64,000 nucleotides of DNA. Origin: Bosea sp. NBC_00550 (GTDB taxonomy: Bacteria; Pseudomonadota; Alphaproteobacteria; Rhizobiales; Beijerinckiaceae). The notes beneath the pieces are model-generated. The model worked only from the letters and a program-made list of their open reading frames with translations, was not told where the DNA came from and did no database searches. The position numbers were made by a program, and so were the translations under genes. The stretch is from contig NZ_CP102772.1 in NCBI RefSeq assembly GCF_026020075.1, positions 1,178,001 through 1,242,000 on the forward strand, read 5' to 3'. This document shows positions 1 to 64,000 of the stretch, in pieces. Each line of letters opens with the position of its first letter. Position 1 is the stretch's first letter.

Positions 1-82
1 GTTCTCCCGCTGAAGCGGTGCGGAACGCTCGGGGCCGTTAGCGCGTAAACGCGTCAGGGTTATCGCGCAAAGGAGACGCGCC

Positions 83-110
83 ATGGGTATCGCAAAATGA
101 GTATCGCAAA
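83..110 (+). repeat. 14-bp tandem duplication at a gene start
   Basis: ATGGGTATCGCAAA (83-96) is followed at once by ATGAGTATCGCAAA (97-110), with one mismatch. The ribosome binding site AGGAG at 71-75 is correctly spaced for the first ATG (83). That ATG now opens only a five-codon frame, MGIAK, whose TGA stop overlaps the second ATG (97). The duplication therefore seems to have displaced the original start. The lipoprotein would depend on reinitiation at ATGA or on direct initiation at 97. Confidence 0.8.
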
Positions 111-345
111 GCTCGCCGCCGGGGCGCTCCTGGCGCTCGCCTGCAGCGGCTGCGTGACCAGTGCGGAACTACGGGCGGCGGATGAAGCGCGCTGCCGCTC
201 CTTCGGCTTCCGTGCATCGAGCGACGGCTTCGCGAACTGCCTGCTGCAACTCGATCTCGATCGTGCGGCGGATCGGCGCTACCGCTTCGATCGGTTCGAT
301 GCGTCCTTCGGTGGACCGCCCTGGTACTACGGCCGCCGTTGGTGA
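97..345 (+). CDS. small predicted lipoprotein, unknown function
   Basis: This 82-residue protein has a short hydrophobic N-terminus (residues 5-17) ending in ALACSGC, which resembles a lipoprotein signal with Cys at about 16 or 19. The fit to the lipobox is imperfect because the -3 position is not a clean Leu. The mature part is rich in Arg, Asp and aromatic residues and ends in a Gly/Trp/Tyr-rich tail (GGPPWYYGRRW). I recognise no family. Translation probably starts at 97, just after a tandem-duplicated start region. The next gene on the same strand is far away, so it looks monocistronic. Confidence 0.6.
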   Translation: MSIAKLAAGALLALACSGCVTSAELRAADEARCRSFGFRASSDGFANCLLQLDLDRAADRRYRFDRFDASFGGPPWYYGRRW

Positions 346-360
346 GGCCGCCCCCTCCGC

Positions 361-393
361 AAAGAAAAAAGGGCCGCGCGGGAAGCGCAGCCC
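361..393 (-). terminator. intrinsic terminator of the small RNA
   Basis: On the minus strand GGGCUGCGC (393-385) pairs with GCGCGGCCC (379-371) around a UUCCC loop, with one G-U pair. It is followed by UUUUUUCUUU (370-361). This is a classic rho-independent terminator. Confidence 0.85.
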
Positions 394-447
394 AAGTCTA
401 GGGAGGAAACGCCCAAGGAGGGCGGCGCAACATCGCTGCTGCGCTGC
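361..447 (-). ncRNA. suhB/MmgR (alpha-r8)-like small RNA
   Basis: Reading the minus strand, the predicted RNA of about 85 nt has three elements. The first is a GC-rich hairpin (444-425). The second is a stem CGCCC-UCCUU-GGGCG (424-410). A single-stranded UUUCCUCCC (409-401) follows, and a terminator hairpin with a U tract closes it. A sigma-70-like promoter lies the right distance upstream. The three-hairpin layout, the exposed CCUCC motifs (anti-Shine-Dalgarno-like) and the length agree with what I recall of the alphaproteobacterial suhB/MmgR family, which acts on mRNAs with Hfq. The family name is from memory of its conserved UUUCCUCCC core; the promoter, hairpins and terminator are visible directly. 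Confidence 0.65.
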
Positions 448-452
448 ACCCT

Positions 453-481
453 AGATAGGAGCGTGACCGCGGCCTCGCAAG
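453..481 (-). promoter_or_regulatory. sigma-70-type promoter for the small RNA
   Basis: On the minus strand CTTGCG (481-476) and CTATCT (458-453) are separated by exactly 17 nt. This is close to the alphaproteobacterial housekeeping pattern CTTGAC-N17-CTATAT. The predicted start falls near 446-450, which fits the sRNA 5' end. Confidence 0.7.
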
Positions 482-663
482 AGAAAAAGGGCAGCACAGC
501 TGACTTATTTTTAAGCGACTGATTTCCGTTTGAAATCAATGAGCTTGCCGCGGCGCCCGCTATAATTTGGGCAGTGCCTGTCGGCGGCCGTACGCGACTG
601 CATCGCCCCCGCGGATTTCGGTCGGGGACGACATCGGGGCGGAATCGCGGATGAAGAGGGCTT

Positions 664-739
664 CATTCTCGGGCGCCGCGCAGCGGCGACCCGAGAATTT
701 CGTCGAAGCAAGGCTCGGGTCGCGCCCGAGCATGACGGA
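664..739. repeat. dispersed palindromic repeat, copy 1
   Basis: A paired palindrome of the form CATTCTCGGG...CCCGAGAAT followed by GCTCGGGTC...CCCGAGCATGACGG. It lies just past the 3' end of the M20 amidohydrolase. The same element recurs between genes across the window. Confidence 0.8.
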
Positions 740-741
740 GT

Positions 742-2160
742 TTAACCGAGCGACATCGTCAGCGGCGGCTTCACTTCGGGCGGGAGCGGCGAGGTGTAGC
801 CCTCCTTGCCGAGCCGGGCCTTGTGGTCGGCCTTGGCCGCTTCCATCAAAGCGGGATCGCTCAGCACGGCCGCACCGGTCGCAGCCATCGCCTTGGCGAC
901 ATGGACCATCGCCTTGTGCGCGGCGGGAGCCTTGCCCTGCGCCACGACCTGCCAGGTGTGGAACGGCGTACCCATCGCGACGGTCGGTGCATGGGCCTGC
1001 ACGGTAGGCACCGCCCAGCTGACATCGCCGATATCGGTCGAGCCGATGGCCGGATTGCGCTTGGCATCGCGCGGGACGAGGAAGTCGGCCAGCGGCGCGC
1101 CCGTGTCCTGCATGCCGACGGTGCGCCAGATCGCAGCGATATCCTGCGGCGACAGCGTGCCGCGGATCTGCTCGGCATAGGCCTTGTCGGCATCGTCGAA
1201 ATGTGGAGCGCCAAGGTCTTCCATCACCTTGTGCATGGCTTCTTCGAGCGGCGTGTTGGCGACGAGATCGGAGACAGCGCTGACGATACGCATCTCCATC
1301 TTGGTTTCCGTCATCAGAGCCGCGCCTTCGGCAATCTTCTTCACGCGCTGCACGAGCTCCAACATGCCGCGCAGGTCGCGGGCGCGGATCGAATAGCGCA
1401 CCCGGGCATGGGCCTGGACGACGTTCGGCGCGATACCGCCGGTGTCGAGCAGCGCGTAGTGGACGCGGGCATCGGACGGCATGTGCTCGCGCATGTAGTT
1501 GACGCCGACATTCATCAGCTCGACGGCGTCGAGCGCCGAACGGCCGAGATGGGGCGCAGCCGCAGCATGCGAGGCGCGGCCGGTGAAGACGAAATCGGCG
1601 CGGGTGTTGGCGAGCGCCAGCGCCGGAGCGACCTCCCAGAAGCTCGACGGGTGCCAGGAGATCGCGACATCGGCGTCGTCGAAGGCGCCGGCACGGACCA
1701 TGAAGGCCTTGGCAGCACCGCCTTCTTCCGCCGGGCAGCCATAATAGCGCACGCGGCCGGGGATCTTGTTCTCGGCCAGCCAGTCCTTCATCGCAACGGC
1801 GGCGAGCAGCGCGGCCGAGCCGAGCAGGTTATGACCGCAGCCATGGCCGTGGCCGCCGGTCTCGATCTCCTTGTGCTCGGCAAGGCCGGCTTCCTGCGAG
1901 AGGCCGGGCAGGGCGTCGTATTCGCCGAGGAAGGCGATCACCGGGCCGCCTTCACCCGCCTCGCCGACGACGGCGGTCGGGATGTCCGCGACGTTCTCGG
2001 TGATGCGGAAGCCCTGGTGCTTCAGCTCGGCGACATGCTCGGCTACCGAGCGCTTCTCGGTGTAGCACACCTCCGGCATGCCCCAGACCCGGTCGCTCAG
2101 CGCGATCAACCGCTCCTTGTTCGCATCGACATGCCGCCAGAGATCGTTTCGATTGTCCAT
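742..2160 (-). CDS. M20-family amidohydrolase (AbgB-like)
   Basis: A 472-residue cytoplasmic metallo-amidohydrolase of the M20 peptidase family. It is closest in character to AbgB, a p-aminobenzoyl-glutamate hydrolase subunit; the true substrate is unknown and could be another N-acyl amino acid. The metal-site motif GHGHGCGHNLLG lies near residue 105, followed by the catalytic CPAEEGGAAK region and ISWHPSSFW, which are typical of the family. A lid/dimerisation domain occupies the middle and the metal-binding fold returns at the C-terminus (GTPFHTWQV). I chose ATG 2160 because the family N-terminus begins there (MDNRNDLWRHVD); the open frame runs further upstream without family similarity. It lies 166 nt downstream of cueR on the same strand, with no evidence of co-transcription. 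Confidence 0.85.
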   Translation of the reverse strand: MDNRNDLWRHVDANKERLIALSDRVWGMPEVCYTEKRSVAEHVAELKHQGFRITENVADIPTAVVGEAGEGGPVIAFLGEYDALPGLSQEAGLAEHKEIETGGHGHGCGHNLLGSAALLAAVAMKDWLAENKIPGRVRYYGCPAEEGGAAKAFMVRAGAFDDADVAISWHPSSFWEVAPALALANTRADFVFTGRASHAAAAPHLGRSALDAVELMNVGVNYMREHMPSDARVHYALLDTGGIAPNVVQAHARVRYSIRARDLRGMLELVQRVKKIAEGAALMTETKMEMRIVSAVSDLVANTPLEEAMHKVMEDLGAPHFDDADKAYAEQIRGTLSPQDIAAIWRTVGMQDTGAPLADFLVPRDAKRNPAIGSTDIGDVSWAVPTVQAHAPTVAMGTPFHTWQVVAQGKAPAAHKAMVHVAKAMAATGAAVLSDPALMEAAKADHKARLGKEGYTSPLPPEVKPPLTMSLG

Positions 2161-2326
2161 GATCGTTCCGCCTGGGGACCGCGCGGGCGCTCCCCGTCTT
2201 TCGTTGAGAGGCGGATTCCCCGACGGGGCCGATGCAGCCGGGCCGGACCCGCCTCTGGTGGGCCGCGGCATATGAGCAATCTCAGCCGGTGCCGTCCAGA
2301 CATTCAGCGCATGGCGGAACAGCGTC

Positions 2327-2737
2327 TCAGGCTTTGGCCTGCGCGAGCGACGCTGCGGCGAAATCCGCCAGGATTGGGCAATCCGGCCGGTGGTCGCCAT
2401 GGCAATGCGTCGCGAGATGCCGCAGCGTGTCGGCCATCGCCTTGAGCTCGGCAGCCTTCGCCTCGAGATCGCGCACATGCGCCATGGCAAGGTTCTTCAC
2501 GTCGGCGCTGGCCCGGCTCTTGTCGCGCCAGAGCGCGAGCAGCTCGCGCGTCTCCTCCAGCGAGAAACCGAGATCGCGGGAGCGGCGGACGAAGCGCAGC
2601 GTATGGACGTCGTCGGGAGCATAGACACGGTATTGGGCCGCCGTGCGGGCCGGCGGGCTGATCAGCCCGATGCTCTCGTAATAGCGGATCATCTTGGCGC
2701 TGACGCCGGAATGGGTCGATGCCTCGCCGATATTCAT
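2327..2737 (-). CDS. cueR: CueR, Cu(I)-responsive MerR-family regulator
   Basis: A 136-residue MerR-family activator. The N-terminal winged helix reads MNIGEASTHSGVSAKMIRYY, and a dimerisation coiled coil spans about 75-108. The metal loop has Cys112 and Cys120 (CHGDHRPDC), the same spacing and numbering as the two copper ligands of E. coli CueR. In this family Cu(I) binding remodels an over-long promoter spacer to switch on copper export. The start at 2737 lies one base after the copA stop, and its Shine-Dalgarno region is inside copA, so copA-cueR is one transcript and cueR is probably autoregulated. An upstream in-frame ATG at 2764 would add nine residues not typical of the family. Confidence 0.92.
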   Translation of the reverse strand: MNIGEASTHSGVSAKMIRYYESIGLISPPARTAAQYRVYAPDDVHTLRFVRRSRDLGFSLEETRELLALWRDKSRASADVKNLAMAHVRDLEAKAAELKAMADTLRHLATHCHGDHRPDCPILADFAAASLAQAKA

Positions 2738-2738
2738 C

Positions 2739-5261
<2,523 letters not shown>

Positions 5262-5290
5262 CGCCGTCTCCTTCATGGTGATGACGCTGC

Positions 5291-5321
5291 ATATGGGGCT
5301 TCCCATCATGGGAAGGTCAAG
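5291..5321 (-). promoter_or_regulatory. CueR-type operator/promoter of copA-cueR
   Basis: On the minus strand a -35 box CTTGAC (5321-5316) and a -10-like CCATAT (5296-5291) are 19 bp apart. The spacer contains the perfect dyad CTTCCCAT-G-ATGGGAAG (5315-5299). An over-long spacer with a centred dyad is the hallmark of MerR-family promoters, and the half-site resembles the ACCTTCC box at E. coli copA. Confidence 0.88.
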
Positions 5322-5360
5322 GGGCATGCCGGTTTTCGAAAACTCCATCGCCAGCCTGGC

Positions 5361-5466
5361 GTCATGCTCGGGCCTGACCCGAGCATCTCATGCCGAAAGA
5401 GGCTCCCTTCACCTCATCCTGCCTGAGATTCTCGGGTCTACGCTTCGCTTCGCCCGAGAATGACGG
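5361..5466. repeat. dispersed palindromic repeat, copy 2
   Basis: Contains GTCATGCTCGGG...CCCGAGCATCTC and GAGATTCTCGGG...CCCGAGAATGACGG, the two palindromic units in swapped order relative to copy 3. It lies between the copA promoter region and the 3' end of modC. Confidence 0.8.
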
Positions 5467-5493
5467 CAACCCAGTCGAATCGGCGCAACCGGT

Positions 5494-6588
5494 TCAAGGC
5501 ATCTCGACTGAGACGCTCTTGATCACCGCATAAACCGGCTTGCCGGGCGCGAGCCCGAGTAGGGCAACGGATCTCGCGGTCAACCGCGCCGCCAGTTTCG
5601 CTTCACCGCAGGAGAGGAGCAGATGCACGGTGCTGCCGCCGGCACCGCTGCGTTCGCCGATCTCGGCGACCGTTCCTGCGAGCACGTTAAGCGCGCTGAT
5701 CTCGGCCGGCTGACCGAGGCTGAGCATGACGTCGCTCGCCAGGATGCGGATCTTGATCCGCTGACCCTGCCGGAGCACCCCGCGCCCGAACGTGAGCGGC
5801 CCGGCCGGCGTCGCGAGCCGCGCCAGGCCGAATTCCTCGTCGAACGCGACGACCTCCGCCGCGAGGAGCGAGCTTGCCTCCGGCGCGCCGGGCCGTGCCG
5901 CCAGATCGGGCCGCGAAAGGATGTCGGCCGTCGGACCGCAGGCGGCGACGCGGCCGTCCTCGACCATGGCGACGGTCGTGGCGAGCCGCGCGACCTCCGC
6001 CAGCGCATGCGAGACATAGACGATGGGTATACCGACCTCGTCGCGCAGCCGCTCGATATGCGGCAGGATCTCCGCCTTGCGGGCTTCGTCGAGCGCCGCC
6101 AACGGTTCGTCCATCAGGAGCAGTCGCGGCTGCGCCAGCAAAGCGCGGCCGATGGCGACGCGCTGTTTCTCGCCGCCGGAGAGGGAGCCGGGACGCCGGC
6201 GCAACAGATGGCCGATGCCGAGCAGGTCGAGAACCTTGTCGAGCTCGGCCGGCTTGCGGGCCTCACGCGGCACGAACCAGTGCCCGAACAGCAGGTTCTG
6301 CCGCACGGTGAGATGCGGGAAGAGCCGCGCTTCCTGGAAGACATAACCGATCCGCCGGCGATGCTTGGGCAGATAGATGCCACGTTCGGTATCGACCAGC
6401 GTCTCGCCATCGACGCGAACATGGCCTGCCTGGGGACGGATCAGCCCGCCGATGACGTTGACCAGAGAGGTCTTGCCCGAGCCGGAACTGCCGAACAGCG
6501 CCGTCAGGCGTCCGTCGGAGACGAAGGAGGCAACGAGCTGGAAGTCGCCGAGCCGGTGTCGGACGGCGATATCGAGGACGGGACTCAT
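5494..6588 (-). CDS. modC: ModC, molybdate ABC transporter ATPase
   Basis: A 364-residue ATP-binding subunit of the molybdate importer. Walker A is GSSGSGKT (33-40), the ABC signature is LSGGEKQR (about 130) and Walker B is LLLMDEP. From about residue 290 there is a C-terminal TOBE/Mop-like domain that binds oxyanion and distinguishes ModC from other ABC ATPases. The ATG at 6588 overlaps the modB stop by four bases (ATGA), implying translational coupling. The open frame extends further upstream inside modB but without ABC sequence. Confidence 0.93.
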   Translation of the reverse strand: MSPVLDIAVRHRLGDFQLVASFVSDGRLTALFGSSGSGKTSLVNVIGGLIRPQAGHVRVDGETLVDTERGIYLPKHRRRIGYVFQEARLFPHLTVRQNLLFGHWFVPREARKPAELDKVLDLLGIGHLLRRRPGSLSGGEKQRVAIGRALLAQPRLLLMDEPLAALDEARKAEILPHIERLRDEVGIPIVYVSHALAEVARLATTVAMVEDGRVAACGPTADILSRPDLAARPGAPEASSLLAAEVVAFDEEFGLARLATPAGPLTFGRGVLRQGQRIKIRILASDVMLSLGQPAEISALNVLAGTVAEIGERSGAGGSTVHLLLSCGEAKLAARLTARSVALLGLAPGKPVYAVIKSVSVEMP

Positions 6589-7283
6589 TCGACGGCGATC
6601 CGGCGGCCAACCATCCGCGCCATCAGCTCCGAGAGCACGAGCGCCGCGACCGAGATCGCGATCGAGATCAGCGTCAGCCGCAACGCGCCAGCGTCGCCGC
6701 CCGGCACCTGGGTGAAGGTGTAGATCGCGGTGGGCAGCGTCTGCGTCTCGCCGGGAATGTTGGAGACGAAGGTGATCGTCGCGCCGAATTCGCCCATCGC
6801 CTTGGCGAAGCACAGGATCATGCCGGCGATGATGCCGGGCAGGCAGAGCGGCAGGGTGACGACGAGGAAGACCCAGAGAGGGTTCGCGCCGAGCGTGCCG
6901 GCGGCGGCCTCAAGCTTGCGGTCGACGGCCTCGATCGAGAGGCGAATGGCGCGGACCATCAGCGGAAAGCCCATCACGGCACAGGCCAGCGCCGCGCCCG
7001 TCCAGCGGAAGGAAAAGACGATCCCGAACCAGTCATACAGGAACTCGCCGATCGGCCCGCGCCGGCCGAAGCCGAGCAGCAGCAGATAGCCCGTCACCAC
7101 CGGCGGCAGGATCAGCGGCATATGGACGATCGCATCGAGCAGCGATTTGCCCCAGAAGCGCCCGCGCGCCAGCAGAAGCGCGACGCCCAGCCCGAGGGGC
7201 AGGCTCGCGAGCATGGCGGTGGTGGAGACGATCAGGCTGAGCCTGACCGCCGTCCATTCCTCGGGCGAAAGCCAGTCGCTCAC
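6585..7283 (-). CDS. modB: ModB, molybdate ABC transporter permease
   Basis: A 232-residue integral membrane permease with about five to six hydrophobic segments. The EAA loop that docks ModC is visible as EAAAGTLGANPLWVFLVVTLP. It starts with GTG at 7283, which overlaps the modA stop codon (GTGA). The order modA-modB-modC with two four-base overlaps is a tightly coupled operon. Confidence 0.93.
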   Translation of the reverse strand: MSDWLSPEEWTAVRLSLIVSTTAMLASLPLGLGVALLLARGRFWGKSLLDAIVHMPLILPPVVTGYLLLLGFGRRGPIGEFLYDWFGIVFSFRWTGAALACAVMGFPLMVRAIRLSIEAVDRKLEAAAGTLGANPLWVFLVVTLPLCLPGIIAGMILCFAKAMGEFGATITFVSNIPGETQTLPTAIYTFTQVPGGDAGALRLTLISIAISVAALVLSELMARMVGRRIAVE

Positions 7284-8083
7284 GAAGAGCTGGCGGCCTT
7301 GTTGAGCACCGTGAAGCCCTGCTTCTCGAAGACGGGCTTCGCGCCGGCGCCCCGCAGATAGGTCAGGAAAGCCTGGGCGTCGGGATTGGCCGAATCCTTG
7401 AGGACCGCGACCGGATAGACGATCGGCGGATGCGAATCCTCGGGGAAGGTCGCGACGACCTTGACCTGCGGGTCGGCGGCGGCGTCGGTCGCATAGACGA
7501 TGCCAAGCGGGGCTTCGCCGCGCGAGACGAGCAGCAGCGCGGCGCGGACATTGTCGGCCTGCGCGATCTTGTCCTTCACCTTGTCCCAGGCGCCGAGCTT
7601 CTCCAGGGCGGCCTTGCCGTATTTTCCGGCCGGGACGGAATCGACATTGCCCATGGCCAGCCGGTCGGAGCCGAGCACCGCCGCGACATCGACGCCGGGC
7701 TTCAGGTCGAGCTTGGCGGTCGAATCCTTGCCGGCGACGAGCACGATGCGGTTGGCGAGCAGGCTGACGCGCGTGTCCGGCTTGATCAGGTTCTTGCCCG
7801 CCACATAGTCCATCCAGTCGAGATCGGCCGAGACGAAGAGATCGGCCGGTGCGCCGCTCTCGATCTGCTTGGCCAGCGTGTTGCTGGCGGCATAGGAGAT
7901 CTTTGGTGCCGGCCTGCCGCTCTCCTTCACCCAGTTGGCGGCGGCCTCGTCGAGCGCATTCTTCATGCTGGCGGCGGCGAAGATGACGAGGTCCTTCGTC
8001 TGTGCCTGCGCGGCATCGAAGGCAGGTGCCATGCTCATGGCGAAAGCCAGGCCCAGGCCCAGCATTGTCCGGCGCTTGATCAT
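7280..8083 (-). CDS. modA: ModA, periplasmic molybdate-binding protein
   Basis: A 267-residue periplasmic binding protein that delivers molybdate to ModBC. A cleavable Sec signal (MIKRRTMLGLGLAFAMSMAPAF) ends near AQAQ. The mature part begins KDLVIFAAASMKNALDEAA, the family signature in which AAASM supplies serine and backbone contacts to the oxyanion. ATG 8083 is preceded by GAGGAAG. A ModE-like inverted repeat lies about 20-45 bp upstream. Confidence 0.93.
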   Translation of the reverse strand: MIKRRTMLGLGLAFAMSMAPAFDAAQAQTKDLVIFAAASMKNALDEAAANWVKESGRPAPKISYAASNTLAKQIESGAPADLFVSADLDWMDYVAGKNLIKPDTRVSLLANRIVLVAGKDSTAKLDLKPGVDVAAVLGSDRLAMGNVDSVPAGKYGKAALEKLGAWDKVKDKIAQADNVRAALLLVSRGEAPLGIVYATDAAADPQVKVVATFPEDSHPPIVYPVAVLKDSANPDAQAFLTYLRGAGAKPVFEKQGFTVLNKAASSS

Positions 8084-8101
8084 GCTCTTCCTCGCTGTCT
8101 T

Positions 8102-8129
8102 ATCGTTGTATATCACTGGATATAGCGAT
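8102..8129. promoter_or_regulatory. ModE-like operator between modA and mop
   Basis: On the minus strand the sequence is ATCGCTATAT, CCAGTG, then ATATACAACGAT. It is an imperfect dyad of the type ATCG-x-TATAT-N6-ATATA-x-CGAT, which resembles the E. coli ModE box. Its position 20 bp before modA, facing the divergent mop gene, suits molybdate-dependent repression. No modE gene is in this window. Confidence 0.7.
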
Positions 8130-8209
8130 CGTTGCCGTGCGCTCGCAGGCGAGTCAAGGAGCGGCGACAGCAGCGACATGACCGCAGCATCGACAAAGCA
8201 AGAGCAACC

Positions 8210-8416
8210 ATGAAGATCAGCGCGCGCAACCAGCTCAAGGGCAGGATCGTCGAGATCACCAAGGGCGCGACCACGGCCCATGTCCGCATCGATATCGGCG
8301 GTGCTATCGTGACATCCTCGATCACCAATGCGGCGGTCGACGACCTCAAGCTGACCGTCGGCAAGGAAGCCTATGCCGTGGTGAAAGCCTCCGACGTGAT
8401 GATCGCGATCGACTGA
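8210..8416 (+). CDS. mop: Mop, molybdenum-pterin-binding/molbindin protein
   Basis: A 68-residue single-domain TOBE/Mop protein (MKISARNQLKGRIVEITKGATTAHVRIDIGG...). Such molbindins assemble into hexamers that store molybdate in the cytoplasm. It starts at ATG 8210; the ribosome site is weak. The gene is divergent from modABC across the ModE-like box, and trmO follows after five bases. Confidence 0.9.
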   Translation: MKISARNQLKGRIVEITKGATTAHVRIDIGGAIVTSSITNAAVDDLKLTVGKEAYAVVKASDVMIAID

Positions 8417-8421
8417 AACAG

Positions 8422-8913
8422 ATGGTCCGCGAGAACGAGATCCGCGACAAGGAGGTCGCCGTCGCGCCGCCGCAGGCGACCGATGCCGGCCTCGTCTTCA
8501 TCGGCACCATCCGCACGCCGTGGACCTCGCGGCTGACCTGCCCGCGCCAGGGCAGGGCGGACGGTCCGGTCTGCCGCATCGAACTGTTCCCGCCCTGGGA
8601 CGAGGCGTTGGACGGGATCGAGCGCTTCGAGCGGCTGGAGGTGCTGTATTGGCTGCACCAGTCGCGCCGCGACCTCGTGCGCCAGAGCCCGGCCAACAAT
8701 GGCGAGACGCACGGGACCTTTGCCCTGCGCACGCCGGTCCGGCCCAACCCGATCGGCACCTCGATCGCGACGCTGGTCGCGCGGGAAGGGCGGGTGCTGC
8801 TGGTGCGTGGCCTCGACTGCCTCGACGAGACGCCGCTGCTCGACATCAAGCCCGATCGCACGTTGTTCACCCCGATCGCACCGCCGCAGCCGGGCGATTT
8901 CGAGACGGGGTGA
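8422..8913 (+). CDS. trmO: TrmO-like tRNA N6-methyl-t6A37 methyltransferase
   Basis: This 163-residue protein belongs to the TsaA/TrmO (YaeB) family, which methylates t6A37 of tRNA-Thr using SAM. The family motif RPNPIGTS lies at 107-114, with LYWLHQSRRD and GLDCLDETPLLDIKP also characteristic. It is shorter than E. coli TrmO (about 235 residues), as in many alphaproteobacterial homologues that lack the C-terminal domain. It is probably co-transcribed with mop (5-nt gap), though a functional link to molybdate is not obvious. Confidence 0.83.
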   Translation: MVRENEIRDKEVAVAPPQATDAGLVFIGTIRTPWTSRLTCPRQGRADGPVCRIELFPPWDEALDGIERFERLEVLYWLHQSRRDLVRQSPANNGETHGTFALRTPVRPNPIGTSIATLVAREGRVLLVRGLDCLDETPLLDIKPDRTLFTPIAPPQPGDFETG

Positions 8914-8934
8914 GGCGGCCAACCTGAAACCCGC

Positions 8935-9040
8935 CGTCATTCTCGGGCGAAGCCAAGCGCAGACCCGAGAATCTCTGGCAGGAGATGCTCGGGAGCCTCA
9001 TTCGGCAGGAGATGCTCGGGTCAAGCCCGAGCATGACGGA
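8935..9040. repeat. dispersed palindromic repeat, copy 3
   Basis: CGTCATTCTCGGG...GACCCGAGAATCTC is followed by GAGATGCTCGGG and then GCTCGGGTCAAGCCCGAGC-ATGACGG. It lies between the convergent trmO and cupin genes. Confidence 0.85.
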
Positions 9041-9061
9041 AGGTTTCCCTTCGCCGCCGGC

Positions 9062-9583
9062 TCACCCGTGCGGGTGCTTGTGGATCGGGTCGACCCAGTA
9101 GACTTCTTCCGGCTTCTCGACCGGATCGACATCGCTGATGTTGACGACCACCGCCTCGTTGTCGGAGCGCACCAGCACGCATTGCAGCGGGTTGTCGGGA
9201 TCGGCGTTGATCTCCTGATGAGGCACGAAGGGCGGCACATAGATGAAGTCGCCCGGTCCCGCTTCGGCGACGAATTCCAGTCGCTCGCCCCAGCGCATGC
9301 GAGCCTTCCCGCTCACCACATAGATCACGCTTTCAAGCTCGCCATGATGGTGCACGCCGGTCTTGGCGTTGGGCTCGATCGCGACCGTGCCGGCCCAGAT
9401 CTTCTGCGCGCCGACGCGGGCATGGTTGATCGCCGCCTGCCGGAACATGCCGGGTGTCTGGGCGGTGTTCGGATCGAGCTGATCGCCCGAGATCACCCGG
9501 ACGCCGTCATGCTTCCAGCGCGGCTCGCCGTCATGGGCGTTGTCGTGGGAATGATCGTGCGAATGGTCGTGTTCTTGGCCCAT
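9062..9583 (-). CDS. cupin-domain protein with His-rich N-terminus
   Basis: A 173-residue single-domain cupin. The metal site has HHHGELESVIYVVSG (cupin motif 1) and PGDFIYVPPFVPHQEIN (motif 2). The first 17 residues are HD/HS-rich (GQEHDHSHDHSHDNAHDG), a probable metal-binding tail outside the cupin fold. ATG 9583 is preceded by TGGGAG. It lies 13 nt after sseA on the same strand, so the two are probably co-transcribed. The reaction, if any, is unknown. Confidence 0.8.
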   Translation of the reverse strand: MGQEHDHSHDHSHDNAHDGEPRWKHDGVRVISGDQLDPNTAQTPGMFRQAAINHARVGAQKIWAGTVAIEPNAKTGVHHHGELESVIYVVSGKARMRWGERLEFVAEAGPGDFIYVPPFVPHQEINADPDNPLQCVLVRSDNEAVVVNISDVDPVEKPEEVYWVDPIHKHPHG

Positions 9584-9596
9584 GGCAGTCTCCCAA

Positions 9597-10454
9597 TCAG
9601 CCCTGCTTCGCCGGCCCCGTTGCGACGGGCCGCTCGCCCATGCCCCATTCGGACCATGAGCCGTCATAGATTGCCTTGGCCGGCTTGCCGACGGTCTCGA
9701 GCGCCGTCGACAGGATCACGGCCGAGACGCCCGAGCCGCAGGTCATGATCGAGGGCTTGTCAAGATCGACGCCGGCATCCTGGAATAGCTCGACGATCTC
9801 TTCCGGCTCCTTCAGCCTGCCATCGGTGGTGAGCTGCGAAGACGGCAGGTTGAGCGAGCCGGGAATATGGCCGGAGAGCAGGCCGGGCCGGGGCTCCGCC
9901 GCCTCGCCGCGGAAGCGATCGGCAGCGCGCGCGTCGACCACCTGGATCGCTTGCGAGGCCGTCGCGCGCGCCACGTCCTCCGCATCGGCGACGGCGCCGT
10001 TGTCGAGCCGGGCGGTGAAGACGCGGGGCTGGCGCGGCTGCGGGCTGTCTTCCTCGACGGGGCGTCCCTCGGCGAGCCATTTCGGGAAGCCACCGTCCAG
10101 GATGACGACGTCTCGTGCGCCGAACACCTTGAAGGTCCAGCGCACGCGCGGCGCCGAAAAGAAGCCGAGCCCATCATAGACCACGATGCGCATGCCGTCG
10201 CCGATGCCGAGCGCGCCCACGGCGGCCGCGAATTCAGGGGCCGATGGCAGCATGTGGGGCAGCGAGGAGCGGGTGTCCTTGATCTTGTCGATGTCGAAAT
10301 GGACGGCGCCCGGAATACGGCGCGCGGCGTATTCGGCCGCTCCGTCGCGCTTCTGCGCCGGCAGATACCAGGACGCATCGATCACGACGATGTCGGGCGC
10401 GTTCAGGCGCTCGGCCAGCCACTCGGTTGAAACGAAGACGTCTTCACGGGCCAT
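9597..10454 (-). CDS. sseA: SseA, 3-mercaptopyruvate sulfurtransferase
   Basis: A 285-residue tandem rhodanese. The first domain (about 10-140) is structural. The second (about 165-275) carries the catalytic loop CGSGVSA with Cys239, and the GSGVS form marks 3-mercaptopyruvate rather than thiosulfate preference. DGSWSEWG near the end is also typical. It moves sulfur from mercaptopyruvate to a thiophilic acceptor. It is first in a two-gene unit with the downstream cupin. Confidence 0.92.
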   Translation of the reverse strand: MAREDVFVSTEWLAERLNAPDIVVIDASWYLPAQKRDGAAEYAARRIPGAVHFDIDKIKDTRSSLPHMLPSAPEFAAAVGALGIGDGMRIVVYDGLGFFSAPRVRWTFKVFGARDVVILDGGFPKWLAEGRPVEEDSPQPRQPRVFTARLDNGAVADAEDVARATASQAIQVVDARAADRFRGEAAEPRPGLLSGHIPGSLNLPSSQLTTDGRLKEPEEIVELFQDAGVDLDKPSIMTCGSGVSAVILSTALETVGKPAKAIYDGSWSEWGMGERPVATGPAKQG

Positions 10455-10486
10455 AGGCGTATCCTCTGGGCATCAGCTTTGGTGTT

Positions 10487-11203
10487 CTAGGCCAGCGCGA
10501 TCCGGACGCGCCGGTTCTGCTTGCCCTTCTTCTCGATATCGGTGACGGCGACCGCCCCGATCTCCGCGGTGTTGCGGACATGGGTGCCGCCACAGGGCTG
10601 CAGGTCGATATCGCCAATGGCGACGAGCCGGACCCGGCCGGAGCCGCGCGGCGGCTTCACCGACATCGTCTTGACGAGGCCCGGATTGGCGTCGAGCTCC
10701 TCATCCGTGATCCAGCGCTCGGTGACATCGGCGTCGCGCGCGACGAGCGCATTGAGCTTCTCGGCGATCTCCGCCTTGTCGAGCCCGCCTTCGGGAATGT
10801 CGAAATCCAGCCGCCCGTCGCCTTCGCCGATCGATCCACCGGTGACGGGGTATGCCAGCACGACGCTGAGCAGATGCAAGGCCGTGTGGATGCGCATGCG
10901 CTTGAGACGGCGCTCCCAGTCGAGCACGGCGGTGACGGCCTCGCCCGCGGCAGGCAGCGCCTGGCCTTCGAGCGGCACATGGATGACCCGGCTCTTGTCC
11001 TCGGGATCGTAGATTGCGGTGCCCACGGCGATGAGGCCGCCATCGGCCCGGCGCAGATGCCCGGCATCGCCCGGCTGCCCGCCACCGGTCGCATAGAAGA
11101 CGGTGCGGTCGAGGATGATTCCGCCGCGCTCGTTGACGGCCTCGACAGTGGCTGGCGTCTCTTTCAGATAGGCGTCATCGCGGAAGAGCAGTTCGGTCGG
11201 CAT
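10487..11203 (-). CDS. AlaX-family alanyl-tRNA editing protein
   Basis: This 238-residue protein resembles the free-standing editing domain of alanyl-tRNA synthetase and hydrolyses mischarged Ser/Gly-tRNA(Ala). Zinc ligands are visible as HTALH (His106, His110) and CGGTH (Cys204, His208). The N-terminal barrel has FYATGGGQPGD. It is of AlaX-M type. It lies 32 nt upstream of sseA on the same strand and may share its transcript. Confidence 0.9.
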   Translation of the reverse strand: MPTELLFRDDAYLKETPATVEAVNERGGIILDRTVFYATGGGQPGDAGHLRRADGGLIAVGTAIYDPEDKSRVIHVPLEGQALPAAGEAVTAVLDWERRLKRMRIHTALHLLSVVLAYPVTGGSIGEGDGRLDFDIPEGGLDKAEIAEKLNALVARDADVTERWITDEELDANPGLVKTMSVKPPRGSGRVRLVAIGDIDLQPCGGTHVRNTAEIGAVAVTDIEKKGKQNRRVRIALA

Positions 11204-11372
11204 GGTCCGGTCATCTCGCTAGCGGCGGCAAAGCGCCTTCGCGGCGCAGACTGCACCGATTGCGCCGCTCATGCCACCGCCTTGGCAGGATAGCGGGGAT
11301 GATCCGATGCGCATGGCTTTCGGCGCGGTGGTTTCGTGCCTAGATGGCAGGCTCGACCAATCCGGAGTGGCC

Positions 11373-12158
11373 ATGGCCTTAGCCCGCATGAAACCGCAGG
11401 ACGGCGTGGCCTGGGTGACCGGCGCCAGCTCCGGCATCGGCGCGGCGGTCGCGCTCGAACTGGCGCGACGCGGCTGGACGGTCGCGATCACCGCGCGACG
11501 GACGGATGCGCTGGAAACCGTGGCGCGCGAGGCTGAGGGCCTGCCCGGCCGGATCGTCGCCCATGCCGGCGACGTCACCGAGGCGCAGTCGATGCTGGGC
11601 GTCGTTGAAGCGATCGAAAGCATTCACGGGCCGATCGCGCTCGCTTTCCTCAATGCCGGTGTCGCATCCGGCATCGAGGGCCGGCCCTTCGATGTCGAGA
11701 CCGTCGAGAATGTCATCGCGGTCAATCTGCTCGGCGTGGTGAAGAGCCTCTCCGCCGTGCAGCGCCGGATGATCCCCCGCGGACGCGGGCAGATCGCGGT
11801 GAATGCCTCGCTCGTCGGTTATCGTGGCCTGCCCGGCGCTGCGGTCTATGGGGCGACCAAGGCGGCAGCGATCCATCTGTGCCAGTCGCTGCGCTTCGAC
11901 TGCGAACCCGCCGGCATCCGCCTGCAGGTGGTCAATCCCGGCTTCGTCGACACCCCGATGACGCAGGGGCGGCGCTTCCCGATGCCCTTCCTGATGACGG
12001 CGGCGGATGGCGCCAGCCGAATCGTCGACGGTTTCGAGCGCGGCGGCTTCGAGATCGCCTTCCCGCGGCGGCTGGCCTGGTCGATGAAGGCACTGCGGCT
12101 GTTGCCCGATCCGGTCTATTTCACCCTGATGTCCAGATTCGCCGCCCGAAGCCGCTGA
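11373..12158 (+). CDS. short-chain dehydrogenase/reductase
   Basis: This 261-residue classical SDR uses NAD(P). It has TGASSGIG (16-23), NAG (95-97), a Ser in NASL (about 146) and Y159-x3-K163. A basic residue pair follows the second strand (TARR), hinting at NADP preference. The substrate cannot be assigned. ATG 11373 is preceded by GGAG at 11364-11367. It is convergent with the photolyase, with only 6 nt between stops. Confidence 0.85.
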   Translation: MALARMKPQDGVAWVTGASSGIGAAVALELARRGWTVAITARRTDALETVAREAEGLPGRIVAHAGDVTEAQSMLGVVEAIESIHGPIALAFLNAGVASGIEGRPFDVETVENVIAVNLLGVVKSLSAVQRRMIPRGRGQIAVNASLVGYRGLPGAAVYGATKAAAIHLCQSLRFDCEPAGIRLQVVNPGFVDTPMTQGRRFPMPFLMTAADGASRIVDGFERGGFEIAFPRRLAWSMKALRLLPDPVYFTLMSRFAARSR

Positions 12159-12164
12159 GGTGCC

Positions 12165-13622
12165 TCAGCGATTGCGGATCGTCGCGAAGGCATCGAGCGC
12201 CCGTTGCCGGCCGAAGGCGAGGTCGATGATCGGGGCAGGGTAGGTCTCGCCGATTCGAACGCCTGCCTCCCGCAGGGGCGCCTGGGACGCCTTCCAGGGC
12301 TGATGGATATCGCTGTTGGAGAGCCCCGACAGCTCCGGCACCCAGCGGCGGACATAATCGCCCTTGGGATCGTGGGTTTCGCCCTGCGTGACGGGGTTGA
12401 AGATCCGGAAATAGGGCGACGCATCCGCACCGGACCCCGCGACCCATTGCCAGCTCGCAGCGTTGCTGGCCGGGTCGGCATCGACGAGCGTGTCCCAGAA
12501 CCAGGCTTCGCCCGCGCGCCAATCCTGCAGCAGATGCTTGATCAGGAAGGACGCGACGACCATCCGGACGCGGTTATGCATATAGCCGGTCGCCCAAAGC
12601 TCGCGCATGCCGGCATCGACGAGCGGGATGCCGGTCTGCCCGCTCTGCCAGCGGCGCAACGCCTCCTCGTCCGCCCGCCAGGGAAAGGCGTCGAAGCGCC
12701 TGTCGTAGTTGCGCGTCGGCAGCTCGGGATTGTGGAAGAGCAGATGGTAGGAGAATTCGCGCCAGCCGATCTCGGCCAGGAACTTTTCCGCATCGCCTTC
12801 CGATCCGACGGCTTTCCCGGTTTCGCGGGCGTGGCGGAGCGCATGCCAGATCTGGCGCGGCCCGATCTCGCCGAAGCGCAGATGCGGCGAAAGCCGCGAC
12901 GTCGATTCGCGGCCCGGCCGGTCGCGGCCTTCGGTGTACCCATCGAGCGAACGCGTGAGGAAATCGTCGAGACGCTCGGCTGCGCCTTGTTCGCCCGGTA
13001 TCCATTCGGCCCGCAATCCGCCGGCCCAATCGGGCTTTCGGGGCTCAAGCCCCAGATTCGCCAGCGACACCGCCAGCGCCTCGATCGATTCGGGCAGTGC
13101 GAGCGCGTCGATCCGCGAGGGCGCCGGAATCGGCGCTGCCGGCTCACCCTTTTGCCGGGCCGCGCGCCAATACGGCGTGAACACCTTCGTCGGCTGACCC
13201 GTCGTCGTGGTGACCTGCCATGGCTCGTTCAGAAGATGGCTGTTGAAGCTGCGGACGCTGATTCCACGCGCTGTCAGCTGGTCCTTGAGCCTGGTATCCA
13301 GGGCGATGGCCGGCGCTTCGTAGCGGCGGTTCCAGGTGACGAGGTCGATGTCCGCAGCCGCGGCAATGCGCGGAATGATCTCGGCCGGGTCGCCTTGCAT
13401 CAGGACGAGCCGACCACCTTTCCGCGCCAGGGCCTCGCCAAGCGCATCCAGCGAACGCGACAGCCACCAGCGCGAGGCACCGCCGAGCGCGCGCCGATCG
13501 GGGCCATTATCGAGGATATAGAGGCAAAGAAGCTGGCCGGCCTCTGCCGCGGCCGAAAGCGCTGGGTTGTCAGCCAGCCGCAGATCGTTCCGGAACCAGT
13601 GCAGGGCGCGTTTCGTCATCAT
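12165..13622 (-). CDS. phrB: PhrB, class I deoxyribodipyrimidine photolyase
   Basis: A 485-residue FAD enzyme that repairs cyclobutane pyrimidine dimers with blue light. The N-terminal antenna-binding Rossmann domain begins ALHWFRNDLRLADNPAL. The C-terminal helical FAD domain has SRLSPHLRFGEIGPRQ, TGIPLVDAGMRELWATGYMH and DADPASNAASWQWVAGSG, all diagnostic. Length matches the class I family. Two adjacent ATGs (13622, 13619) could start translation. Confidence 0.95.
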   Translation of the reverse strand: MMTKRALHWFRNDLRLADNPALSAAAEAGQLLCLYILDNGPDRRALGGASRWWLSRSLDALGEALARKGGRLVLMQGDPAEIIPRIAAAADIDLVTWNRRYEAPAIALDTRLKDQLTARGISVRSFNSHLLNEPWQVTTTTGQPTKVFTPYWRAARQKGEPAAPIPAPSRIDALALPESIEALAVSLANLGLEPRKPDWAGGLRAEWIPGEQGAAERLDDFLTRSLDGYTEGRDRPGRESTSRLSPHLRFGEIGPRQIWHALRHARETGKAVGSEGDAEKFLAEIGWREFSYHLLFHNPELPTRNYDRRFDAFPWRADEEALRRWQSGQTGIPLVDAGMRELWATGYMHNRVRMVVASFLIKHLLQDWRAGEAWFWDTLVDADPASNAASWQWVAGSGADASPYFRIFNPVTQGETHDPKGDYVRRWVPELSGLSNSDIHQPWKASQAPLREAGVRIGETYPAPIIDLAFGRQRALDAFATIRNR

Positions 13623-13716
13623 CCCTTATCCCGAGCGAGAGCGTGTCGGACAAGCCGCGGCCCACGCGAAGGCAAACGCTGGATGAGCGCGATCGGCATC
13701 AGGGGTGATGATGATG

Positions 13717-13732
13717 TTGGAGGCCTCGCCCG
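13717..13732 (+). repeat. distal att-like copy of the tRNA-Cys 3' end
   Basis: TTGGAGGCCTCGCCCG, identical to the 16 bases at 15108-15123. Similarity stops at once on the right side (AAGCC here, GAATC in the tRNA). Confidence 0.65.
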
Positions 13733-13837
13733 AAGCCTTCGAAGTCAGAATTTTCAATGACTTAATCGCAACCTTCGTCCCGCCGTCCATAGTCTCTTTA
13801 CGGGGCTTTCCGGAGAGATTGTCCCGGCAATTTTGAA

Positions 13838-13861
13838 GTCCGCTCTCGACCCCTTGCGGAC
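13838..13861. repeat. GTCCGC palindrome, copy a
   Basis: GTCCGC and GCGGAC enclose TCTCGACCCCTT. A related unit lies at 14948-14969 in the right flank of the same islet. It resembles a short dispersed repeat seen in alphaproteobacterial genomes; that link is from memory. Confidence 0.5.
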
Positions 13862-14103
13862 GCTCGGGACGTCCGCTTTGCGGCCGTTCGACGTACCCAT
13901 CGTTCTGGACGCTACAACGAGGCTGATGACGTCGGCTCCGATGAGGGACTGACGCTTTCCTTTACACGGCAGGAGGCTCAGGTTCGGCGATAGCCCATTT
14001 TTTGGGGAGCGGTTTGCCGCAGTCATGGCTGCTCTTGCATGAACCGATTTGGGCATGGCCGCGACAACACCGCAGGGGGTTCGAACGCGGAGGTGGCCGT
14101 CAG

Positions 14104-14727
14104 ATGACTCTGAAGCAACAGGTTGTTCGCATATTGCGCGGTCCTACGGCGACCCGCATCCGTTTCACCTTTCCCTCCGGGGGCAGGACCATCGCGATTT
14201 CGCCCGGCACGTTTCACTACGTCGCGAGGGCGCTGGAGAACGGCCGAGCAAGGGTGTCACCCCCGGCGGCGATGGTTCCAGGGGCGGCCGCCCAATATAC
14301 CGGCTTCAGCGGCGGTGCCGTGCCGGCGAACACGATGGAGGTGCCGCGCATTCTCGGTCGCATCGAGGAGGGGCATATCCTGCACGAGTCCCTTCATTGC
14401 GCTTATGATCTGCTCGGCACCAACATCGCCGCCGCCGATGACGAGGCATCGTGTTATGTCGTCTCCGCCCTGGCGTTCCTCATGACCGGTGTGCGCCCGC
14501 CTCGCTGGAGCAACGAACCCTTCGTCTCCGCCGGTCGGGTGGCGAGAGGTCTGCTTGCCCGATATCAGCGCGGGGATCGAGGTGCGCATCCCGTCGACCC
14601 GACAAACTGGCAGGTCTTGCGCGCCGTCTTGATGACGCACCCTCTCTACATGTTCCCGTGGAGTGGCACCAACAACTGGACGCTTGGCCCGGTACCTACC
14701 GGCGGCAGCTACACCCACGACGGCTGA
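14104..14727 (+). CDS. orphan protein with HExxH zinc-protease motif
   Basis: A 207-residue protein of no family I recognise. Residues 94-98 are HESLH, a perfect HExxH zinc-metallopeptidase motif in a predicted helix (EEGHILHESLHCAYDLL). Glu114 in ADDEASCYVV is a plausible third ligand, as in gluzincins. There is no signal peptide or membrane segment. The N-terminal 50 residues are basic and the C-terminus is Gly/Thr-rich with paired Trp. ATG 14104 is preceded by GGAGGT at 14089-14094; the longer open frame has no ribosome site. It stands alone within the tRNA-Cys islet. It could be an effector, a phage-derived protease or an inactive relative; the sequence does not decide. Confidence 0.65.
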   Translation: MTLKQQVVRILRGPTATRIRFTFPSGGRTIAISPGTFHYVARALENGRARVSPPAAMVPGAAAQYTGFSGGAVPANTMEVPRILGRIEEGHILHESLHCAYDLLGTNIAAADDEASCYVVSALAFLMTGVRPPRWSNEPFVSAGRVARGLLARYQRGDRGAHPVDPTNWQVLRAVLMTHPLYMFPWSGTNNWTLGPVPTGGSYTHDG

Positions 14728-14947
14728 CCGACCGTCCACCGCATTTTGCTCTACGGGCGTCGGAGGCTGTCGTACTTCTCCCGCGTCTACGTTCGCTCGC
14801 TGGAGTATGGGGAACAGATCAACGGAGTTCCATCCCGCGGCGCCGGTGACGTTGCGCAGGATCCGCCGTCCCCAACTCGTGAGTTCGATCCAAGATCGAC
14901 CTGGATCGCTAAGGCGACCTTGCACGCGATGGCAGTAAATGTTCGGT

Positions 14948-14969
14948 GTCCGCTTCCGACCCATAGCGG
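14948..14969. repeat. GTCCGC palindrome, copy b (degenerate)
   Basis: GTCCGCTTCCGACCCATAGCGG resembles the palindrome at 13838-13861 (GTCCGCTCTCGACCCCTTGCGG). The right arm decays into a C run. Confidence 0.45.
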
Positions 14970-15108
14970 CCCCCCCGCATCTTGCCTCGATTCGGCGTCA
15001 GGAGCAGGGAATTTGGCCAGCGGTTTGTCCCGCAGAATCGGGGATGGAGTTCTCGGCAAACCGACCTCCAATAATTGATCAACAATTTCAGATATTTAGG
15101 GGATTTTT

Positions 15109-15182
15109 TGGAGGCCTCGCCCGGAATCGAACCGGGGTGCAAGGATTTGCAGTCCTCTGCGTAACCACTCCGCCACGAGGCC
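15109..15182 (-). tRNA. tRNA-Cys (GCA)
   Basis: Reading the minus strand, GGCCTCG pairs with CGAGGCC in the acceptor stem. The anticodon loop is ACTGCAAAT (anticodon GCA), the T arm contains GGTTCGATTCC and CCA is encoded. Its 3' end is the integration target duplicated at 13717-13732. Confidence 0.97.
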
Positions 15183-15352
15183 TTCCGGCGAAAGCGGCGC
15201 AGGCCGCTTCAGCGAGAGCGCAATAACCACAAGCCGTCGCGCGCCGCAACCCGCCATCGCATCTTCCACAGCGGGGGGCGACAAATCTGTTTGGCTGGCT
15301 CGCAAGGGGCTTGCGCTACCGGGAACGCCCCGCTATGACGCCGCCACGTTGT

Positions 15353-15427
15353 TCCCGGATAGCTCAGCGGTAGAGCAATCGACTGTTAATCGATTGGTCG
15401 CAGGTTCGAATCCTGCTCCGGGAGCCA
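15353..15427 (+). tRNA. tRNA-Asn (GUU)
   Basis: The acceptor stem TCCCGGA pairs with TCCGGGA. The anticodon loop is CTGTTAA (anticodon GTT), the T arm has GGTTCGAATCC, and the 3' CCA is encoded. It is divergent from tRNA-Cys, 170 bp away. Confidence 0.97.
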
Positions 15428-15612
15428 GCTCACCCCCCAAAATTCCCAGGTACAGGCGGTGCTTCGCAGTCTTGCTGCGATGCAAGGCGCGCTTGCCTTT
15501 TGCTCCCGGGTCGAACACAAAGCTGCCGTGAACGGCGCCGAGGCGGCTGGACGCAAGCTGCCCTTCGCAGCCGACGCTTGCCGGTGACAGCGCAGACGGA
15601 GAGTTCAGGGTT

Positions 15613-16254
15613 ATGGACGATTTCAGCGGGCTGCGCCGCAACATGGTCGATTGCCAGTTGCGCACCTATGACATCACCGACCGCGCTGTGCTGGCGGCGG
15701 CGGATTCGGTGCCGCGCGAGGCCTTCGTCCCCGAGAATTTCGCTCATCTCGCCTATCTCGATCAGTCCATCGCTCTGCCCGGCACCGGCCGCGCGCTGAT
15801 GACGCCGATGGTGATCGTCCGGATGATCCAGCTGCTTGAACTGCAGCCCGGCGATGATGCGCTCGAATACGGCGGCGGCTCCGGCTACGGCGCCGCGCTG
15901 ATGGCCCATATGGGTGCGAAGACGACGCTCTGGGAGCCCGATGCTCCGGCCCGCGCGCTCTCCGAGAGCGCCCTGCGGGCAGCGGGCGCCGGAGAGGTTT
16001 CGATCGTCGCGACGCAACCCAGCCGCGAATCATTCGATGCGATTCTGGTGAGCGGCGCCTGCGAGATGCAGCCGGAATCGCTTTTTCCCTTGCTACGCAC
16101 TGATGGGCGGTTGATCGTGGTCGAAGGGACAGGGCGTTCCGCCCGCGTCAAGCTCTATCGGAAATCCTCGGATATCGTCGCCGGACGCCCCGTATTTGAT
16201 GCGGCGGCTCCCGAATTATCCGAATTCCGTCGCCCGGAAGCATTCGTATTCTGA
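15613..16254 (+). CDS. pcm: Pcm-like protein-L-isoaspartate methyltransferase
   Basis: A 213-residue SAM-dependent methyltransferase of the PCMT family, which repairs isoaspartyl residues. The N-terminus has NMVDCQLRTYDITDRAVLAAADSVPREAFVP. The SAM-binding loop is ALEYGGGSGYGAALMA, and VSGACEMQPESLFPLLRTDGRLIVVEG is typical. In Rhizobiales this divergent form usually sits just before a TolC-type gene, as here. The catalytic role of the divergent clade is inferred. Confidence 0.85.
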   Translation: MDDFSGLRRNMVDCQLRTYDITDRAVLAAADSVPREAFVPENFAHLAYLDQSIALPGTGRALMTPMVIVRMIQLLELQPGDDALEYGGGSGYGAALMAHMGAKTTLWEPDAPARALSESALRAAGAGEVSIVATQPSRESFDAILVSGACEMQPESLFPLLRTDGRLIVVEGTGRSARVKLYRKSSDIVAGRPVFDAAAPELSEFRRPEAFVF

Positions 16255-16426
16255 GTGCATCTGTTTCTTAACGGAGGTGTCGCATTTTTGTGGCAGGTTC
16301 CTAGGGAAATGCTCCCGACGTCGACCGTGCGTTGGCGCATTGCGTCAGGAAGGGTATGACATTGAGACTTATGCCGAGGCTGGGGCGATGCCTGGGCGCG
16401 ACTTCAGTGCGCACAAGAGGCGTCCA

Positions 16427-17821
16427 GTGAAAAGACGATACGACAAGATTTACGGGTTCGGGCTCTCCGCCGTCATCGCTTTGGCGATGTCCGGGGGCTG
16501 GGCTCTGCCGGCAGCGGCCCAGACGATGGATTCGGCGCTGGCGCGGGCCTACTCCGGAAATCCGACCCTGAATTCCCAGCGCGCCGCAGTGCGGGCGACC
16601 GACGAGAACGTTCCCCAGGCCCTTTCTGGTTATCGCCCCAGGATCACCGCTTCCGCCGACATCGGCGCGAGCATCATCGATTCCAACCTTCCGGGATCGC
16701 CCAATTCGACGAGCCGGCTGGCGCCCCGCGGGGCCGGCGTCCAGGTCACGCAGAACATCTTCGACTCCGGCAGGACCCGCAACACGGTGAGCCAGTCCGA
16801 ATCGCAGGTGCTCGGCGCGCGAGCCACGCTGCGCAATACCGAGCAGAACGTCCTGCTCGATGCCGCGACGTCCTACATGAACGTCCTGCGCGACACGGCC
16901 ATCCTCAATCTGAACCGGAACAACGTCGAGGTTCTGGAAGAGCAGCTGCGCCAGACGCGGGACCGGTTTCAGGTCGGCGAAGTGACGCGCACCGACGTCG
17001 CGCAGGCTGAAGCCCGGCTTTCGCAGGCCCAGTCGCAGGCGATTCTCGCCGAATCGAATCTCAAGACCTCGGTAGCGCGCTTTCGCCAGAATATCGGCGT
17101 CGAACCACGCCAGCTCGCACCCGGCCGTCCGATCGAGAATCTCCTGCCGAAATCCCTGTCGGTGGCGTTGACCGGTGCGCTGAGCAATCACCCTGCGATC
17201 ATCGCCGCACTGCACGGTGTCGATGCGGCCGAACTGCAGGTAAAGGTGACGGAATCGGATCTCTATCCGACCTTCGGCGTGACCGGTACCGTCCAGCAGC
17301 GCTACGACAGCACGCTCTTCGGCGACAATCGTCTGTCGGCGAGCATCGTCGGCGCGCTGACGATCCCGATCTACGAGGGCGGCCAGGTTTATGCCCGGAC
17401 GCGTCAGGCCAAGGAAACGGCCGGCCAGCGCCGCATCGATGTCGATACCCAGCGCGATACCGTCCGCGCCGCCGTCGTTTCCGCCTGGGGCGGGCTGGAT
17501 GCGGCCAAAGCGCAGATCGTGGCCGCGCAGGCCCAGGTCGAAGCGGCTTCCACCGCGCTCGCCGGCGTGCGCGAAGAGGCGAAGGTTGGCCAGCGCACCA
17601 CGCTCGACGTCCTGAACGCCCAGCAGGAGCTGGTCATCGCGCGCTCGACCCTGGTGACGGCACAGCGCGACCGCGTCGTGGCTTCCTATGCCGTCCTCTC
17701 CGCCATCGGCAGGCTGTCCTCGCAGACGCTCAAGCTCAAGGCCGAGACCTACGACGCCCGCCAGCACTACGACCAGGTCAAGGGTCTGTGGTGGGGCACC
17801 CAGACACCCGACGGCCGCTGA
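16427..17821 (+). CDS. tolC: TolC-family outer-membrane efflux protein
   Basis: An outer-membrane trimeric channel for type I secretion and drug efflux. With GTG 16427 the product is 464 residues and starts with a clean Sec signal (KRRYDKIYGFGLSAVIALAMSGG...PAAAQ); AAGAGG lies 6 nt upstream. ATG 16388 is an alternative adding 13 residues. Two internal repeats of the OEP fold are present (around 30-215 and 240-440), rich in alpha-helical Gln/Ala heptads such as VTRTDVAQAEARLSQAQSQAILAESN and VGQRTTLDVLNAQQELVIARSTLV. It follows pcm, as in related genomes. Confidence 0.92.
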   Translation: MKRRYDKIYGFGLSAVIALAMSGGWALPAAAQTMDSALARAYSGNPTLNSQRAAVRATDENVPQALSGYRPRITASADIGASIIDSNLPGSPNSTSRLAPRGAGVQVTQNIFDSGRTRNTVSQSESQVLGARATLRNTEQNVLLDAATSYMNVLRDTAILNLNRNNVEVLEEQLRQTRDRFQVGEVTRTDVAQAEARLSQAQSQAILAESNLKTSVARFRQNIGVEPRQLAPGRPIENLLPKSLSVALTGALSNHPAIIAALHGVDAAELQVKVTESDLYPTFGVTGTVQQRYDSTLFGDNRLSASIVGALTIPIYEGGQVYARTRQAKETAGQRRIDVDTQRDTVRAAVVSAWGGLDAAKAQIVAAQAQVEAASTALAGVREEAKVGQRTTLDVLNAQQELVIARSTLVTAQRDRVVASYAVLSAIGRLSSQTLKLKAETYDARQHYDQVKGLWWGTQTPDGR

Positions 17822-18012
17822 GGCGATCCATCGAGCACTGATCGCGGCTGGCACGCGCCAGCCGCCAGGGCCGGCGCATTCAGGCAACAGCGCCGATTTC
17901 TCCTGTGGGAGAGCCGGTCCTTGCCTTGTCTGACCCGCGAGTCGTGGAATACTCCGCTCTCGGAGCAGCGTTGATTCCATTGGCGCGCCCGGTGTCCAAC
18001 GGTCAGGCCTTC

Positions 18013-18615
18013 ATGAGCGCGCAAGCCAAGCCCAGCGAACCGTCGATGGAGGAGATTCTCGCCTCCATTCGCCGGATCATTTCGGATGACGAGGCGAAAC
18101 CGGGCGAAGCAGCCGCTCCGGCTCCTGAAGCCGCCCCCGAGCCGGAACCGCTGGCGGCAATCGACGACGACGTGCTCGACCTCGGTGCCGAAGCGGCTTT
18201 GATCGCCGCCCCGGTGCCGGCACCCGAGCCGCAGCCGGAGCCTGCTCCATCGCAGGTCGAAATTTCCGACGAGTCCGACGTCGCCTTCGTCGAGGAACCG
18301 CCGGTCATCGCTGCGGCCGCGCCGCCTCCGCCAGCGCCGGAGCCCATTCCGGCCGCGCCCGCGCAGATGACATCCGCTGCTCCGGCCGTCGACATGGCGA
18401 GCCTTTTGTCGGATCAGGCAAGCTCGGTGGTGACGAACGCCTTCGGCCAGCTCGCCAGCACCGTGCTCAGCAACAATGCCCGGACGCTGGAAGACCTCGT
18501 CAAGGACATGCTGAAGCCGATGCTGAAGACATGGCTCGACGACAATCTGCCGACGATGGTGGAACGCCTCGTCCGCGCCGAGATCGAACGGGTCGCACGA
18601 GGCGGGCGGAGCTAA
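18013..18615 (+). CDS. popZ: PopZ, polar organizing protein (DUF2497)
   Basis: A 200-residue cell-pole scaffold that forms a condensate and anchors ParB/centromeres and regulators in alphaproteobacteria. The conserved N-terminal helix is SMEEILASIRRIISDDE (10-26). A long acidic Pro/Ala/Glu linker follows (about 30-125). The C-terminal oligomerisation helices (135-195) include LEDLVKDMLKPMLKTWLDDN and MVERLVRAEIERVA. The start at 18013 puts the N-terminal helix at the beginning; the ribosome site is weak. A hairpin GCGGGCGGA/TCCGCCCGC spans the stop codon but has no U tract. Confidence 0.93.
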   Translation: MSAQAKPSEPSMEEILASIRRIISDDEAKPGEAAAPAPEAAPEPEPLAAIDDDVLDLGAEAALIAAPVPAPEPQPEPAPSQVEISDESDVAFVEEPPVIAAAAPPPPAPEPIPAAPAQMTSAAPAVDMASLLSDQASSVVTNAFGQLASTVLSNNARTLEDLVKDMLKPMLKTWLDDNLPTMVERLVRAEIERVARGGRS

Positions 18616-18640
18616 GTCCGCCCGCGCCGACAGGACCCAG

Positions 18641-18940
18641 TCAGCCGTTGCTAGCCGCGCGGCTTCCACGTCCCGCGCCTCTGCGGCTGGCGGCAGCCAG
18701 CGCCGGGCGTCGCGCGCGCGCCGGGCGTGTCGTCCGCGCTCGCGGCGCTTCCCAGCTGTCGAAGGCGCCGGCTTCCCTGAGTGATTTCAACCCGTAGCCG
18801 AGCATCGCGAAAGCGGTCGCGGGGGCGCCCAGCCGCGAGACCAGCATCGTCAGGCCGACAGCGACCGGACGCGGATAGCGCCCGGAAGCAGCCTCGACGG
18901 CAAACCAGGCCCCGAGACCGTGAACAATGAGTTTCAGCAT
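18641..18940 (-). CDS. small membrane-associated hypothetical protein
   Basis: A 99-residue protein of unknown family. Residues 1-50 are hydrophobic with two short helices (LIVHGLGAWFAV and VAVGLTMLVSRLGAPATAFAML). The last 35 residues are very Arg/Ala-rich. ATG 18940 has GGGAAG upstream. It begins 23 nt after the general-stress gene on the same strand, so it probably shares that gene's EcfG-type promoter. Confidence 0.6.
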   Translation of the reverse strand: MLKLIVHGLGAWFAVEAASGRYPRPVAVGLTMLVSRLGAPATAFAMLGYGLKSLREAGAFDSWEAPRARTTRPARARRPALAAASRRGAGRGSRAASNG

Positions 18941-18963
18941 GGTTCTTCCCGTTTATCAGTGAG

Positions 18964-19446
18964 TTACAGAGAAACCTTGCGGTTCTCGCCGAATTCGAGC
19001 TTCGCTCCGGTCAGGGCCGCAGCGGCCATCTTGACGGTGGTGACGATCTTGCCGGGGCTGTCCCAGAATTCCGCCATCGCCGGTCGCACGCGCAGGACGC
19101 GGATATCGGGATCGTTCTCGTCGTCCCAGAAGGCCTTGTTGCTCGGCTCCCACAGCTCCTGAACGAGGGCGCGGTCGTCGACCACGGTCGCAGTCCCGCT
19201 GATCGACAGGTAGCGGTGCCCGCTCGTATCGGAAAAGGCGAGGCAGACATTTTCGTTGATCTGGATCTCGTCATCCTTGTGATGGCGGCGATCCGTGAGG
19301 AAGTAGATCGTGTCGTCCTCGCGCTTGCCATGGGCGTGCATGGGGCGCGCACGAAGCTCGTCGCCATTGCCGTCATGGGTCACGAGCATGGCGAACTTGA
19401 TCGCGTCGATGAGGCTCCAGACCCGGTCCTGATCACTGTGAGACAT
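18964..19446 (-). CDS. general stress protein, PNPOx-like flavin-binding fold
   Basis: A 160-residue protein of the pyridoxamine 5'-phosphate oxidase-like split-barrel family (general stress protein 26 type). Conserved pieces are AMLVTHDGNGDELRARPMHAHG, TIYFLTDRRHHKDDEI and HRYLSISGTATVVDDRALVQELW. Members bind flavin; the enzymatic role is uncertain. ATG 19446 has AGGAG upstream. A perfect EcfG-type promoter precedes it, and dps is divergent. Confidence 0.87.
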   Translation of the reverse strand: MSHSDQDRVWSLIDAIKFAMLVTHDGNGDELRARPMHAHGKREDDTIYFLTDRRHHKDDEIQINENVCLAFSDTSGHRYLSISGTATVVDDRALVQELWEPSNKAFWDDENDPDIRVLRVRPAMAEFWDSPGKIVTTVKMAAAALTGAKLEFGENRKVSL

Positions 19447-19478
19447 GCCGATTCTCCTGTTGCAGTCGTTGTCGATGC

Positions 19479-19503
19479 AACGGATCGCCGGACGGCAAGT
19501 TCC
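19479..19503 (-). promoter_or_regulatory. EcfG (general stress sigma) promoter for the PNPOx-like gene
   Basis: On the minus strand GGAAC (19503-19499) and CGTT (19482-19479) are separated by exactly 16 nt. This is the alphaproteobacterial EcfG consensus GGAAC-N16/17-CGTT. It lies 33 nt before the start codon of the general stress protein. Confidence 0.88.
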
Positions 19504-19527
19504 CTGCCGCCGCTGGGAAGAAGTCAG

Positions 19528-19552
19528 GGAACAACCGGCCCGCTCGCGCGTA
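19528..19552 (+). promoter_or_regulatory. EcfG-like promoter for dps
   Basis: GGAAC (19528-19532) and CGTA (19549-19552) are separated by 16 nt, one mismatch from the EcfG consensus. It faces dps, whose start is 74 nt downstream. Confidence 0.72.
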
Positions 19553-19625
19553 AGGTGTGACGCGCCTTGCAGCCGCCTGCGCATCGCGCTTTCATTCGCC
19601 GTTTTTCCGCTCCGGGGGATCTGCC

Positions 19626-20183
19626 ATGGCCAAGCCTGCCGCCAAGACACTTGCTACCAAGACGCCTGCCAACAAGACCGCGCCGAAGACATCCGCATCC
19701 ACGCGGATCGTGAAATCGAGCAAAATCGATCTGGCTTCGAACACCAAAACGAAGGTCGTCGGCCTGCTCAACGAACGGTTGGCTGACGGTATCGATCTGG
19801 CGCTGGTCACCAAGCAGGCGCACTGGAATCTGAAGGGCCCTGGCTTCATCGGCGTCCACTTGATGCTCGACGGCTTTCGCGACCAGCTCGACGAGCATGT
19901 CGACACCGTCGCCGAGCGTATCGCCCAGCTTGGCGGCATTGCGTTCGGCACCACGCAGACGACGGCGGAATCGACCTCCCTCAAAGCCTACCCGACCGAG
20001 ATCGTCGCCGTTCAGGACCACCTCAACGCGCTGATCGAGCGCTATGCCGACGCCGCCAACAAGGTTCGCGAGGCGATAAACGCCTGCGACGAAGCGGGCG
20101 ATGCCGATACTGCCGACATCCTGACGGCCTATTCGCGCATGCTCGACAAGTCGCTCTGGTTCCTGCAGTCGAACCTGGGTTGA
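19626..20183 (+). CDS. dps: Dps, ferritin-like DNA-protecting protein
   Basis: A 185-residue Dps that forms 12-mers, oxidises Fe(II) with peroxide and coats DNA under stress. The inter-subunit ferroxidase ligands are visible in KQAHWNLKGPGFIGVH and DGFRDQLDEHVDTVAERI. Residues 1-33 form a Lys/Ala/Thr-rich tail (AKPAAKTLATKTPANKTAPK...), resembling a histone H1 tail and likely to bind DNA. ATG 19626 begins this tail. It is divergent from a general-stress gene and both have EcfG-type promoters. Confidence 0.93.
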   Translation: MAKPAAKTLATKTPANKTAPKTSASTRIVKSSKIDLASNTKTKVVGLLNERLADGIDLALVTKQAHWNLKGPGFIGVHLMLDGFRDQLDEHVDTVAERIAQLGGIAFGTTQTTAESTSLKAYPTEIVAVQDHLNALIERYADAANKVREAINACDEAGDADTADILTAYSRMLDKSLWFLQSNLG

Positions 20184-20289
20184 GGCGGCTTTCTCGCGAG
20201 GCGCTGCGGCGCGCGGCATCGAAAACGTTGACGCGCGCCCCGCGCATGGGCTCTTAAGACGCCAGAGACCTTTTGGCCTGTGATCTTCC

Positions 20290-20316
20290 GGCCGGGGCAG
20301 GTTCCCCGGCCTTTCT
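20290..20316 (+). terminator. intrinsic terminator between dps and valS
   Basis: GGCCGGGG (20290-20297) pairs perfectly with CCCCGGCC (20304-20311) around CAGGTT and is followed by TTTCT. It ends only about 17 nt before the valS start. It may terminate dps transcripts or attenuate valS. Confidence 0.6.
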
Positions 20317-20332
20317 GCGTTCGAGCGATGCG

Positions 20333-23152
20333 ATGATGGACAAGACTTTCGAACCGGCAGCCGTCGAGGCCCGGATCAGCCAGGCCTGGGACGAGGCTGA
20401 GGCCTTCAAGGCAGGCAGGGGCGCTGAACCCGGCGCCGAGCCTTATTGCATCGTCATCCCGCCGCCGAACGTCACCGGCTCGCTCCATATGGGCCACGCG
20501 CTCAACAACACGCTGCAGGACGTGCTCTGCCGCTTCGAGCGCATGCGCGGCAAGGATGTGCTCTGGCAGCCCGGCATGGACCATGCCGGCATCGCCACGC
20601 AGATGGTCGTCGAGCGCAAGCTTGCCGGCGAGAACAAGACCGACCGGCGCACCATGGGCCGCGAGGCTTTCCTCGAGGAAGTCTGGCGCTGGAAGGACGA
20701 ATCCGGCGGAACCATCGTCAACCAGCTTCGCCGCCTCGGCGCCTCCTGCGACTGGTCCCGCGAGCGCTTCACCATGGACGAGGGGCTGTCGGCCGCAGTC
20801 CTTAAGGTCTTCGTCGGCCTGCACAAGCAGGGGCTGATTTACCGCGCCAAGCGGCTGGTGAACTGGGATCCGAAGTTCCAGACCGCGATCTCGGATATCG
20901 AGGTGCTGCAGGTCGAGAAGACCGGCTCGTTCAAATGGCAGCGCGGCGACGAAGAACCTTTCGATGCGGCCAAGCTCGACAAGGCGCTGGGCCGCGATCC
21001 GAACGGCCATCTCTACTACTTCAACTACCCCCTCGAAGGCGCGACCTATGACCCGGACGACGCCTCGACGTTCATCACGGTCGCGACCAGCCGGCCCGAG
21101 ACCATGCTGGGTGACACCGGCGTCGCCGTGCATCCGGAAAACGAGAAGATCGGCCACCTGATCGGCCGCAATGCCGTTCTGCCGCTGGTCGGCCGGGTGA
21201 TCCCGATCTTCGGTGACGACTATGCCGATCCCGAAAAAGGCACTGGGGCGGTCAAGATCACGCCGGCGCATGATTTCAACGACTTCGAGGTCGGCAAGCG
21301 TCACCAGCTCGACATCATCAATATCCTCGATGGCGAGGCGCGGGTCACGCTCGCTGGCAACGAGGACTTCCTGGCCAGCGCCAAGCCGGAAGCCGAGACG
21401 CTGGCGCTCGACGGGCTCGACCGCTTCGCGGCGCGCCGCCGCGTCGTCGCTCTGATGGCCGAGCGCGGGTTCCTCGCGAAGATCGAGCCGCATGGACATA
21501 CCGTCCCGCATGGCGACCGCTCCGATGTCGTGATCGAGCCGTGGCTGACCGATCAATGGTATGTCGACGTCAAGCCGCTGGCCGAGCGCTCGATCAAGGC
21601 GGTCCGTGACGGCCGCACGAAATTCACGCCCGAGAACTGGACGAAGGTCTTCTACGACTGGCTCGAGAACATCGAACCCTGGTGCGTCTCGCGCCAGCTC
21701 TGGTGGGGCCACCAGATCCCGGCATGGTACGGGCCGGACGGGGAGGTCTTCGTCGCCGAATCGGAGGCGGGCGCGCAGGCGCTGGCGGTCGGCCATTATG
21801 GCGGGCCGGTCGAGCTGAAGCGTGACGAGGACGTCCTCGACACCTGGTTCTCCTCGGCGCTCTGGCCGTTCTCGACGCTGGGCTGGCCCGAGGATACCGC
21901 CGAGCTCAGGCACTATTACCCGACCGCGACGCTGGTCACCGGCTTCGACATCATCTTCTTCTGGGTCGCCCGGATGATGATGATGGGCCTCAACTTCATG
22001 GACGAGGTGCCGTTCCGCGAGGTTTACCTGCACGCCATCGTTCGCGACGAGAAGGGCGCGAAGATGTCGAAGTCGAAGGGCAACGTCATCGATCCGCTGG
22101 TGCTCGTCGACAAGTACGGGGCGGACGCGCTGCGCTTCACCCTCGCGGCGATGGCAGCTCAAGGGCGCGACATCAAGCTCGCCACCTCGCGCGTCGAGGG
22201 CTACCGCAACTTCGCGACCAAGATCTGGAACGCCGCGCGCTTCGCCGAGATCAATGGCTGCCTGCGCGCCGCCGATTTCGACCCGGCGTCGGTGAAGCAG
22301 CCGCTCAACCGCTGGATCCTCAGCGAAGCCGCGCAAGCCGCCGAGGAGATCGCGGCCGGCATCCCCAGCTTCAAGTTCAACGAGGCGGCAGGCGGCGCCT
22401 ATCGCTTCGTCTGGAACCAGTTCTGCGACTGGTATCTCGAGCTTGCCAAGCCGGTGCTGCAGGGCGAGGGCGTCGATGAGGCCGCAAAGGCCGAGACGCA
22501 GGCCACCGTCGCCTATGTCATCGACCTGATCTGCCAGCTGCTGCATCCCTTCATGCCCTTCCTGACCGAGGAGCTCTGGGCCCAGAAGGCCGAGGCCGGC
22601 GCGCCCCGCAAACTCTCCGCCGGCGATGATGCGCTGGTCTGCCTGACGCGCTGGCCCGATCTCGCGGTGCTGAAGGATTCGGCGGCGGAGGCCGAGATCG
22701 GCTTCGTCGTCGACCTGATCTCCGACATCCGTTCGGTCCGCTCGGAGGTCAATGTGCCCGCGGGCACGCAGGCTCCGCTCGTCCTCGTCAATGCCTCCGC
22801 CGCGACGCGGGCGACGATCGAGAGCTGGCGGCCGATGATCGAGCGGCTGGCGCGCGTTTCCGACATTGCGTTCGAGACGGCCGCGCCGGGACAGTCGGCG
22901 CAGATTCTCGTGCGTGGCGAGGTCGCGGCGCTGCCGCTCGCCGGCCTGATCGATCTCGACGCCGAGCGCTCCCGCCTGAGCAAGGAGCTCGCAAAGCTCG
23001 ACCAGGACATCGCGGTCGTCGAGAAGAAGCTCGGCAACCCCGATTTCATGGCCCGCGCGCCCGAGGAGATCGTCGAGGAGAACCGCGAGCGCAAGGCTGC
23101 GGCGGAAGCCCGCAAGCTCAAGATCGCGGAGGCTCTGGCGCGGCTTTCCTGA
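20333..23152 (+). CDS. valS: ValS, valyl-tRNA synthetase
   Basis: A 939-residue class I aminoacyl-tRNA synthetase. The catalytic motifs are GSLHMGHAL (HIGH-type, about 48-56) and AKMSKSKGN (KMSKS). Between them lies the large CP1 editing domain that hydrolyses Thr-tRNA(Val), with TSRPETMLGDTGVAVHP and HDFNDFEVG. An anticodon-binding helical domain follows, and the C-terminal coiled coil (about 870-935, AERSRLSKELAKLDQDIAVVEKKL) is specific to ValRS. Two adjacent ATGs (20333, 20336) could serve as start. Confidence 0.96.
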   Translation: MMDKTFEPAAVEARISQAWDEAEAFKAGRGAEPGAEPYCIVIPPPNVTGSLHMGHALNNTLQDVLCRFERMRGKDVLWQPGMDHAGIATQMVVERKLAGENKTDRRTMGREAFLEEVWRWKDESGGTIVNQLRRLGASCDWSRERFTMDEGLSAAVLKVFVGLHKQGLIYRAKRLVNWDPKFQTAISDIEVLQVEKTGSFKWQRGDEEPFDAAKLDKALGRDPNGHLYYFNYPLEGATYDPDDASTFITVATSRPETMLGDTGVAVHPENEKIGHLIGRNAVLPLVGRVIPIFGDDYADPEKGTGAVKITPAHDFNDFEVGKRHQLDIINILDGEARVTLAGNEDFLASAKPEAETLALDGLDRFAARRRVVALMAERGFLAKIEPHGHTVPHGDRSDVVIEPWLTDQWYVDVKPLAERSIKAVRDGRTKFTPENWTKVFYDWLENIEPWCVSRQLWWGHQIPAWYGPDGEVFVAESEAGAQALAVGHYGGPVELKRDEDVLDTWFSSALWPFSTLGWPEDTAELRHYYPTATLVTGFDIIFFWVARMMMMGLNFMDEVPFREVYLHAIVRDEKGAKMSKSKGNVIDPLVLVDKYGADALRFTLAAMAAQGRDIKLATSRVEGYRNFATKIWNAARFAEINGCLRAADFDPASVKQPLNRWILSEAAQAAEEIAAGIPSFKFNEAAGGAYRFVWNQFCDWYLELAKPVLQGEGVDEAAKAETQATVAYVIDLICQLLHPFMPFLTEELWAQKAEAGAPRKLSAGDDALVCLTRWPDLAVLKDSAAEAEIGFVVDLISDIRSVRSEVNVPAGTQAPLVLVNASAATRATIESWRPMIERLARVSDIAFETAAPGQSAQILVRGEVAALPLAGLIDLDAERSRLSKELAKLDQDIAVVEKKLGNPDFMARAPEEIVEENRERKAAAEARKLKIAEALARLS

Positions 23153-23302
23153 TCGGGTATCGCAATCCGGTCACGGCGGCGTCGTCAAATTGACGTTGAT
23201 CGAAGAGAGGACTCGCATTCTCCAGCGGACCCCGCTTAGATGCGCCCAACGCAAATCCGCCATGCATCTGCGTGGCGGCAAAGGACCGGCTGTTCACGAC
23301 CC

Positions 23303-23884
23303 ATGCTCAAGCGAGCCTATGACTGGTGCGTTTCCTACGCATCCCATCCAGGTGCCCCCTGGCTGCTTTTCGCGCTCACTTTCGTCGAGAGTTCATTCAG
23401 CCCGCTGCCGCCGATCCCGCTGCTGCTGCCGATGTGCATCGCGCGGCCGGATCGGGCCTGGTTCTACGCCGGCATCTGTTCGCTGGGCGCAGTGCTCGGC
23501 GGCTATCTCGGCTACGCGATCGGCGCTCTGCTCTACGAGTCGCTGGGGTCCTGGCTGATCAGCCTCTATGGCTTGCAGGACAAGGCGGCCCACCTGATCG
23601 CGACCTCGCAGGACTACTGGTTCTGGGTGCTGGTCACCAAGGGGCTGACGCCGATTCCGTTCAAGATCGTCACGATCATGTCGGGCTTCCTGCATTTCGA
23701 TATCTGGAAGTTCACCATCGGCATGGTCGTCTCGCGCGTCACCTTCTTCATGATGATCGCCGTAGCTCTGCGCTTCTATGGCGACGACATCCGCATCTTT
23801 ATCGAGAAGCATCTGCCAATGACGGCGCTCGCGCTTCTCGTGGTTGTCGTCGGTGGCTTCTTCGTCCTGCCGATGGTGCTGTGA
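23303..23884 (+). CDS. YqaA/DedA-like VTT-domain membrane protein
   Basis: A 193-residue inner-membrane protein of the VTT (SNARE-associated/DedA-related) family. It has about five hydrophobic segments: 16-45, 52-80, 104-130, 135-155 and 170-192. The conserved VTKGLTPIPFKIVTIMSGF re-entrant motif is present, with the family's Pro-containing loop. VTT proteins are implicated in lipid scrambling or flipping; the role here is inferred. No strong ribosome site precedes ATG 23303, so the start is less certain. Confidence 0.82.
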   Translation: MLKRAYDWCVSYASHPGAPWLLFALTFVESSFSPLPPIPLLLPMCIARPDRAWFYAGICSLGAVLGGYLGYAIGALLYESLGSWLISLYGLQDKAAHLIATSQDYWFWVLVTKGLTPIPFKIVTIMSGFLHFDIWKFTIGMVVSRVTFFMMIAVALRFYGDDIRIFIEKHLPMTALALLVVVVGGFFVLPMVL

Positions 23885-24169
23885 GCAGCGGATTCATGGC
23901 ATGCGCCTCGCGTGTTTGTGACATCGACGCAACACTGGAATGAGAACGGCGTAGCGCGCCGTCCATGCGGTCACAATCGCCGCGAAGCCGCCACAAACAA
24001 CGCCCAGCAAAAGGGCGCGTTAAGTCCCTCAGATATAGTGAAATCTGACCTTGACGCGCCGGTTCGGAGACGGTTCCGGTCGTTGACGGGTTCTCGGGGG
24101 CGTAGATTGCTCCTGGATGGCGTGGCACATCTCTGCGCCGGGCTAGGTCGGGGGACAGGACGAGTGGCA

Positions 24170-25900
24170 ATGGATGCGCGTGTGTTCGACAAGTCGAGGC
24201 TGCCGAGCCGGCATGTGAGCGTCGGCCCCGCCAAGGCCCCGCACCGCTCCTACTATTATGCGATGGGCATGACCGCGAAGCAGATCGCGCAGCCCTTCGT
24301 AGGCGTCGCCTCCTGCTGGAACGAAGCGGCTCCCTGCAACATCTCGCTGATGCGCCAGGCCCAGGCGGTGAAGAAGGGCGTCGCGTCCGCCGCCGGCACC
24401 CCGCGCGAATTCTGCACCATCACCGTCACCGACGGCATCGCCATGGGCCACCAGGGCATGAAGTCGTCGCTGGCCTCGCGCGAGGTCATCGCGGACTCGG
24501 TCGAGCTGACCATGCGCGGCCATTGCTACGACGCGCTCGTGGGCCTCGCCGGCTGCGACAAGTCGCTGCCGGGCATGATGATGGCGATGGTCCGTCTCAA
24601 CGTGCCCTCGATCTTCATCTATGGCGGCTCGATCCTGCCCGGCACCTTCAAGGGCCGCCCTGTGACCGTGCAGGACGTCTTCGAGGCGGTCGGCAAGCAT
24701 TCGGTCGGCGCGATGTCCGACGAGGACCTGAAGGAGCTCGAGGAGGCTGCGTGCCCCTCCGCTGGCTCCTGCGGCGCCCAGTTCACCGCCAACACCATGG
24801 CGACCGTCGCCGAGGCGATCGGCCTGGCGCTGCCCTATAGCTGCGGCGCGCCGGCGCCCTACGACGTCCGCGACACCTTCTGCTACACCGCCGGCGAGAT
24901 GGTGATGGAGCTGATCGCCCGGAACATCCGCCCGCGCGACATCGTCACCCGCAAGGCGCTGGAGAACGCGGCGATGGTCGTCGCCGCCACCGGCGGCTCG
25001 ACCAATGGCGCGCTGCACCTGCCGGCGATCGCCCATGAATGCGGCATCGACTTCGATCTTTTCGAGGTCGCCGAGATCTTCAAGAGGACGCCCTATATCG
25101 CCGATCTCAAGCCGGGCGGAAAATACGTCGCCAAGGACATGTTCGAGGTCGGCGGCATCCCGCTGGTGATGAAGAGCCTGCTCGATGCCGGCTACCTCCA
25201 CGGCGACTGCCTGACCGTGACCGGCCGCACCATCGCCGAGAACATGGCCTCGGTGAAGTGGAACGACCAGCAGGATGTCGTCTACCGTGCCGACAAGCCG
25301 ATCACGGTCACCGGCGGCGTCGTCGGCCTGCAGGGCAATCTCGCGCCGGAAGGCGCGATCGTGAAGATCGCCGGCATGCCCGAGGACCAGCTCGTCTTTA
25401 CCGGCCCGGCACGCTGCTTCGACCGCGAGGAGGACGCCTTCGAGGCCGTCAAGAACCGGACCTACGAGGTCGGCGACGTGCTCGTCATCCGCTATGAGGG
25501 CCCCAAGGGTGGCCCCGGCATGCGCGAGATGCTGTCGACGACCGCAGCCCTCTACGGCCAGGGCATGGGCGACAAGGTCGCGCTCATCACCGACGGCCGT
25601 TTCTCAGGCGCTACGCGCGGTTTCTGCGTCGGCCATGTCGGGCCGGAGGCCGCTGTCGGCGGGCCGATCGCCCTGGTCCGCGACGGGGATATCATCGAGC
25701 TCGATGCCATCACAGGAAAGCTCGCAGTCCGCCTTTCTGATGCCGAACTTGAAGAGCGTCGTAAGAGCTGGGTGCCGAGGAAGACCGACTACAATTCCGG
25801 AGCGCTGTGGAAATACGCGCAGACGGTCGGCTCCGCCAAAGGCGGTGCCGTCACCCACCCAGGAGGGGCGGCCGAAACCCATTGCTATGCGGATATCTAG
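24170..25900 (+). CDS. ilvD: IlvD, dihydroxy-acid dehydratase
   Basis: A 576-residue Fe-S dehydratase that makes the 2-oxo acid precursors of valine, isoleucine and CoA. Cluster cysteines are visible in [24 protein letters not shown] and [16 protein letters not shown]. The C-terminal domain has the substrate loop [19 protein letters not shown]. Length fits the short IlvD/Edd form. The 285-nt upstream gap has no gene and no promoter I would assert. The next gene starts inside its last codons. Confidence 0.95.
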
Positions 25901-26846
25901 CTCGACCATAGCATGCCTGTTCCTGTTCCTCGGCGGCCAGCAAGCTGCCTGGGCACAGGATTTCGCAGGCGGAAAGCCGGTCCCGCCGCGCTCCATTCCG
26001 GGCGCTGCGCTGCCGGAGCCGGGCGATTCCCTCTCGCGCGCTCCCGGGGCCGCAACGCTCGCTCCCGCGCCCGATACGCCCACGGCGCACACGGCACTGC
26101 CGCTCGTTCCCTTCAGCAGCGCCCGCGATGCGTTGCGCGCCTGGATGCGGGATTCCTCGGCCGGCGATAAGGTCGGCGCCGTGCGCGCGCTCGAATATGC
26201 TGCCTCGCAGGGCCATCTCACCGCGCAGTACAAGCTCGGCCGGATGTATGCCGGGGGCGAGGGCGTTCCGACGAACGATCTCAAGGCCTTCGAGTATTTT
26301 TCGAAGATCGCGGACGAGAACGCCGACGCGATTCCCGGCACCGCCGACGGCCGCATCGTCGGCAGCGCCTTCGTCGCGCTCGGCGGTTATTTCAGCGACG
26401 GCATCAAGGGCAGCTATGTGAAGCCCAATCCCGATCGGGCCTTCGACATGTTCCACTATGCCGCCTCCTATTTCGGCGACCCGGACGGCCAGTACAATCT
26501 CGCCCGTCTCTACATGACCGGGCAAGGCACGGGTCGCGATGCGCGGCAGGCGGCGCGCTGGATGAAGCTTGCAGCCGAGAAGGGCCATGCGCCGGCCCGC
26601 GCCGCTTTCGGCGAGATGCTGCTGCGTGGCGGCGACGGCGTGCCCCGGCAGCCTGTGCTTGGCCTGATGTGGCTGGCCATGGCCCGCGAAGGCGCGGACC
26701 CCGCTCGCGAAACCTGGATCATCGAGCGCCACGACGCGGCCTTTGCCGCTGCATCGGCGGCCGATCGTTCGGCTGCGCTGGCGCTGGTCGAGCGTCAGCA
26801 GGTTGTGAGCTCGCGTAGCGGCAGTAGCAACAACGGCCAGAACTGA
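25887..26846 (+). CDS. periplasmic Sel1-repeat protein
   Basis: A 319-residue exported protein with a Sec signal ([23 protein letters not shown], cleaved near AQD). A Pro/Ala-rich linker (30-75) follows. Four or so Sel1-like TPR repeats span about 85-270, for example [37 protein letters not shown] and [18 protein letters not shown]. Such repeats bind partner proteins; in alphaproteobacteria they occur in envelope regulators such as ExoR, but identity with ExoR is not claimed. The start overlaps the ilvD 3' end by 14 nt, suggesting co-transcription. Confidence 0.82.
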
Positions 26847-26882
26847 GCGCAGCCGCGGTCCTTGGTGACCGCGCGGTGCTCC

Positions 26883-27662
26883 TCAGTGCAATTCCACCAT
26901 CACAGGCACATGGTCCGACGGCTTCTCCCAGCCGCGGACATGCTTGACGATCTTGACCCCTGCGAGCCTGTCCGCCGCCTGGGGGGAGAGCAGCAGGTGG
27001 TCGATGCGGATGCCGTTGTTCCGCTGCCAGGCGCCGGCCTGGTAATCCCAGAAGGTGTAGAGCCCGCCGGCATCGGTCGTGCTGCGAACGGCCTCGGTCA
27101 GTCCGAGATTGATCAGGCTGCGGAAGGCCGCGCGCGTCTGCGGCAGGAAGAGCGCGTCGCTGACCCAGGCACCGGGATCGCGCGCATCGCGTGGCTCGGG
27201 AATCACGTTGTAGTCGCCGGCGAGCACGAGCGGCTCCTCCTGCTCCAGCAGCATCCGGGCATGGGCCGTCAGCCGCCGCATCCAGCCGAGCTTGTAGGGG
27301 TATTTCTCGGTATTCGGCGGGTTGCCGTTCGGAAGGTAGATCGAGGCCAGGCGCACCACGCCGTCACCGAGCGGCAGCACGCCTTCGAGATAGCGCGCCT
27401 GTTCGTCGCCATCATCGCCGGGCAGGCCGCGCCGGACGTCTTCCAGCCGCGACCGGCTGAGGATCGCGACGCCGTTGAAGGTCTTCTGCCCGTGGGTCTC
27501 GACCTGCCAGCCGGCAGCCTCGATCTCGGCGCGCGGGAAATCGCCGTCCACGCATTTGATCTCCTGGAGGCAGAGCGCGTCGGGCTCGGCTTCGTTCAGG
27601 AAATCCAGCAGATGGCCGAGGCGCTGGCGGACCGAATTGACGTTCCAGGTGGCGATACGCAC
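26883..27662 (-). CDS. xthA: XthA, exodeoxyribonuclease III
   Basis: A 259-residue AP endonuclease/3'-5' exonuclease of the EEP family. Motifs are IATWNVNSVR, LCLQEIKC (catalytic Glu), NGVAILSR, LAGDYNVIPEPRDARDP (Asp, Asn), IDHLLLS and SDHVPVMVEL (final Asp-His). It starts with GTG at 27662, with GGAG 7 nt upstream. It acts in base-excision repair. Confidence 0.93.
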   Translation of the reverse strand: MRIATWNVNSVRQRLGHLLDFLNEAEPDALCLQEIKCVDGDFPRAEIEAAGWQVETHGQKTFNGVAILSRSRLEDVRRGLPGDDGDEQARYLEGVLPLGDGVVRLASIYLPNGNPPNTEKYPYKLGWMRRLTAHARMLLEQEEPLVLAGDYNVIPEPRDARDPGAWVSDALFLPQTRAAFRSLINLGLTEAVRSTTDAGGLYTFWDYQAGAWQRNNGIRIDHLLLSPQAADRLAGVKIVKHVRGWEKPSDHVPVMVELH

Positions 27663-27735
27663 GAGACGCTCCGATGTGAGACGAGCCGCAGGATAAGCGG
27701 GATCGCCGCCGCCAAGGCAAGCCGCTTTCCGCCGC

Positions 27736-27766
27736 AAACAAAAACTCCCCGCATAGCTGCGGGGAG
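27736..27766 (-). terminator. intrinsic terminator of the BA14K gene
   Basis: On the minus strand CTCCCCGCA pairs with TGCGGGGAG around GCTA, then TTTTTGTTTG follows. It lies 32 nt past the BA14K stop codon. Confidence 0.9.
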
Positions 27767-27798
27767 CCATTGATTCTCGATCGGACTGTCGGCCGCTG

Positions 27799-28236
27799 TC
27801 AGGGACAGGCGCGAACCACGCCGCCCGAGCCGATATAGGTTCCGGTTTCCGGGTTGTAGGTCCTGAAGCGGCGCGAGCAGTAAGCCACCGCATCGACATC
27901 CTCGACGCTGTAGCCGTAAGGCGGCGGGGGCGAGGCATAGACCGGCGCCGGATACCCATAAACCGGAGGCGGAGGCGGCGCGGCCAATGCGCCGGCAGCG
28001 AGCGCTCCACCGATGACACCCGCCGCGATCCCCGCGCCGACAGCCGGCCCGCGACGATAACCGCCATAGTAGCGCGGCCCGTAATAGCCATAGGGACGCC
28101 ACTGCACGGTCTGGACGAGGTTGGCATCGCCCTTGGCCGCGGCAACAGCGGCGGAGGCGGGCGCGAGCGGCGCGGCCGAGGCGGCGAGGGCGACACAGCC
28201 GGCCAGAGCCGCTGCGACGGCGAACATCTTGATCAT
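27799..28236 (-). CDS. BA14K-family secreted protein
   Basis: A 145-residue exported protein with an N-terminal Sec signal (MIKMFAVAAALAGCVALAASAA). A Tyr/Gly-rich stretch (YGYYGPRYYGGYRRGP) is followed by a hydrophobic Ala/Gly segment (about 68-88) and a Pro/Tyr-rich linker. The C-terminal BA14K motif is YCSRRFRTYNPETGTYIGSGG. The family was described as a Brucella immunoreactive antigen with lectin-like properties. ATG 28236 is preceded by AGGAG. It is monocistronic with its own terminator. The 248 nt upstream (28237-28484) hold nothing else that I can name. Confidence 0.87.
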   Translation of the reverse strand: MIKMFAVAAALAGCVALAASAAPLAPASAAVAAAKGDANLVQTVQWRPYGYYGPRYYGGYRRGPAVGAGIAAGVIGGALAAGALAAPPPPPVYGYPAPVYASPPPPYGYSVEDVDAVAYCSRRFRTYNPETGTYIGSGGVVRACP

Positions 28237-28484
28237 GACGGAACTCCTATGCTGTCCTGCGCGAGTGGAACGCCGCATGTTCCCCCGATGGGCCCGGATT
28301 GTAGCGATCTGTCGACCCTGCGGAAAGACTAGCCTGCAATCTCGGCGCAAAATAGGCGTCACAGCATTGTGGCTCTTGGATGCGAGAGCTCCATCGAGTG
28401 GGTTGCGCGGAGGCGTTTTCCTCGCAATCTAGCGCTTCACCGTACCGAAACCCCCATCACGCATTCGAAGGACCAGGATCCACA

Positions 28485-29056
28485 ATGGCCCAAACCGGCA
28501 GTCCGCCCTCCCGACCTGAAACGTTCGGCGCGATGAAGCCGCTGCCGGCGCTCATCTTCAGCTCCCGCTGGCTGCAGCTGCCGCTCTATATCGGCCTCAT
28601 CGTGGCGCAGTGCGTCTATGTCTTCCTGTTTCTCAAGGAACTCTGGCACCTCGTCACCCACGCCTTCGACTTCAGCGAGCAGCAGATCATGCTGGTCGTC
28701 CTCGGCCTGATCGACGGATCTCGAACCTGCTGATCATGGTCATCGTCGGCGGTTACGAGACCTTCGTCTCGCGGCTGCGGCTGGAAGGCCATCCCGACCA
28801 GCCGGAATGGCTGAGCCACGTCAACGCCAGCGTGCTCAAGATCAAGCTCGCCATGGCGATCATCGGCATCTCGTCGATCCACCTGCTCAGGACCTTTATC
28901 GAGGCCGGCAATATCGGGATCGTCGGCAAGACGGCGAACTACACCGAATCCGGCGTCCTGCTGCAGACGCTGATCCATGTCGTCTTCATCCTGTCCGCCA
29001 TCGGCATCGCCTGGGTGGATAAGATGACGTCAGGGCCGTCCGGCAAGGCGCATTGA
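28485..29056 (+). pseudogene. YqhA-family (UPF0114) membrane protein, frameshifted
   Basis: The first frame encodes 82 residues ([14 protein letters not shown]...[13 protein letters not shown]) and stops at 28731-28733. The other half continues in the -1 frame from about 28716: [20 protein letters not shown] and on to ...[12 protein letters not shown] at 29056. Joined, the product has the usual YqhA layout of four membrane segments, with the join inside [23 protein letters not shown]. Inserting one base near 28716 (GAC-GG-ATC) restores a full protein of about 190 residues. It is either a recent pseudogene or a sequencing error. A strong terminator follows. Confidence 0.82.
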
Positions 29057-29076
29057 ACGAGGCCCGTTGAAACAGA

Positions 29077-29106
29077 AACGCCCCGCCGAATCGGCGGGGC
29101 GTTTTG
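29077..29106 (+). terminator. strong intrinsic terminator after yqhA
   Basis: AACGCCCCGCCGA (29077-29089) and TCGGCGGGGCGTT (29091-29103) are perfect inverted repeats and end in GTTTTGCGTT. Confidence 0.88.
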
Positions 29107-29141
29107 CGTTGGGGACATGCCGATTTCTGACGAAAACGGGG

Positions 29142-29238
29142 TGTCATCCCGGACAAGCTGCAAAGCAGCGCCGATCCGGGATCCATCGTAGAGCTCCGGA
29201 GCCCTTCGATGGATCCCGGCTCAAGGCCGGGATGACGA
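29142..29238. repeat. dispersed palindromic repeat, type 2, copy a
   Basis: GTCATCCCGGACAAGCTGCAAAGCAGCGCCGATCCGGGATCC is matched further on by GGATCCCGGCTCAAGGCCGGGATGAC. It lies between convergent yqhA and trpE. A second copy is at 39701-39799. Confidence 0.75.
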
Positions 29239-29284
29239 AGTGGTTCCGAGAAAACCCAGCACGCTCTTGGCCGGTAGCTGCGTC

Positions 29285-30799
29285 TTACTGGCCTCGCCCG
29301 GTCCGGGCGGCGAAGCGGATCGCCTCCTCGGCGGAGCGGAACAGGGCCTTGGCCTTGTTGATGCACTCCTCCTGCTCGGAGGCCGGGTTCGAATCGTAGA
29401 CGATGCCGGCGCCGGCCTGGACATGCATGCGCCCGTCCTTGACCACCGCCGTGCGCAGCACGATGCAGGTATCCATCTCGCCATTCGCGCCGAAATAGCC
29501 GATGCAGCCGCCATAGGCGCCGCGCGCATCGCGCTCCAGCTCGTCGATGATCTCCATCGCGCGGACCTTCGGCGCGCCCGACACGGTTCCGGCCGGGAAG
29601 CCTGCGACCAGCGCCGACAGCGCGTCATGACGCGGGTCGATCTCGCCCTCGACGTTCGAGACGATATGCATCACCTGGCTGTAGCGCTCGATGAAGAAGG
29701 AATCGGTCACCTTGACCGTGCCGATCTTCGCGACGCGCCCGACATCGTTGCGGCCGAGATCGAGCAGCATGAGGTGCTCGGCGCGCTCCTTGGGATCGGC
29801 CAGGAGTTCGTCGGCCAGCGCCTCATCCTCGGCCTCGGTCGCGCCACGGCGGCGCGTGCCGGCGATCGGGCGGATCGTGACCGTGTCGTCGCGCAGCCTG
29901 ACCAGAATCTCCGGGCTCGAGCAGACGATCTGGAAGTCGCCGAAATCGAGATAGCAGAGGAACGGCGCCGGATTGACCCGCCGCAGCGCCCGATAGAGCG
30001 CGAAGGGCGGCAGGGCGAAGGGCGCCTCGAAGCGCTGCGAGAGCACGACCTGGAAGATGTCGCCGGCGCGGATGTACTCCTTCGCCTTCGCCACCATCTC
30101 GTGATACTCGGCCTCGCTCGTATTCGAGGTCGTCGCGGGCTCCGGCAGGTTGGCGATATCGATGTCGGCTTCGGCGGGCAGGGCGCCTTCCAGCGCCAGG
30201 ACGACCGCCTCCAGCCGCTCCTGCGCCCGCTCATAGGCGTGACGCGCGCCGACGCCCGGCATATGCCGCACGGGGGTCACGACGTGAATCTCGTCGCGGA
30301 CCGAATCGAACACGACCATCAGCGTCGGCCGGGTCAGGATGGCGTCGGGCACGCCGGTACCGGTCTCCTTCGGTTCCGGCAGACGCTCCATCAGCCGGAC
30401 CATGTCGTAGCCGAGATAGCCGAAGACGCCGGACGCCATCGGCGGTAGCCCTTCGGCTTCCGGGATGGCGCTTTCATCCAGCAGCGCGCGCAGGCTTTCG
30501 AAGGCCGGGCGTGGATCGGGCAGGAAGGTCCCGCCAAGCGCGGTCCGGCAGAGCGAGGCCTCGCCACGGTGGCAGCGCCAGATCAGGTCAGGCTCCAGCC
30601 CGATCATCGAATAGCGGCCGCGCACGGCGCCGCCCTCGACCGATTCGAGCAGGAAGGCCGGGCCGGACGTGGCGTGGCGCAGCTTGAGGAAGGCGGCGAC
30701 CGGTGTCTCGCAATCGCCGACCAGAACCTGACGCAGAAGCTGCGGTGCGCCCGTCTCGTAGATCTGCGCGAAGCGCTCGAACTCCAGGAAGGGCTGCAT
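29285..30799 (-). CDS. trpE: TrpE, anthranilate synthase component I
   Basis: A 504-residue chorismate-using enzyme for the first step of tryptophan synthesis. The N-terminal domain has the Trp-feedback site region (LLESVEGGAVRGRYSMIGLEP). The C-terminal chorismate-binding domain has YIRAGDIFQVVLSQRFE, IRPIAGTRRRG, LLDLGRNDVGRV, SNVEGEID and PAGTVSGAPKVRAMEII. There is no TrpG fusion and no trpG next door. The start is 2 nt after the ppiD stop, so ppiD-trpE is an operon. Confidence 0.95.
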   Translation of the reverse strand: MQPFLEFERFAQIYETGAPQLLRQVLVGDCETPVAAFLKLRHATSGPAFLLESVEGGAVRGRYSMIGLEPDLIWRCHRGEASLCRTALGGTFLPDPRPAFESLRALLDESAIPEAEGLPPMASGVFGYLGYDMVRLMERLPEPKETGTGVPDAILTRPTLMVVFDSVRDEIHVVTPVRHMPGVGARHAYERAQERLEAVVLALEGALPAEADIDIANLPEPATTSNTSEAEYHEMVAKAKEYIRAGDIFQVVLSQRFEAPFALPPFALYRALRRVNPAPFLCYLDFGDFQIVCSSPEILVRLRDDTVTIRPIAGTRRRGATEAEDEALADELLADPKERAEHLMLLDLGRNDVGRVAKIGTVKVTDSFFIERYSQVMHIVSNVEGEIDPRHDALSALVAGFPAGTVSGAPKVRAMEIIDELERDARGAYGGCIGYFGANGEMDTCIVLRTAVVKDGRMHVQAGAGIVYDSNPASEQEECINKAKALFRSAEEAIRFAARTGRGQ

Positions 30800-30801
30800 C
30801 G

Positions 30802-32715
30802 TCAATTCGTCGCTCCGCCCGTCGCGTTGCGGAAGGCCGCCTCGTTGATGCTGACGCCGAGCTGCGCCTGCCGCCTGGCGACGTATTGCACCAGGATATC
30901 CTCGCTGATGCTGGAAGACAGCAGGCGCTCGAAATTGCCGGCTTCCTGCGTCGTGCGGACATAGGGCGGCACGGTCGCCGAATCGACTTTGAACAGGATG
31001 CGACCGCCATCCGCGCCCGCAGCGGAGTTGCTCTTGCCGGCGACGGTGCCGAAGACTTGGGCGACGACGCCGGCCGGGAGTTCCGGCCGCTGGTCCTGCC
31101 GGCCGATATCGGCCGCGGTCTCGATGGTCAGCCCGGCGGAGGCCGCGACGACATCGAAGCTCTCGCCCTTGTCGAGCCGCTCCGACAACTCGCGGGCCTT
31201 GGCGGCAAGCTTGGTCGCGGTCTCGTCGGCGCGCCATTGCTTCTCGACCTCGGCCTTGACCTCGTCGAAGCTGCGCTCCCGCGCCGGGTCGATCTTGGTG
31301 ACGTCGAACCAGACATAGCCGGTGTCGCGCGGCAGGCGGATCGCCTCGTTGTCGACGCCGATATCCGAGCGGAAGATCGCCTGCAGCGTCGCGTCGGCGC
31401 CCGGCAAGGCCTCTTCCTTCGAGCCATCGGGCCTGGTGAGGCCCGCGCTCATCGGACCGGCGGTGCGAAGCGTCAGCTTGAGCTCCTTCGCGATCTCGGC
31501 CAGCGGCTTGGCAGCGGCGCGCTGATCCTCGATCTTGTCGTGAAGCTCGGTGATCTGGCCGGCGGCGCGGCTGGTCGCGAGTTCCTGCTTCACCTCGGCC
31601 GCGACCTCCTCGAACGGGCGCACATGGGCAGTATCGACCGTCGTCACGCGCAGCAGAACCGTTCCGAAGGCGCTCGCGACCGGCCCGCTGACGTCGCCCT
31701 GCTCGAGCGCGAAGGCGGCCTCCCGCACGGCGGGGTCGAAGATCTGGTCGCGGGTGAAGGTGCCCAGCGTCAGGTCGTTGAAGGCGACGTTCCGTTCGGT
31801 GGCGATCTCGTCGAAGGTTTCGCCGCCGTCGATCTTGGCCTTGGCGGCCTGGGCTTCCTCCAGGTTCGGGAAAGCGATCTGCTGGACGGTGCGCTTCTCG
31901 ACGCTGGTGAAGCGTTGCGCCTTCACGGCATCGTAGCGCGCCTTGGCTTCCTCGTCCGTGACCTTGGCCGGATCGGCGATCGTTTCGGCCGAGAGCGAGA
32001 GGATGTCGGCCGTGCGGTATTCCGGCGCGCGGAAGGCGATCTTGCGATCGTTGAAGAAGCTCTTGAGCTGGTCCTCGGTCGGCGCCGCGATCTCGCCGGC
32101 AGCGCTCGCCGGCAGCCGGGCAAAGGTGATGGCGCGCTTCTCGTTGCGCAGGCGGCTGCCGAGTTCCTGCAGCGCGAGCGGGGCGGTGACGCCGCCGACC
32201 AGCATCTCCGAGAGCTGCTGGCGCAGGATCGTCGCGCGCTGGAGGGTGACGTAGCTCTGCTCGGTATAGCCGTTCGTGCGCAGGAGGTCGTTGAAGCGCG
32301 CGGCGGAGAACTGGCCGGAGGCATCGCGGAAGACCGGATCGTCGAAGATCAGGTTGCGGATCGTCTCGTCGGAGACGGCAAGCCGCATGCCTTGCGCCGT
32401 CTGGTCGAGCGTCGCTTCGCTCATCAGGCGGGACAGCACCTGGCGATCGAGGCCGAGCGCACGCGCCATCTCGGGCGAGATCTGGCGGCGCTGCTGGCGC
32501 GTAAGGTTCTGGATCTCGTTCTGATAGGCCGTGCGCATCTGCTCGAGGCCGATCTCGCTCTTGCCGACGCGGGCGACCTCGTTGCGGCCATAGCCGCGAA
32601 AGATGTCGCCGACGCCCCAGATCGCGAAGGCGAGGATCAGGACGCCGAACATGACGCTGACGAGGAGCTTGCCGAGAAAACCCTGACTCGCCTTGCGGAT
32701 GCCCTGCATCATCAT
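30802..32715 (-). CDS. ppiD: PpiD/SurA-like periplasmic peptidyl-prolyl isomerase
   Basis: A 637-residue membrane-anchored chaperone. One N-terminal transmembrane helix (LLVSVMFGVLILAFAIWGVGD, about 17-37) is followed by a SurA-like N-terminal chaperone domain. A parvulin-type PPIase domain lies around 240-370, and a second degenerate one follows. PpiD helps outer-membrane proteins leave the Sec translocon. Three consecutive ATGs (32715, 32712, 32709) blur the start. It precedes trpE and is divergent from tpiA, a common Rhizobiales arrangement. Confidence 0.9.
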   Translation of the reverse strand: MMMQGIRKASQGFLGKLLVSVMFGVLILAFAIWGVGDIFRGYGRNEVARVGKSEIGLEQMRTAYQNEIQNLTRQQRRQISPEMARALGLDRQVLSRLMSEATLDQTAQGMRLAVSDETIRNLIFDDPVFRDASGQFSAARFNDLLRTNGYTEQSYVTLQRATILRQQLSEMLVGGVTAPLALQELGSRLRNEKRAITFARLPASAAGEIAAPTEDQLKSFFNDRKIAFRAPEYRTADILSLSAETIADPAKVTDEEAKARYDAVKAQRFTSVEKRTVQQIAFPNLEEAQAAKAKIDGGETFDEIATERNVAFNDLTLGTFTRDQIFDPAVREAAFALEQGDVSGPVASAFGTVLLRVTTVDTAHVRPFEEVAAEVKQELATSRAAGQITELHDKIEDQRAAAKPLAEIAKELKLTLRTAGPMSAGLTRPDGSKEEALPGADATLQAIFRSDIGVDNEAIRLPRDTGYVWFDVTKIDPARERSFDEVKAEVEKQWRADETATKLAAKARELSERLDKGESFDVVAASAGLTIETAADIGRQDQRPELPAGVVAQVFGTVAGKSNSAAGADGGRILFKVDSATVPPYVRTTQEAGNFERLLSSSISEDILVQYVARRQAQLGVSINEAAFRNATGGATN

Positions 32716-32907
32716 GGAAGCTGTCTTTCCCTGTTCCTGTTCGCCGCGCTGGATCGTGGCCGCGCGCGTGTCCGTTTCGGCGCTGCTTATAGGAACCGGC
32801 GGCGAAAGCCGCAATCGTCGTGGCGGAATCGTGTCGTGACGTCGCATGCGATTGCGGCACGGGCCGGGCGTTGCTAGAGCGCAGGGAGCTGATTTCGGAG
32901 GAACGAC

Positions 32908-33672
32908 GTGACGCGCAGCATCAGGCCGCTGGTAGCCGGAAACTGGAAGATGAACGGCCTCAAGGCCGAGCTCGCCATCGCAGCCGAGGTGGCGAAGGGC
33001 TACGACGCCGGGCTGAAGCAGGCCGTCGACCTCGCCATCTGCCCGCCCGCGACCCTGCTGTTCGCCGGCTCGGCCGCGCTGATCGGCTCGCGCATCGCCA
33101 CTGGCGGGCAGGATTGCAGCACGCAGGTCTCCGGCGCCTTCACCGGCGAGGTGTCGGCCGCGATGCTGGCCGATGCCGGCGCGACCTTCTGCATCGTCGG
33201 CCATTCCGAGCGCCGCACGCTGCACGGCGAGACCAACGCCACCGTCAAGGCCAAGGCCGAGGCTGCCCAGAAAGCGCTGCTGGTGCCGATCGTCTGTGTC
33301 GGCGAAACGAAGGATGAGCGCGAGGCCGGCAAGGCGCTGGCCGTGGTCAAGAAGCAGCTGCGCGGTTCGATCCCGGAAGATGCGACCGCGACGACGCTCG
33401 TCGTCGCCTACGAACCGGTCTGGGCGATCGGCACCGGCCTGACGCCGACCGCGGCCGATGTCGCCGAGATGCATGAGGCGATCCGCGCCGAGCTAGGCCG
33501 TCTGCTCGGCAAGGCAGCCGCCGCCGGCGTCAGGCTGCTCTATGGCGGCTCGGTGAAGCCCTCCAACGCCGTCGAGCTGATGAATGTCGCCCATGTCGAT
33601 GGCGCGCTCGTCGGCGGCGCGAGCCTGAAGGCCGAGGAATTCCTGGCGATCGCGCGGGCCTGCTCCGGCTGA
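32908..33672 (+). CDS. tpiA: TpiA, triosephosphate isomerase
   Basis: A 254-residue glycolytic TIM barrel. Catalytic residues are visible: Lys in AGNWKMNG, His in IVGHSERR, and Glu in [12 protein letters not shown]. The phosphate loop is [11 protein letters not shown]. It starts with GTG at 32908, with the strong site GGAGGAACGAC upstream. Confidence 0.96.
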
Positions 33673-33813
33673 GCGGCAATGTGAATCACACGCCCCGCAG
33701 GGGTGGCGCTGTCGGCGCACGCATGTTATGTGCCGCGCCGAATTCGCCTCGATCTTCGAGGAGGAGCGGGTGGCCCTTGCGGCGGCCCGCGCCATGCCCA
33801 TTTTCGTGAGACC

Positions 33814-34227
33814 ATGCAGAACGTTCTCATCGTCATCCACCTGATCATCGTCGTCGCGCTCGTCGGCGTGGTGCTGTTGCAGCGTTCCGAAGGCGGCGGC
33901 CTCGGCATGGGCTCTGGCGGTGGCGGCGGTGTCGGCGGCTTCATGACCGGCCGTGGCCAGGCCAACGCATTGACGCGTGCAACGGCGATTCTCGCCGGTC
34001 TCTTCTTCCTGACTTCGGTCGTGCTCGCCGTCATGGCCAACCGCGGCCGCGTCCAGCGTTCGATCATCGACGGCGCGCCTACGACCACCGCACCGGCTAC
34101 CCCGGGCGCGCCCGCAGCTCCGAGCGCCCCGAATGCCGGCGGCGTCCTCGACCAGCTGCGCCAGATGCAGAACCAGAATCAGGGCGGCGCACAGCCGCCG
34201 ACGCCGCCGGCGGCGCCGCAGCAATAG
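33814..34227 (+). CDS. secG: SecG, preprotein translocase subunit
   Basis: A 137-residue inner-membrane subunit of SecYEG. Two transmembrane helices (about 3-22 and 53-72) flank the Gly-rich loop SEGGGLGMGSGGGGGVGGFMTGRG. The Pro/Ala/Gln-rich C-terminal tail (about 90-137) is longer than in E. coli SecG and typical of alphaproteobacteria. ATG 33814 fits the family start. Two terminators follow. Confidence 0.93.
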   Translation: MQNVLIVIHLIIVVALVGVVLLQRSEGGGLGMGSGGGGGVGGFMTGRGQANALTRATAILAGLFFLTSVVLAVMANRGRVQRSIIDGAPTTTAPATPGAPAAPSAPNAGGVLDQLRQMQNQNQGGAQPPTPPAAPQQ

Positions 34228-34237
34228 GATAGGGCAG

Positions 34238-34264
34238 GGGCCGGGTGACCGGCCCTTCTCTTTT
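34238..34264 (+). terminator. intrinsic terminator 1 after secG
   Basis: GGGCCGG-GTGA-CCGGCCC followed by TTCTCTTTT, starting 11 nt after the secG stop. Confidence 0.88.
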
Positions 34265-34282
34265 GTGTGGGCAAAAGGCTTC

Positions 34283-34310
34283 GAGGCCGGGCGACCGGCC
34301 TCCTCTTTTT
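34283..34310 (+). terminator. intrinsic terminator 2 after secG
   Basis: GAGGCCGG-GCGA-CCGGCCTC followed by CTCTTTTT. The core GGCCGG-G(T/C)GA-CCGGCC is the same as in terminator 1, which suggests duplication. Together they separate secG from pyrG. Confidence 0.88.
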
Positions 34311-34385
34311 GTGGACAAGCGTCCAGGGCAGGTCGGGACTGCACTGCTTGCGCTTAGCGAATCGAACCCGTGGCGATAGAGGTGA

Positions 34386-36020
<1,635 letters not shown>

Positions 36021-36021
36021 C

Positions 36022-36405
36022 CTAGCCGCCGAGCGCGACCGCCGCCCAAGGGTGACGGTGCTGTTCGAAGACGACTTTTTGCGGGGCTGGAAACGCGGGA
36101 TCGGCGAAGGCTCCGACAGCCACCGCCATCAGCTCCGGCCTTCGAGACGGCTCCCACAGGACCGTGCTGCCGCAGGCCGGGCAGAAATGATGCAGGACGC
36201 GAGAGCCGCTGTCGGCCGGCCTCTCGTAATCGACATAAGCGCCAGAAACGACGACGGCCTTCCGAGGAAAGAAGGCCGCGACGCCATAGGTGCTGCCTGT
36301 TCGCCTCTGACACTCGCGACAATGACAAAGCGCGACGATTGCCGGCTCGCCCTCGCATGTGACGCGCAGCTGGCCGCAACTGCAGCGGGCTTCCCGGGTC
36401 GTCAT
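36022..36405 (-). CDS. GFA-family zinc protein (Gfa/CENP-V fold)
   Basis: A 127-residue protein of the glutathione-dependent formaldehyde-activating-like family. Zinc ligands follow the family pattern: CSCG (8-11), CHCRECQ (27-33) and FCPACGS (74-80). The metal fold is clear, but the activity of most members is untested. ATG 36405 is preceded by GGGAGGA. It is convergent with pyrG, one base between stops. Confidence 0.88.
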   Translation of the reverse strand: MTTREARCSCGQLRVTCEGEPAIVALCHCRECQRRTGSTYGVAAFFPRKAVVVSGAYVDYERPADSGSRVLHHFCPACGSTVLWEPSRRPELMAVAVGAFADPAFPAPQKVVFEQHRHPWAAVALGG

Positions 36406-36521
36406 CGGCTTGCATCCTCCCTTTAGATGACGGCTGGCACAGCTTTTTTGGATAGCTCCGGTAGCGCGCGACGATCGCGGCCGTATAGTACGGCCTCGGA
36501 TTGGCGACGGGGCAGGGCGGC

Positions 36522-36923
36522 ATGACGATCTCTATGGCGGGCCTGCCCGCCTTCCTCCTCTATTTCGTCGTCGGCGTGGCGCTGATCGCGGCCTTTGCTG
36601 CGATCTACCTTCGGTTGACGGCCCATGACGAAATCGCCCTGATCCGCAGCGGCAATCTTTCCGCAGCGGTTGCGCTCGGCGGCAATCTCGTCGGTTTTTC
36701 GGTTCCACTCGAGAAGGCGATCGCCCAGGCGAGCAGCATTCCCGACTGCATTCTCTGGGCTGTCGCCGCGATGATCGTCCAGTTTGCCGCCTATGGGCTG
36801 GCGCGGCTGCTCATCCCGGAATTGTCGCGCAAGATCGAGCAGGACAAACTGCCGGCCGCGGCGATGCTGGCGGTGATCGCCGTGATCTCGGGAACGCTGG
36901 CAGGCGCCAGCATGACGGTGTGA
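36522..36923 (+). CDS. DUF350 membrane protein (YjfL-like)
   Basis: A 133-residue integral membrane protein with four hydrophobic segments (about 6-28, 44-64, 68-90, 107-130). It carries the DUF350 features AVALGGNLVGFSVPLEKAIAQ and AAMIVQFAAYGLARLLIP. It is first in a three-gene set DUF350-DUF1190-ATP-grasp, matching the yjfL-yjfM-yjfC order known in E. coli. The function is not established. Confidence 0.85.
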   Translation: MTISMAGLPAFLLYFVVGVALIAAFAAIYLRLTAHDEIALIRSGNLSAAVALGGNLVGFSVPLEKAIAQASSIPDCILWAVAAMIVQFAAYGLARLLIPELSRKIEQDKLPAAAMLAVIAVISGTLAGASMTV

Positions 36924-36930
36924 GGCGGCG

Positions 36931-37539
36931 ATGAAACGCTCTTCGCAGATCGGCCTCGCAGCAGCCGGCGTGCTCCTGGTCGCGACAGTCTGGTCGATGA
37001 CGGGCGAGGAAACGCAGGAGAGCCTCGTCTACAACAACCTGAGCGAATGCCAGGCCGACGGGCAGATCGGCTACCAGCAATGCGAGGCGGCTTTTTCGGA
37101 AGCCGCAGCCGCGCGCCTCAAGGATGCGCCGAAGTTCCGCAGCCAGAGCGATTGCGAGGCGCAATACGGCGCCAGCGGCTGCAACACGGCCAGCATCGGC
37201 GGGGCGCAGTACTTCATTCCCGCGCTTGCCGGCTTCATGCTGGCGCGCGGGATGGCGGGCAACCAGGCCCAGCCGCTCCTGCCGCCGACGACCGCGGCCT
37301 GCCCGCCTGGAGCGGCTCAGCCGGAATGCCAGCAGGCGCGCAGCTCGTCGTCCAGTTCGTCCAGCAGTGGCGGCGGTTCCGGCGGCAGCAGCCGCTCGCG
37401 CGCCTATTCGACGACGACCGGCCGCGGCTTCACGGCGGCGGCCGTGGGCGCGCGGGGCGTGGTCTCGACCACGAGCGTGTCCTCGCGCGGCGGCTTCGGC
37501 TCGTTTGCCCGTTCCTTCTCCTCGCATTCCTCGTCCTGA
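36931..37539 (+). CDS. DUF1190 protein (YjfM/YgiB-like)
   Basis: A 202-residue protein. An N-terminal hydrophobic segment (SQIGLAAAGVLLVATVWSM) exports or anchors it. The DUF1190 body has NLSECQADGQIGYQQCEAAFSEA and SQSDCEAQYGASGCNTA, with paired cysteines. The C-terminal 70 residues are very Ser/Gly/Thr-rich and likely unstructured. It begins 7 nt after the DUF350 gene and ends one base before the ATP-grasp gene. Confidence 0.85.
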   Translation: MKRSSQIGLAAAGVLLVATVWSMTGEETQESLVYNNLSECQADGQIGYQQCEAAFSEAAAARLKDAPKFRSQSDCEAQYGASGCNTASIGGAQYFIPALAGFMLARGMAGNQAQPLLPPTTAACPPGAAQPECQQARSSSSSSSSSGGGSGGSSRSRAYSTTTGRGFTAAAVGARGVVSTTSVSSRGGFGSFARSFSSHSSS

Positions 37540-37540
37540 G

Positions 37541-38710
37541 ATGCGCCGGGTCACGATTGCGCCCCGGCCGGACTGGGTCGAGCAGGTCGAGCGGCTGGGC
37601 TTCGCCTTCCACACCATCGACGGCGAGACCTATTGGGACGAAAGCGCCGCTTACGCCTTCACGCTGGAGGAGATCGAGCGCGACATCGAGGCGCCCACGG
37701 AAGCGATCGAGCAGCTTTGCTTCGCTTTCGTCGAGAAGGCGCTCGGCAATGAGGAAATCCTGACCCGGCTCGCCATTCCGGCCGAGCACTGGGACTATAT
37801 CCGGGAGAGCTGGCAGCGTGGCGAGCGCAACCTCTACGGCCGTCTCGACCTCGCCTATGACGGGCATGGGCCCGCCAAGCTGCTCGAATACAATGCCGAT
37901 ACGCCGACCGCGCTGTTCGAATCGAGCGTCGCGCAATGGGACTGGCTAGAGCAGGCGATGGCGCGCGGCACGATCCCGAAGGGAAGCGACCAGTTCAACT
38001 CGCTGCATGAGCGCCTGATTACCGCCTTCATGGCCTTGCGCGAGCCCTCGCCCTACCGCCTGCATCTGACCTGCGTGCAGGGCAGCGCCGAGGACAAGGG
38101 CACGGTCGACTACCTGACCGATTGCGCCGTGCAGGCCGGGCTCGATGCCCGTTTCACCTATATCGAGGAGATTGGCCTGCTCTCGGATGGGCGCTTCTGC
38201 GACGGTGCCAACCAGCCGATCGAAACGCTGTTCAAGCTCTATCCCTGGGAATGGCTGTTCCGCGAAAGCTACGGCAAGTCGCTGGCAGGCTCGCGCTGCC
38301 AGTTCATCGAGCCGCCCTGGAAGGCTGCTCTCTCCAACAAGGGCCTGCTCGCCTGTCTCTGGGAGATGGAGCCGGGCCATCCCAACCTGCTGCCGGCCTT
38401 CTTCGAGGGCGATCCGCGTTGCGCGACATTGTCGCCCCGGCGTGTCCGCAAACCGCTCTATTCCCGCGAGGGCGCCAACGTCACGCTCATGGAGCGCGAC
38501 CGGATCGTCGATAGCGACGACGGCCCCTACGGCGCCGAGGGATACGTGCTGCAGGACGCGGCGGCGAACCTGTTCTCGGCCGATGGCAACTATGCCGTAC
38601 TGGGCTCATGGCTCGTCGCCTCGCAGGCCTGCGGGCTATGCGTGCGCGAGGATTCCTCGCCGATCACCAAGAACACCTCCCGCTTCGTGCCGCACTATAT
38701 CGAGCCCTGA
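37541..38710 (+). CDS. glutathionylspermidine synthase-like ATP-grasp enzyme
   Basis: A 389-residue protein of the GSP-synthase family (YjfC/YgiC type), which lacks the amidase domain of bifunctional Gss. Conserved parts are LYGRLDLAYDGHGPAKLLEYNADTPTALFESS, KLYPWEWLFRESYG, EPPWKAALSNKGLL and a final ITKNTSRFVPHYI. Family members form a peptide-like bond using ATP, but the acceptor of this subfamily is unknown. The start is one base after the DUF1190 stop (TGAGATG), so the two are coupled. Confidence 0.88.
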   Translation: MRRVTIAPRPDWVEQVERLGFAFHTIDGETYWDESAAYAFTLEEIERDIEAPTEAIEQLCFAFVEKALGNEEILTRLAIPAEHWDYIRESWQRGERNLYGRLDLAYDGHGPAKLLEYNADTPTALFESSVAQWDWLEQAMARGTIPKGSDQFNSLHERLITAFMALREPSPYRLHLTCVQGSAEDKGTVDYLTDCAVQAGLDARFTYIEEIGLLSDGRFCDGANQPIETLFKLYPWEWLFRESYGKSLAGSRCQFIEPPWKAALSNKGLLACLWEMEPGHPNLLPAFFEGDPRCATLSPRRVRKPLYSREGANVTLMERDRIVDSDDGPYGAEGYVLQDAAANLFSADGNYAVLGSWLVASQACGLCVREDSSPITKNTSRFVPHYIEP

Positions 38711-38784
38711 GCGCAGCGGGACATGACCGCGCCGTGAAGTGTTGCTAGCCTTGGGTTCCGATACGCCTGTCGAAAGAGCCTGCC

Positions 38785-39666
38785 ATGCCTGCAACAACCT
38801 CAACGCCTCGCGGCCTCGACCATCTCGTCATCGGCGTCCGCGATCTCGATGCCGCATGGCGCTTCTACGAGAAGCTCGGGTTCCGCGTCGGTACCCGGAA
38901 CCGCCACCCCTGGGGCACCGAGAACCGGATCGTGCAGTTTCCCGGCTCCTTCCTCGAACTCGTGACGATCGTCGACGACGCTGCCATCCCGCCGCATGGC
39001 GAACGCAGCTTCTCCTTCGGGGCCTTCGTCCGCGAGGCGCTGGCTGGGCAAGGGGAGGGCCTGTCGATGCTGGTGCTGGAAAGCACCGACGCCAAGGCCG
39101 ATGCAGCCGCTTTCAAGGCCGCCGGAATCGGCGATTTCGAGCCGTTCTTCTTCGAGCGCCAAGGCAAGCGGCCGGACGGCACCACGGTGCGCGTCGCCTT
39201 CGAGCTCGCCTTCGCCGCGGATTCGCGGGCGCCGGAATGCGGCTTCTTCGTCTGCCGGCAGATCGAGCCGCAGAACTTCTGGAACCCCGAGTTCCAGCAG
39301 CATCCGAACGGCGCCACTGCGCTCGCCTCGGCGGTGATCGTCGCCGAAGACCCGGCGCTGCACCGCGCCTTCCTCACCACTTTCAGCGGCGGCGCCGAGG
39401 TGCTGGAGGGCAACGAGGACTATGTTCTCGCCCTGCCGCGCGGGCGCATCGACGTGCTCGATCCGGAGGCGGCGCAGGGTGCCTACCTCGTCGAGCCCGA
39501 CACGACGCCGGCCCGCTTCCTCGGCTTCTGCGTCTCGGTCCCCGATATCGAGGCGGTGGCGGAACGCCTGACTGAGGCCGAAATCTCGTTCCAGCGCGGC
39601 GAGGAGCGGCTCTTCGTCGAACCGGAGCACGCCTTTGGCTGCATGATCGCGTTCGAGCAGGGCTGA
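38785..39666 (+). CDS. VOC/glyoxalase-like domain protein
   Basis: A 293-residue protein with a glyoxalase-like (Pfam Glyoxalase_3 type) N-terminal module beginning GLDHLVIGVRDLDAAWRFYEKLGFRVG and a second VOC-like half (about 150-290) ending FVEPEHAFGCMIAFEQ. It likely binds a divalent metal through His14 and acidic residues. The reaction is unknown. Confidence 0.8.
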   Translation: MPATTSTPRGLDHLVIGVRDLDAAWRFYEKLGFRVGTRNRHPWGTENRIVQFPGSFLELVTIVDDAAIPPHGERSFSFGAFVREALAGQGEGLSMLVLESTDAKADAAAFKAAGIGDFEPFFFERQGKRPDGTTVRVAFELAFAADSRAPECGFFVCRQIEPQNFWNPEFQQHPNGATALASAVIVAEDPALHRAFLTTFSGGAEVLEGNEDYVLALPRGRIDVLDPEAAQGAYLVEPDTTPARFLGFCVSVPDIEAVAERLTEAEISFQRGEERLFVEPEHAFGCMIAFEQG

Positions 39667-39700
39667 GCGCCGCGGTCAGGCTATCGTTTCGGAGCCGCCG

Positions 39701-39799
39701 CCGTCTTTTCGGACAAGCTGCGTAGCAGCGCCGATCCTGCATCCATCCCAGGGCTCCGGCACTCGACGATGGATTCCGGGTCAGGCCCGGGATGACGGC
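39701..39799. repeat. dispersed palindromic repeat, type 2, copy b
   Basis: GGACAAGCTGCGTAGCAGCGCCGATCCTGCATCC...GGATTCCGGGTCAGGCCCGGGATGACGG, related to 29142-29238. It lies between the convergent VOC and opgH genes. Confidence 0.75.
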
Positions 39800-39825
39800 G
39801 TGGTTCCGCGTAAAACCGGCCGGCG

Positions 39826-42021
39826 TCAGCCCTGCGCCTCGACCGGCGGCAGGGAGGCCAGCAGGCCGATCAGCGCCCGGTCGTGCAGCACGACCATGCG
39901 CTCCTTCGGCTTCAGCCAGATCGCGGCATCGTCGATCGTCTCGGCATCGACCAGCTTGGCCTGGGCGACCGCGCGGTCCGGCTCGATCTCGCCGCGCCGG
40001 CGGGATTGGCCATAGGGCAGCATCAGCTCATGGGCATGGCGCAGTTCGGGATCGCCGTGGAGCGCCTTGATCCCGTCCGCGTCGTCATAGCCGGCCTTCT
40101 CGAATTCCGCCTGGAGCTCGTTGGCGCGCAGGGCGATCGACGGCGGGGCGCCTTCCTCGGGCGTCATCAAGAGCTTGTGGCGCTTGAGCCAGAGGCCGAT
40201 CGCGAGCTGGCCGGACGCCCATGACAGCGGGATCGCCAACACGAGGCCGACGATCGTGGGAGACATCCAGGCGAAGAGTGATGTCGCGATCAGGAAGGCC
40301 GACAGGCCGGTCACGAGCCCCAGGACCGTATGGGTCCTGTGCCGGCGCACGATGTCCTTGAACGGAATCGAGCCGTCGTCGCGCCGCTGCGGGTTCCAGC
40401 CGGTGTCGCGGCCGAGCAGGATCTGGAAGACGGACCCCGACTGGATCAGCATCATGATCGGCGCGAAGAACGCCGAGAACAAAACCTCGATCAGCGCCGA
40501 GACGGTGAGGCGGATCGTGCCGCCGCCGGCGCGCCTGAGCTTGGTGTTGAACAGCGTCAGCAGCAGGCCGAACAGCTTCGGCGCCAGCAGGATCGCCATG
40601 GTCAGCGCGAACAGGCGCAAGGCGCGTTCGGGGTCGAAGCGCGGCCAGACCGGGAAGAGCGTAAACTCCTGGGTGAAGTACTCCGGCCGGGCATAGTTGA
40701 CCTGCAGCACGATCAGAATGCCGACCACCAGCTGCATCAGCCAGAAGGGCGAGGCGAGGTAACCCATGATGCCGGTCGCGAAATGCTGGCGCGTGGCCAG
40801 CACGAAACCCTTGGCGCCCATGACGCGCGAATGCTGGAGATTGCCCTGGCACCAGCGCCGGTCCCGCACCGAGACGTCGATCAGCGAGGGCGGGCTTTCC
40901 TCGTATGAACCCGTCAGGTCCGGCAGCATGTAGACAGACCAGCCGGCGCGGCGGATCAGCGCCGCCTCGACGAAGTCGTGGCTCAGCACATGGCCGCCGA
41001 AGGGCGGCTTACCCTTGAGATCGGGCAGGCCGCAATGGTCGGCGAAGGCCTGCGTCCGGATGATGGCGTTGTGGCCCCAGTAGTTGCCGTCGCGGCCGGA
41101 CCACATGGCGAGGCCGGTCGCTATGACAGGCCCGTAGACCCGCGCCGCGAACTGCTGCAGCCGTGCGAAGAAGGTGTTGCGATTGATGATCAGCGGCAGC
41201 GACTGGATGATGCCGGCGTCGGGATCGGCCTCCATCGCGGCGGCGAGGCGCACGACGCAGGTGCCCGTCATCAGGCTGTCGGCGTCGAGCACGACCATAT
41301 GCTCGTAATGCCCGCCCCAGCGCGTGACGAAATCGGCGATGTTGCCGGCCTTGCGGTGGTGGTTCTTCGGTCGGTGGCGGTAGTAGACCCGCGAATTGGG
41401 GCCAAGCCGCTCGCGCAGTGCCAGGAAGGCGCGCTCCTCTGCAACCCAGATATCCGGGTTGGTGGTGTCGGAGACGATGAAATAGTCGAAATGATCGCCG
41501 AGCCCCGTCGCATCGACCGACTCGCGTATGGCCGCGACCGCGGCGAAGGTTCGCGCCGACGACTCGTTGTAGATCGGCATCACCACGACGGTGCGATGCT
41601 TCAGGCTTTCCGCCCGCTCCGCGCGGCCGGCGCCGAACAGAACGCCGAAGAAGCCGAGGATCGAGCTGGTGAAGGCAAGGGCGATCCACGAGAAGTTGAT
41701 CGTGAACAGCACGAGCAAGGCATACTGCAGCGAGGTCGTGCGGCTGACCGACACGACGTTGTACATCTCCCAGGCGCCGAAGGCGGTGAGAGCCAAGCCG
41801 CCGCCGAAGACGAAGAGGCGCTTCAGCCAGGGCGTCTTCCAGTTGCCGGGCGCCGCGGGCTTGCGCCGCTCCGACATGTTCCAGCTCTTGAAGGACTGCA
41901 ACGGCATGATCAGCCGCTCTTCGGGTGGGGTCGCAGGCTCCCGAGCTGGGTTGAAGCTGCGGGCCTCCACCTCTGCAGTGTCCTGGCGGGTGGCGGTCAC
42001 CACGTCCATCGATTCAACCAT
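39826..42021 (-). CDS. opgH: OpgH, osmoregulated periplasmic glucan glucosyltransferase
   Basis: A 731-residue inner-membrane GT2 glucosyltransferase that builds the beta-glucan backbone from UDP-glucose. There are two N-terminal membrane helices (about 68-125). The cytoplasmic catalytic domain has VVVMPIYNE, VLDADSLMTG (DxD), GHNAIIR, SHDFVEAALIRRAG and the RRWCQGNLQH motif (Q/RxxRW type). Several helices follow. The start overlaps the end of opgG by 25 nt, so opgG-opgH is coupled. Confidence 0.94.
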   Translation of the reverse strand: MVESMDVVTATRQDTAEVEARSFNPAREPATPPEERLIMPLQSFKSWNMSERRKPAAPGNWKTPWLKRLFVFGGGLALTAFGAWEMYNVVSVSRTTSLQYALLVLFTINFSWIALAFTSSILGFFGVLFGAGRAERAESLKHRTVVVMPIYNESSARTFAAVAAIRESVDATGLGDHFDYFIVSDTTNPDIWVAEERAFLALRERLGPNSRVYYRHRPKNHHRKAGNIADFVTRWGGHYEHMVVLDADSLMTGTCVVRLAAAMEADPDAGIIQSLPLIINRNTFFARLQQFAARVYGPVIATGLAMWSGRDGNYWGHNAIIRTQAFADHCGLPDLKGKPPFGGHVLSHDFVEAALIRRAGWSVYMLPDLTGSYEESPPSLIDVSVRDRRWCQGNLQHSRVMGAKGFVLATRQHFATGIMGYLASPFWLMQLVVGILIVLQVNYARPEYFTQEFTLFPVWPRFDPERALRLFALTMAILLAPKLFGLLLTLFNTKLRRAGGGTIRLTVSALIEVLFSAFFAPIMMLIQSGSVFQILLGRDTGWNPQRRDDGSIPFKDIVRRHRTHTVLGLVTGLSAFLIATSLFAWMSPTIVGLVLAIPLSWASGQLAIGLWLKRHKLLMTPEEGAPPSIALRANELQAEFEKAGYDDADGIKALHGDPELRHAHELMLPYGQSRRRGEIEPDRAVAQAKLVDAETIDDAAIWLKPKERMVVLHDRALIGLLASLPPVEAQG

Positions 42022-43565
42022 GTTTCCGAGACGGGCTGGCCGCCGGATTGCAGGACGAGCCTGAGTTCAGAGAGCGTTTCGGTGCCGGGGTCCACCTCGA
42101 ACCCGACGCGCATCATCTTGCGCTCCGGATAAGGCCAGAGTCGGACGCCCTGCACCGCGCCGGGCTGGGCCGTGACTGTCGCCCGCGTCGAAGCGATCAG
42201 CGCCGGGTCGGCAAGCCGGTCGCCGGTGAACTCGACGATGAAGCGGCGGCGCCGGCCTTGCGAGCCCTTGCCCTGACGGGTGCGCGTCGCGATCGCCAGC
42301 GGCGGGCGTTCGGGGGGCTGCCAGCACCAGGCCTGGCGATAGCTGATCGAGGTCTCGCTGCCGGCCGCCAGCGGCTGCTTCGGCCGCCAGTACATGATGA
42401 TGTTCTTGTTCGGCTCGGAATCGCTGGGGATCTCGATCAGCTGGACCGACCCCGCGCCCCAGTCCCCGAGCGGCTCGTTCCAGACGCTGGGGCGCAGTTC
42501 GAAGCGCTGGTCGTCGTCCTGGAAGGCGGCCGGGTCGCGCTCGCGCTGCACCAGGCCGAAACCCTTCGGATTCTCGTCGACGAAGGAAGAAACCTGCAGC
42601 GTCGCGGGGTTGTTCACCGGCCGGTAGATCCACTCGCCACCGCCCGACAGCATCTGGACGCCCGAGACCTCGCCGATTGAGGGCCGCACATCGTCGAAGG
42701 TGCGCCGGCTCTGCGGACCGGAGAGGAAGGTCGCGCTCGTGCAGCCGAACCCGACATGCTCCAGCGCCTGGCGTGCGAACAGGGTCATCTCGACATCGAT
42801 GAAGGTCACGTCGCCGGGCCGCAGCGTCATCCGCACCGCACCGCTGACGCTCTCCGAATCGAGCAGCCCATGGATGACGAGCGAGCCGACGGCAGGACTC
42901 GGACGCTCGATCCAGAAGGCCCGGAAGAAGGGCAGTTCCTCGCCGCGGGTCTCGCCGGGGCGCAGAATCAGCGCGCGCGACATCGCACCGAAATTCTGGC
43001 CTCGCGCCAGGGCACGGAAGAATGTGGCGCCCTGGAAGATCGCGACCTCGAACGGTCGCTCGAGCCCGGCCGCGATCCGCATCCCGGAGAACTGCAGATC
43101 GAGATTGGCCGCCGGCGGGGCGACGCGGCCGTAATCGAACCTGGCGCGGTCGAAGGCGACCCTGCGCACCGTGCCGTCCTCAATCGTGAACAGGCTGACG
43201 GGATTGGAGAAGACATAGCCGCGATGCAACGGCTCGACCGTGAAGCCGCGATTCTCTCCGGCCCAGATCGTAGACTCAGGCCGCATGCGAATGCCGGCAT
43301 ACTGATCGGCCGGCAGGCTCGCGTAGTTTTCCGGCAGATCGGTTGCGGCCAGTGGAATCAGAGGGCGCTGCGACAGGGCGCGGGCGGCATCGACGACCAG
43401 CGCAGAGTCGAAACGCTGTCCATCGGCGAGGGAGGGAATATTGAAGGCGGCAGCGCCCGTGGGCGCCTGCGCCGCAGAGGGGCCGGCAAGGGACAGCAAG
43501 GCTGCGCCGCCGGCGGCACCTTCCAGAAATTGCCTGCGATTCAAGGGTTTCGACATCTTATCCAT
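41997..43565 (-). CDS. opgG: OpgG/OpgD-type glucan biosynthesis protein
   Basis: A 522-residue periplasmic protein that modifies or releases osmoregulated glucans. The N-terminus is a Tat signal: NRRQFLEGAAGGAALLSLAG with a twin Arg. Conserved family parts are DQYAGIRMRPESTIWA, GYVFSNPVSLFTI, GMRIAAGLERPFEVAIFQGATFFRALARGQ and IYWRP-like IIMYWRPKQPLAAG. OpgD homologues use Tat while E. coli OpgG uses Sec, so either name is possible. The start is 43565 or 43556. Upstream, 43566-43860 holds no gene; CTAGAGCATTTCC at about 43599 resembles a common Rhizobiales repeat. Confidence 0.9.
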   Translation of the reverse strand: MDKMSKPLNRRQFLEGAAGGAALLSLAGPSAAQAPTGAAAFNIPSLADGQRFDSALVVDAARALSQRPLIPLAATDLPENYASLPADQYAGIRMRPESTIWAGENRGFTVEPLHRGYVFSNPVSLFTIEDGTVRRVAFDRARFDYGRVAPPAANLDLQFSGMRIAAGLERPFEVAIFQGATFFRALARGQNFGAMSRALILRPGETRGEELPFFRAFWIERPSPAVGSLVIHGLLDSESVSGAVRMTLRPGDVTFIDVEMTLFARQALEHVGFGCTSATFLSGPQSRRTFDDVRPSIGEVSGVQMLSGGGEWIYRPVNNPATLQVSSFVDENPKGFGLVQRERDPAAFQDDDQRFELRPSVWNEPLGDWGAGSVQLIEIPSDSEPNKNIIMYWRPKQPLAAGSETSISYRQAWCWQPPERPPLAIATRTRQGKGSQGRRRRFIVEFTGDRLADPALIASTRATVTAQPGAVQGVRLWPYPERKMMRVGFEVDPGTETLSELRLVLQSGGQPVSETWLNRWTW

Positions 43566-43860
43566 ACTGCACGGGCGACGCCCTTCGCCCTCCGCGCTTC
43601 TAGAGCATTTCCAGCTCGGCTGAAAAGCGTTTCCGATCAGGAAAATAGTGGTGATTGAACCCGCCGGAGCCGCTTGCGAAAACGGCTTAGTCCAGTTGAT
43701 GGGTGACGATCATTCTCGGAAGGCCTCTTTTGATCCGTCTCCACTTTGGCAAAAGCCAAACGGATCGGCTATCCACGGCGCCTGCAACGCCAGCATGCGT
43801 AAAAACGACCGTGAAGAGCGGGCAACAGTCCAATCATGCCCTGCAAGGGAAACGACAAAG

Positions 43861-45237
43861 ATGACCGAAATGCAGCCGGCTTGCTCCTGCCTTGCGATCG
43901 TTCTGGCCGCCGGCGAGGGCACCCGCATGAAATCGCTGCTGCCGAAGGTGCTTCATCCCGTTGCCGGCCGCTCTCTCCTTGGCCATGTCCTGTCCTCGGT
44001 CGCGCGGGCCGGCGCCGACGCAGTTGCAGTCGTGATCTCCTCGGAACGCCCCGAGGTCGGAGAGCAGACGCTCAAGCTCCTGCCGTCGGCACGGATAGCG
44101 ACGCAGCATGAGCGGCGCGGAACGGCCCATGCGGTGCTTGCGGCAAAGGACGCTTTGAAGGCCGGGCACGATCATATCCTGGTCGCTTTCGCCGATACCC
44201 CGCTCGTCCGGCCGGAAACCTTCGCGGCGCTGCGCGGCGCGCTGGCCGGGGGAGCAGCCGTCGCCGTTCTCGGCTTCGAGGCGCAGGACCCGGCCGGCTA
44301 TGGCCGGCTCGTCGAGCACGACGGCAAGCTCGAAGCGATCGTCGAGCATAAGGACACGACGCCGGAGCAGCGCCAAATCAAGCTCTGCAATGCCGGCCTG
44401 ATGGCGCTCGCCGGCGAACATGCGCTGGCGATTCTCGAAGCGATCGGCGACGACAACGCCCAGCGCGAGTTCTATCTGACCGACGCCGTCGCGGTCGCAC
44501 GATCGCACGGGTTGGAAGCCGTCGTGCTGAAGGCGCCGGAGAGCGAGGTCCAGGGCGTCAACGACCGTGCGCAACTCGCTGGCGCGGAAGCCGAATTCCA
44601 GCGGCGCAAGCGGCACGCCGTGATGCTCGAAGGCGCGACGCTGATCGCGCCCGAAACCGTCTTCTTCAGCTTCGACACCGAGATCGGCCGCGACGTGACG
44701 ATCGAGCCCAACGTCGTCTTCGGCCCGGGCGTTCGCGTTGCCGATGGCGCGGTGATCCACGCCTTTTCACACCTGGAAGGCGCCGAGGTCGGCCCGGCCG
44801 CCAGCGTCGGTCCCTATGCACGCCTGCGGCCGGGCACGGTGCTCAGCGAGAAGTCCCGGGTGGGCAATTTCGTCGAGGTGAAGGCCGCCGATATCGGGCC
44901 CGGCGCCAAGGTCAACCACCTGACCTATATCGGCGATGCCAGCGTGGGCGCGGCGGCCAATATCGGTGCCGGCACCATCACCTGCAACTACGATGGCTTC
45001 GTCAAATCGAAGACGACGATCGGTGCCAATGCCTTCGTCGGATCGAACTCGTCCCTGGTCGCGCCGGTGACGATCGGCGACGGCGCCTATATCGGCTCCG
45101 GCTCGGTCATCACCAGCGACGTCGCGCCCGATGCGCTCGCCATCGGCCGTAGCCGGCAGGTCGAGAAGGAGGGCTGGGCCAAGATCTTCCGGAAGGAAGC
45201 GGCAGCCCGGAAAGCGGCCAAGAAGGCAGCCGAATAG
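43861..45237 (+). CDS. glmU: GlmU, bifunctional UDP-GlcNAc pyrophosphorylase/acetyltransferase
   Basis: A 458-residue enzyme that acetylates GlcN-1-P and uridylates it to UDP-GlcNAc for peptidoglycan and LPS. The N-terminal nucleotidyltransferase has [25 protein letters not shown]. The C-terminal left-handed beta helix of hexapeptide repeats (about 250-440) ends with [31 protein letters not shown] 43861 matches the family start. It is followed 122 nt later by glmS, the preceding pathway enzyme, on the same strand. Confidence 0.96.
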
Positions 45238-45359
45238 ACCGGAATTGCGGTGGATCGGGCAATCCGCCGTTCACAGTTCGTCATGTAGATTGATTGGGCA
45301 GGCGCGCTTTTCGCGGCTATGCGCTTTCGCCAACGGCAATGGCTTGAGAGGTTCGCCCC

Positions 45360-47186
45360 ATGTGCGGCATCGTCGGGATTCTCGGCAAGGAAGCAGTCGC
45401 GACGCAGGTCGTCGAGGCGCTGCGGCGGCTGGAATATCGTGGCTACGACTCCGCCGGCGTCGCAACGCTGGAAGCGGGAAGGCTGACCCGCCGCCGGGCC
45501 GAGGGCAAGCTCAAGAACCTCGAGATCCGCCTCTCGAACGAGCCGCTCGAGGGCCTCATTGGTATCGGCCACACCCGCTGGGCGACCCATGGCAAGCCCA
45601 ACGAGACCAATGCCCATCCGCATGCCACCGAGAAGCTCGCGGTCGTCCATAACGGCATCATCGAGAACTTCCGCGAGCTGCGAACCGAGCTGCAGGCCGA
45701 CGGCTACGTCTTCGCGACTGAAACCGACACCGAGATCGTCGCCCATCTCGTCACCCGAGAGCTCGACCACGGCAAGACGCCGGTCGAAGCCGTGGCGGCG
45801 AGTCTGCCGCGCCTGCATGGCGCCTTCGCGCTCGCCTTCCTGTTCCAGGGCGAGGAAGACCTGCTGATCGGCGCTCGCAAGGGCTCGCCCCTGGCGGTCG
45901 GCGTCGGCGACGGCGAGATGTATCTCGGCTCGGACGCGCTGGCGCTCGCGCCATTCACCAACCTCATCGCCTATCTGGAGGAGGGTGACTGGGTCGTCCT
46001 CAATCGCAGGGGCGCGACTTTCTACGACAAGAGCAATGCGCTCGTCGAACGCCGCGCCCAGCGCGTCGCGACGGGTGCTTTTCTGGTCGAGAAGGGCAAT
46101 CACCGCCATTTCATGGCCAAGGAGATCTACGAGCAGCCCGAGGTCGTCGGCCATACGCTGACCCAATACCTCGACATGGCGAACGGGACCGTGCGCCTGC
46201 CGTTCCAGGACAAGATCGACTGGAAGAAGCTGTCGCGGCTGTCGGTCTCCGCTTGCGGCACGGCCTATTATGCCGGGCTGACCGCGAAGTACTGGTTCGA
46301 GAAGCTTGCCCGCCTGCCGGTCGAGATCGATGTCGCCTCCGAGTTCCGCTATCGCGAGGCGCCGCTGCCGGCGGACGGGCTCGCGCTGTTCGTCTCCCAA
46401 TCGGGCGAAACCGCCGACACGCTCGCTTGCCTGCGCTACGCGAAGCAGGAGAAGCAGACCGTCCTCTCGGTGGTGAACGTGCCGACCTCGACCATCGCCC
46501 GCGAGAGCGACGCTGTCGCGCCGACGCTCGCCGGCCCTGAGATCGGCGTCGCCTCGACCAAGGCCTTCACTTGCCAGCTCACCACGCTCGCCTGTCTGGC
46601 GCTGGCCGCGGCGCGCGGGCGCGGCACGCTGTCGGCCGCGGATGAAGCGCGCCATGTCGAGAGCCTGATCGCGCTCCCCGGCCTGATCGCCAAGGCGCTC
46701 GAGCTGGAGCCGCAGATCGAGCAGCTCTCGCACAAGCTCTCCCGGGCGAAGGACGTGCTTTATCTCGGCCGCGGCACCAGTTACCCGCTGGCGCTGGAAG
46801 GGGCACTGAAGCTCAAGGAAATCAGCTACATCCACGCCGAAGGTTATCCGGCGGGCGAGCTGAAGCATGGCCCGATCGCCCTGATCGACGAGGACATGCC
46901 GGTCATCGTCGTCGCGCCTTACGATTCGCTCTTCGAGAAGACCGCCTCGAACATGCAGGAGGTCGCGGCGCGCGGCGGCCGCATCATCCTGATCACCGAC
47001 GCCAAGGGTGCCGCCGAATGCGGCATCGAGCCCGAAGCGACGATCATCATGCCGGATATGGACCCGACCTTCGCGCCGATCGTCTATGCCCTGCCGATCC
47101 AGATGATCGCCTATCAGACGGCGGTTTTCATGGGCAAGGACGTGGACCAGCCGCGCAACCTGGCGAAATCCGTCACCGTCGAGTGA
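45360..47186 (+). CDS. glmS: GlmS, glutamine-fructose-6-phosphate aminotransferase
   Basis: A 608-residue enzyme that makes glucosamine-6-phosphate from fructose-6-P and glutamine. The N-terminal Ntn glutaminase has Cys2 (MCGIVGILG) and HTRWATHGKPNETNAHPH. Two SIS isomerase domains follow (about 285-430 and 455-595), with SACGTAYYAG, SQSGETADT and YLGRGTSYPLALEGALKLKEISYIHAEGYPAGELKHGP. The C-terminus is PRNLAKSVTVE. No glmS ribozyme is expected or seen. Confidence 0.97.
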   Translation: MCGIVGILGKEAVATQVVEALRRLEYRGYDSAGVATLEAGRLTRRRAEGKLKNLEIRLSNEPLEGLIGIGHTRWATHGKPNETNAHPHATEKLAVVHNGIIENFRELRTELQADGYVFATETDTEIVAHLVTRELDHGKTPVEAVAASLPRLHGAFALAFLFQGEEDLLIGARKGSPLAVGVGDGEMYLGSDALALAPFTNLIAYLEEGDWVVLNRRGATFYDKSNALVERRAQRVATGAFLVEKGNHRHFMAKEIYEQPEVVGHTLTQYLDMANGTVRLPFQDKIDWKKLSRLSVSACGTAYYAGLTAKYWFEKLARLPVEIDVASEFRYREAPLPADGLALFVSQSGETADTLACLRYAKQEKQTVLSVVNVPTSTIARESDAVAPTLAGPEIGVASTKAFTCQLTTLACLALAAARGRGTLSAADEARHVESLIALPGLIAKALELEPQIEQLSHKLSRAKDVLYLGRGTSYPLALEGALKLKEISYIHAEGYPAGELKHGPIALIDEDMPVIVVAPYDSLFEKTASNMQEVAARGGRIILITDAKGAAECGIEPEATIIMPDMDPTFAPIVYALPIQMIAYQTAVFMGKDVDQPRNLAKSVTVE

Positions 47187-47201
47187 GGTCGGCGGGCTTG
47201 C

Positions 47202-47333
47202 CGTCATTCTCGGGTGGAGCCCTCGGCTCCGATCTTTGATCGGCCCAAGGAGGCAGACCAGCCAGTCTCGGGCAGGAATAGGCTCTGGAACCCCTTCCTC
47301 GGAAGATGCTCGGGTCAAGCCCGAGCATGACGC
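47202..47333. repeat. dispersed palindromic repeat, copy 6 (with insert)
   Basis: CGTCATTCTCGGG and GATGCTCGGGTCAAGCCCGAGCATGACG are separated by a longer central segment than in other copies. It lies between convergent glmS and the DUF454 gene. Confidence 0.8.
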
Positions 47334-47339
47334 GGGCTG

Positions 47340-47726
47340 TCAGGCTTCCGGCCGGCTCGCCACATAGGCGCCCGCGCTGATCAGGCAGAGCGCCGTGGTC
47401 ACCAGCGCGATCGGCGGCGCGCTCGTCCGCGTCAGCAGGCCGAAGCTCAGCACCATCGAGCCGCAGGCAAGGTATTTCGCCCGCCGCGCGATGGCGCCGG
47501 TCTCGCGCCAGCGCCGCACATGCGGGCCGAGCCGCGGATGTCCGACGAGCCAGGCCTCGAAGCGCGGCGAGGAGCGCGAGAAGCACCAGGCAGCGAGAAT
47601 CAGGAACACCGTGCCCGGCATCAGCGGCAGGATGAGGCCGACGATGCCGAGCGCCGTGAAGACCCAGCCCGCCGCGAACATAAGCGGCCGGTGCCAGCGG
47701 CGTCGCGCCGGATCGTCCTTATCCAC
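47340..47726 (-). CDS. YbaN-like DUF454 membrane protein
   Basis: A 128-residue membrane protein of the YbaN/DUF454 family. The signature LGIVGLILPLMPGTVFLILAAWCFSRSSPRFEAWLVGHPRLG spans the first two hydrophobic segments. Two more segments follow (about 84-120). The function is unknown. The gene is convergent with glmS and divergent from the DUF502 gene. Confidence 0.87.
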   Translation of the reverse strand: MDKDDPARRRWHRPLMFAAGWVFTALGIVGLILPLMPGTVFLILAAWCFSRSSPRFEAWLVGHPRLGPHVRRWRETGAIARRAKYLACGSMVLSFGLLTRTSAPPIALVTTALCLISAGAYVASRPEA

Positions 47727-47852
47727 GGCCTCGTCCTTGCTTGCATCTATCGGGGCTGGCGAATGCCGCAGCCTCGCCTATCTTGTCATATCGCGGTGCG
47801 AGACTGCGCCCGCAAGCGGGTGGGCAGGCACACCGGTGACGTGGGGAGACGA

Positions 47853-48584
47853 ATGACTGCCGGCCCGCCCGATCCCCGCCTCGTCCTTCCGACGGAAATC
47901 CTGCGCCCGACCTGGGGCGCGCGCTTGCGTCGCTACTTCCTGACCGGGCTCGTCATCGCGGCGCCGCTCGCCATCACGGCATCTGTGACCTGGTGGTTCA
48001 TCAACTTCATCGACGGGCTGGTGAAGCCGCTCATCCCGAATTCCTATCTGCCCGATTCCTATCTGCCTTATCCGATACCCGGCTTCGGCCTCATTATCGC
48101 GCTGATCGGGTTGACGCTGCTGGGCTTCCTGACAGCCAACCTCGTCGGCCGGTCGCTGCTCCGCGCCGGCGAGGCGATCCTCGACCGGATGCCGGTGGTG
48201 CGCAGCCTCTACAAGGGTGTGAAGCAGGTCTTCGAGACGATCTTCTCGCAATCGGGAACGTCGTTCCGCAAGGTCGGCATGGTGCAGTTCCCGCAGCCGG
48301 GCATGTGGTCGATCGTCTTCATCGCGCAGGAAGCGGCGCCCGAGATCGCCGGGCGCCTGCCGGATGGCCAGGAACCGGGCGACCAGCAGATCGGCGTCTT
48401 CCTGCCCTGCACGCCGAACCCGACCACAGGCTTCTTCTTCTATCTGCCGCGTCGCGAGGTCGTCGAACTGTCGATCTCGGTCGAGGACGGCGCCAAGCTC
48501 ATCATGTCGGCCGGGCTGATCCAGCCCGGCGAGCAGAACGGCAAGCCGAAGTCCGGGACCGAGCTGCCGGCCCCTGTCGCCTGA
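47853..48584 (+). CDS. DUF502 membrane protein
   Basis: A 243-residue protein with two transmembrane helices (about 30-55 and 78-100). The DUF502 core is visible: RRYFLTGLVIAAPLAITASVTWW, RMPVVRSLYKGVKQVFETIF and FLPCTPNPTTGFFFYLPRREV. The tail is cytoplasmic or periplasmic and soluble. ATG 47853 has GGGGAG upstream. The function is unknown. Confidence 0.88.
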   Translation: MTAGPPDPRLVLPTEILRPTWGARLRRYFLTGLVIAAPLAITASVTWWFINFIDGLVKPLIPNSYLPDSYLPYPIPGFGLIIALIGLTLLGFLTANLVGRSLLRAGEAILDRMPVVRSLYKGVKQVFETIFSQSGTSFRKVGMVQFPQPGMWSIVFIAQEAAPEIAGRLPDGQEPGDQQIGVFLPCTPNPTTGFFFYLPRREVVELSISVEDGAKLIMSAGLIQPGEQNGKPKSGTELPAPVA

Positions 48585-48590
48585 GAAGGC

Positions 48591-49429
48591 TCAGGATTTG
48601 ACCGGAATCCAGATTTCGACCTCGCCATTGCCGCTCTGCGGATCGAAGCGCTCGTCATAGAGCTCGTAGCAGGGGCCTTCCGTCAGGCTGTGGCCGGATT
48701 TCGGCAGCCAATCCCGGAAGATCGTGTCGAAGCTCGCCTTGATCGCGCTGATATGCTCGCGATGGGTGAAGACCGCGTAGCTCTGGGCCGGAATCCGCAC
48801 CCGCGCGAAATCGTCGGACAGGCCGTCGAAGCCTTTGACCTCCACGCCGGCGATATAGTCGAAGGCGCCGTTGTCATCGGCGTTCACGCAGACGCCGTAG
48901 CTCGTCATTCCGCCGGCCTGTCCGGGCACATGCCCGATATGCGGGGCGAAACGCTGCCAGAGCGAGGGAATGCCGGCAGTGCTCGTCTCGTAAGTGAAAT
49001 GGCCGCCGAGACCGGCGACGAGAAGGCTCTTGCCTTCGACGAAACGCGGCGGTGCGAGGGGGAGAGTGGGCATGCTGGTCATCAGGATCGGCTCCACGAG
49101 ATTCAGGCCTTCGAGATCGCCCCTGTCGCGCAATTGCTCCGGCGTGATGCCGAACTGATCGCGGAAGGCGCGGGTGAATGCCTCGTGCGAGCCGTAGCCC
49201 CAGTCGAGCGCGACGAGAGGATATCCGGCGCGCCGTCTGCCAGCTTGCGGGCCGCTTCGGTCAGCCGGCGCTCGCGCACATAGCGCATCACCGATCGACC
49301 GGTCGCGACCCCGAAGGCCCTGCAGAGATGGAAGCGCGAGACCCCGCCGACTTCGGCGATCTCGTCGAGCGAGATTCCCGAAGCGAAGCGGCTTTCGACG
49401 CACCAGACGGCTTTGGCGACAGGGTCCAT
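48591..49429 (-). pseudogene. AraC-type regulator with GyrI-like domain, frameshifted
   Basis: ATG 49429 (GAGGAG upstream) opens MDPVAKAVWCVESRFASGISLDEIAEVGGVSRFHLCRAFG...RKLADGAPDIL, the first helix-turn-helix of an AraC domain. At about 49218 the reading frame is lost. The second half continues in another frame as VALDWGYGSHEAFTRAFRDQFGITPEQLR. A GyrI-like effector-binding domain then runs to EVEIWIPVKS. One base is missing in CTCTC-GTCGCG; restoring it gives an intact protein of about 279 residues. It is either a pseudogene or a sequencing error. Confidence 0.85.
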
Positions 49430-49517
49430 GGTCTCCTCACGAAGGCACGGGCGGCACCGTGACCGATCGTTCCGGCGGCCGCTTGATCGCGCTTGCTGCG
49501 ACCGCAGCGCGAAGGCT

Positions 49518-51620
49518 CTAGCCCGCCCGCAGCAGCCGGATCGCAACATCCCGCTCGAACAGATAGAGCAGGATGCGCATCGCCTGGCCACGCGGCGTCT
49601 CCAGATGCGGGTCGCGCTCGATCATGAGACGCGCATCGTCGCGCGCCGCCGCCAGCAGGTCGCCGTCGGTTTCCGGGCGCGCGATGCGCCAGTCCGGCGA
49701 GCCCGATTGCTTGGTGCCGAGTACCTCGCCTTCGCCGCGCAGCCGCAGATCCTCTTCCGCGATGCGAAAGCCGTCCTCGGTCTCGCGCATGATGGTGAGC
49801 CGCGCCTCGGCGACCGGCCCGAGCGGACCCTTGTAGAGCAGCAGGCAGGTCGACGCCGCCGAGCCGCGCCCGATCCGTCCGCGCAGCTGATGGAGCTGGG
49901 CAAGGCCGAAGCGCTCGGCATGCTCGATCACCATGACGCTGGCGTTGGGCACGTCGACCCCGACCTCGATCACCGTGGTTGCGACGAGAATGCGGGTCTG
50001 GCCGGTGACGAAGGCGGCCATGGCCGCATCCTTCTCGCGTCCGGGCATCTGGCCATGCAGCAGCCCCACCTTGTCGCCGAAGATCTCGCGCAGCGTCTCG
50101 TAGCGCTCCTGCGCGGCAGCGACGTCCAACGTGTCGGATTCCTGCACCAGCGGGCAAACCCAATAGACCTGCTGGCTGGTCTCCACCGCCCGGCCGATGG
50201 CGCCGACGACCTCGTCATAGCGCTCGGAGGAGATGGCGCGGGTCACGATCGGCTTCCGCCCCGCCGGCTTCTCCGACAGGATCGAGACATCCATGTCGCC
50301 GAACCAGGTCAGCGCCAGCGTGCGCGGGATCGGTGTCGCCGTCATCACCAGCACGTCCACGGCCTCGCCCTTGGAGCCGAGAAGCAGGCGCTGGTGTACG
50401 CCGAAGCGATGCTGCTCGTCGACGACGGCGAGCGCCAGATCGTGGAAGCCGACGCCCTCCTGGAACAGCGCGTGAGTGCCGACCGCGATGTCGATGCTGC
50501 CATCCGCCAGCCCTTCGAGCACCTGTCGTCGTCCGGCGCCCTTCTCGCGTCCGGTCAGCAAAGCGAGCTTCAGCCCGGCCTTCTCGGCCAGCGGCGCCAA
50601 CCGCTCGGCATGCTGGCGCGCCAGGATTTCGGTCGGCGCCATCAGCACGGATTGCCGGCCGGCCTCGGCAGCGGCAGCCATCGCCATCAGGGCCACCACC
50701 GTCTTCCCCGAGCCGACATCGCCCTGCAGCAGCCTGAGCATGCGCTCGGGCTTGGCCATGTCGGCATGGATATCGGCGATCGCCTTGCGCTGGCCCTCGG
50801 TAAGTTCGAAGGGCAGGGCGGATTGGATGCGGAAGCGCACCCCGCCATCGCCGCTGGTGGCGCGCCCGGCGATCTTCTTCTGCTGGCGGCGAACGAGAGC
50901 GAGGGCGATCTGGCTCGCCAGCAATTCGTCATAGCCGATGCGCCGGCGCGCGACGGTGTCGCCCTCGGCCGCCTTGCGGTCGACCGGGTGATGCAGCGCC
51001 TCGATCGCCGCATGGAAGGTTGGAAAGTCGCTCTTGGCCAGAAAGGCCGGGTCCTGCCATTCCGGCATCTCCGGGCAGCGATCGGCCGCCGCTTGCGCCG
51101 TCCTCATCATCATGCGCTGGCCGATGCCTTCGGTCAGCGGATAGACCGGCTCGAAGGCCGGCAGGGTGGATGCGAGCTGGGGGTCGAGGATGCGCTCGGG
51201 ATGCACCATCTGGCGCATCCCTTCCCAAAGCTCCAGCTTGCCGGAAATGATGCGGAAGGCGCCGACCGGCAGGTTCTGGGCGAGATGCCTGGAATCGGCA
51301 TGGAAGAAGACGAGCGTGACGTCGCCGGTCTCATCCTCGACGATCACGCGATAGGGCGCCTTGCCCTTGCCGGGCGGGCCGGCGCGATGTTCGCTGACGC
51401 GGGCGGTGAAGGTCGCGACGTCGCCGATCGGCGCATCCGCGATGGTCGGGCTCGGGCGCCGGTCGATGGCGCCGCTCGGCAGATGGAACAGCAGGTCGAC
51501 GACGCGCGCCGGCTGCATCTCGTCGCCGAGGAAGCGGTCGAGAACCTTGCCGAGCTTCGGCCCGACGCCGGGAAGCGTCGTGGCCAGTGCGAAGAGCGGG
51601 TCGAGGATCGAGGGGCGCAA
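49518..51620 (-). CDS. recG: RecG, ATP-dependent branch-migration helicase
   Basis: A 700-residue SF2 helicase that reverses stalled forks and migrates Holliday junctions. The N-terminal wedge domain contains an OB fold (about 60-150). The helicase core has LLQGDVGSGKTVVALMA (Walker A), VVDEQHRFGV (motif II, DEQH as usual in RecG), TATPIPRT, and TTVIEVGVDVPNASVMVIEHAERFGLAQLHQLRGRIGRG. It appears to start with TTG at 51620: the family N-terminus (LDPLFALATTLPGVGPKLG) begins right there and no ATG precedes it. It is divergent from sdhE. Confidence 0.95.
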   Translation of the reverse strand: MRPSILDPLFALATTLPGVGPKLGKVLDRFLGDEMQPARVVDLLFHLPSGAIDRRPSPTIADAPIGDVATFTARVSEHRAGPPGKGKAPYRVIVEDETGDVTLVFFHADSRHLAQNLPVGAFRIISGKLELWEGMRQMVHPERILDPQLASTLPAFEPVYPLTEGIGQRMMMRTAQAAADRCPEMPEWQDPAFLAKSDFPTFHAAIEALHHPVDRKAAEGDTVARRRIGYDELLASQIALALVRRQQKKIAGRATSGDGGVRFRIQSALPFELTEGQRKAIADIHADMAKPERMLRLLQGDVGSGKTVVALMAMAAAAEAGRQSVLMAPTEILARQHAERLAPLAEKAGLKLALLTGREKGAGRRQVLEGLADGSIDIAVGTHALFQEGVGFHDLALAVVDEQHRFGVHQRLLLGSKGEAVDVLVMTATPIPRTLALTWFGDMDVSILSEKPAGRKPIVTRAISSERYDEVVGAIGRAVETSQQVYWVCPLVQESDTLDVAAAQERYETLREIFGDKVGLLHGQMPGREKDAAMAAFVTGQTRILVATTVIEVGVDVPNASVMVIEHAERFGLAQLHQLRGRIGRGSAASTCLLLYKGPLGPVAEARLTIMRETEDGFRIAEEDLRLRGEGEVLGTKQSGSPDWRIARPETDGDLLAAARDDARLMIERDPHLETPRGQAMRILLYLFERDVAIRLLRAG

Positions 51621-51792
51621 GTGGTCTCGGCAATTGTCAGGAGCGCGAAGATCGCGGCGGCTTGACCGCTGACTTCGCCGGGCTGCGTCGCTATATAGCC
51701 TGCTCAGGCAGGCTCCGCGACGGGGCCGGCCCGTTCGTCATTGCGCCATCCCCCAGGTTTTCGGACCTGATATTTTCTTGCCGAGGTTCTTC

Positions 51793-52089
51793 ATGTCCGG
51801 CTCGACCCGCTCCAGCGCCGATCTCGACCCGCGCCGCCGCAAGATCCTCTTCCGCGCCTGGCATCGCGGCATGCGCGAAATGGATTTGATCATGGGCCGC
51901 TTCGCCGACGACGCGATCGCCGGCTTTGATGATGCCGAGCTCGACGAGTTCGAGCGGCTGATCGAGGTTCTGGATCGCGACCTGCTGAGCTGGGTGACCG
52001 GGGAAGCCGCAGTGCCCGAGAACTACGACACGGAACTGTTCCGGAAGCTCAAGGCTTTCCACCATCACGACAAGCCGATTCATGTCTGA
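51793..52089 (+). CDS. sdhE: SdhE, succinate dehydrogenase flavinylation factor
   Basis: A 98-residue helical protein that promotes covalent FAD attachment to SdhA. The diagnostic RGMREMD motif (RGxxE) is in RAWHRGMREMDLIMGRFAD near residue 31, and DRDLLSWVTGEAAVPE is also conserved. ATG 51793 has GAGG 7 nt upstream. It lies between recG and mfd. Confidence 0.93.
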   Translation: MSGSTRSSADLDPRRRKILFRAWHRGMREMDLIMGRFADDAIAGFDDAELDEFERLIEVLDRDLLSWVTGEAAVPENYDTELFRKLKAFHHHDKPIHV

Positions 52090-52102
52090 CCGGCCTGACA
52101 GC

Positions 52103-52181
52103 CGTCATGGCCGGGCTCGACCCGGCCATCTCTGAATCGGAACCCGCTCGTCCCGAGATTCTCGGGTCAAGCCCGAGAATG
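52103..52181. repeat. dispersed palindromic repeat, copy 7
   Basis: CGTCATGGCCGGGCTCGACCCGGCCAT followed by GAGATTCTCGGGTCAAGCCCGAGAATGA. It lies in the 120-nt gap between sdhE and mfd. Confidence 0.78.
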
Positions 52182-52210
52182 AAGCCTTTTGGTAGAACGA
52201 TACCCGTCCG

Positions 52211-55200
52211 ATGAGCATTCCTCCTCCGAGCCAGATCGCCAAACCGCAGCTCGACCGTCTGCTCGATGCGCTGAACCGCGGCGACAAGCCGACGCTTGCC
52301 GGCGTGCCGGACGGATTCGACGCCGTCGTCCTCGCCGACCTCACCCGCGCCCGCGCCAAGAAGGCCGAAGGGGCGGCGCTGCTCGTCTTCGTCGCCCGCG
52401 ACGGCCAGCGCCTGCAGGTGCTGGAAAACGCGCTGCAATTCGTCGCGCCGGACCTGGAAGTGATGAGCTTCCCGGCCTGGGACTGCCAGCCCTATGACCG
52501 CGTCTCGCCCGCGCCCGCCATCGTGGCGCACCGGATGACGACACTGTCGCGCCTCGCCAAGACCAAGTCGGGCGACAGGCCGCGCCTGCTGCTGACCACA
52601 GTCAATGCCGCGCTCCAGCGCGTGCCCGCATTCAGCAAGGTGGCCTCCGAGAGTTTCTCGGCAGCGCCCGGCAACGTGGTCGATATCGAGCAGCTGGCGC
52701 GCTGGCTCGACATCAACGGCTACATGCGCACCTCGACCGTGCGCGAGACCGGCGAATTCGCCGTGCGCGGCGGCATCGTCGACCTGTTCCCGCCGGGCAT
52801 GCCCGCGCCGATCCGGCTTGATTTCTTCGGCGACACGCTGGAATCGATCCGCACCTTCGATCCGGAGACGCAGCGCACCACCGGGCAGTTGCGCGGGCTC
52901 GACCTCGTGCCGATGTCCGAGGCGCAGATGACCAGCGAGAGCATCCGTCGCTTCCGCCAGTCCTACATCTCGACTTTCGGCACGCCCGGCCGCGACGACA
53001 CGCTCTATGAGGCCGTGAGCGAAGGCCGCCGCCCGGCCGGCCTGGAGCATTGGCTGCCGCTGCTGGCGGAAAAGCTCGACACGCTCTTCACCTATCTGCC
53101 CGACGTGCCGCTGGTCCTCGACCATCAGGCGGAAGACGCGGTTGGCGAGCGGATCAGCCTGATCAAGGACTATTACGATGCCCGCAAGGCCGCGCTGGAG
53201 CAGGGCGCGGGCGGCGGCATTCCCTACAAGCCATTGCCGCCGGACGCGCTCTATCTCTCGACGGCCGACTGGCGCGCGGTGATGGACACATCCGGCGTCG
53301 CCAGCATGACGCCGTTTCAGCTACCGGACAGCGAGGGCAAGCTGATCCTCGATCTCGGCGGTAAGCAGGGCCGCAGCTTTGCGGCGGAGCGAGCAGGCGA
53401 TTCCGGCAGCGTCTTCGAGGCCGCCGTCGCGCATGTGAAGGCCCTCGAAGCCGACGGCAAGCGCGTCATCCTCGCCGCCTGGTCGGAGGGTTCGCGCGAG
53501 CGACTTGCCCATGTGCTCGAGGACCATGGACTGAAGAGCGTCCAGATGACGGGCTCTCTGCGCGCGGCCTTCGATCTCAAGCCCGGTACGGTCGCGCTCG
53601 CGGTCTGGGGTTTCGAGACCGGCTTCGAGGCCGGACGCCTCGCGGTCATCGGCGAGCAGGACATCCTCGGCGACCGCCTGGTGCGTCCGCGCCGCAAGAC
53701 CAAGCGCCCGCAGGACTTCATCGCGGAGCTCTCCTCGCTCGCGCCGGGCGACCTCGTCGTTCATGTCGATCACGGCATCGGCCGTTTCATCGGCCTGCAA
53801 TCGATCACGGCCGCCGGCGCGCCGCATGACTGCCTCGAAGTCCATTATGCCGGCGATTCCAAGCTGTTTCTGCCGGTTGAGAATATCGAGCTTCTGTCGC
53901 GCTATGGCTCGGAAGATACCGAGGTCCAGCTGGACCGGCTCGGCGGCGGCGGCTGGCAGGCACGCAAGGCCAAGCTCAAGCAGCGCATCCGCGAGATGGC
54001 GAGCAAGCTCATCCAGATCGCAGCGGCGCGCGCGCTCAAGGATGCGCCGCGCCTCGTCCCGCCGGCCGGCGTCTACGACGAGTTCATTGCCCGCTTCCCC
54101 TATGAGGAGACGGAAGACCAGCAGAACACCATCGATGCCGTGCTCGACGATCTCGGCGCCGGCCGGCCGATGGACCGGCTCGTCTGCGGCGATGTCGGTT
54201 TCGGCAAGACCGAGGTCGCATTGCGCGCCGCCTTCGCCGCCGCCTTGAACGGCAAGCAGGTCGCGGTCGTGGTACCGACGACGCTGCTCGCCCGCCAGCA
54301 CTACCGTAATTTCGCGGATCGCTTTGCCGGCTTACCTGTCAATGTCGGGCAGGCCTCGCGCTTCGTCGGCAGCGCCGATCTCAAGGCGGTGAAGCAGGGT
54401 GCGAAGGACGGCACGATGGACATCGTCGTCGGGACCCACGCATTGCTCGGCAAGGGCGTCGACTTCAAGGATCTCGGCCTCGTCATCGTCGACGAGGAGC
54501 AGCATTTCGGCGTCGCCCACAAGGAGAAGCTGAAGGAGCTGCGAGCCGAGGTGCATATGCTCACCCTCTCGGCCACGCCGATCCCGCGCACGCTCCAGCT
54601 CGCCATGACCGGTGTGCGTGAGCTCTCGATCATCGCGACCCCGCCGGTCGACCGCCTCGCGGTGCGCACCTTCGTCACGCCGTTCGATCCGCTGATCGTG
54701 CGCGAGGCGCTGCTGCGCGAGCGTTACCGGGGAGGGCGCTCCTTCTATGTCGTACCGCGCATCGAGGACATCGCCGAGGTCAAGGACTTCCTCGACAAGC
54801 AGGTGCCCGAGGCCAAGGTCGGCATCGCCCATGGCCAGATGGCGGCAGGCACGCTGGAAGATGTGATGACCGCCTTCTATGACGGCCAGTACGATATCCT
54901 GCTCTCGACCACGATCGTCGAATCCGGGCTGGACATCCCGACCGCTAACACGCTGATCGTGCATCGCGCCGACATGTTCGGCCTCGCCCAGCTCTATCAG
55001 CTGCGCGGGCGCGTCGGCCGTTCGAAGACGCGCGCCTATGCGCTCTTCACCGTGCCGGCCAACCGGAAGCTGACCGAGCAGGCCGAGAAGCGCCTCAAGG
55101 TGCTGCAGTCGCTCGACACGCTCGGCGCCGGCTTCCAACTCGCCAGCCACGACCTCGACATCAGAGGCGCCGGCAACCTGCTCGGCGACGAGCAGTCAGG

Positions 55201-55759
55201 CCATATCAAGGAAGTCGGCTACGAACTCTACCAGCAGATGCTCGAGGAAGCGGTGGCGGCGCTCAAGGCCGGCATCGAGTTCGAGACCGAAGCGCAATGG
55301 TCGCCATCGATCCAGGTCGGCGCGCCCGTGATGATCCCCGAGCACTATGTCGGCGATCTCTCGCTCCGGCTGTCCCTCTACAAGCGCCTCTCGACCATGG
55401 ACGACGATGCCGAGCTGCAATCCTTCGGCGCCGAGCTGGTGGACCGCTTCGGCCCGCTGCCGGAGGAGGTCAATCAGCTTCTGGAGATCGTCGCGATCAA
55501 GGCGCTCTGCAAGCGCGCCAATGTGGAGAAGGTCGAGGCCGGGCCGAAGGGCATCATCGTCGCCTTCCGCGACAACGAGTTCGCCAATCCGGAAGGGCTG
55601 GTCTCCTATGTCGCGAAGATCGGCACGCTGGCGAAGGTGCGCCCCGACATGCGCGTCGTCTTCATCGACGATTTCGACAGTGTCGAGCAGCGCCTGAAGG
55701 CAACGCGGCGGTTGCTGACGGATCTGGCGCGGATCGCGGAGAGGAAGAAGGCGGCCTGA
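52211..55759 (+). CDS. mfd: Mfd, transcription-repair coupling factor
   Basis: An 1182-residue SF2 translocase that removes stalled RNA polymerase and recruits UvrA. The order is: N-terminal UvrB-homology module (about 30-350), the RNAP-interaction domain (about 510-580, LVVHVDHGIGRFIGLQ), the RecG-like helicase core (MDRLVCGDVGFGKTEVALRAAF, VIVDEEQHFGV, SATPIPRTLQLAM, GLDIPTANTLIVHRAD, QLRGRVGRS), and a C-terminal TRCF domain. Length matches the family. Confidence 0.96.
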   Translation: MSIPPPSQIAKPQLDRLLDALNRGDKPTLAGVPDGFDAVVLADLTRARAKKAEGAALLVFVARDGQRLQVLENALQFVAPDLEVMSFPAWDCQPYDRVSPAPAIVAHRMTTLSRLAKTKSGDRPRLLLTTVNAALQRVPAFSKVASESFSAAPGNVVDIEQLARWLDINGYMRTSTVRETGEFAVRGGIVDLFPPGMPAPIRLDFFGDTLESIRTFDPETQRTTGQLRGLDLVPMSEAQMTSESIRRFRQSYISTFGTPGRDDTLYEAVSEGRRPAGLEHWLPLLAEKLDTLFTYLPDVPLVLDHQAEDAVGERISLIKDYYDARKAALEQGAGGGIPYKPLPPDALYLSTADWRAVMDTSGVASMTPFQLPDSEGKLILDLGGKQGRSFAAERAGDSGSVFEAAVAHVKALEADGKRVILAAWSEGSRERLAHVLEDHGLKSVQMTGSLRAAFDLKPGTVALAVWGFETGFEAGRLAVIGEQDILGDRLVRPRRKTKRPQDFIAELSSLAPGDLVVHVDHGIGRFIGLQSITAAGAPHDCLEVHYAGDSKLFLPVENIELLSRYGSEDTEVQLDRLGGGGWQARKAKLKQRIREMASKLIQIAAARALKDAPRLVPPAGVYDEFIARFPYEETEDQQNTIDAVLDDLGAGRPMDRLVCGDVGFGKTEVALRAAFAAALNGKQVAVVVPTTLLARQHYRNFADRFAGLPVNVGQASRFVGSADLKAVKQGAKDGTMDIVVGTHALLGKGVDFKDLGLVIVDEEQHFGVAHKEKLKELRAEVHMLTLSATPIPRTLQLAMTGVRELSIIATPPVDRLAVRTFVTPFDPLIVREALLRERYRGGRSFYVVPRIEDIAEVKDFLDKQVPEAKVGIAHGQMAAGTLEDVMTAFYDGQYDILLSTTIVESGLDIPTANTLIVHRADMFGLAQLYQLRGRVGRSKTRAYALFTVPANRKLTEQAEKRLKVLQSLDTLGAGFQLASHDLDIRGAGNLLGDEQSGHIKEVGYELYQQMLEEAVAALKAGIEFETEAQWSPSIQVGAPVMIPEHYVGDLSLRLSLYKRLSTMDDDAELQSFGAELVDRFGPLPEEVNQLLEIVAIKALCKRANVEKVEAGPKGIIVAFRDNEFANPEGLVSYVAKIGTLAKVRPDMRVVFIDDFDSVEQRLKATRRLLTDLARIAERKKAA

Positions 55760-55776
55760 GCGGGCGCTTCATGGAG

Positions 55777-55871
55777 CCGTCATTCTCGGGCAGAGCGAAG
55801 CGAAGACCCGAGAATCTCATGCAGGAAAGGGCGCGTTCTCGTCCTGAGATGCTCGGGTCAAGCCCGAGCAT
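55777..55871. repeat. dispersed palindromic repeat, copy 8, cut by the IS
   Basis: CCGTCATTCTCGGG...GACCCGAGAATCTC and GATGCTCGGGTCAAGCCCGAGCAT. Every other type 1 copy of this unit continues into GACG after CAT. Here the sequence changes at 55872, and the missing GACGGG resumes at 57053, beyond the IS110 element. Confidence 0.88.
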
Positions 55872-55899
55872 TGTCTGTTTGTGATGGGGTATTGAGGTT

Positions 55900-56090
55900 T
55901 TGTTCCGCGTGAGCGGGATGTCTGGTCCGGCTGGCCGGCCGGACCAGACGCGACTCGTCGACCGTCCCGAGCCAGGGCTTTCGCCCGTCGTCATCGAGGT
56001 TGCGGGTCGCTTCCCTTGTCACGCTTGGTGAGTTGCCAGGGCCTCTTCGCATGAGCCGAACGCCCGCAGACAATCACAAGCCCTTCGAGG
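55900..56090 (+). ncRNA. predicted IS110 bridge RNA (seekRNA)
   Basis: The non-coding left end shows three elements in order. (1) A 5' hairpin, GTCTGGTCCGGC/GCCGGACCAGAC (55920-55949). (2) A target-binding loop: stem GCGACTCG...CGACC with GGTTG...CGGGTCGC closes a loop with CCCGAGC (55966-55972), an inner hairpin GGGC-TTTC-GCCC, and GCCCGTC (55983-55989). (3) A donor-binding loop: TGAGTTG (56029-56035), an inner stem GGGC/GCCC, and CAGACAAT (56067-56074), closed by CTTGT/ACAAG. CCCGAGC equals the left target flank and GCCCGTC is the reverse complement of the right flank GACGGGC. TGAGTTG equals the IS right end and CAGACAAT is the reverse complement of the IS left end ATTGTCTG. The exact 5' and 3' ends are estimates. 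Confidence 0.88.
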
Positions 56091-56100
56091 ATAGCTCCCG

Positions 56101-57051
56101 ATGCCGGTTTGCACCACGGTCCCTGAACCCTCCCGTTTCCTCGGCTGTGATGTCGGCAAGGCCGGGATCGTCGTCTTCGACAGCCGCGGCGACACCCTCG
56201 GCAGTCTCCCTAACGAGGCTTCGGCCCTGGCAGCCTTCGCAGCCGGGCTCGGCCCGGACTGCCTCGTCGTCTGCGAGGCGACGGGCGGCTATGAGGACGC
56301 CCTGCTGGCGGCGCTCGTCTCAGCCGGCTGCCCGGCCCATCGCGCCGATGCCCGCAAGGTCAAGGCCTTCATCCGCTCCTATGGGACGCTCGGGAAGAGC
56401 GATGCGCTCGATGCCAGGGCGCTTGCCCGCTACGGCGCCGAGCGCCACGCTCGGCTGATCCGCTGGCAGGCGCCCGCCCCGGCACGCGAGCGCCTCCAGG
56501 TCCTGGTGCGGACCAGAGCCGATCTCGTCGCCCAGAGAACGGCCTGCACCAACCGGCTCAACGCTCCCGGCATCGAACCGGTCAAAGCCCCGCTCCAGGC
56601 CCTGCACGACTGCCTCAAAGCCCAGATCGCCGCCCTGGCGCAAACCATCGCCGAGACCCTGCGCACCATCGCCCGCACCGACAGAAGCGAGCAGGCCTTG
56701 CGCTCCATCCGCGGCATCGGAACGACCACCGCCGCCACCCTCATCGCACTCATGCCCGAGCTCGGACGCATCAGCCGGCGCCAGGCCGCCGCACTCGCAG
56801 GCCTGGCTCCTCATCCAAACCAGAGCGGCAGTCGAGACGCCTACCGCCCAACCAGAGGCGGCAGGGCCGAAATCAAGGCCGCCCTGTTCATGCCCGCAAT
56901 GGCCGCCGCAAGGCACGACCCCGCCATGCGCGACGCCTACACACGCCTCATCGCAAACGGAAAAAAGCCAATCGTCGCTCTCACCGCAATCATGCGACGC
57001 ATCATCGTCATCGCAAATGCCCGCGTCAGAGACCAAAACAAACTGAGTTGA
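56101..57051 (+). CDS. IS110-family DEDD transposase/recombinase
   Basis: A 316-residue recombinase. The N-terminal RuvC-like DEDD domain has FLGCDVGKAGIVV (Asp), VVCEATGGYEDALL (Glu) and GKSDALDARALARYG (Asp, Asp). A coiled segment spans about 125-200. The C-terminal Tnp_20 domain has IRGIGTTTAATLIALMPELG and LAGLAPHPNQSGSRDAY, whose Ser is the likely nucleophile. The frame is intact, so the element may be active. ATG 56101 has GAGG 10 nt upstream, within the 3' side of the bridge RNA. Confidence 0.95.
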   Translation: MPVCTTVPEPSRFLGCDVGKAGIVVFDSRGDTLGSLPNEASALAAFAAGLGPDCLVVCEATGGYEDALLAALVSAGCPAHRADARKVKAFIRSYGTLGKSDALDARALARYGAERHARLIRWQAPAPARERLQVLVRTRADLVAQRTACTNRLNAPGIEPVKAPLQALHDCLKAQIAALAQTIAETLRTIARTDRSEQALRSIRGIGTTTAATLIALMPELGRISRRQAAALAGLAPHPNQSGSRDAYRPTRGGRAEIKAALFMPAMAAARHDPAMRDAYTRLIANGKKPIVALTAIMRRIIVIANARVRDQNKLS

Positions 57052-57094
57052 TGACGGGCTGCGAAAAGGCCGGTTTCACGGCATCTCGCGCCCT

Positions 57095-57811
57095 CTACAT
57101 ATCGAAGAAGACCGTCTCGTTCTCGCCGGCCAGATTGATATCGAGCCACCAGGTTCCGTCCGTCTTGCGCTGGGCGACCAGGGTGTGGCGGCGCGGTTCG
57201 GGCACCAGAGCGAGGATCGGGTCGGTCTCGTTGCCCTCGCCATCGGCGAAGTAGAGCCGGGTCGGCAGGCGCTTCAGCAAACCGCGGCCGAAGACCGAGA
57301 GCGCGATATGCGGCGCCTGCAGGCTGTTGCCGGGGCCGGGCACGCGGCCGGGCCGGATCGTGCGAAAACGGAAGACGCCATCCTTGTCGGTCGAGGCGCG
57401 ACCGAAGCCGATGAAATGCCCGTCGAGGGGAACCTCCTCGCGGGCGTCCTCGGGGCTGGCGTAGCGACCGGCGGCATTGGCCTGCCAGATCTCGATCATG
57501 GCGTCGTTGATCGGCGCACCCGCAGCGTCGTAGACGCAGCCGGCAAGCGCGATGACCTCACCCTCCGGCGTGCCGGAGCGGTTCGAGCCCGAGAGCAGGA
57601 AATGCTCCGGCGGCATCAGGTCCGGCCGCGCGCCCATCTCGGAACGGCCTACCAGATCGGCGCCGCCCTTCCAGGGCAGGCCGTAGTGGAAATACGGACC
57701 CACCGTCTGCCACGGTGTCTGGCCGAAGATCGAGGGGTCCTGGCTGTCCTGCCGCGGCGCCGCATTGCGGCTTTCCAGATCGGTGATTGCCAGATCAGTG
57801 GTCGTGGTCAT
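57095..57811 (-). CDS. pcaG: PcaG, protocatechuate 3,4-dioxygenase alpha subunit
   Basis: A 238-residue subunit of the intradiol ring-cleaving enzyme that converts protocatechuate to 3-carboxy-cis,cis-muconate. Family features are TPWQTVGPYFHYGLPW, MIEIWQANAAGRYASPED, FRFRTIRPGRVPGPGN and QAPHIALSVFGRGLLKRLPTRLYF. The iron ligands lie in the beta subunit, as expected. ATG 57811 has GAGGACGAGC upstream and overlaps pcaH by 17 nt. It is last in the operon, 43 nt from the IS110 element. Confidence 0.94.
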   Translation of the reverse strand: MTTTTDLAITDLESRNAAPRQDSQDPSIFGQTPWQTVGPYFHYGLPWKGGADLVGRSEMGARPDLMPPEHFLLSGSNRSGTPEGEVIALAGCVYDAAGAPINDAMIEIWQANAAGRYASPEDAREEVPLDGHFIGFGRASTDKDGVFRFRTIRPGRVPGPGNSLQAPHIALSVFGRGLLKRLPTRLYFADGEGNETDPILALVPEPRRHTLVAQRKTDGTWWLDINLAGENETVFFDM

Positions 57812-58514
57812 GCTCGTCCTCGAACGGCGTCTCGTCGCGGCCCTTGAGCACGATGTCGAAAACATAGCCCAGCGCCCAGTTCGGCACGGTGGTGCCGATA
57901 TCGAAGCGCGAGACCATGCGCTGGCGGTAGGGCATCGGCACCGCGTTGGCGATCGGGTCGATCTCGATCAGCGGATCGTCGGGGAAATACATCTGGGTCA
58001 CGAGCCGCGTGGCGAAGGCCGGCCCCAGCAGCGAAAGATGGATATGGGCCGGGCGCCAGGCGTTCTTGTGGTTGCCCCAGGGATAGGCGCCGGGCCGGAT
58101 CGTGACATAGCGATAGCGGCCCTGATCATCCGTGATGACGCGGCCGACACCGGTGAAGTTCGGATCGAGCGGCGCCGGCCAGTCGTCCTTGGCGTGGATG
58201 TAGCGGCCGGCGGCATTGGCCTGCCAGATCTCGACCACGGTGTTGGGAACAGGCCTGGCCTGCTCGTCGAGCACCCGGCCGGTGACCACGATGCGCTGGC
58301 CCTGAGGCTCGGCCTTGTGCTGGGCGGTGAGGTCGGTCATCGCCGGGCCCATCAGCTTCGCCCAGTCGCTCGGACCGGTGATCTCGGTCAGCGTCTGCGG
58401 GATCGCGATCGGCTGATGGCGCGGGCTGCGCGCCACGGTCGAACGATACTCCGCATGCAGCGAAGCCGGCTGGCCGGCATCCAGCGCCGAATAGGGAAGG
58501 ATCAGGCGGCTCAT
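57795..58514 (-). CDS. pcaH: PcaH, protocatechuate 3,4-dioxygenase beta subunit
   Basis: A 239-residue catalytic subunit. Fe(III) ligands are visible: Tyr in YRYVTIRPGAYPWGN and His-x-His in RPAHIHLSLLG. VVEIWQANAAGRYIHAKDDWPAPLDPNF is the intradiol dioxygenase signature. The C-terminal tail is acidic and His-rich (DEHDHDH). It follows the dehydroshikimate dehydratase gene by 39 nt, whose product is its substrate. Confidence 0.95.
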   Translation of the reverse strand: MSRLILPYSALDAGQPASLHAEYRSTVARSPRHQPIAIPQTLTEITGPSDWAKLMGPAMTDLTAQHKAEPQGQRIVVTGRVLDEQARPVPNTVVEIWQANAAGRYIHAKDDWPAPLDPNFTGVGRVITDDQGRYRYVTIRPGAYPWGNHKNAWRPAHIHLSLLGPAFATRLVTQMYFPDDPLIEIDPIANAVPMPYRQRMVSRFDIGTTVPNWALGYVFDIVLKGRDETPFEDEHDHDH

Positions 58515-58553
58515 CGGGAAGGGCTTCTCGCGAACATGTCGACGCGTCTCTCC

Positions 58554-60461
58554 TCAACCATGGCTCGGCGCCGGGACCGTGATCGGCCGGGCGAGCCTCG
58601 CCTGCGCGGTCAGGCGGATGCCGGCATTGGCAGCACCGTAGCCCGCATAGCCGTCGCGCTGGACGATCTCGAAGAACAATCCGCCATCGAGCGTCTGCGT
58701 ATAGGCCTGCCGGAAGCTGCCGCCCGCATCGCTATCATAGAGGATGTTCAACGTCTTCATCGCGTCGATCTCCTGCGCCGTCAGGTCGGAGCGTGCCTCT
58801 AGGTCATCGTAGTAATTCTCGGGGATCGGTAGCATGGCGACGCCGTTCGCGGCCAGCCGCTCCACCGTCGTCGCGATATCGTGAGTCGCGAAGGCGATGT
58901 GCTGCACGCCGGAGCCGAAGAAGTCGGTGATGAAGCGGGCCGAGAGCGTGCGATGGCTCTGCGAGCCGTTGAGGATCAGCCGAAGGCCGTGATCGGTCTT
59001 CCCGTCGAGGCCGCTCTCGATGACCTGGCTCTGGACGACACCGCCGGGATCCAGCACTGCCTGGCTCGGCGTCTTCCTGGTCTCGAACAGCGAGGAATAG
59101 AACAGCAGCCAGGTCAGCATTTCCTCGTACTGCATGCTCTGCGAGACATGGTCGACGCCGACGAGGCCGGCGCCCGCGTCGCTCTCATCCGTCGGCGCGA
59201 AATCGACTTGCGACCAGCGGCCGAGCGCCGAGGCACGGTCGAGGAAATAGACGAGGCTGCCGCCGAGGCCGCGCACGGCGGGGATGTCGAGTTCGCCGGG
59301 GCCGATCGCTCCGGCATGGGGCACGTCGAGCAGGGCCTTGGCGCGTGCGATCGCAGCCTGCGCGTCCGGCACCCGCAGAGCCAGCGCGCAGACCGAGGTG
59401 CCATGCGTGATCTGGTAGCTATGGGCGAAACCATCCGCCTCGCTGTTCAGCACGATGCGGATATCGCCCTGGCTCCACAGATCGACATCCTTCGAGCGAT
59501 GCGCGCCGGTGCGGCCGAAGCCGAGCGCGCGCAGCAGCTTCTCGAAGCCCGGGCGTTCCGCTTCGGAGACGGCGAATTCGATGAACTCGACAGCTTCGAC
59601 CGGACCGGGCGGCGGCATCGCGACAGCACCGGGCACGGGCTTGCCGCTCTGCCGCGCGGTCTCGTCGAGCAGCCATATCAGCGAGCGATGGCCATCGAGA
59701 GCCACCGAGCGGGCTGAGCCGGCGCGGAAGCGGTCGTTGAAGATTTCAAGCGAGAGCACGCCGTCATAGCCGGTCGAGACCAGCGCGCGCATGAAACCGG
59801 AGAGATCGAGATCGCCCTGTCCCGGCAGGCAGCGCCAATGCCGGCTCCAGGAGAGCGGGTCCATCTGCAGCAGCGGTGCGTCGGCCATCTGCACCATCGC
59901 GATCTTGTCACGCGGGATCGTGCCGATCGCCGCGAGATCGAGCCCGCGCGCCAGGATGTGGAAGCTATCGAGCACGATCCCGACTTCCGGCCGGTTCGCC
60001 CGGCGCACGATCTCCCATGCGTCGCGATAGTCGAAGACGTGGCGCCCCCAGGCCAGTGCCTCATAGCCGACGCGCAGGCCGCGTTTGCCGGCCCGCTCGC
60101 CGAGCTCGGCGAAATCGGCCGCAAGCCGGTCGATGCCGGCCAGCGCCTCGGGCGAGACGGTGGAACAGACGAAGAGAAGATCCGTGCCCAGTTCCTGCAG
60201 CAGGTCGAACTTGCGCTCGGCCCTGTCGAAGACGCGTTGGCGGCGGCCTTCCGGCATGCCCTCGAAATCGCGGAAGGGCTGGCAGGTCACGATCGTCAGG
60301 CCGAGATCGCCGCAGATGCGCCGGACCTCAGTCGGAGAGCCGGGGAAGGCGATTAGGTCGTTCTCGAAGATCTCGACCGCCTTGAAGCCGGCGGCAGCGA
60401 TGGCCTCGAGCTTTTCCTGCAGCGTGCCGGAGACGCAGACGGTGGCGATCGATGGAATCAC
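58554..60461 (-). CDS. quiC: QuiC-type 3-dehydroshikimate dehydratase (TIM barrel + HPPD-like)
   Basis: A 635-residue two-domain enzyme that dehydrates 3-dehydroshikimate to protocatechuate. The N-terminal xylose-isomerase-like barrel (1-270) has metal ligands in VGYEALAWGRHV, IVLDSFHILARG, WRCLPGQGDLD and GVLSLEIFND. The C-terminal VOC domain (about 290-620) resembles 4-hydroxyphenylpyruvate dioxygenase, with LVGVDHVSQSM, GVQHIAFATHDI and LFFEIVQRDGY supplying a His-His-Glu site. The same fusion and length occur in Pseudomonas QuiC1. It starts with GTG at 60461, with AGGAGG 7 nt upstream. Confidence 0.93.
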   Translation of the reverse strand: MIPSIATVCVSGTLQEKLEAIAAAGFKAVEIFENDLIAFPGSPTEVRRICGDLGLTIVTCQPFRDFEGMPEGRRQRVFDRAERKFDLLQELGTDLLFVCSTVSPEALAGIDRLAADFAELGERAGKRGLRVGYEALAWGRHVFDYRDAWEIVRRANRPEVGIVLDSFHILARGLDLAAIGTIPRDKIAMVQMADAPLLQMDPLSWSRHWRCLPGQGDLDLSGFMRALVSTGYDGVLSLEIFNDRFRAGSARSVALDGHRSLIWLLDETARQSGKPVPGAVAMPPPGPVEAVEFIEFAVSEAERPGFEKLLRALGFGRTGAHRSKDVDLWSQGDIRIVLNSEADGFAHSYQITHGTSVCALALRVPDAQAAIARAKALLDVPHAGAIGPGELDIPAVRGLGGSLVYFLDRASALGRWSQVDFAPTDESDAGAGLVGVDHVSQSMQYEEMLTWLLFYSSLFETRKTPSQAVLDPGGVVQSQVIESGLDGKTDHGLRLILNGSQSHRTLSARFITDFFGSGVQHIAFATHDIATTVERLAANGVAMLPIPENYYDDLEARSDLTAQEIDAMKTLNILYDSDAGGSFRQAYTQTLDGGLFFEIVQRDGYAGYGAANAGIRLTAQARLARPITVPAPSHG

Positions 60462-60474
60462 GACGTGCCTCCTC

Positions 60475-61305
60475 TCAACCCAGCTTTGCGACGGCGCGGA
60501 GATCCTCGGCCGTGGTCGAGGGCAGGCCGAAGAATTCCAGATAGGCCGGGATCTGCTCGAACAGCATATCGGTGCCGACCTGCACCGCACAGCCGCGCTC
60601 GCGGGCTGCGGCCAGGAACGGCGTGATCTCCTGCGCCATCACCACCTCGCCGACGAAGGCGGAGGAGGGCAGGCGGCCAGTATCGAGCGGCAGCGGGTCG
60701 CCGGGCTTCATGCCGAGAGGCGTCGCGTTCACGACGATGTCGAATCCATCAGGATCGTTCGAGCCGGTGGCGACGCGCAAGGCGGGATAATGCGCTGTCA
60801 GCCGCCGGCCGAGCTCTTGGGCAGCCGTTCCCATTTGATCGTAAAGGCCTAGTTCGGCGACGCCAGCTCTGGCCAACGAGGCGGCGATCGCCGAGCCGAC
60901 ACCGCCGGCGCCGACGACGAGCGCGCGGGCGCCTGCAACGCTGCGCCCCTTGCGCAGCATGCCGCGCACGAAGCCTTCGCCGTCGAACATGTCGCCGGTC
61001 AGCCGTCCGTCGGCCTCGCGCCGCACCGCATTGCAGGCGCCGGCGATGGCAGCGGTCGGCAGCAGCGTGTCGACCAGCCCGATCGTTGTGACCTTGTGCG
61101 GCATCGTCACCAGCGCGCCATGGGCATTGGAGAGCCGGAAGAACAGCTTCAGGAAATCGGGATAGTCCTCGCTGCGGCAGCCCAGCGGCATGACGACGGC
61201 GTCGATCCCTTCGCGTTCGAAATAGGGATTGTAGATCAGGGGCGCCTTGAAGCTCTCGGTCGGGAAGCCGATATGGCCGATCATCCGGGTTCTGCCGCTG
61301 ATCAT
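60475..61305 (-). CDS. AroE-family shikimate/quinate dehydrogenase, catabolic clade
   Basis: A 276-residue NAD(P) dehydrogenase. The catalytic Lys is in LVTMPHKVTTIG, the nucleotide loop is VVGAGGVGSAIAASL and NATPLGMKPGD is conserved. The usual substrate motif SLSP near the N-terminus is replaced by TESFKAPLIYN, pointing to a divergent clade. With quiC, aroQ and pcaGH around it, the likely role is oxidation of shikimate or quinate for catabolism, not biosynthesis. It overlaps the Gfo/Idh gene by four bases. Confidence 0.85.
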   Translation of the reverse strand: MISGRTRMIGHIGFPTESFKAPLIYNPYFEREGIDAVVMPLGCRSEDYPDFLKLFFRLSNAHGALVTMPHKVTTIGLVDTLLPTAAIAGACNAVRREADGRLTGDMFDGEGFVRGMLRKGRSVAGARALVVGAGGVGSAIAASLARAGVAELGLYDQMGTAAQELGRRLTAHYPALRVATGSNDPDGFDIVVNATPLGMKPGDPLPLDTGRLPSSAFVGEVVMAQEITPFLAAARERGCAVQVGTDMLFEQIPAYLEFFGLPSTTAEDLRAVAKLG

Positions 61306-62381
61306 GCGCCGACCCTCTCCGGAGCGGGCTCGGCCGAAACCTCGACCGCGCCGCCCGAGCGCGCCGCCTGCTTCACGGCCTCGATGACGGCGAGCGTTGC
61401 GAGGCCTTCACGCCCCGAGACGAGCGGTTCCTCCTCGCCGCGGATGACGGCGCAGAAGTGCCGGATCTGGAGCTGGAGCGGGTCTTCCGGAACGAAGGGG
61501 ATGCGCTCCCGCCGCAGCGGCTCCCACCAGCCGCGCTTATCGGAATGGCTCCACAGTTCCAGCTGCGGGATCGTCAGCGATCCATGGGTGCCGCCGATCT
61601 GGTAGCAGGACTGGTCCTGCCGCGGATAGGCCGGGTTCTCGCCGGTCGTCAGCTCCCAGCTCCAGGGTGAAACCACCGTATCGGAAGCGCTGACCGCCCC
61701 GAGCGCGCCATTGGCGAAGCGCAGCAGGGCCACGGCGGTTTCCTCGGCCGGATTGCCGCGCACGGCATTGGAACTCTGCGCCTGTACGCCGGTGATCTCG
61801 CCGCAGAGATAGCGGAAGAGGTCGATATCGTGGATCAGGTTGATCAGGATCGGCCCCGCGCCCTCCTGCCGGCGCCAGTCGACGTCGAAATAGTCGTCGG
61901 GCTTCACCAGCCAGAACTGTCCGGTCAGGGTCAGGATACGGCCGAGTCTTCCGGCATCGATCGCCTCGCGTGCCTTGCGGATCATCGGGTTGTGGCGCCG
62001 GTGGTGCCCGACGAGGAGCGGCACGCCCGCCGCTTCCGCCGCCATGACCAGCTTGCGTGCGCCGTCCACACTGTCCGCGATCGGCTTTTCGACCAGCATC
62101 GGAATGCCGGCGGCGGCCAATTCCAGCCCGTTGGCGACATGGAGCTGGTTCGGCGTCGCGACGATGACGCCATCGGGCCTCTCGGCGACAGGAAAGCCGT
62201 CGAAGGCCGGATACCACGCCACGCCGATTTCGTCGGCGAAGGCCCGGCCCGTCGGAGCCGGATCGATGATCGCGGACAGGGTCGCGCCGGGCTCAGCCAT
62301 GACATGTGCGGCATGGCGCTTGCCGATAAGCCCCGCGCCCATCACCGCGATCTTCACCGGAGGCATCGGATTGATCCTCAT
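61302..62381 (-). CDS. Gfo/Idh/MocA-family oxidoreductase
   Basis: A 359-residue NAD(P)-dependent oxidoreductase. The Rossmann loop is [15 protein letters not shown] (13-27), the family motif is LVEKPIADS (EKP), and [16 protein letters not shown] contains the catalytic HDID. The substrate is not predictable from sequence; the operon suggests a quinate-, shikimate- or inositol-like cyclic polyol. It is coupled by ATGA overlaps to aroE downstream and aroQ upstream. Confidence 0.87.
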
Positions 62382-62827
62382 GCAGCCTTGTCGTCGATGA
62401 GCTTGGCGACACGCCGGAGCGCGAGCTGGTAGCCCTGCGTACCGAAGCCGGCGATGACGCCATCGGAGCGCATCGAGACATAGGAATGGTGCCGGAAGGC
62501 CTCGCGCTTATGCACCTGCGAGATATGGCACTCGATCACAGGCCCCTCGAAGGTGTTGAGCGCATCGAGCAGCGCGACCGAAGTATGGGTGAAGGCGGCC
62601 GGGTTGATGACGATGCCGCCGGCTTCCTCGCGCGCCTCATGAATCCAGTCGATGAGCTCGTATTCGCGGTTCGACTGGTGCAAGCGCAGCGTCAGTCCGA
62701 GTTCCCCGGCGAGCGCGTGGCAGTCGCGCTCGACATCGGCCAGGGTCTCATGCCCGTAGATGTCAGGCTGGCGCTTGCCGAGCAGGTTGAGGTTCGGGCC
62801 GTTGAGGACATAGACGAGGCGTGACAT
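62378..62827 (-). CDS. aroQ: AroQ, type II 3-dehydroquinate dehydratase
   Basis: A 149-residue dodecameric dehydratase. It has [21 protein letters not shown] (catalytic Arg/Tyr loop), [17 protein letters not shown] (catalytic His) and [18 protein letters not shown]. The context (dehydroshikimate dehydratase and protocatechuate dioxygenase) suggests a catabolic QuiB-like role. ATG 62827 fits the family; a GTG at 62848 would add seven residues. Confidence 0.93.
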
Positions 62828-62863
62828 CGATAGCGTTTCCGTTGGCACTCGGGCCGGTTCGGT

Positions 62864-63637
<774 letters not shown>

Positions 63638-63663
63638 GGCCCTGGCTCCGGTCGTTTACGCGC

Positions 63664-64000
63664 TCAGCTCGCGGTGAAGGTGATGCCTTCCAGGCTGTCC
63701 GGGAACTTGTGCACCGGCACCTTCATCCACTTGTCGTAGACCTTCTGCAGCTCGCCATTGGCCTTGATCTTGTCGACGAAGGTGTTGATCGCGGCGTTGA
63801 TCTCCTTCTCGCCGAGGCGGGTACAGGCGCCGTTGTAGAGGTTCTGGAATTCGAGCTTGTTCTCGAACTCGCCGGGCCGCCCCTGCTCGATGCGCTGCAT
63901 GTAGAAGATGTTGCCGCCCAGCGCCTGGACCTGGCCGGAGACCAGCGCCTGGATCGAGGGGGCGTCGCCGTCATAGCGGCGGATCGTGGTGTTGGCCGGC
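63664..64000 (-). CDS. solute-binding protein of the ABC transporter (C-terminal part)
   Basis: Only the last 111 codons or so are in the window; the 5' part lies beyond 64000. The visible part (ANTTIRRYDGDAPSIQALVS...LYNGACTRLGEKEINAAINTFVDKIKANGELQKVYDKWM) is the second lobe of an SBP_bac_3-type binding protein, ending TFTAS. It belongs with the adjacent ATPase. Confidence 0.85.
   Translation of the reverse strand, partial: PANTTIRRYDGDAPSIQALVSGQVQALGGNIFYMQRIEQGRPGEFENKLEFQNLYNGACTRLGEKEINAAINTFVDKIKANGELQKVYDKWMKVPVHKFPDSLEGITFTAS

Follow-up and report, generated by a model that had tools for sequence, protein, structure and literature searches.

Does the non-coding left end of an IS110-group insertion element in Bosea sp. 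NBC_00550 specify a bridge RNA, and does that RNA choose where the element inserts? The window, that is, the whole 64,000-nt stretch of DNA that was analyzed, contains one such element, bounded by AT core dinucleotides at positions 55870-55871 and 57051-57052 and situated between mfd and the genes for protocatechuate dioxygenase. Its sole gene (56101-57051, plus strand) encodes an IS110 transposase of 316 aa in an open frame. The DEDD (RuvC-like, PF01548) and Transposase_20 (PF02371) domains both score above their Pfam cut-offs, and the protein reaches 181.9 bits against the NCBIfam model NF033542, 'IS110 family RNA-guided transposase' (cut-off 140). The candidate catalytic residues D17, E59, D101, D104 and S242, the last forming an SG motif with G243, are all present and align with those of the PDB relatives IS621 and ISCro4, where the IS621 residue numbers come from parts of PMC11208158 and we infer the numbering offset to the alignment. 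A sequence-only reading of this locus had described the transposase as intact, and both the frame and these residues bear it out.

The layout is that of the IS110 group, with a non-coding left end of 229 nt between the left core and the start codon and a very short right end. The transposase stop codon TGA (57049-57051) begins in the right end and borrows its A from the right core, an arrangement shared by 15 of the 23 elements whose right end was read; in L157 the stop codon is located in the core and target flank. The neighboring genes (52211-55759 and 57095-60590) are mfd, the alpha and beta subunits of protocatechuate 3,4-dioxygenase and a gene that scores below the cut-off of the QuiC model. 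No relative of the transposase was found at E 1e-40 in 72,556 plasmid records. The features of the locus, in window coordinates, are as follows.

55778-55789, minus strand: CCGAGAATGACG site with one mismatch, in the partner repeat
55782-55815, inverted repeat: partner REP-like hairpin beside the target, arms ATTCTCGGG / CCCGAGAAT; not used
55849-55871, inverted repeat: target REP-like hairpin ATGCTCGGG-TCAAG-CCCGAGCAT, with the element inserted at the foot of the 3' arm
55863-55869, plus strand: left target CCCGAGC, identical at 8/9 own copies
55870-55871, plus strand: left core dinucleotide AT, common to both junctions and to intact CCCGAGCATGACGG sites
55872-55879, plus strand: left end, equal to the right donor half, TGTCTGTT
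55890-55895, plus strand: candidate -10 box TATTGA, only 3/6 in the window copy; its -35 partner TTGATT would exist only at the circle junction
55920-55949, plus strand: predicted 5' hairpin, from the fold and paired changes
55950-56010, plus strand: predicted target-binding loop module, outer stem 55950-55963 with 55998-56010
55966-55972, plus strand: left target guide CCCGAGC, equal to the left flank and covarying with it
55975-55986, plus strand: inner hairpin of the target loop, GGGC (55975-55978) with GCCC (55983-55986)
55989-55994, plus strand: right target guide CGTCAT in the corrected register, pairing with the core AT and GACG
56023-56081, plus strand: predicted donor-binding loop module, GCTTG (56023-56027) with CAAGC (56077-56081) and inner GGGC (56039-56042) with GCCC (56062-56065)
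56029-56035, plus strand: left donor guide TGAGTTG, equal to the right end at 57044-57050
56067-56074, plus strand: right donor guide CAGACAAT, reverse complement of core plus left end (55870-55877)
56101-57051, plus strand: IS110-group transposase, 316 aa
57043-57050, plus strand: right end, equal to the left donor half, CTGAGTTG
57051-57052, plus strand: right core dinucleotide AT
57053-57056, plus strand: right target GACG, present at 8/8 own copies that keep a right end

Inspection of the left end confirms most of what the sequence-only reading had proposed, namely four guide segments in the order left target, right target, left donor, right donor, with each pair placed around an inner GGGC/GCCC hairpin. 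The left target, left donor and right donor guides match their sites at exactly the positions proposed. The accompanying claim that such matches are very hard to get by chance stands for the four together and fails for any single 7-mer: a given 7-mer is present in 2.6 to 6.5% of left-end shuffles that keep dinucleotide composition and the 8-mer in 0.08%, whereas all four guides in order were recovered in 0 of 100,000 shuffles (with the right target tested as CGTCAT).

The right target guide had been read as GCCCGTC (55983-55989), but its GCCC belongs to the inner hairpin, as the 3' arm, and this placement lies 3 nt too far upstream. Among 37 rows with a right flank (25 from the first set of relatives and 12 held-out, described below), GCCCGTC matches at 69% of positions (0.689) and does not covary, with 13,968 of 20,000 shuffles as good. 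It fits the GACGGGC of the window copy only, and just GACG is common to the eight own copies with a right end. In the CGTCAT register, the match rises to 0.912 over four positions and covaries with the flank (37 rows, 19 types, 31/20,000 shuffles as good). Relatives with altered guides fix this register, so that CGTCAT of the window pairs with AT-GACG: L051 combines the guide CCTCAT with the flank ATGAGG, L160 the guide CCGTTGTCA with the right flank ATGACAACGG, and L167 and L173-L178 the guide TGTCAT with the flank ATGACA. Pairing is limited to about four bases past the core, and the right flank beyond GACG is not followed. For reprogramming, the correction has practical weight: a design built on GCCCGTC would change a hairpin arm rather than a guide. 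With respect to the core itself, the right target and right donor guides of the window copy pair with AT, whereas the left target guide (CA) and left donor guide (CC) do not. The left target guide carries AT in most relatives; in the window copy, as in L061, it is shifted by one base toward the inner hairpin, with CA facing the core.

The guides are set in a predicted structure that other elements also maintain. The minimum-energy fold of 55915-56095 comprises the 5' hairpin and the target loop with its inner GGGC/GCCC hairpin (z = -3.1), and for the donor loop it partly differs from the two-helix form used here, which was drawn by analogy. When this structure, derived from the window sequence itself, was scored over 21 relatives, 88.3% of cells were paired, compared with 76.0% after shuffling and 36-49% when the structure was slid. 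Changes on both sides are seen in 24 of 39 pairs, and in 12 of the 13 pairs of the 5' hairpin. Since the donor-loop helices hardly vary among the 21 relatives, the paired-change count lends them little support. Fold and compensatory changes agree with the 5' hairpin and two loop structures that had been suggested, and with the stem variation by which that suggestion was to be checked. Rfam covariance models for 4227 families gave no match at 55860-56110 up to E = 1; elsewhere in the window they match a suhB/mmgR small RNA and two tRNAs (356-430 minus; 15112-15182 minus; 15353-15424 plus).

The Bosea genome contains nine copies of the element (L001-L009), whose transposase genes are DNA-identical in eight; the copy L009 lacks a right end. 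The left ends of the nine fall into two variants with a 1-base length difference in the linker between both loops, and L001 has one further change, in a stem. All nine are inserted at CCGAGC-AT, eight reading CCCGAGC and the ninth CCGAGC, and the right flanks of the eight copies with a right end begin with GACG and then differ. Unchanged guides at unrelated flanks, which would have spoken against guiding, are thus not what these nine identical-guide copies present. Each copy lies in an interspersed palindromic, REP-like repeat. The genome contains 51 exact CCCGAGCATGACGG sites, compared with 0 for the reversed control, and 129 remaining CCGAGCATGACG sites; most of the 30 CCCGAGCATGACGG sites inspected (of 51) form the same hairpin.

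Such a target invites the explanation that the transposase or a host protein recognizes the REP hairpin or its sequence directly, with the left-end matches as a by-product. The target is a hairpin at most copies, insertion sequences of other families also enter REPs, and transposase-based choice has been suggested for IS1397 and ISKpn1 (in parts of PMC1525189). We nevertheless consider direct recognition very improbable. The 5' arm ATGCTCGG is kept at 6/9 copies, yet the three without an intact arm (L002, L005 and L006) still sit at CCGAGC-AT-GACG. Beside the target hairpin lies an inverted partner repeat, many instances of which end in CCGAGAATGACG, a single-base departure from the target adjacent to the core; 6/9 copies have such a partner as a neighbor, and 0/9 are inserted in a site of this type. 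The guides moreover track the flanks across relatives, where 17 elements with both donor guides in common carry seven left-target-guide types with matching flanks.

The copies also bear on whether guiding belongs to the past, with a bridge RNA that worked in an ancestor and present copies that spread by REP recombination or are now inactive. The loss of the right end in L009, the misfit of the core-facing bases of the left guide and the weak -10 box point in this direction. Against it stand eight identical transposase genes with exact junctions at the same two bases, which fit recent transposition better than gene conversion, and we hold this explanation to be unlikely.

Relatives were gathered by a genome scan, in which 80 of 136 loci were kept, and with a covariance model (R1) built from 21 left ends. 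R1 found matches in 6/298 genomes of a family sample, 8/385 of a class sample, 3/398 of a phylum sample and 13/397 of an order sample, the own genome being included in each; family searches around G675 and G564 (9 and 2 genomes) added no further matching genome. The own genome also encodes another, distant IS110 transposase (L010, G000:C1:2466216-2467130, 38% identity), whose left end R1 does not match. The first set consists of 33 elements, namely 30 of 47 model matches together with L165-L167. The 17 matches dropped were eight further own copies, the repeats L141, L146, L149, L155 and L162, and the cut or degenerate L068, second L047 match, L144 and L161. L045, whose second core is AC, was excluded from the right-end and right-flank tests, and L058 and L142 from the right donor test. 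The order sample, collected after the idea had been formed, served as a held-out set from which 21 of 25 matches were used; the other four, which either looked degenerate or had a left end not assigned by R1 to an AT core, were excluded, and three of them fit badly.

Each of the four guides covaries with its site among these relatives (the right target in its corrected register), in answer to the check on left-end and flank covariation that the sequence-only reading had called for. Between the left target guide and the left flank of the same element, identity is 0.917 in the first set, compared with 0.593 after shuffling (0/20,000 shuffles as good; 33 elements, 20 types), 0.922 compared with 0.639 in the held-out set (0/20,000; 21 rows, 15 types) and 0.914 compared with 0.593 in both sets pooled (0/20,000; 33 distinct guide/flank types). 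Five or six of six positions match in 50/52 rows, and all six in 35/52. In the first set, the right target guide reaches 0.818 compared with 0.721 (120/20,000; 11 types), the left donor guide against the right end 0.938 compared with 0.646 (4/20,000; 8 types) and the right donor guide against the left end 0.886 compared with 0.748 (0/20,000; 19 types), where both donor covariations are partly favored by method, since R1 contains the pairing of left end and right donor guide and several right ends were chosen by inspection in knowledge of the left donor guide. These shuffle tests do not remove kinship. Tree-based paired tests go in the expected direction on average, with at most five supported independent pairs among the results listed, and are thus too small for significance.

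Individual pairs illustrate the agreement. The left target guides of L174 (TCACCAG) and L176 (GCGTAGG) equal their flanks, the left donor guides of L163 (GGCTAG) and L158 (GGGTTG) equal their right ends, and L189 joins the right donor guide CGAACAAT to the left end ATTGTTCG. Left guides differ from their flank at one position in L062, L143, L156, L158, L160, L165 and 9/21 held-out rows, and at two positions in L159 and L166; mismatches of the right guide fall at the fourth base in several rows. Clear misfits are L044, whose right flank ATTGTGACGG has three extra bases between the core and GACGG, and L045/L141, whose right flank ACCGGGGG has neither a second AT nor GACG. The flanks of L045 and L141, GGGCCCCCGGG and CCGGGGGCCC, are mutually inverted copies without ATGACG at the right, which can be read either as a different target or as a rearranged junction. 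The near-identical copies L165 and L167 (G976) carry the left target guides GCCGGG and GCGGGG, respectively, beside the same flank GCGGGG. L160 (G567) spans about 270 bp, with a left-end RNA, guides and a right end ~100 bp past the RNA but no transposase frame; it is possibly a non-autonomous form moved in trans.

Because the guide segments change together with their sites in relatives, the predicted RNA very likely directs the insertion site. The same evidence weighs on the thought that the left end is merely an untranslated leader or a small regulatory RNA of the transposase gene. It does lie directly upstream of that gene, and regulation by small RNAs (Asr9 and Ssr9) is described for the ISPpu9 transposase (parts of PMC8450116). 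A leader of this kind would not be expected to contain loops identical to the flanks and ends that also covary with these sites, and a left end devoid of any guiding role seems to us extremely improbable; regulation could be a second role.

The ordered guides, the compensatory pairing, the intact RNA-guided transposase and the covariation of all four guides together support an IS110 bridge RNA with target and donor guides as the best reading of the left end. Transcription of the left end is predicted to yield this RNA. Its first loop very likely pairs with CCCGAGC-AT-GACG of the REP-like repeat and its second, again very likely, with the joined ends of the element itself; the transposase would then recombine target and donor at the AT core. 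We put the probability of this explanation as a whole, from target pairing through donor pairing to recombination at the core, at roughly 0.93. By analogy with IS621, we infer that the RNA would be produced and bound by the transposase, that the element would circularize and that strand exchange would follow the same chemistry.

Comparison with IS621 of E. coli reveals extensive likeness. Both share the transposase catalytic residues by alignment, a left-end RNA (predicted here) with a 5' stem-loop, a target loop and a donor loop, the guide order, REP targets and a split -35/-10 (a candidate here); the core, inside the guide pairing in IS621, is paired by the two right guides of the window copy (parts of PMC11208160 and PMC11208158). 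The IS621 core is CT, in contrast to AT here, although IS621 works with AT cores too in a test (PMC11208158, in part), and the right donor guide pairing is unbroken over 6-8 nt here and interrupted in IS621 (PMC11208160, in part). The IS621 target sequence also differs from that of the element, and the right target guide here reads 4 bases beyond the core. ISHne5 is an element of Hyphomonas, an alphaproteobacterium. For it and five other diverse IS110 elements, predicted guides are presented in Extended Data Fig. 10 of PMC11208160, likened here by the legend of that figure. The ISCro4 transposase (PDB 9t56) is similar by protein sequence alone, at E 1.4e-26 over residues 11-306. ISPpu9, ISPpu10, ISPa11 and ISRm19 are IS110-family elements with all counted copies within REPs (parts of PMC1525189); their REP sequences and hosts differ from those of the element, and they were compared by targets, not guides. 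The seekRNAs of IS1111/IS110 embody the same idea, with left-strand and then right-strand target matches in an RNA encoded by the long non-coding region, whereas in IS1111 the RNA lies downstream of the gene and the match order is opposite, unlike the present element (PMC11187229, in part).

The split promoter has a candidate counterpart in this clade. Across the joined ends of the 26 elements whose right end was read, the candidate -35 is TTGATT in 22 and TAGATT in four. The best -10-like box at a spacing of 16-18 nt scores a mean of 3.56/6 compared with 2.31 in shuffled sequence (0/5,000; 32 distinct left ends), and other spacings score 1.97 to 2.66. Insertion swaps the TTG of the -35 for flank bases; in IS621, insertion likewise breaks the -35, with the -35 and -10 split across the circle junction (PMC11208160 and PMC11208158, in part). 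By this analogy, the window copy would form a promoter TTGATT-17 nt-TATTGA only at the circle junction.

The sequence-only reading had rightly noted that bridge RNAs or seekRNAs are established for IS110 relatives such as IS621 (parts of PMC11208160 and PMC11187229), and had called this element's RNA and target apparently new. As a further member of the group the element is new and well supported, the mechanism having been published in 2024 for IS621 and relatives. Novelty does not extend to the mechanism, REP targeting or natural retargeting, since bridge RNAs, guide covariation with targets and donors over thousands of elements, IS621 REP targeting and natural redirection are all in print (parts of PMC11208160, PMC11187229 and PMC1525189), redirection being known for ISEc11/ISXne4 (PMC11187229, in part). 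What appears fresh is a REP-bound clade that would retarget mainly through one guide segment; within the open-licence literature, we found no publication on clade-wide half-guide retargeting in this clade and none on IS110 in Bosea.

Variation in this clade is found mostly in the left target guide, which occurs in many forms and tracks the left flank; the other three guides vary little. The 54 rows (copies included) comprise 21 different 6-mers as left target guide, 10 as left donor guide and 12 as right donor guide, and 5 different 4-mers as right target guide, and a transposase tree of 39 rows requires at least 20 changes of the left target guide. Four elements with transposases 82-94% identical (L175, L176, L178 and L179) carry four different left target guides.

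Repeat content was compared with guide type through counts of CCGAGCATGACG and CTCGCAATGACG, which represent CCGAGC and CTCGCA sites. The own genome has 129/5. Among hosts of elements with a CTCGCA guide, the counts are 5/155 (G207), 12/524 (G1081), 11/19 (G1080), 4/18 (G079), 0/6 (G341) and 0/3 (G482), with G1082 against the trend at 5/1. In G1077, the host of L051, 29/30 matches to a third pattern read CTCAGGATGAGG and fit both changed target guides of L051. In contrast, L055 with its guide CACGGG is hosted by G1076, where seven CTCAGGATGAGG stand against a single CACGGGATGACG; third-pattern repeats are absent from G675, the host of L156 (guide CTCAGG); and G564 is rich in CTCAGGATGAGG, yet its two elements carry other guides; the own genome, too, has many CTCAGGATGAGG sites that the element leaves unused. 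The fit between guide and host repeats is thus clear in several genomes and not general.

These observations incline us, by a narrow measure, toward a REP-parasitic IS110 clade in Alphaproteobacteria that enters new hosts by rewriting the left target guide (6-7 nt) to the host REP stem, while the right target guide goes on reading a foot common to the REPs, ATGACG (or ATGACA/ATGAGG), and the donor guides do not change. If true, the clade would be a natural record of stepwise bridge-RNA reprogramming, with GCGGGG, GCGAGG, GCGTAGG and GCGGAGG as single-base steps among transposases 82-94% identical. With the element comes a further bridge RNA family that can be read clearly, marked by its AT core and by a right donor guide without interruption, and the natural guide/target pairs may be used for choosing programmable recombinases. 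The pace and the steps of target change in RNA-guided transposons also become testable.
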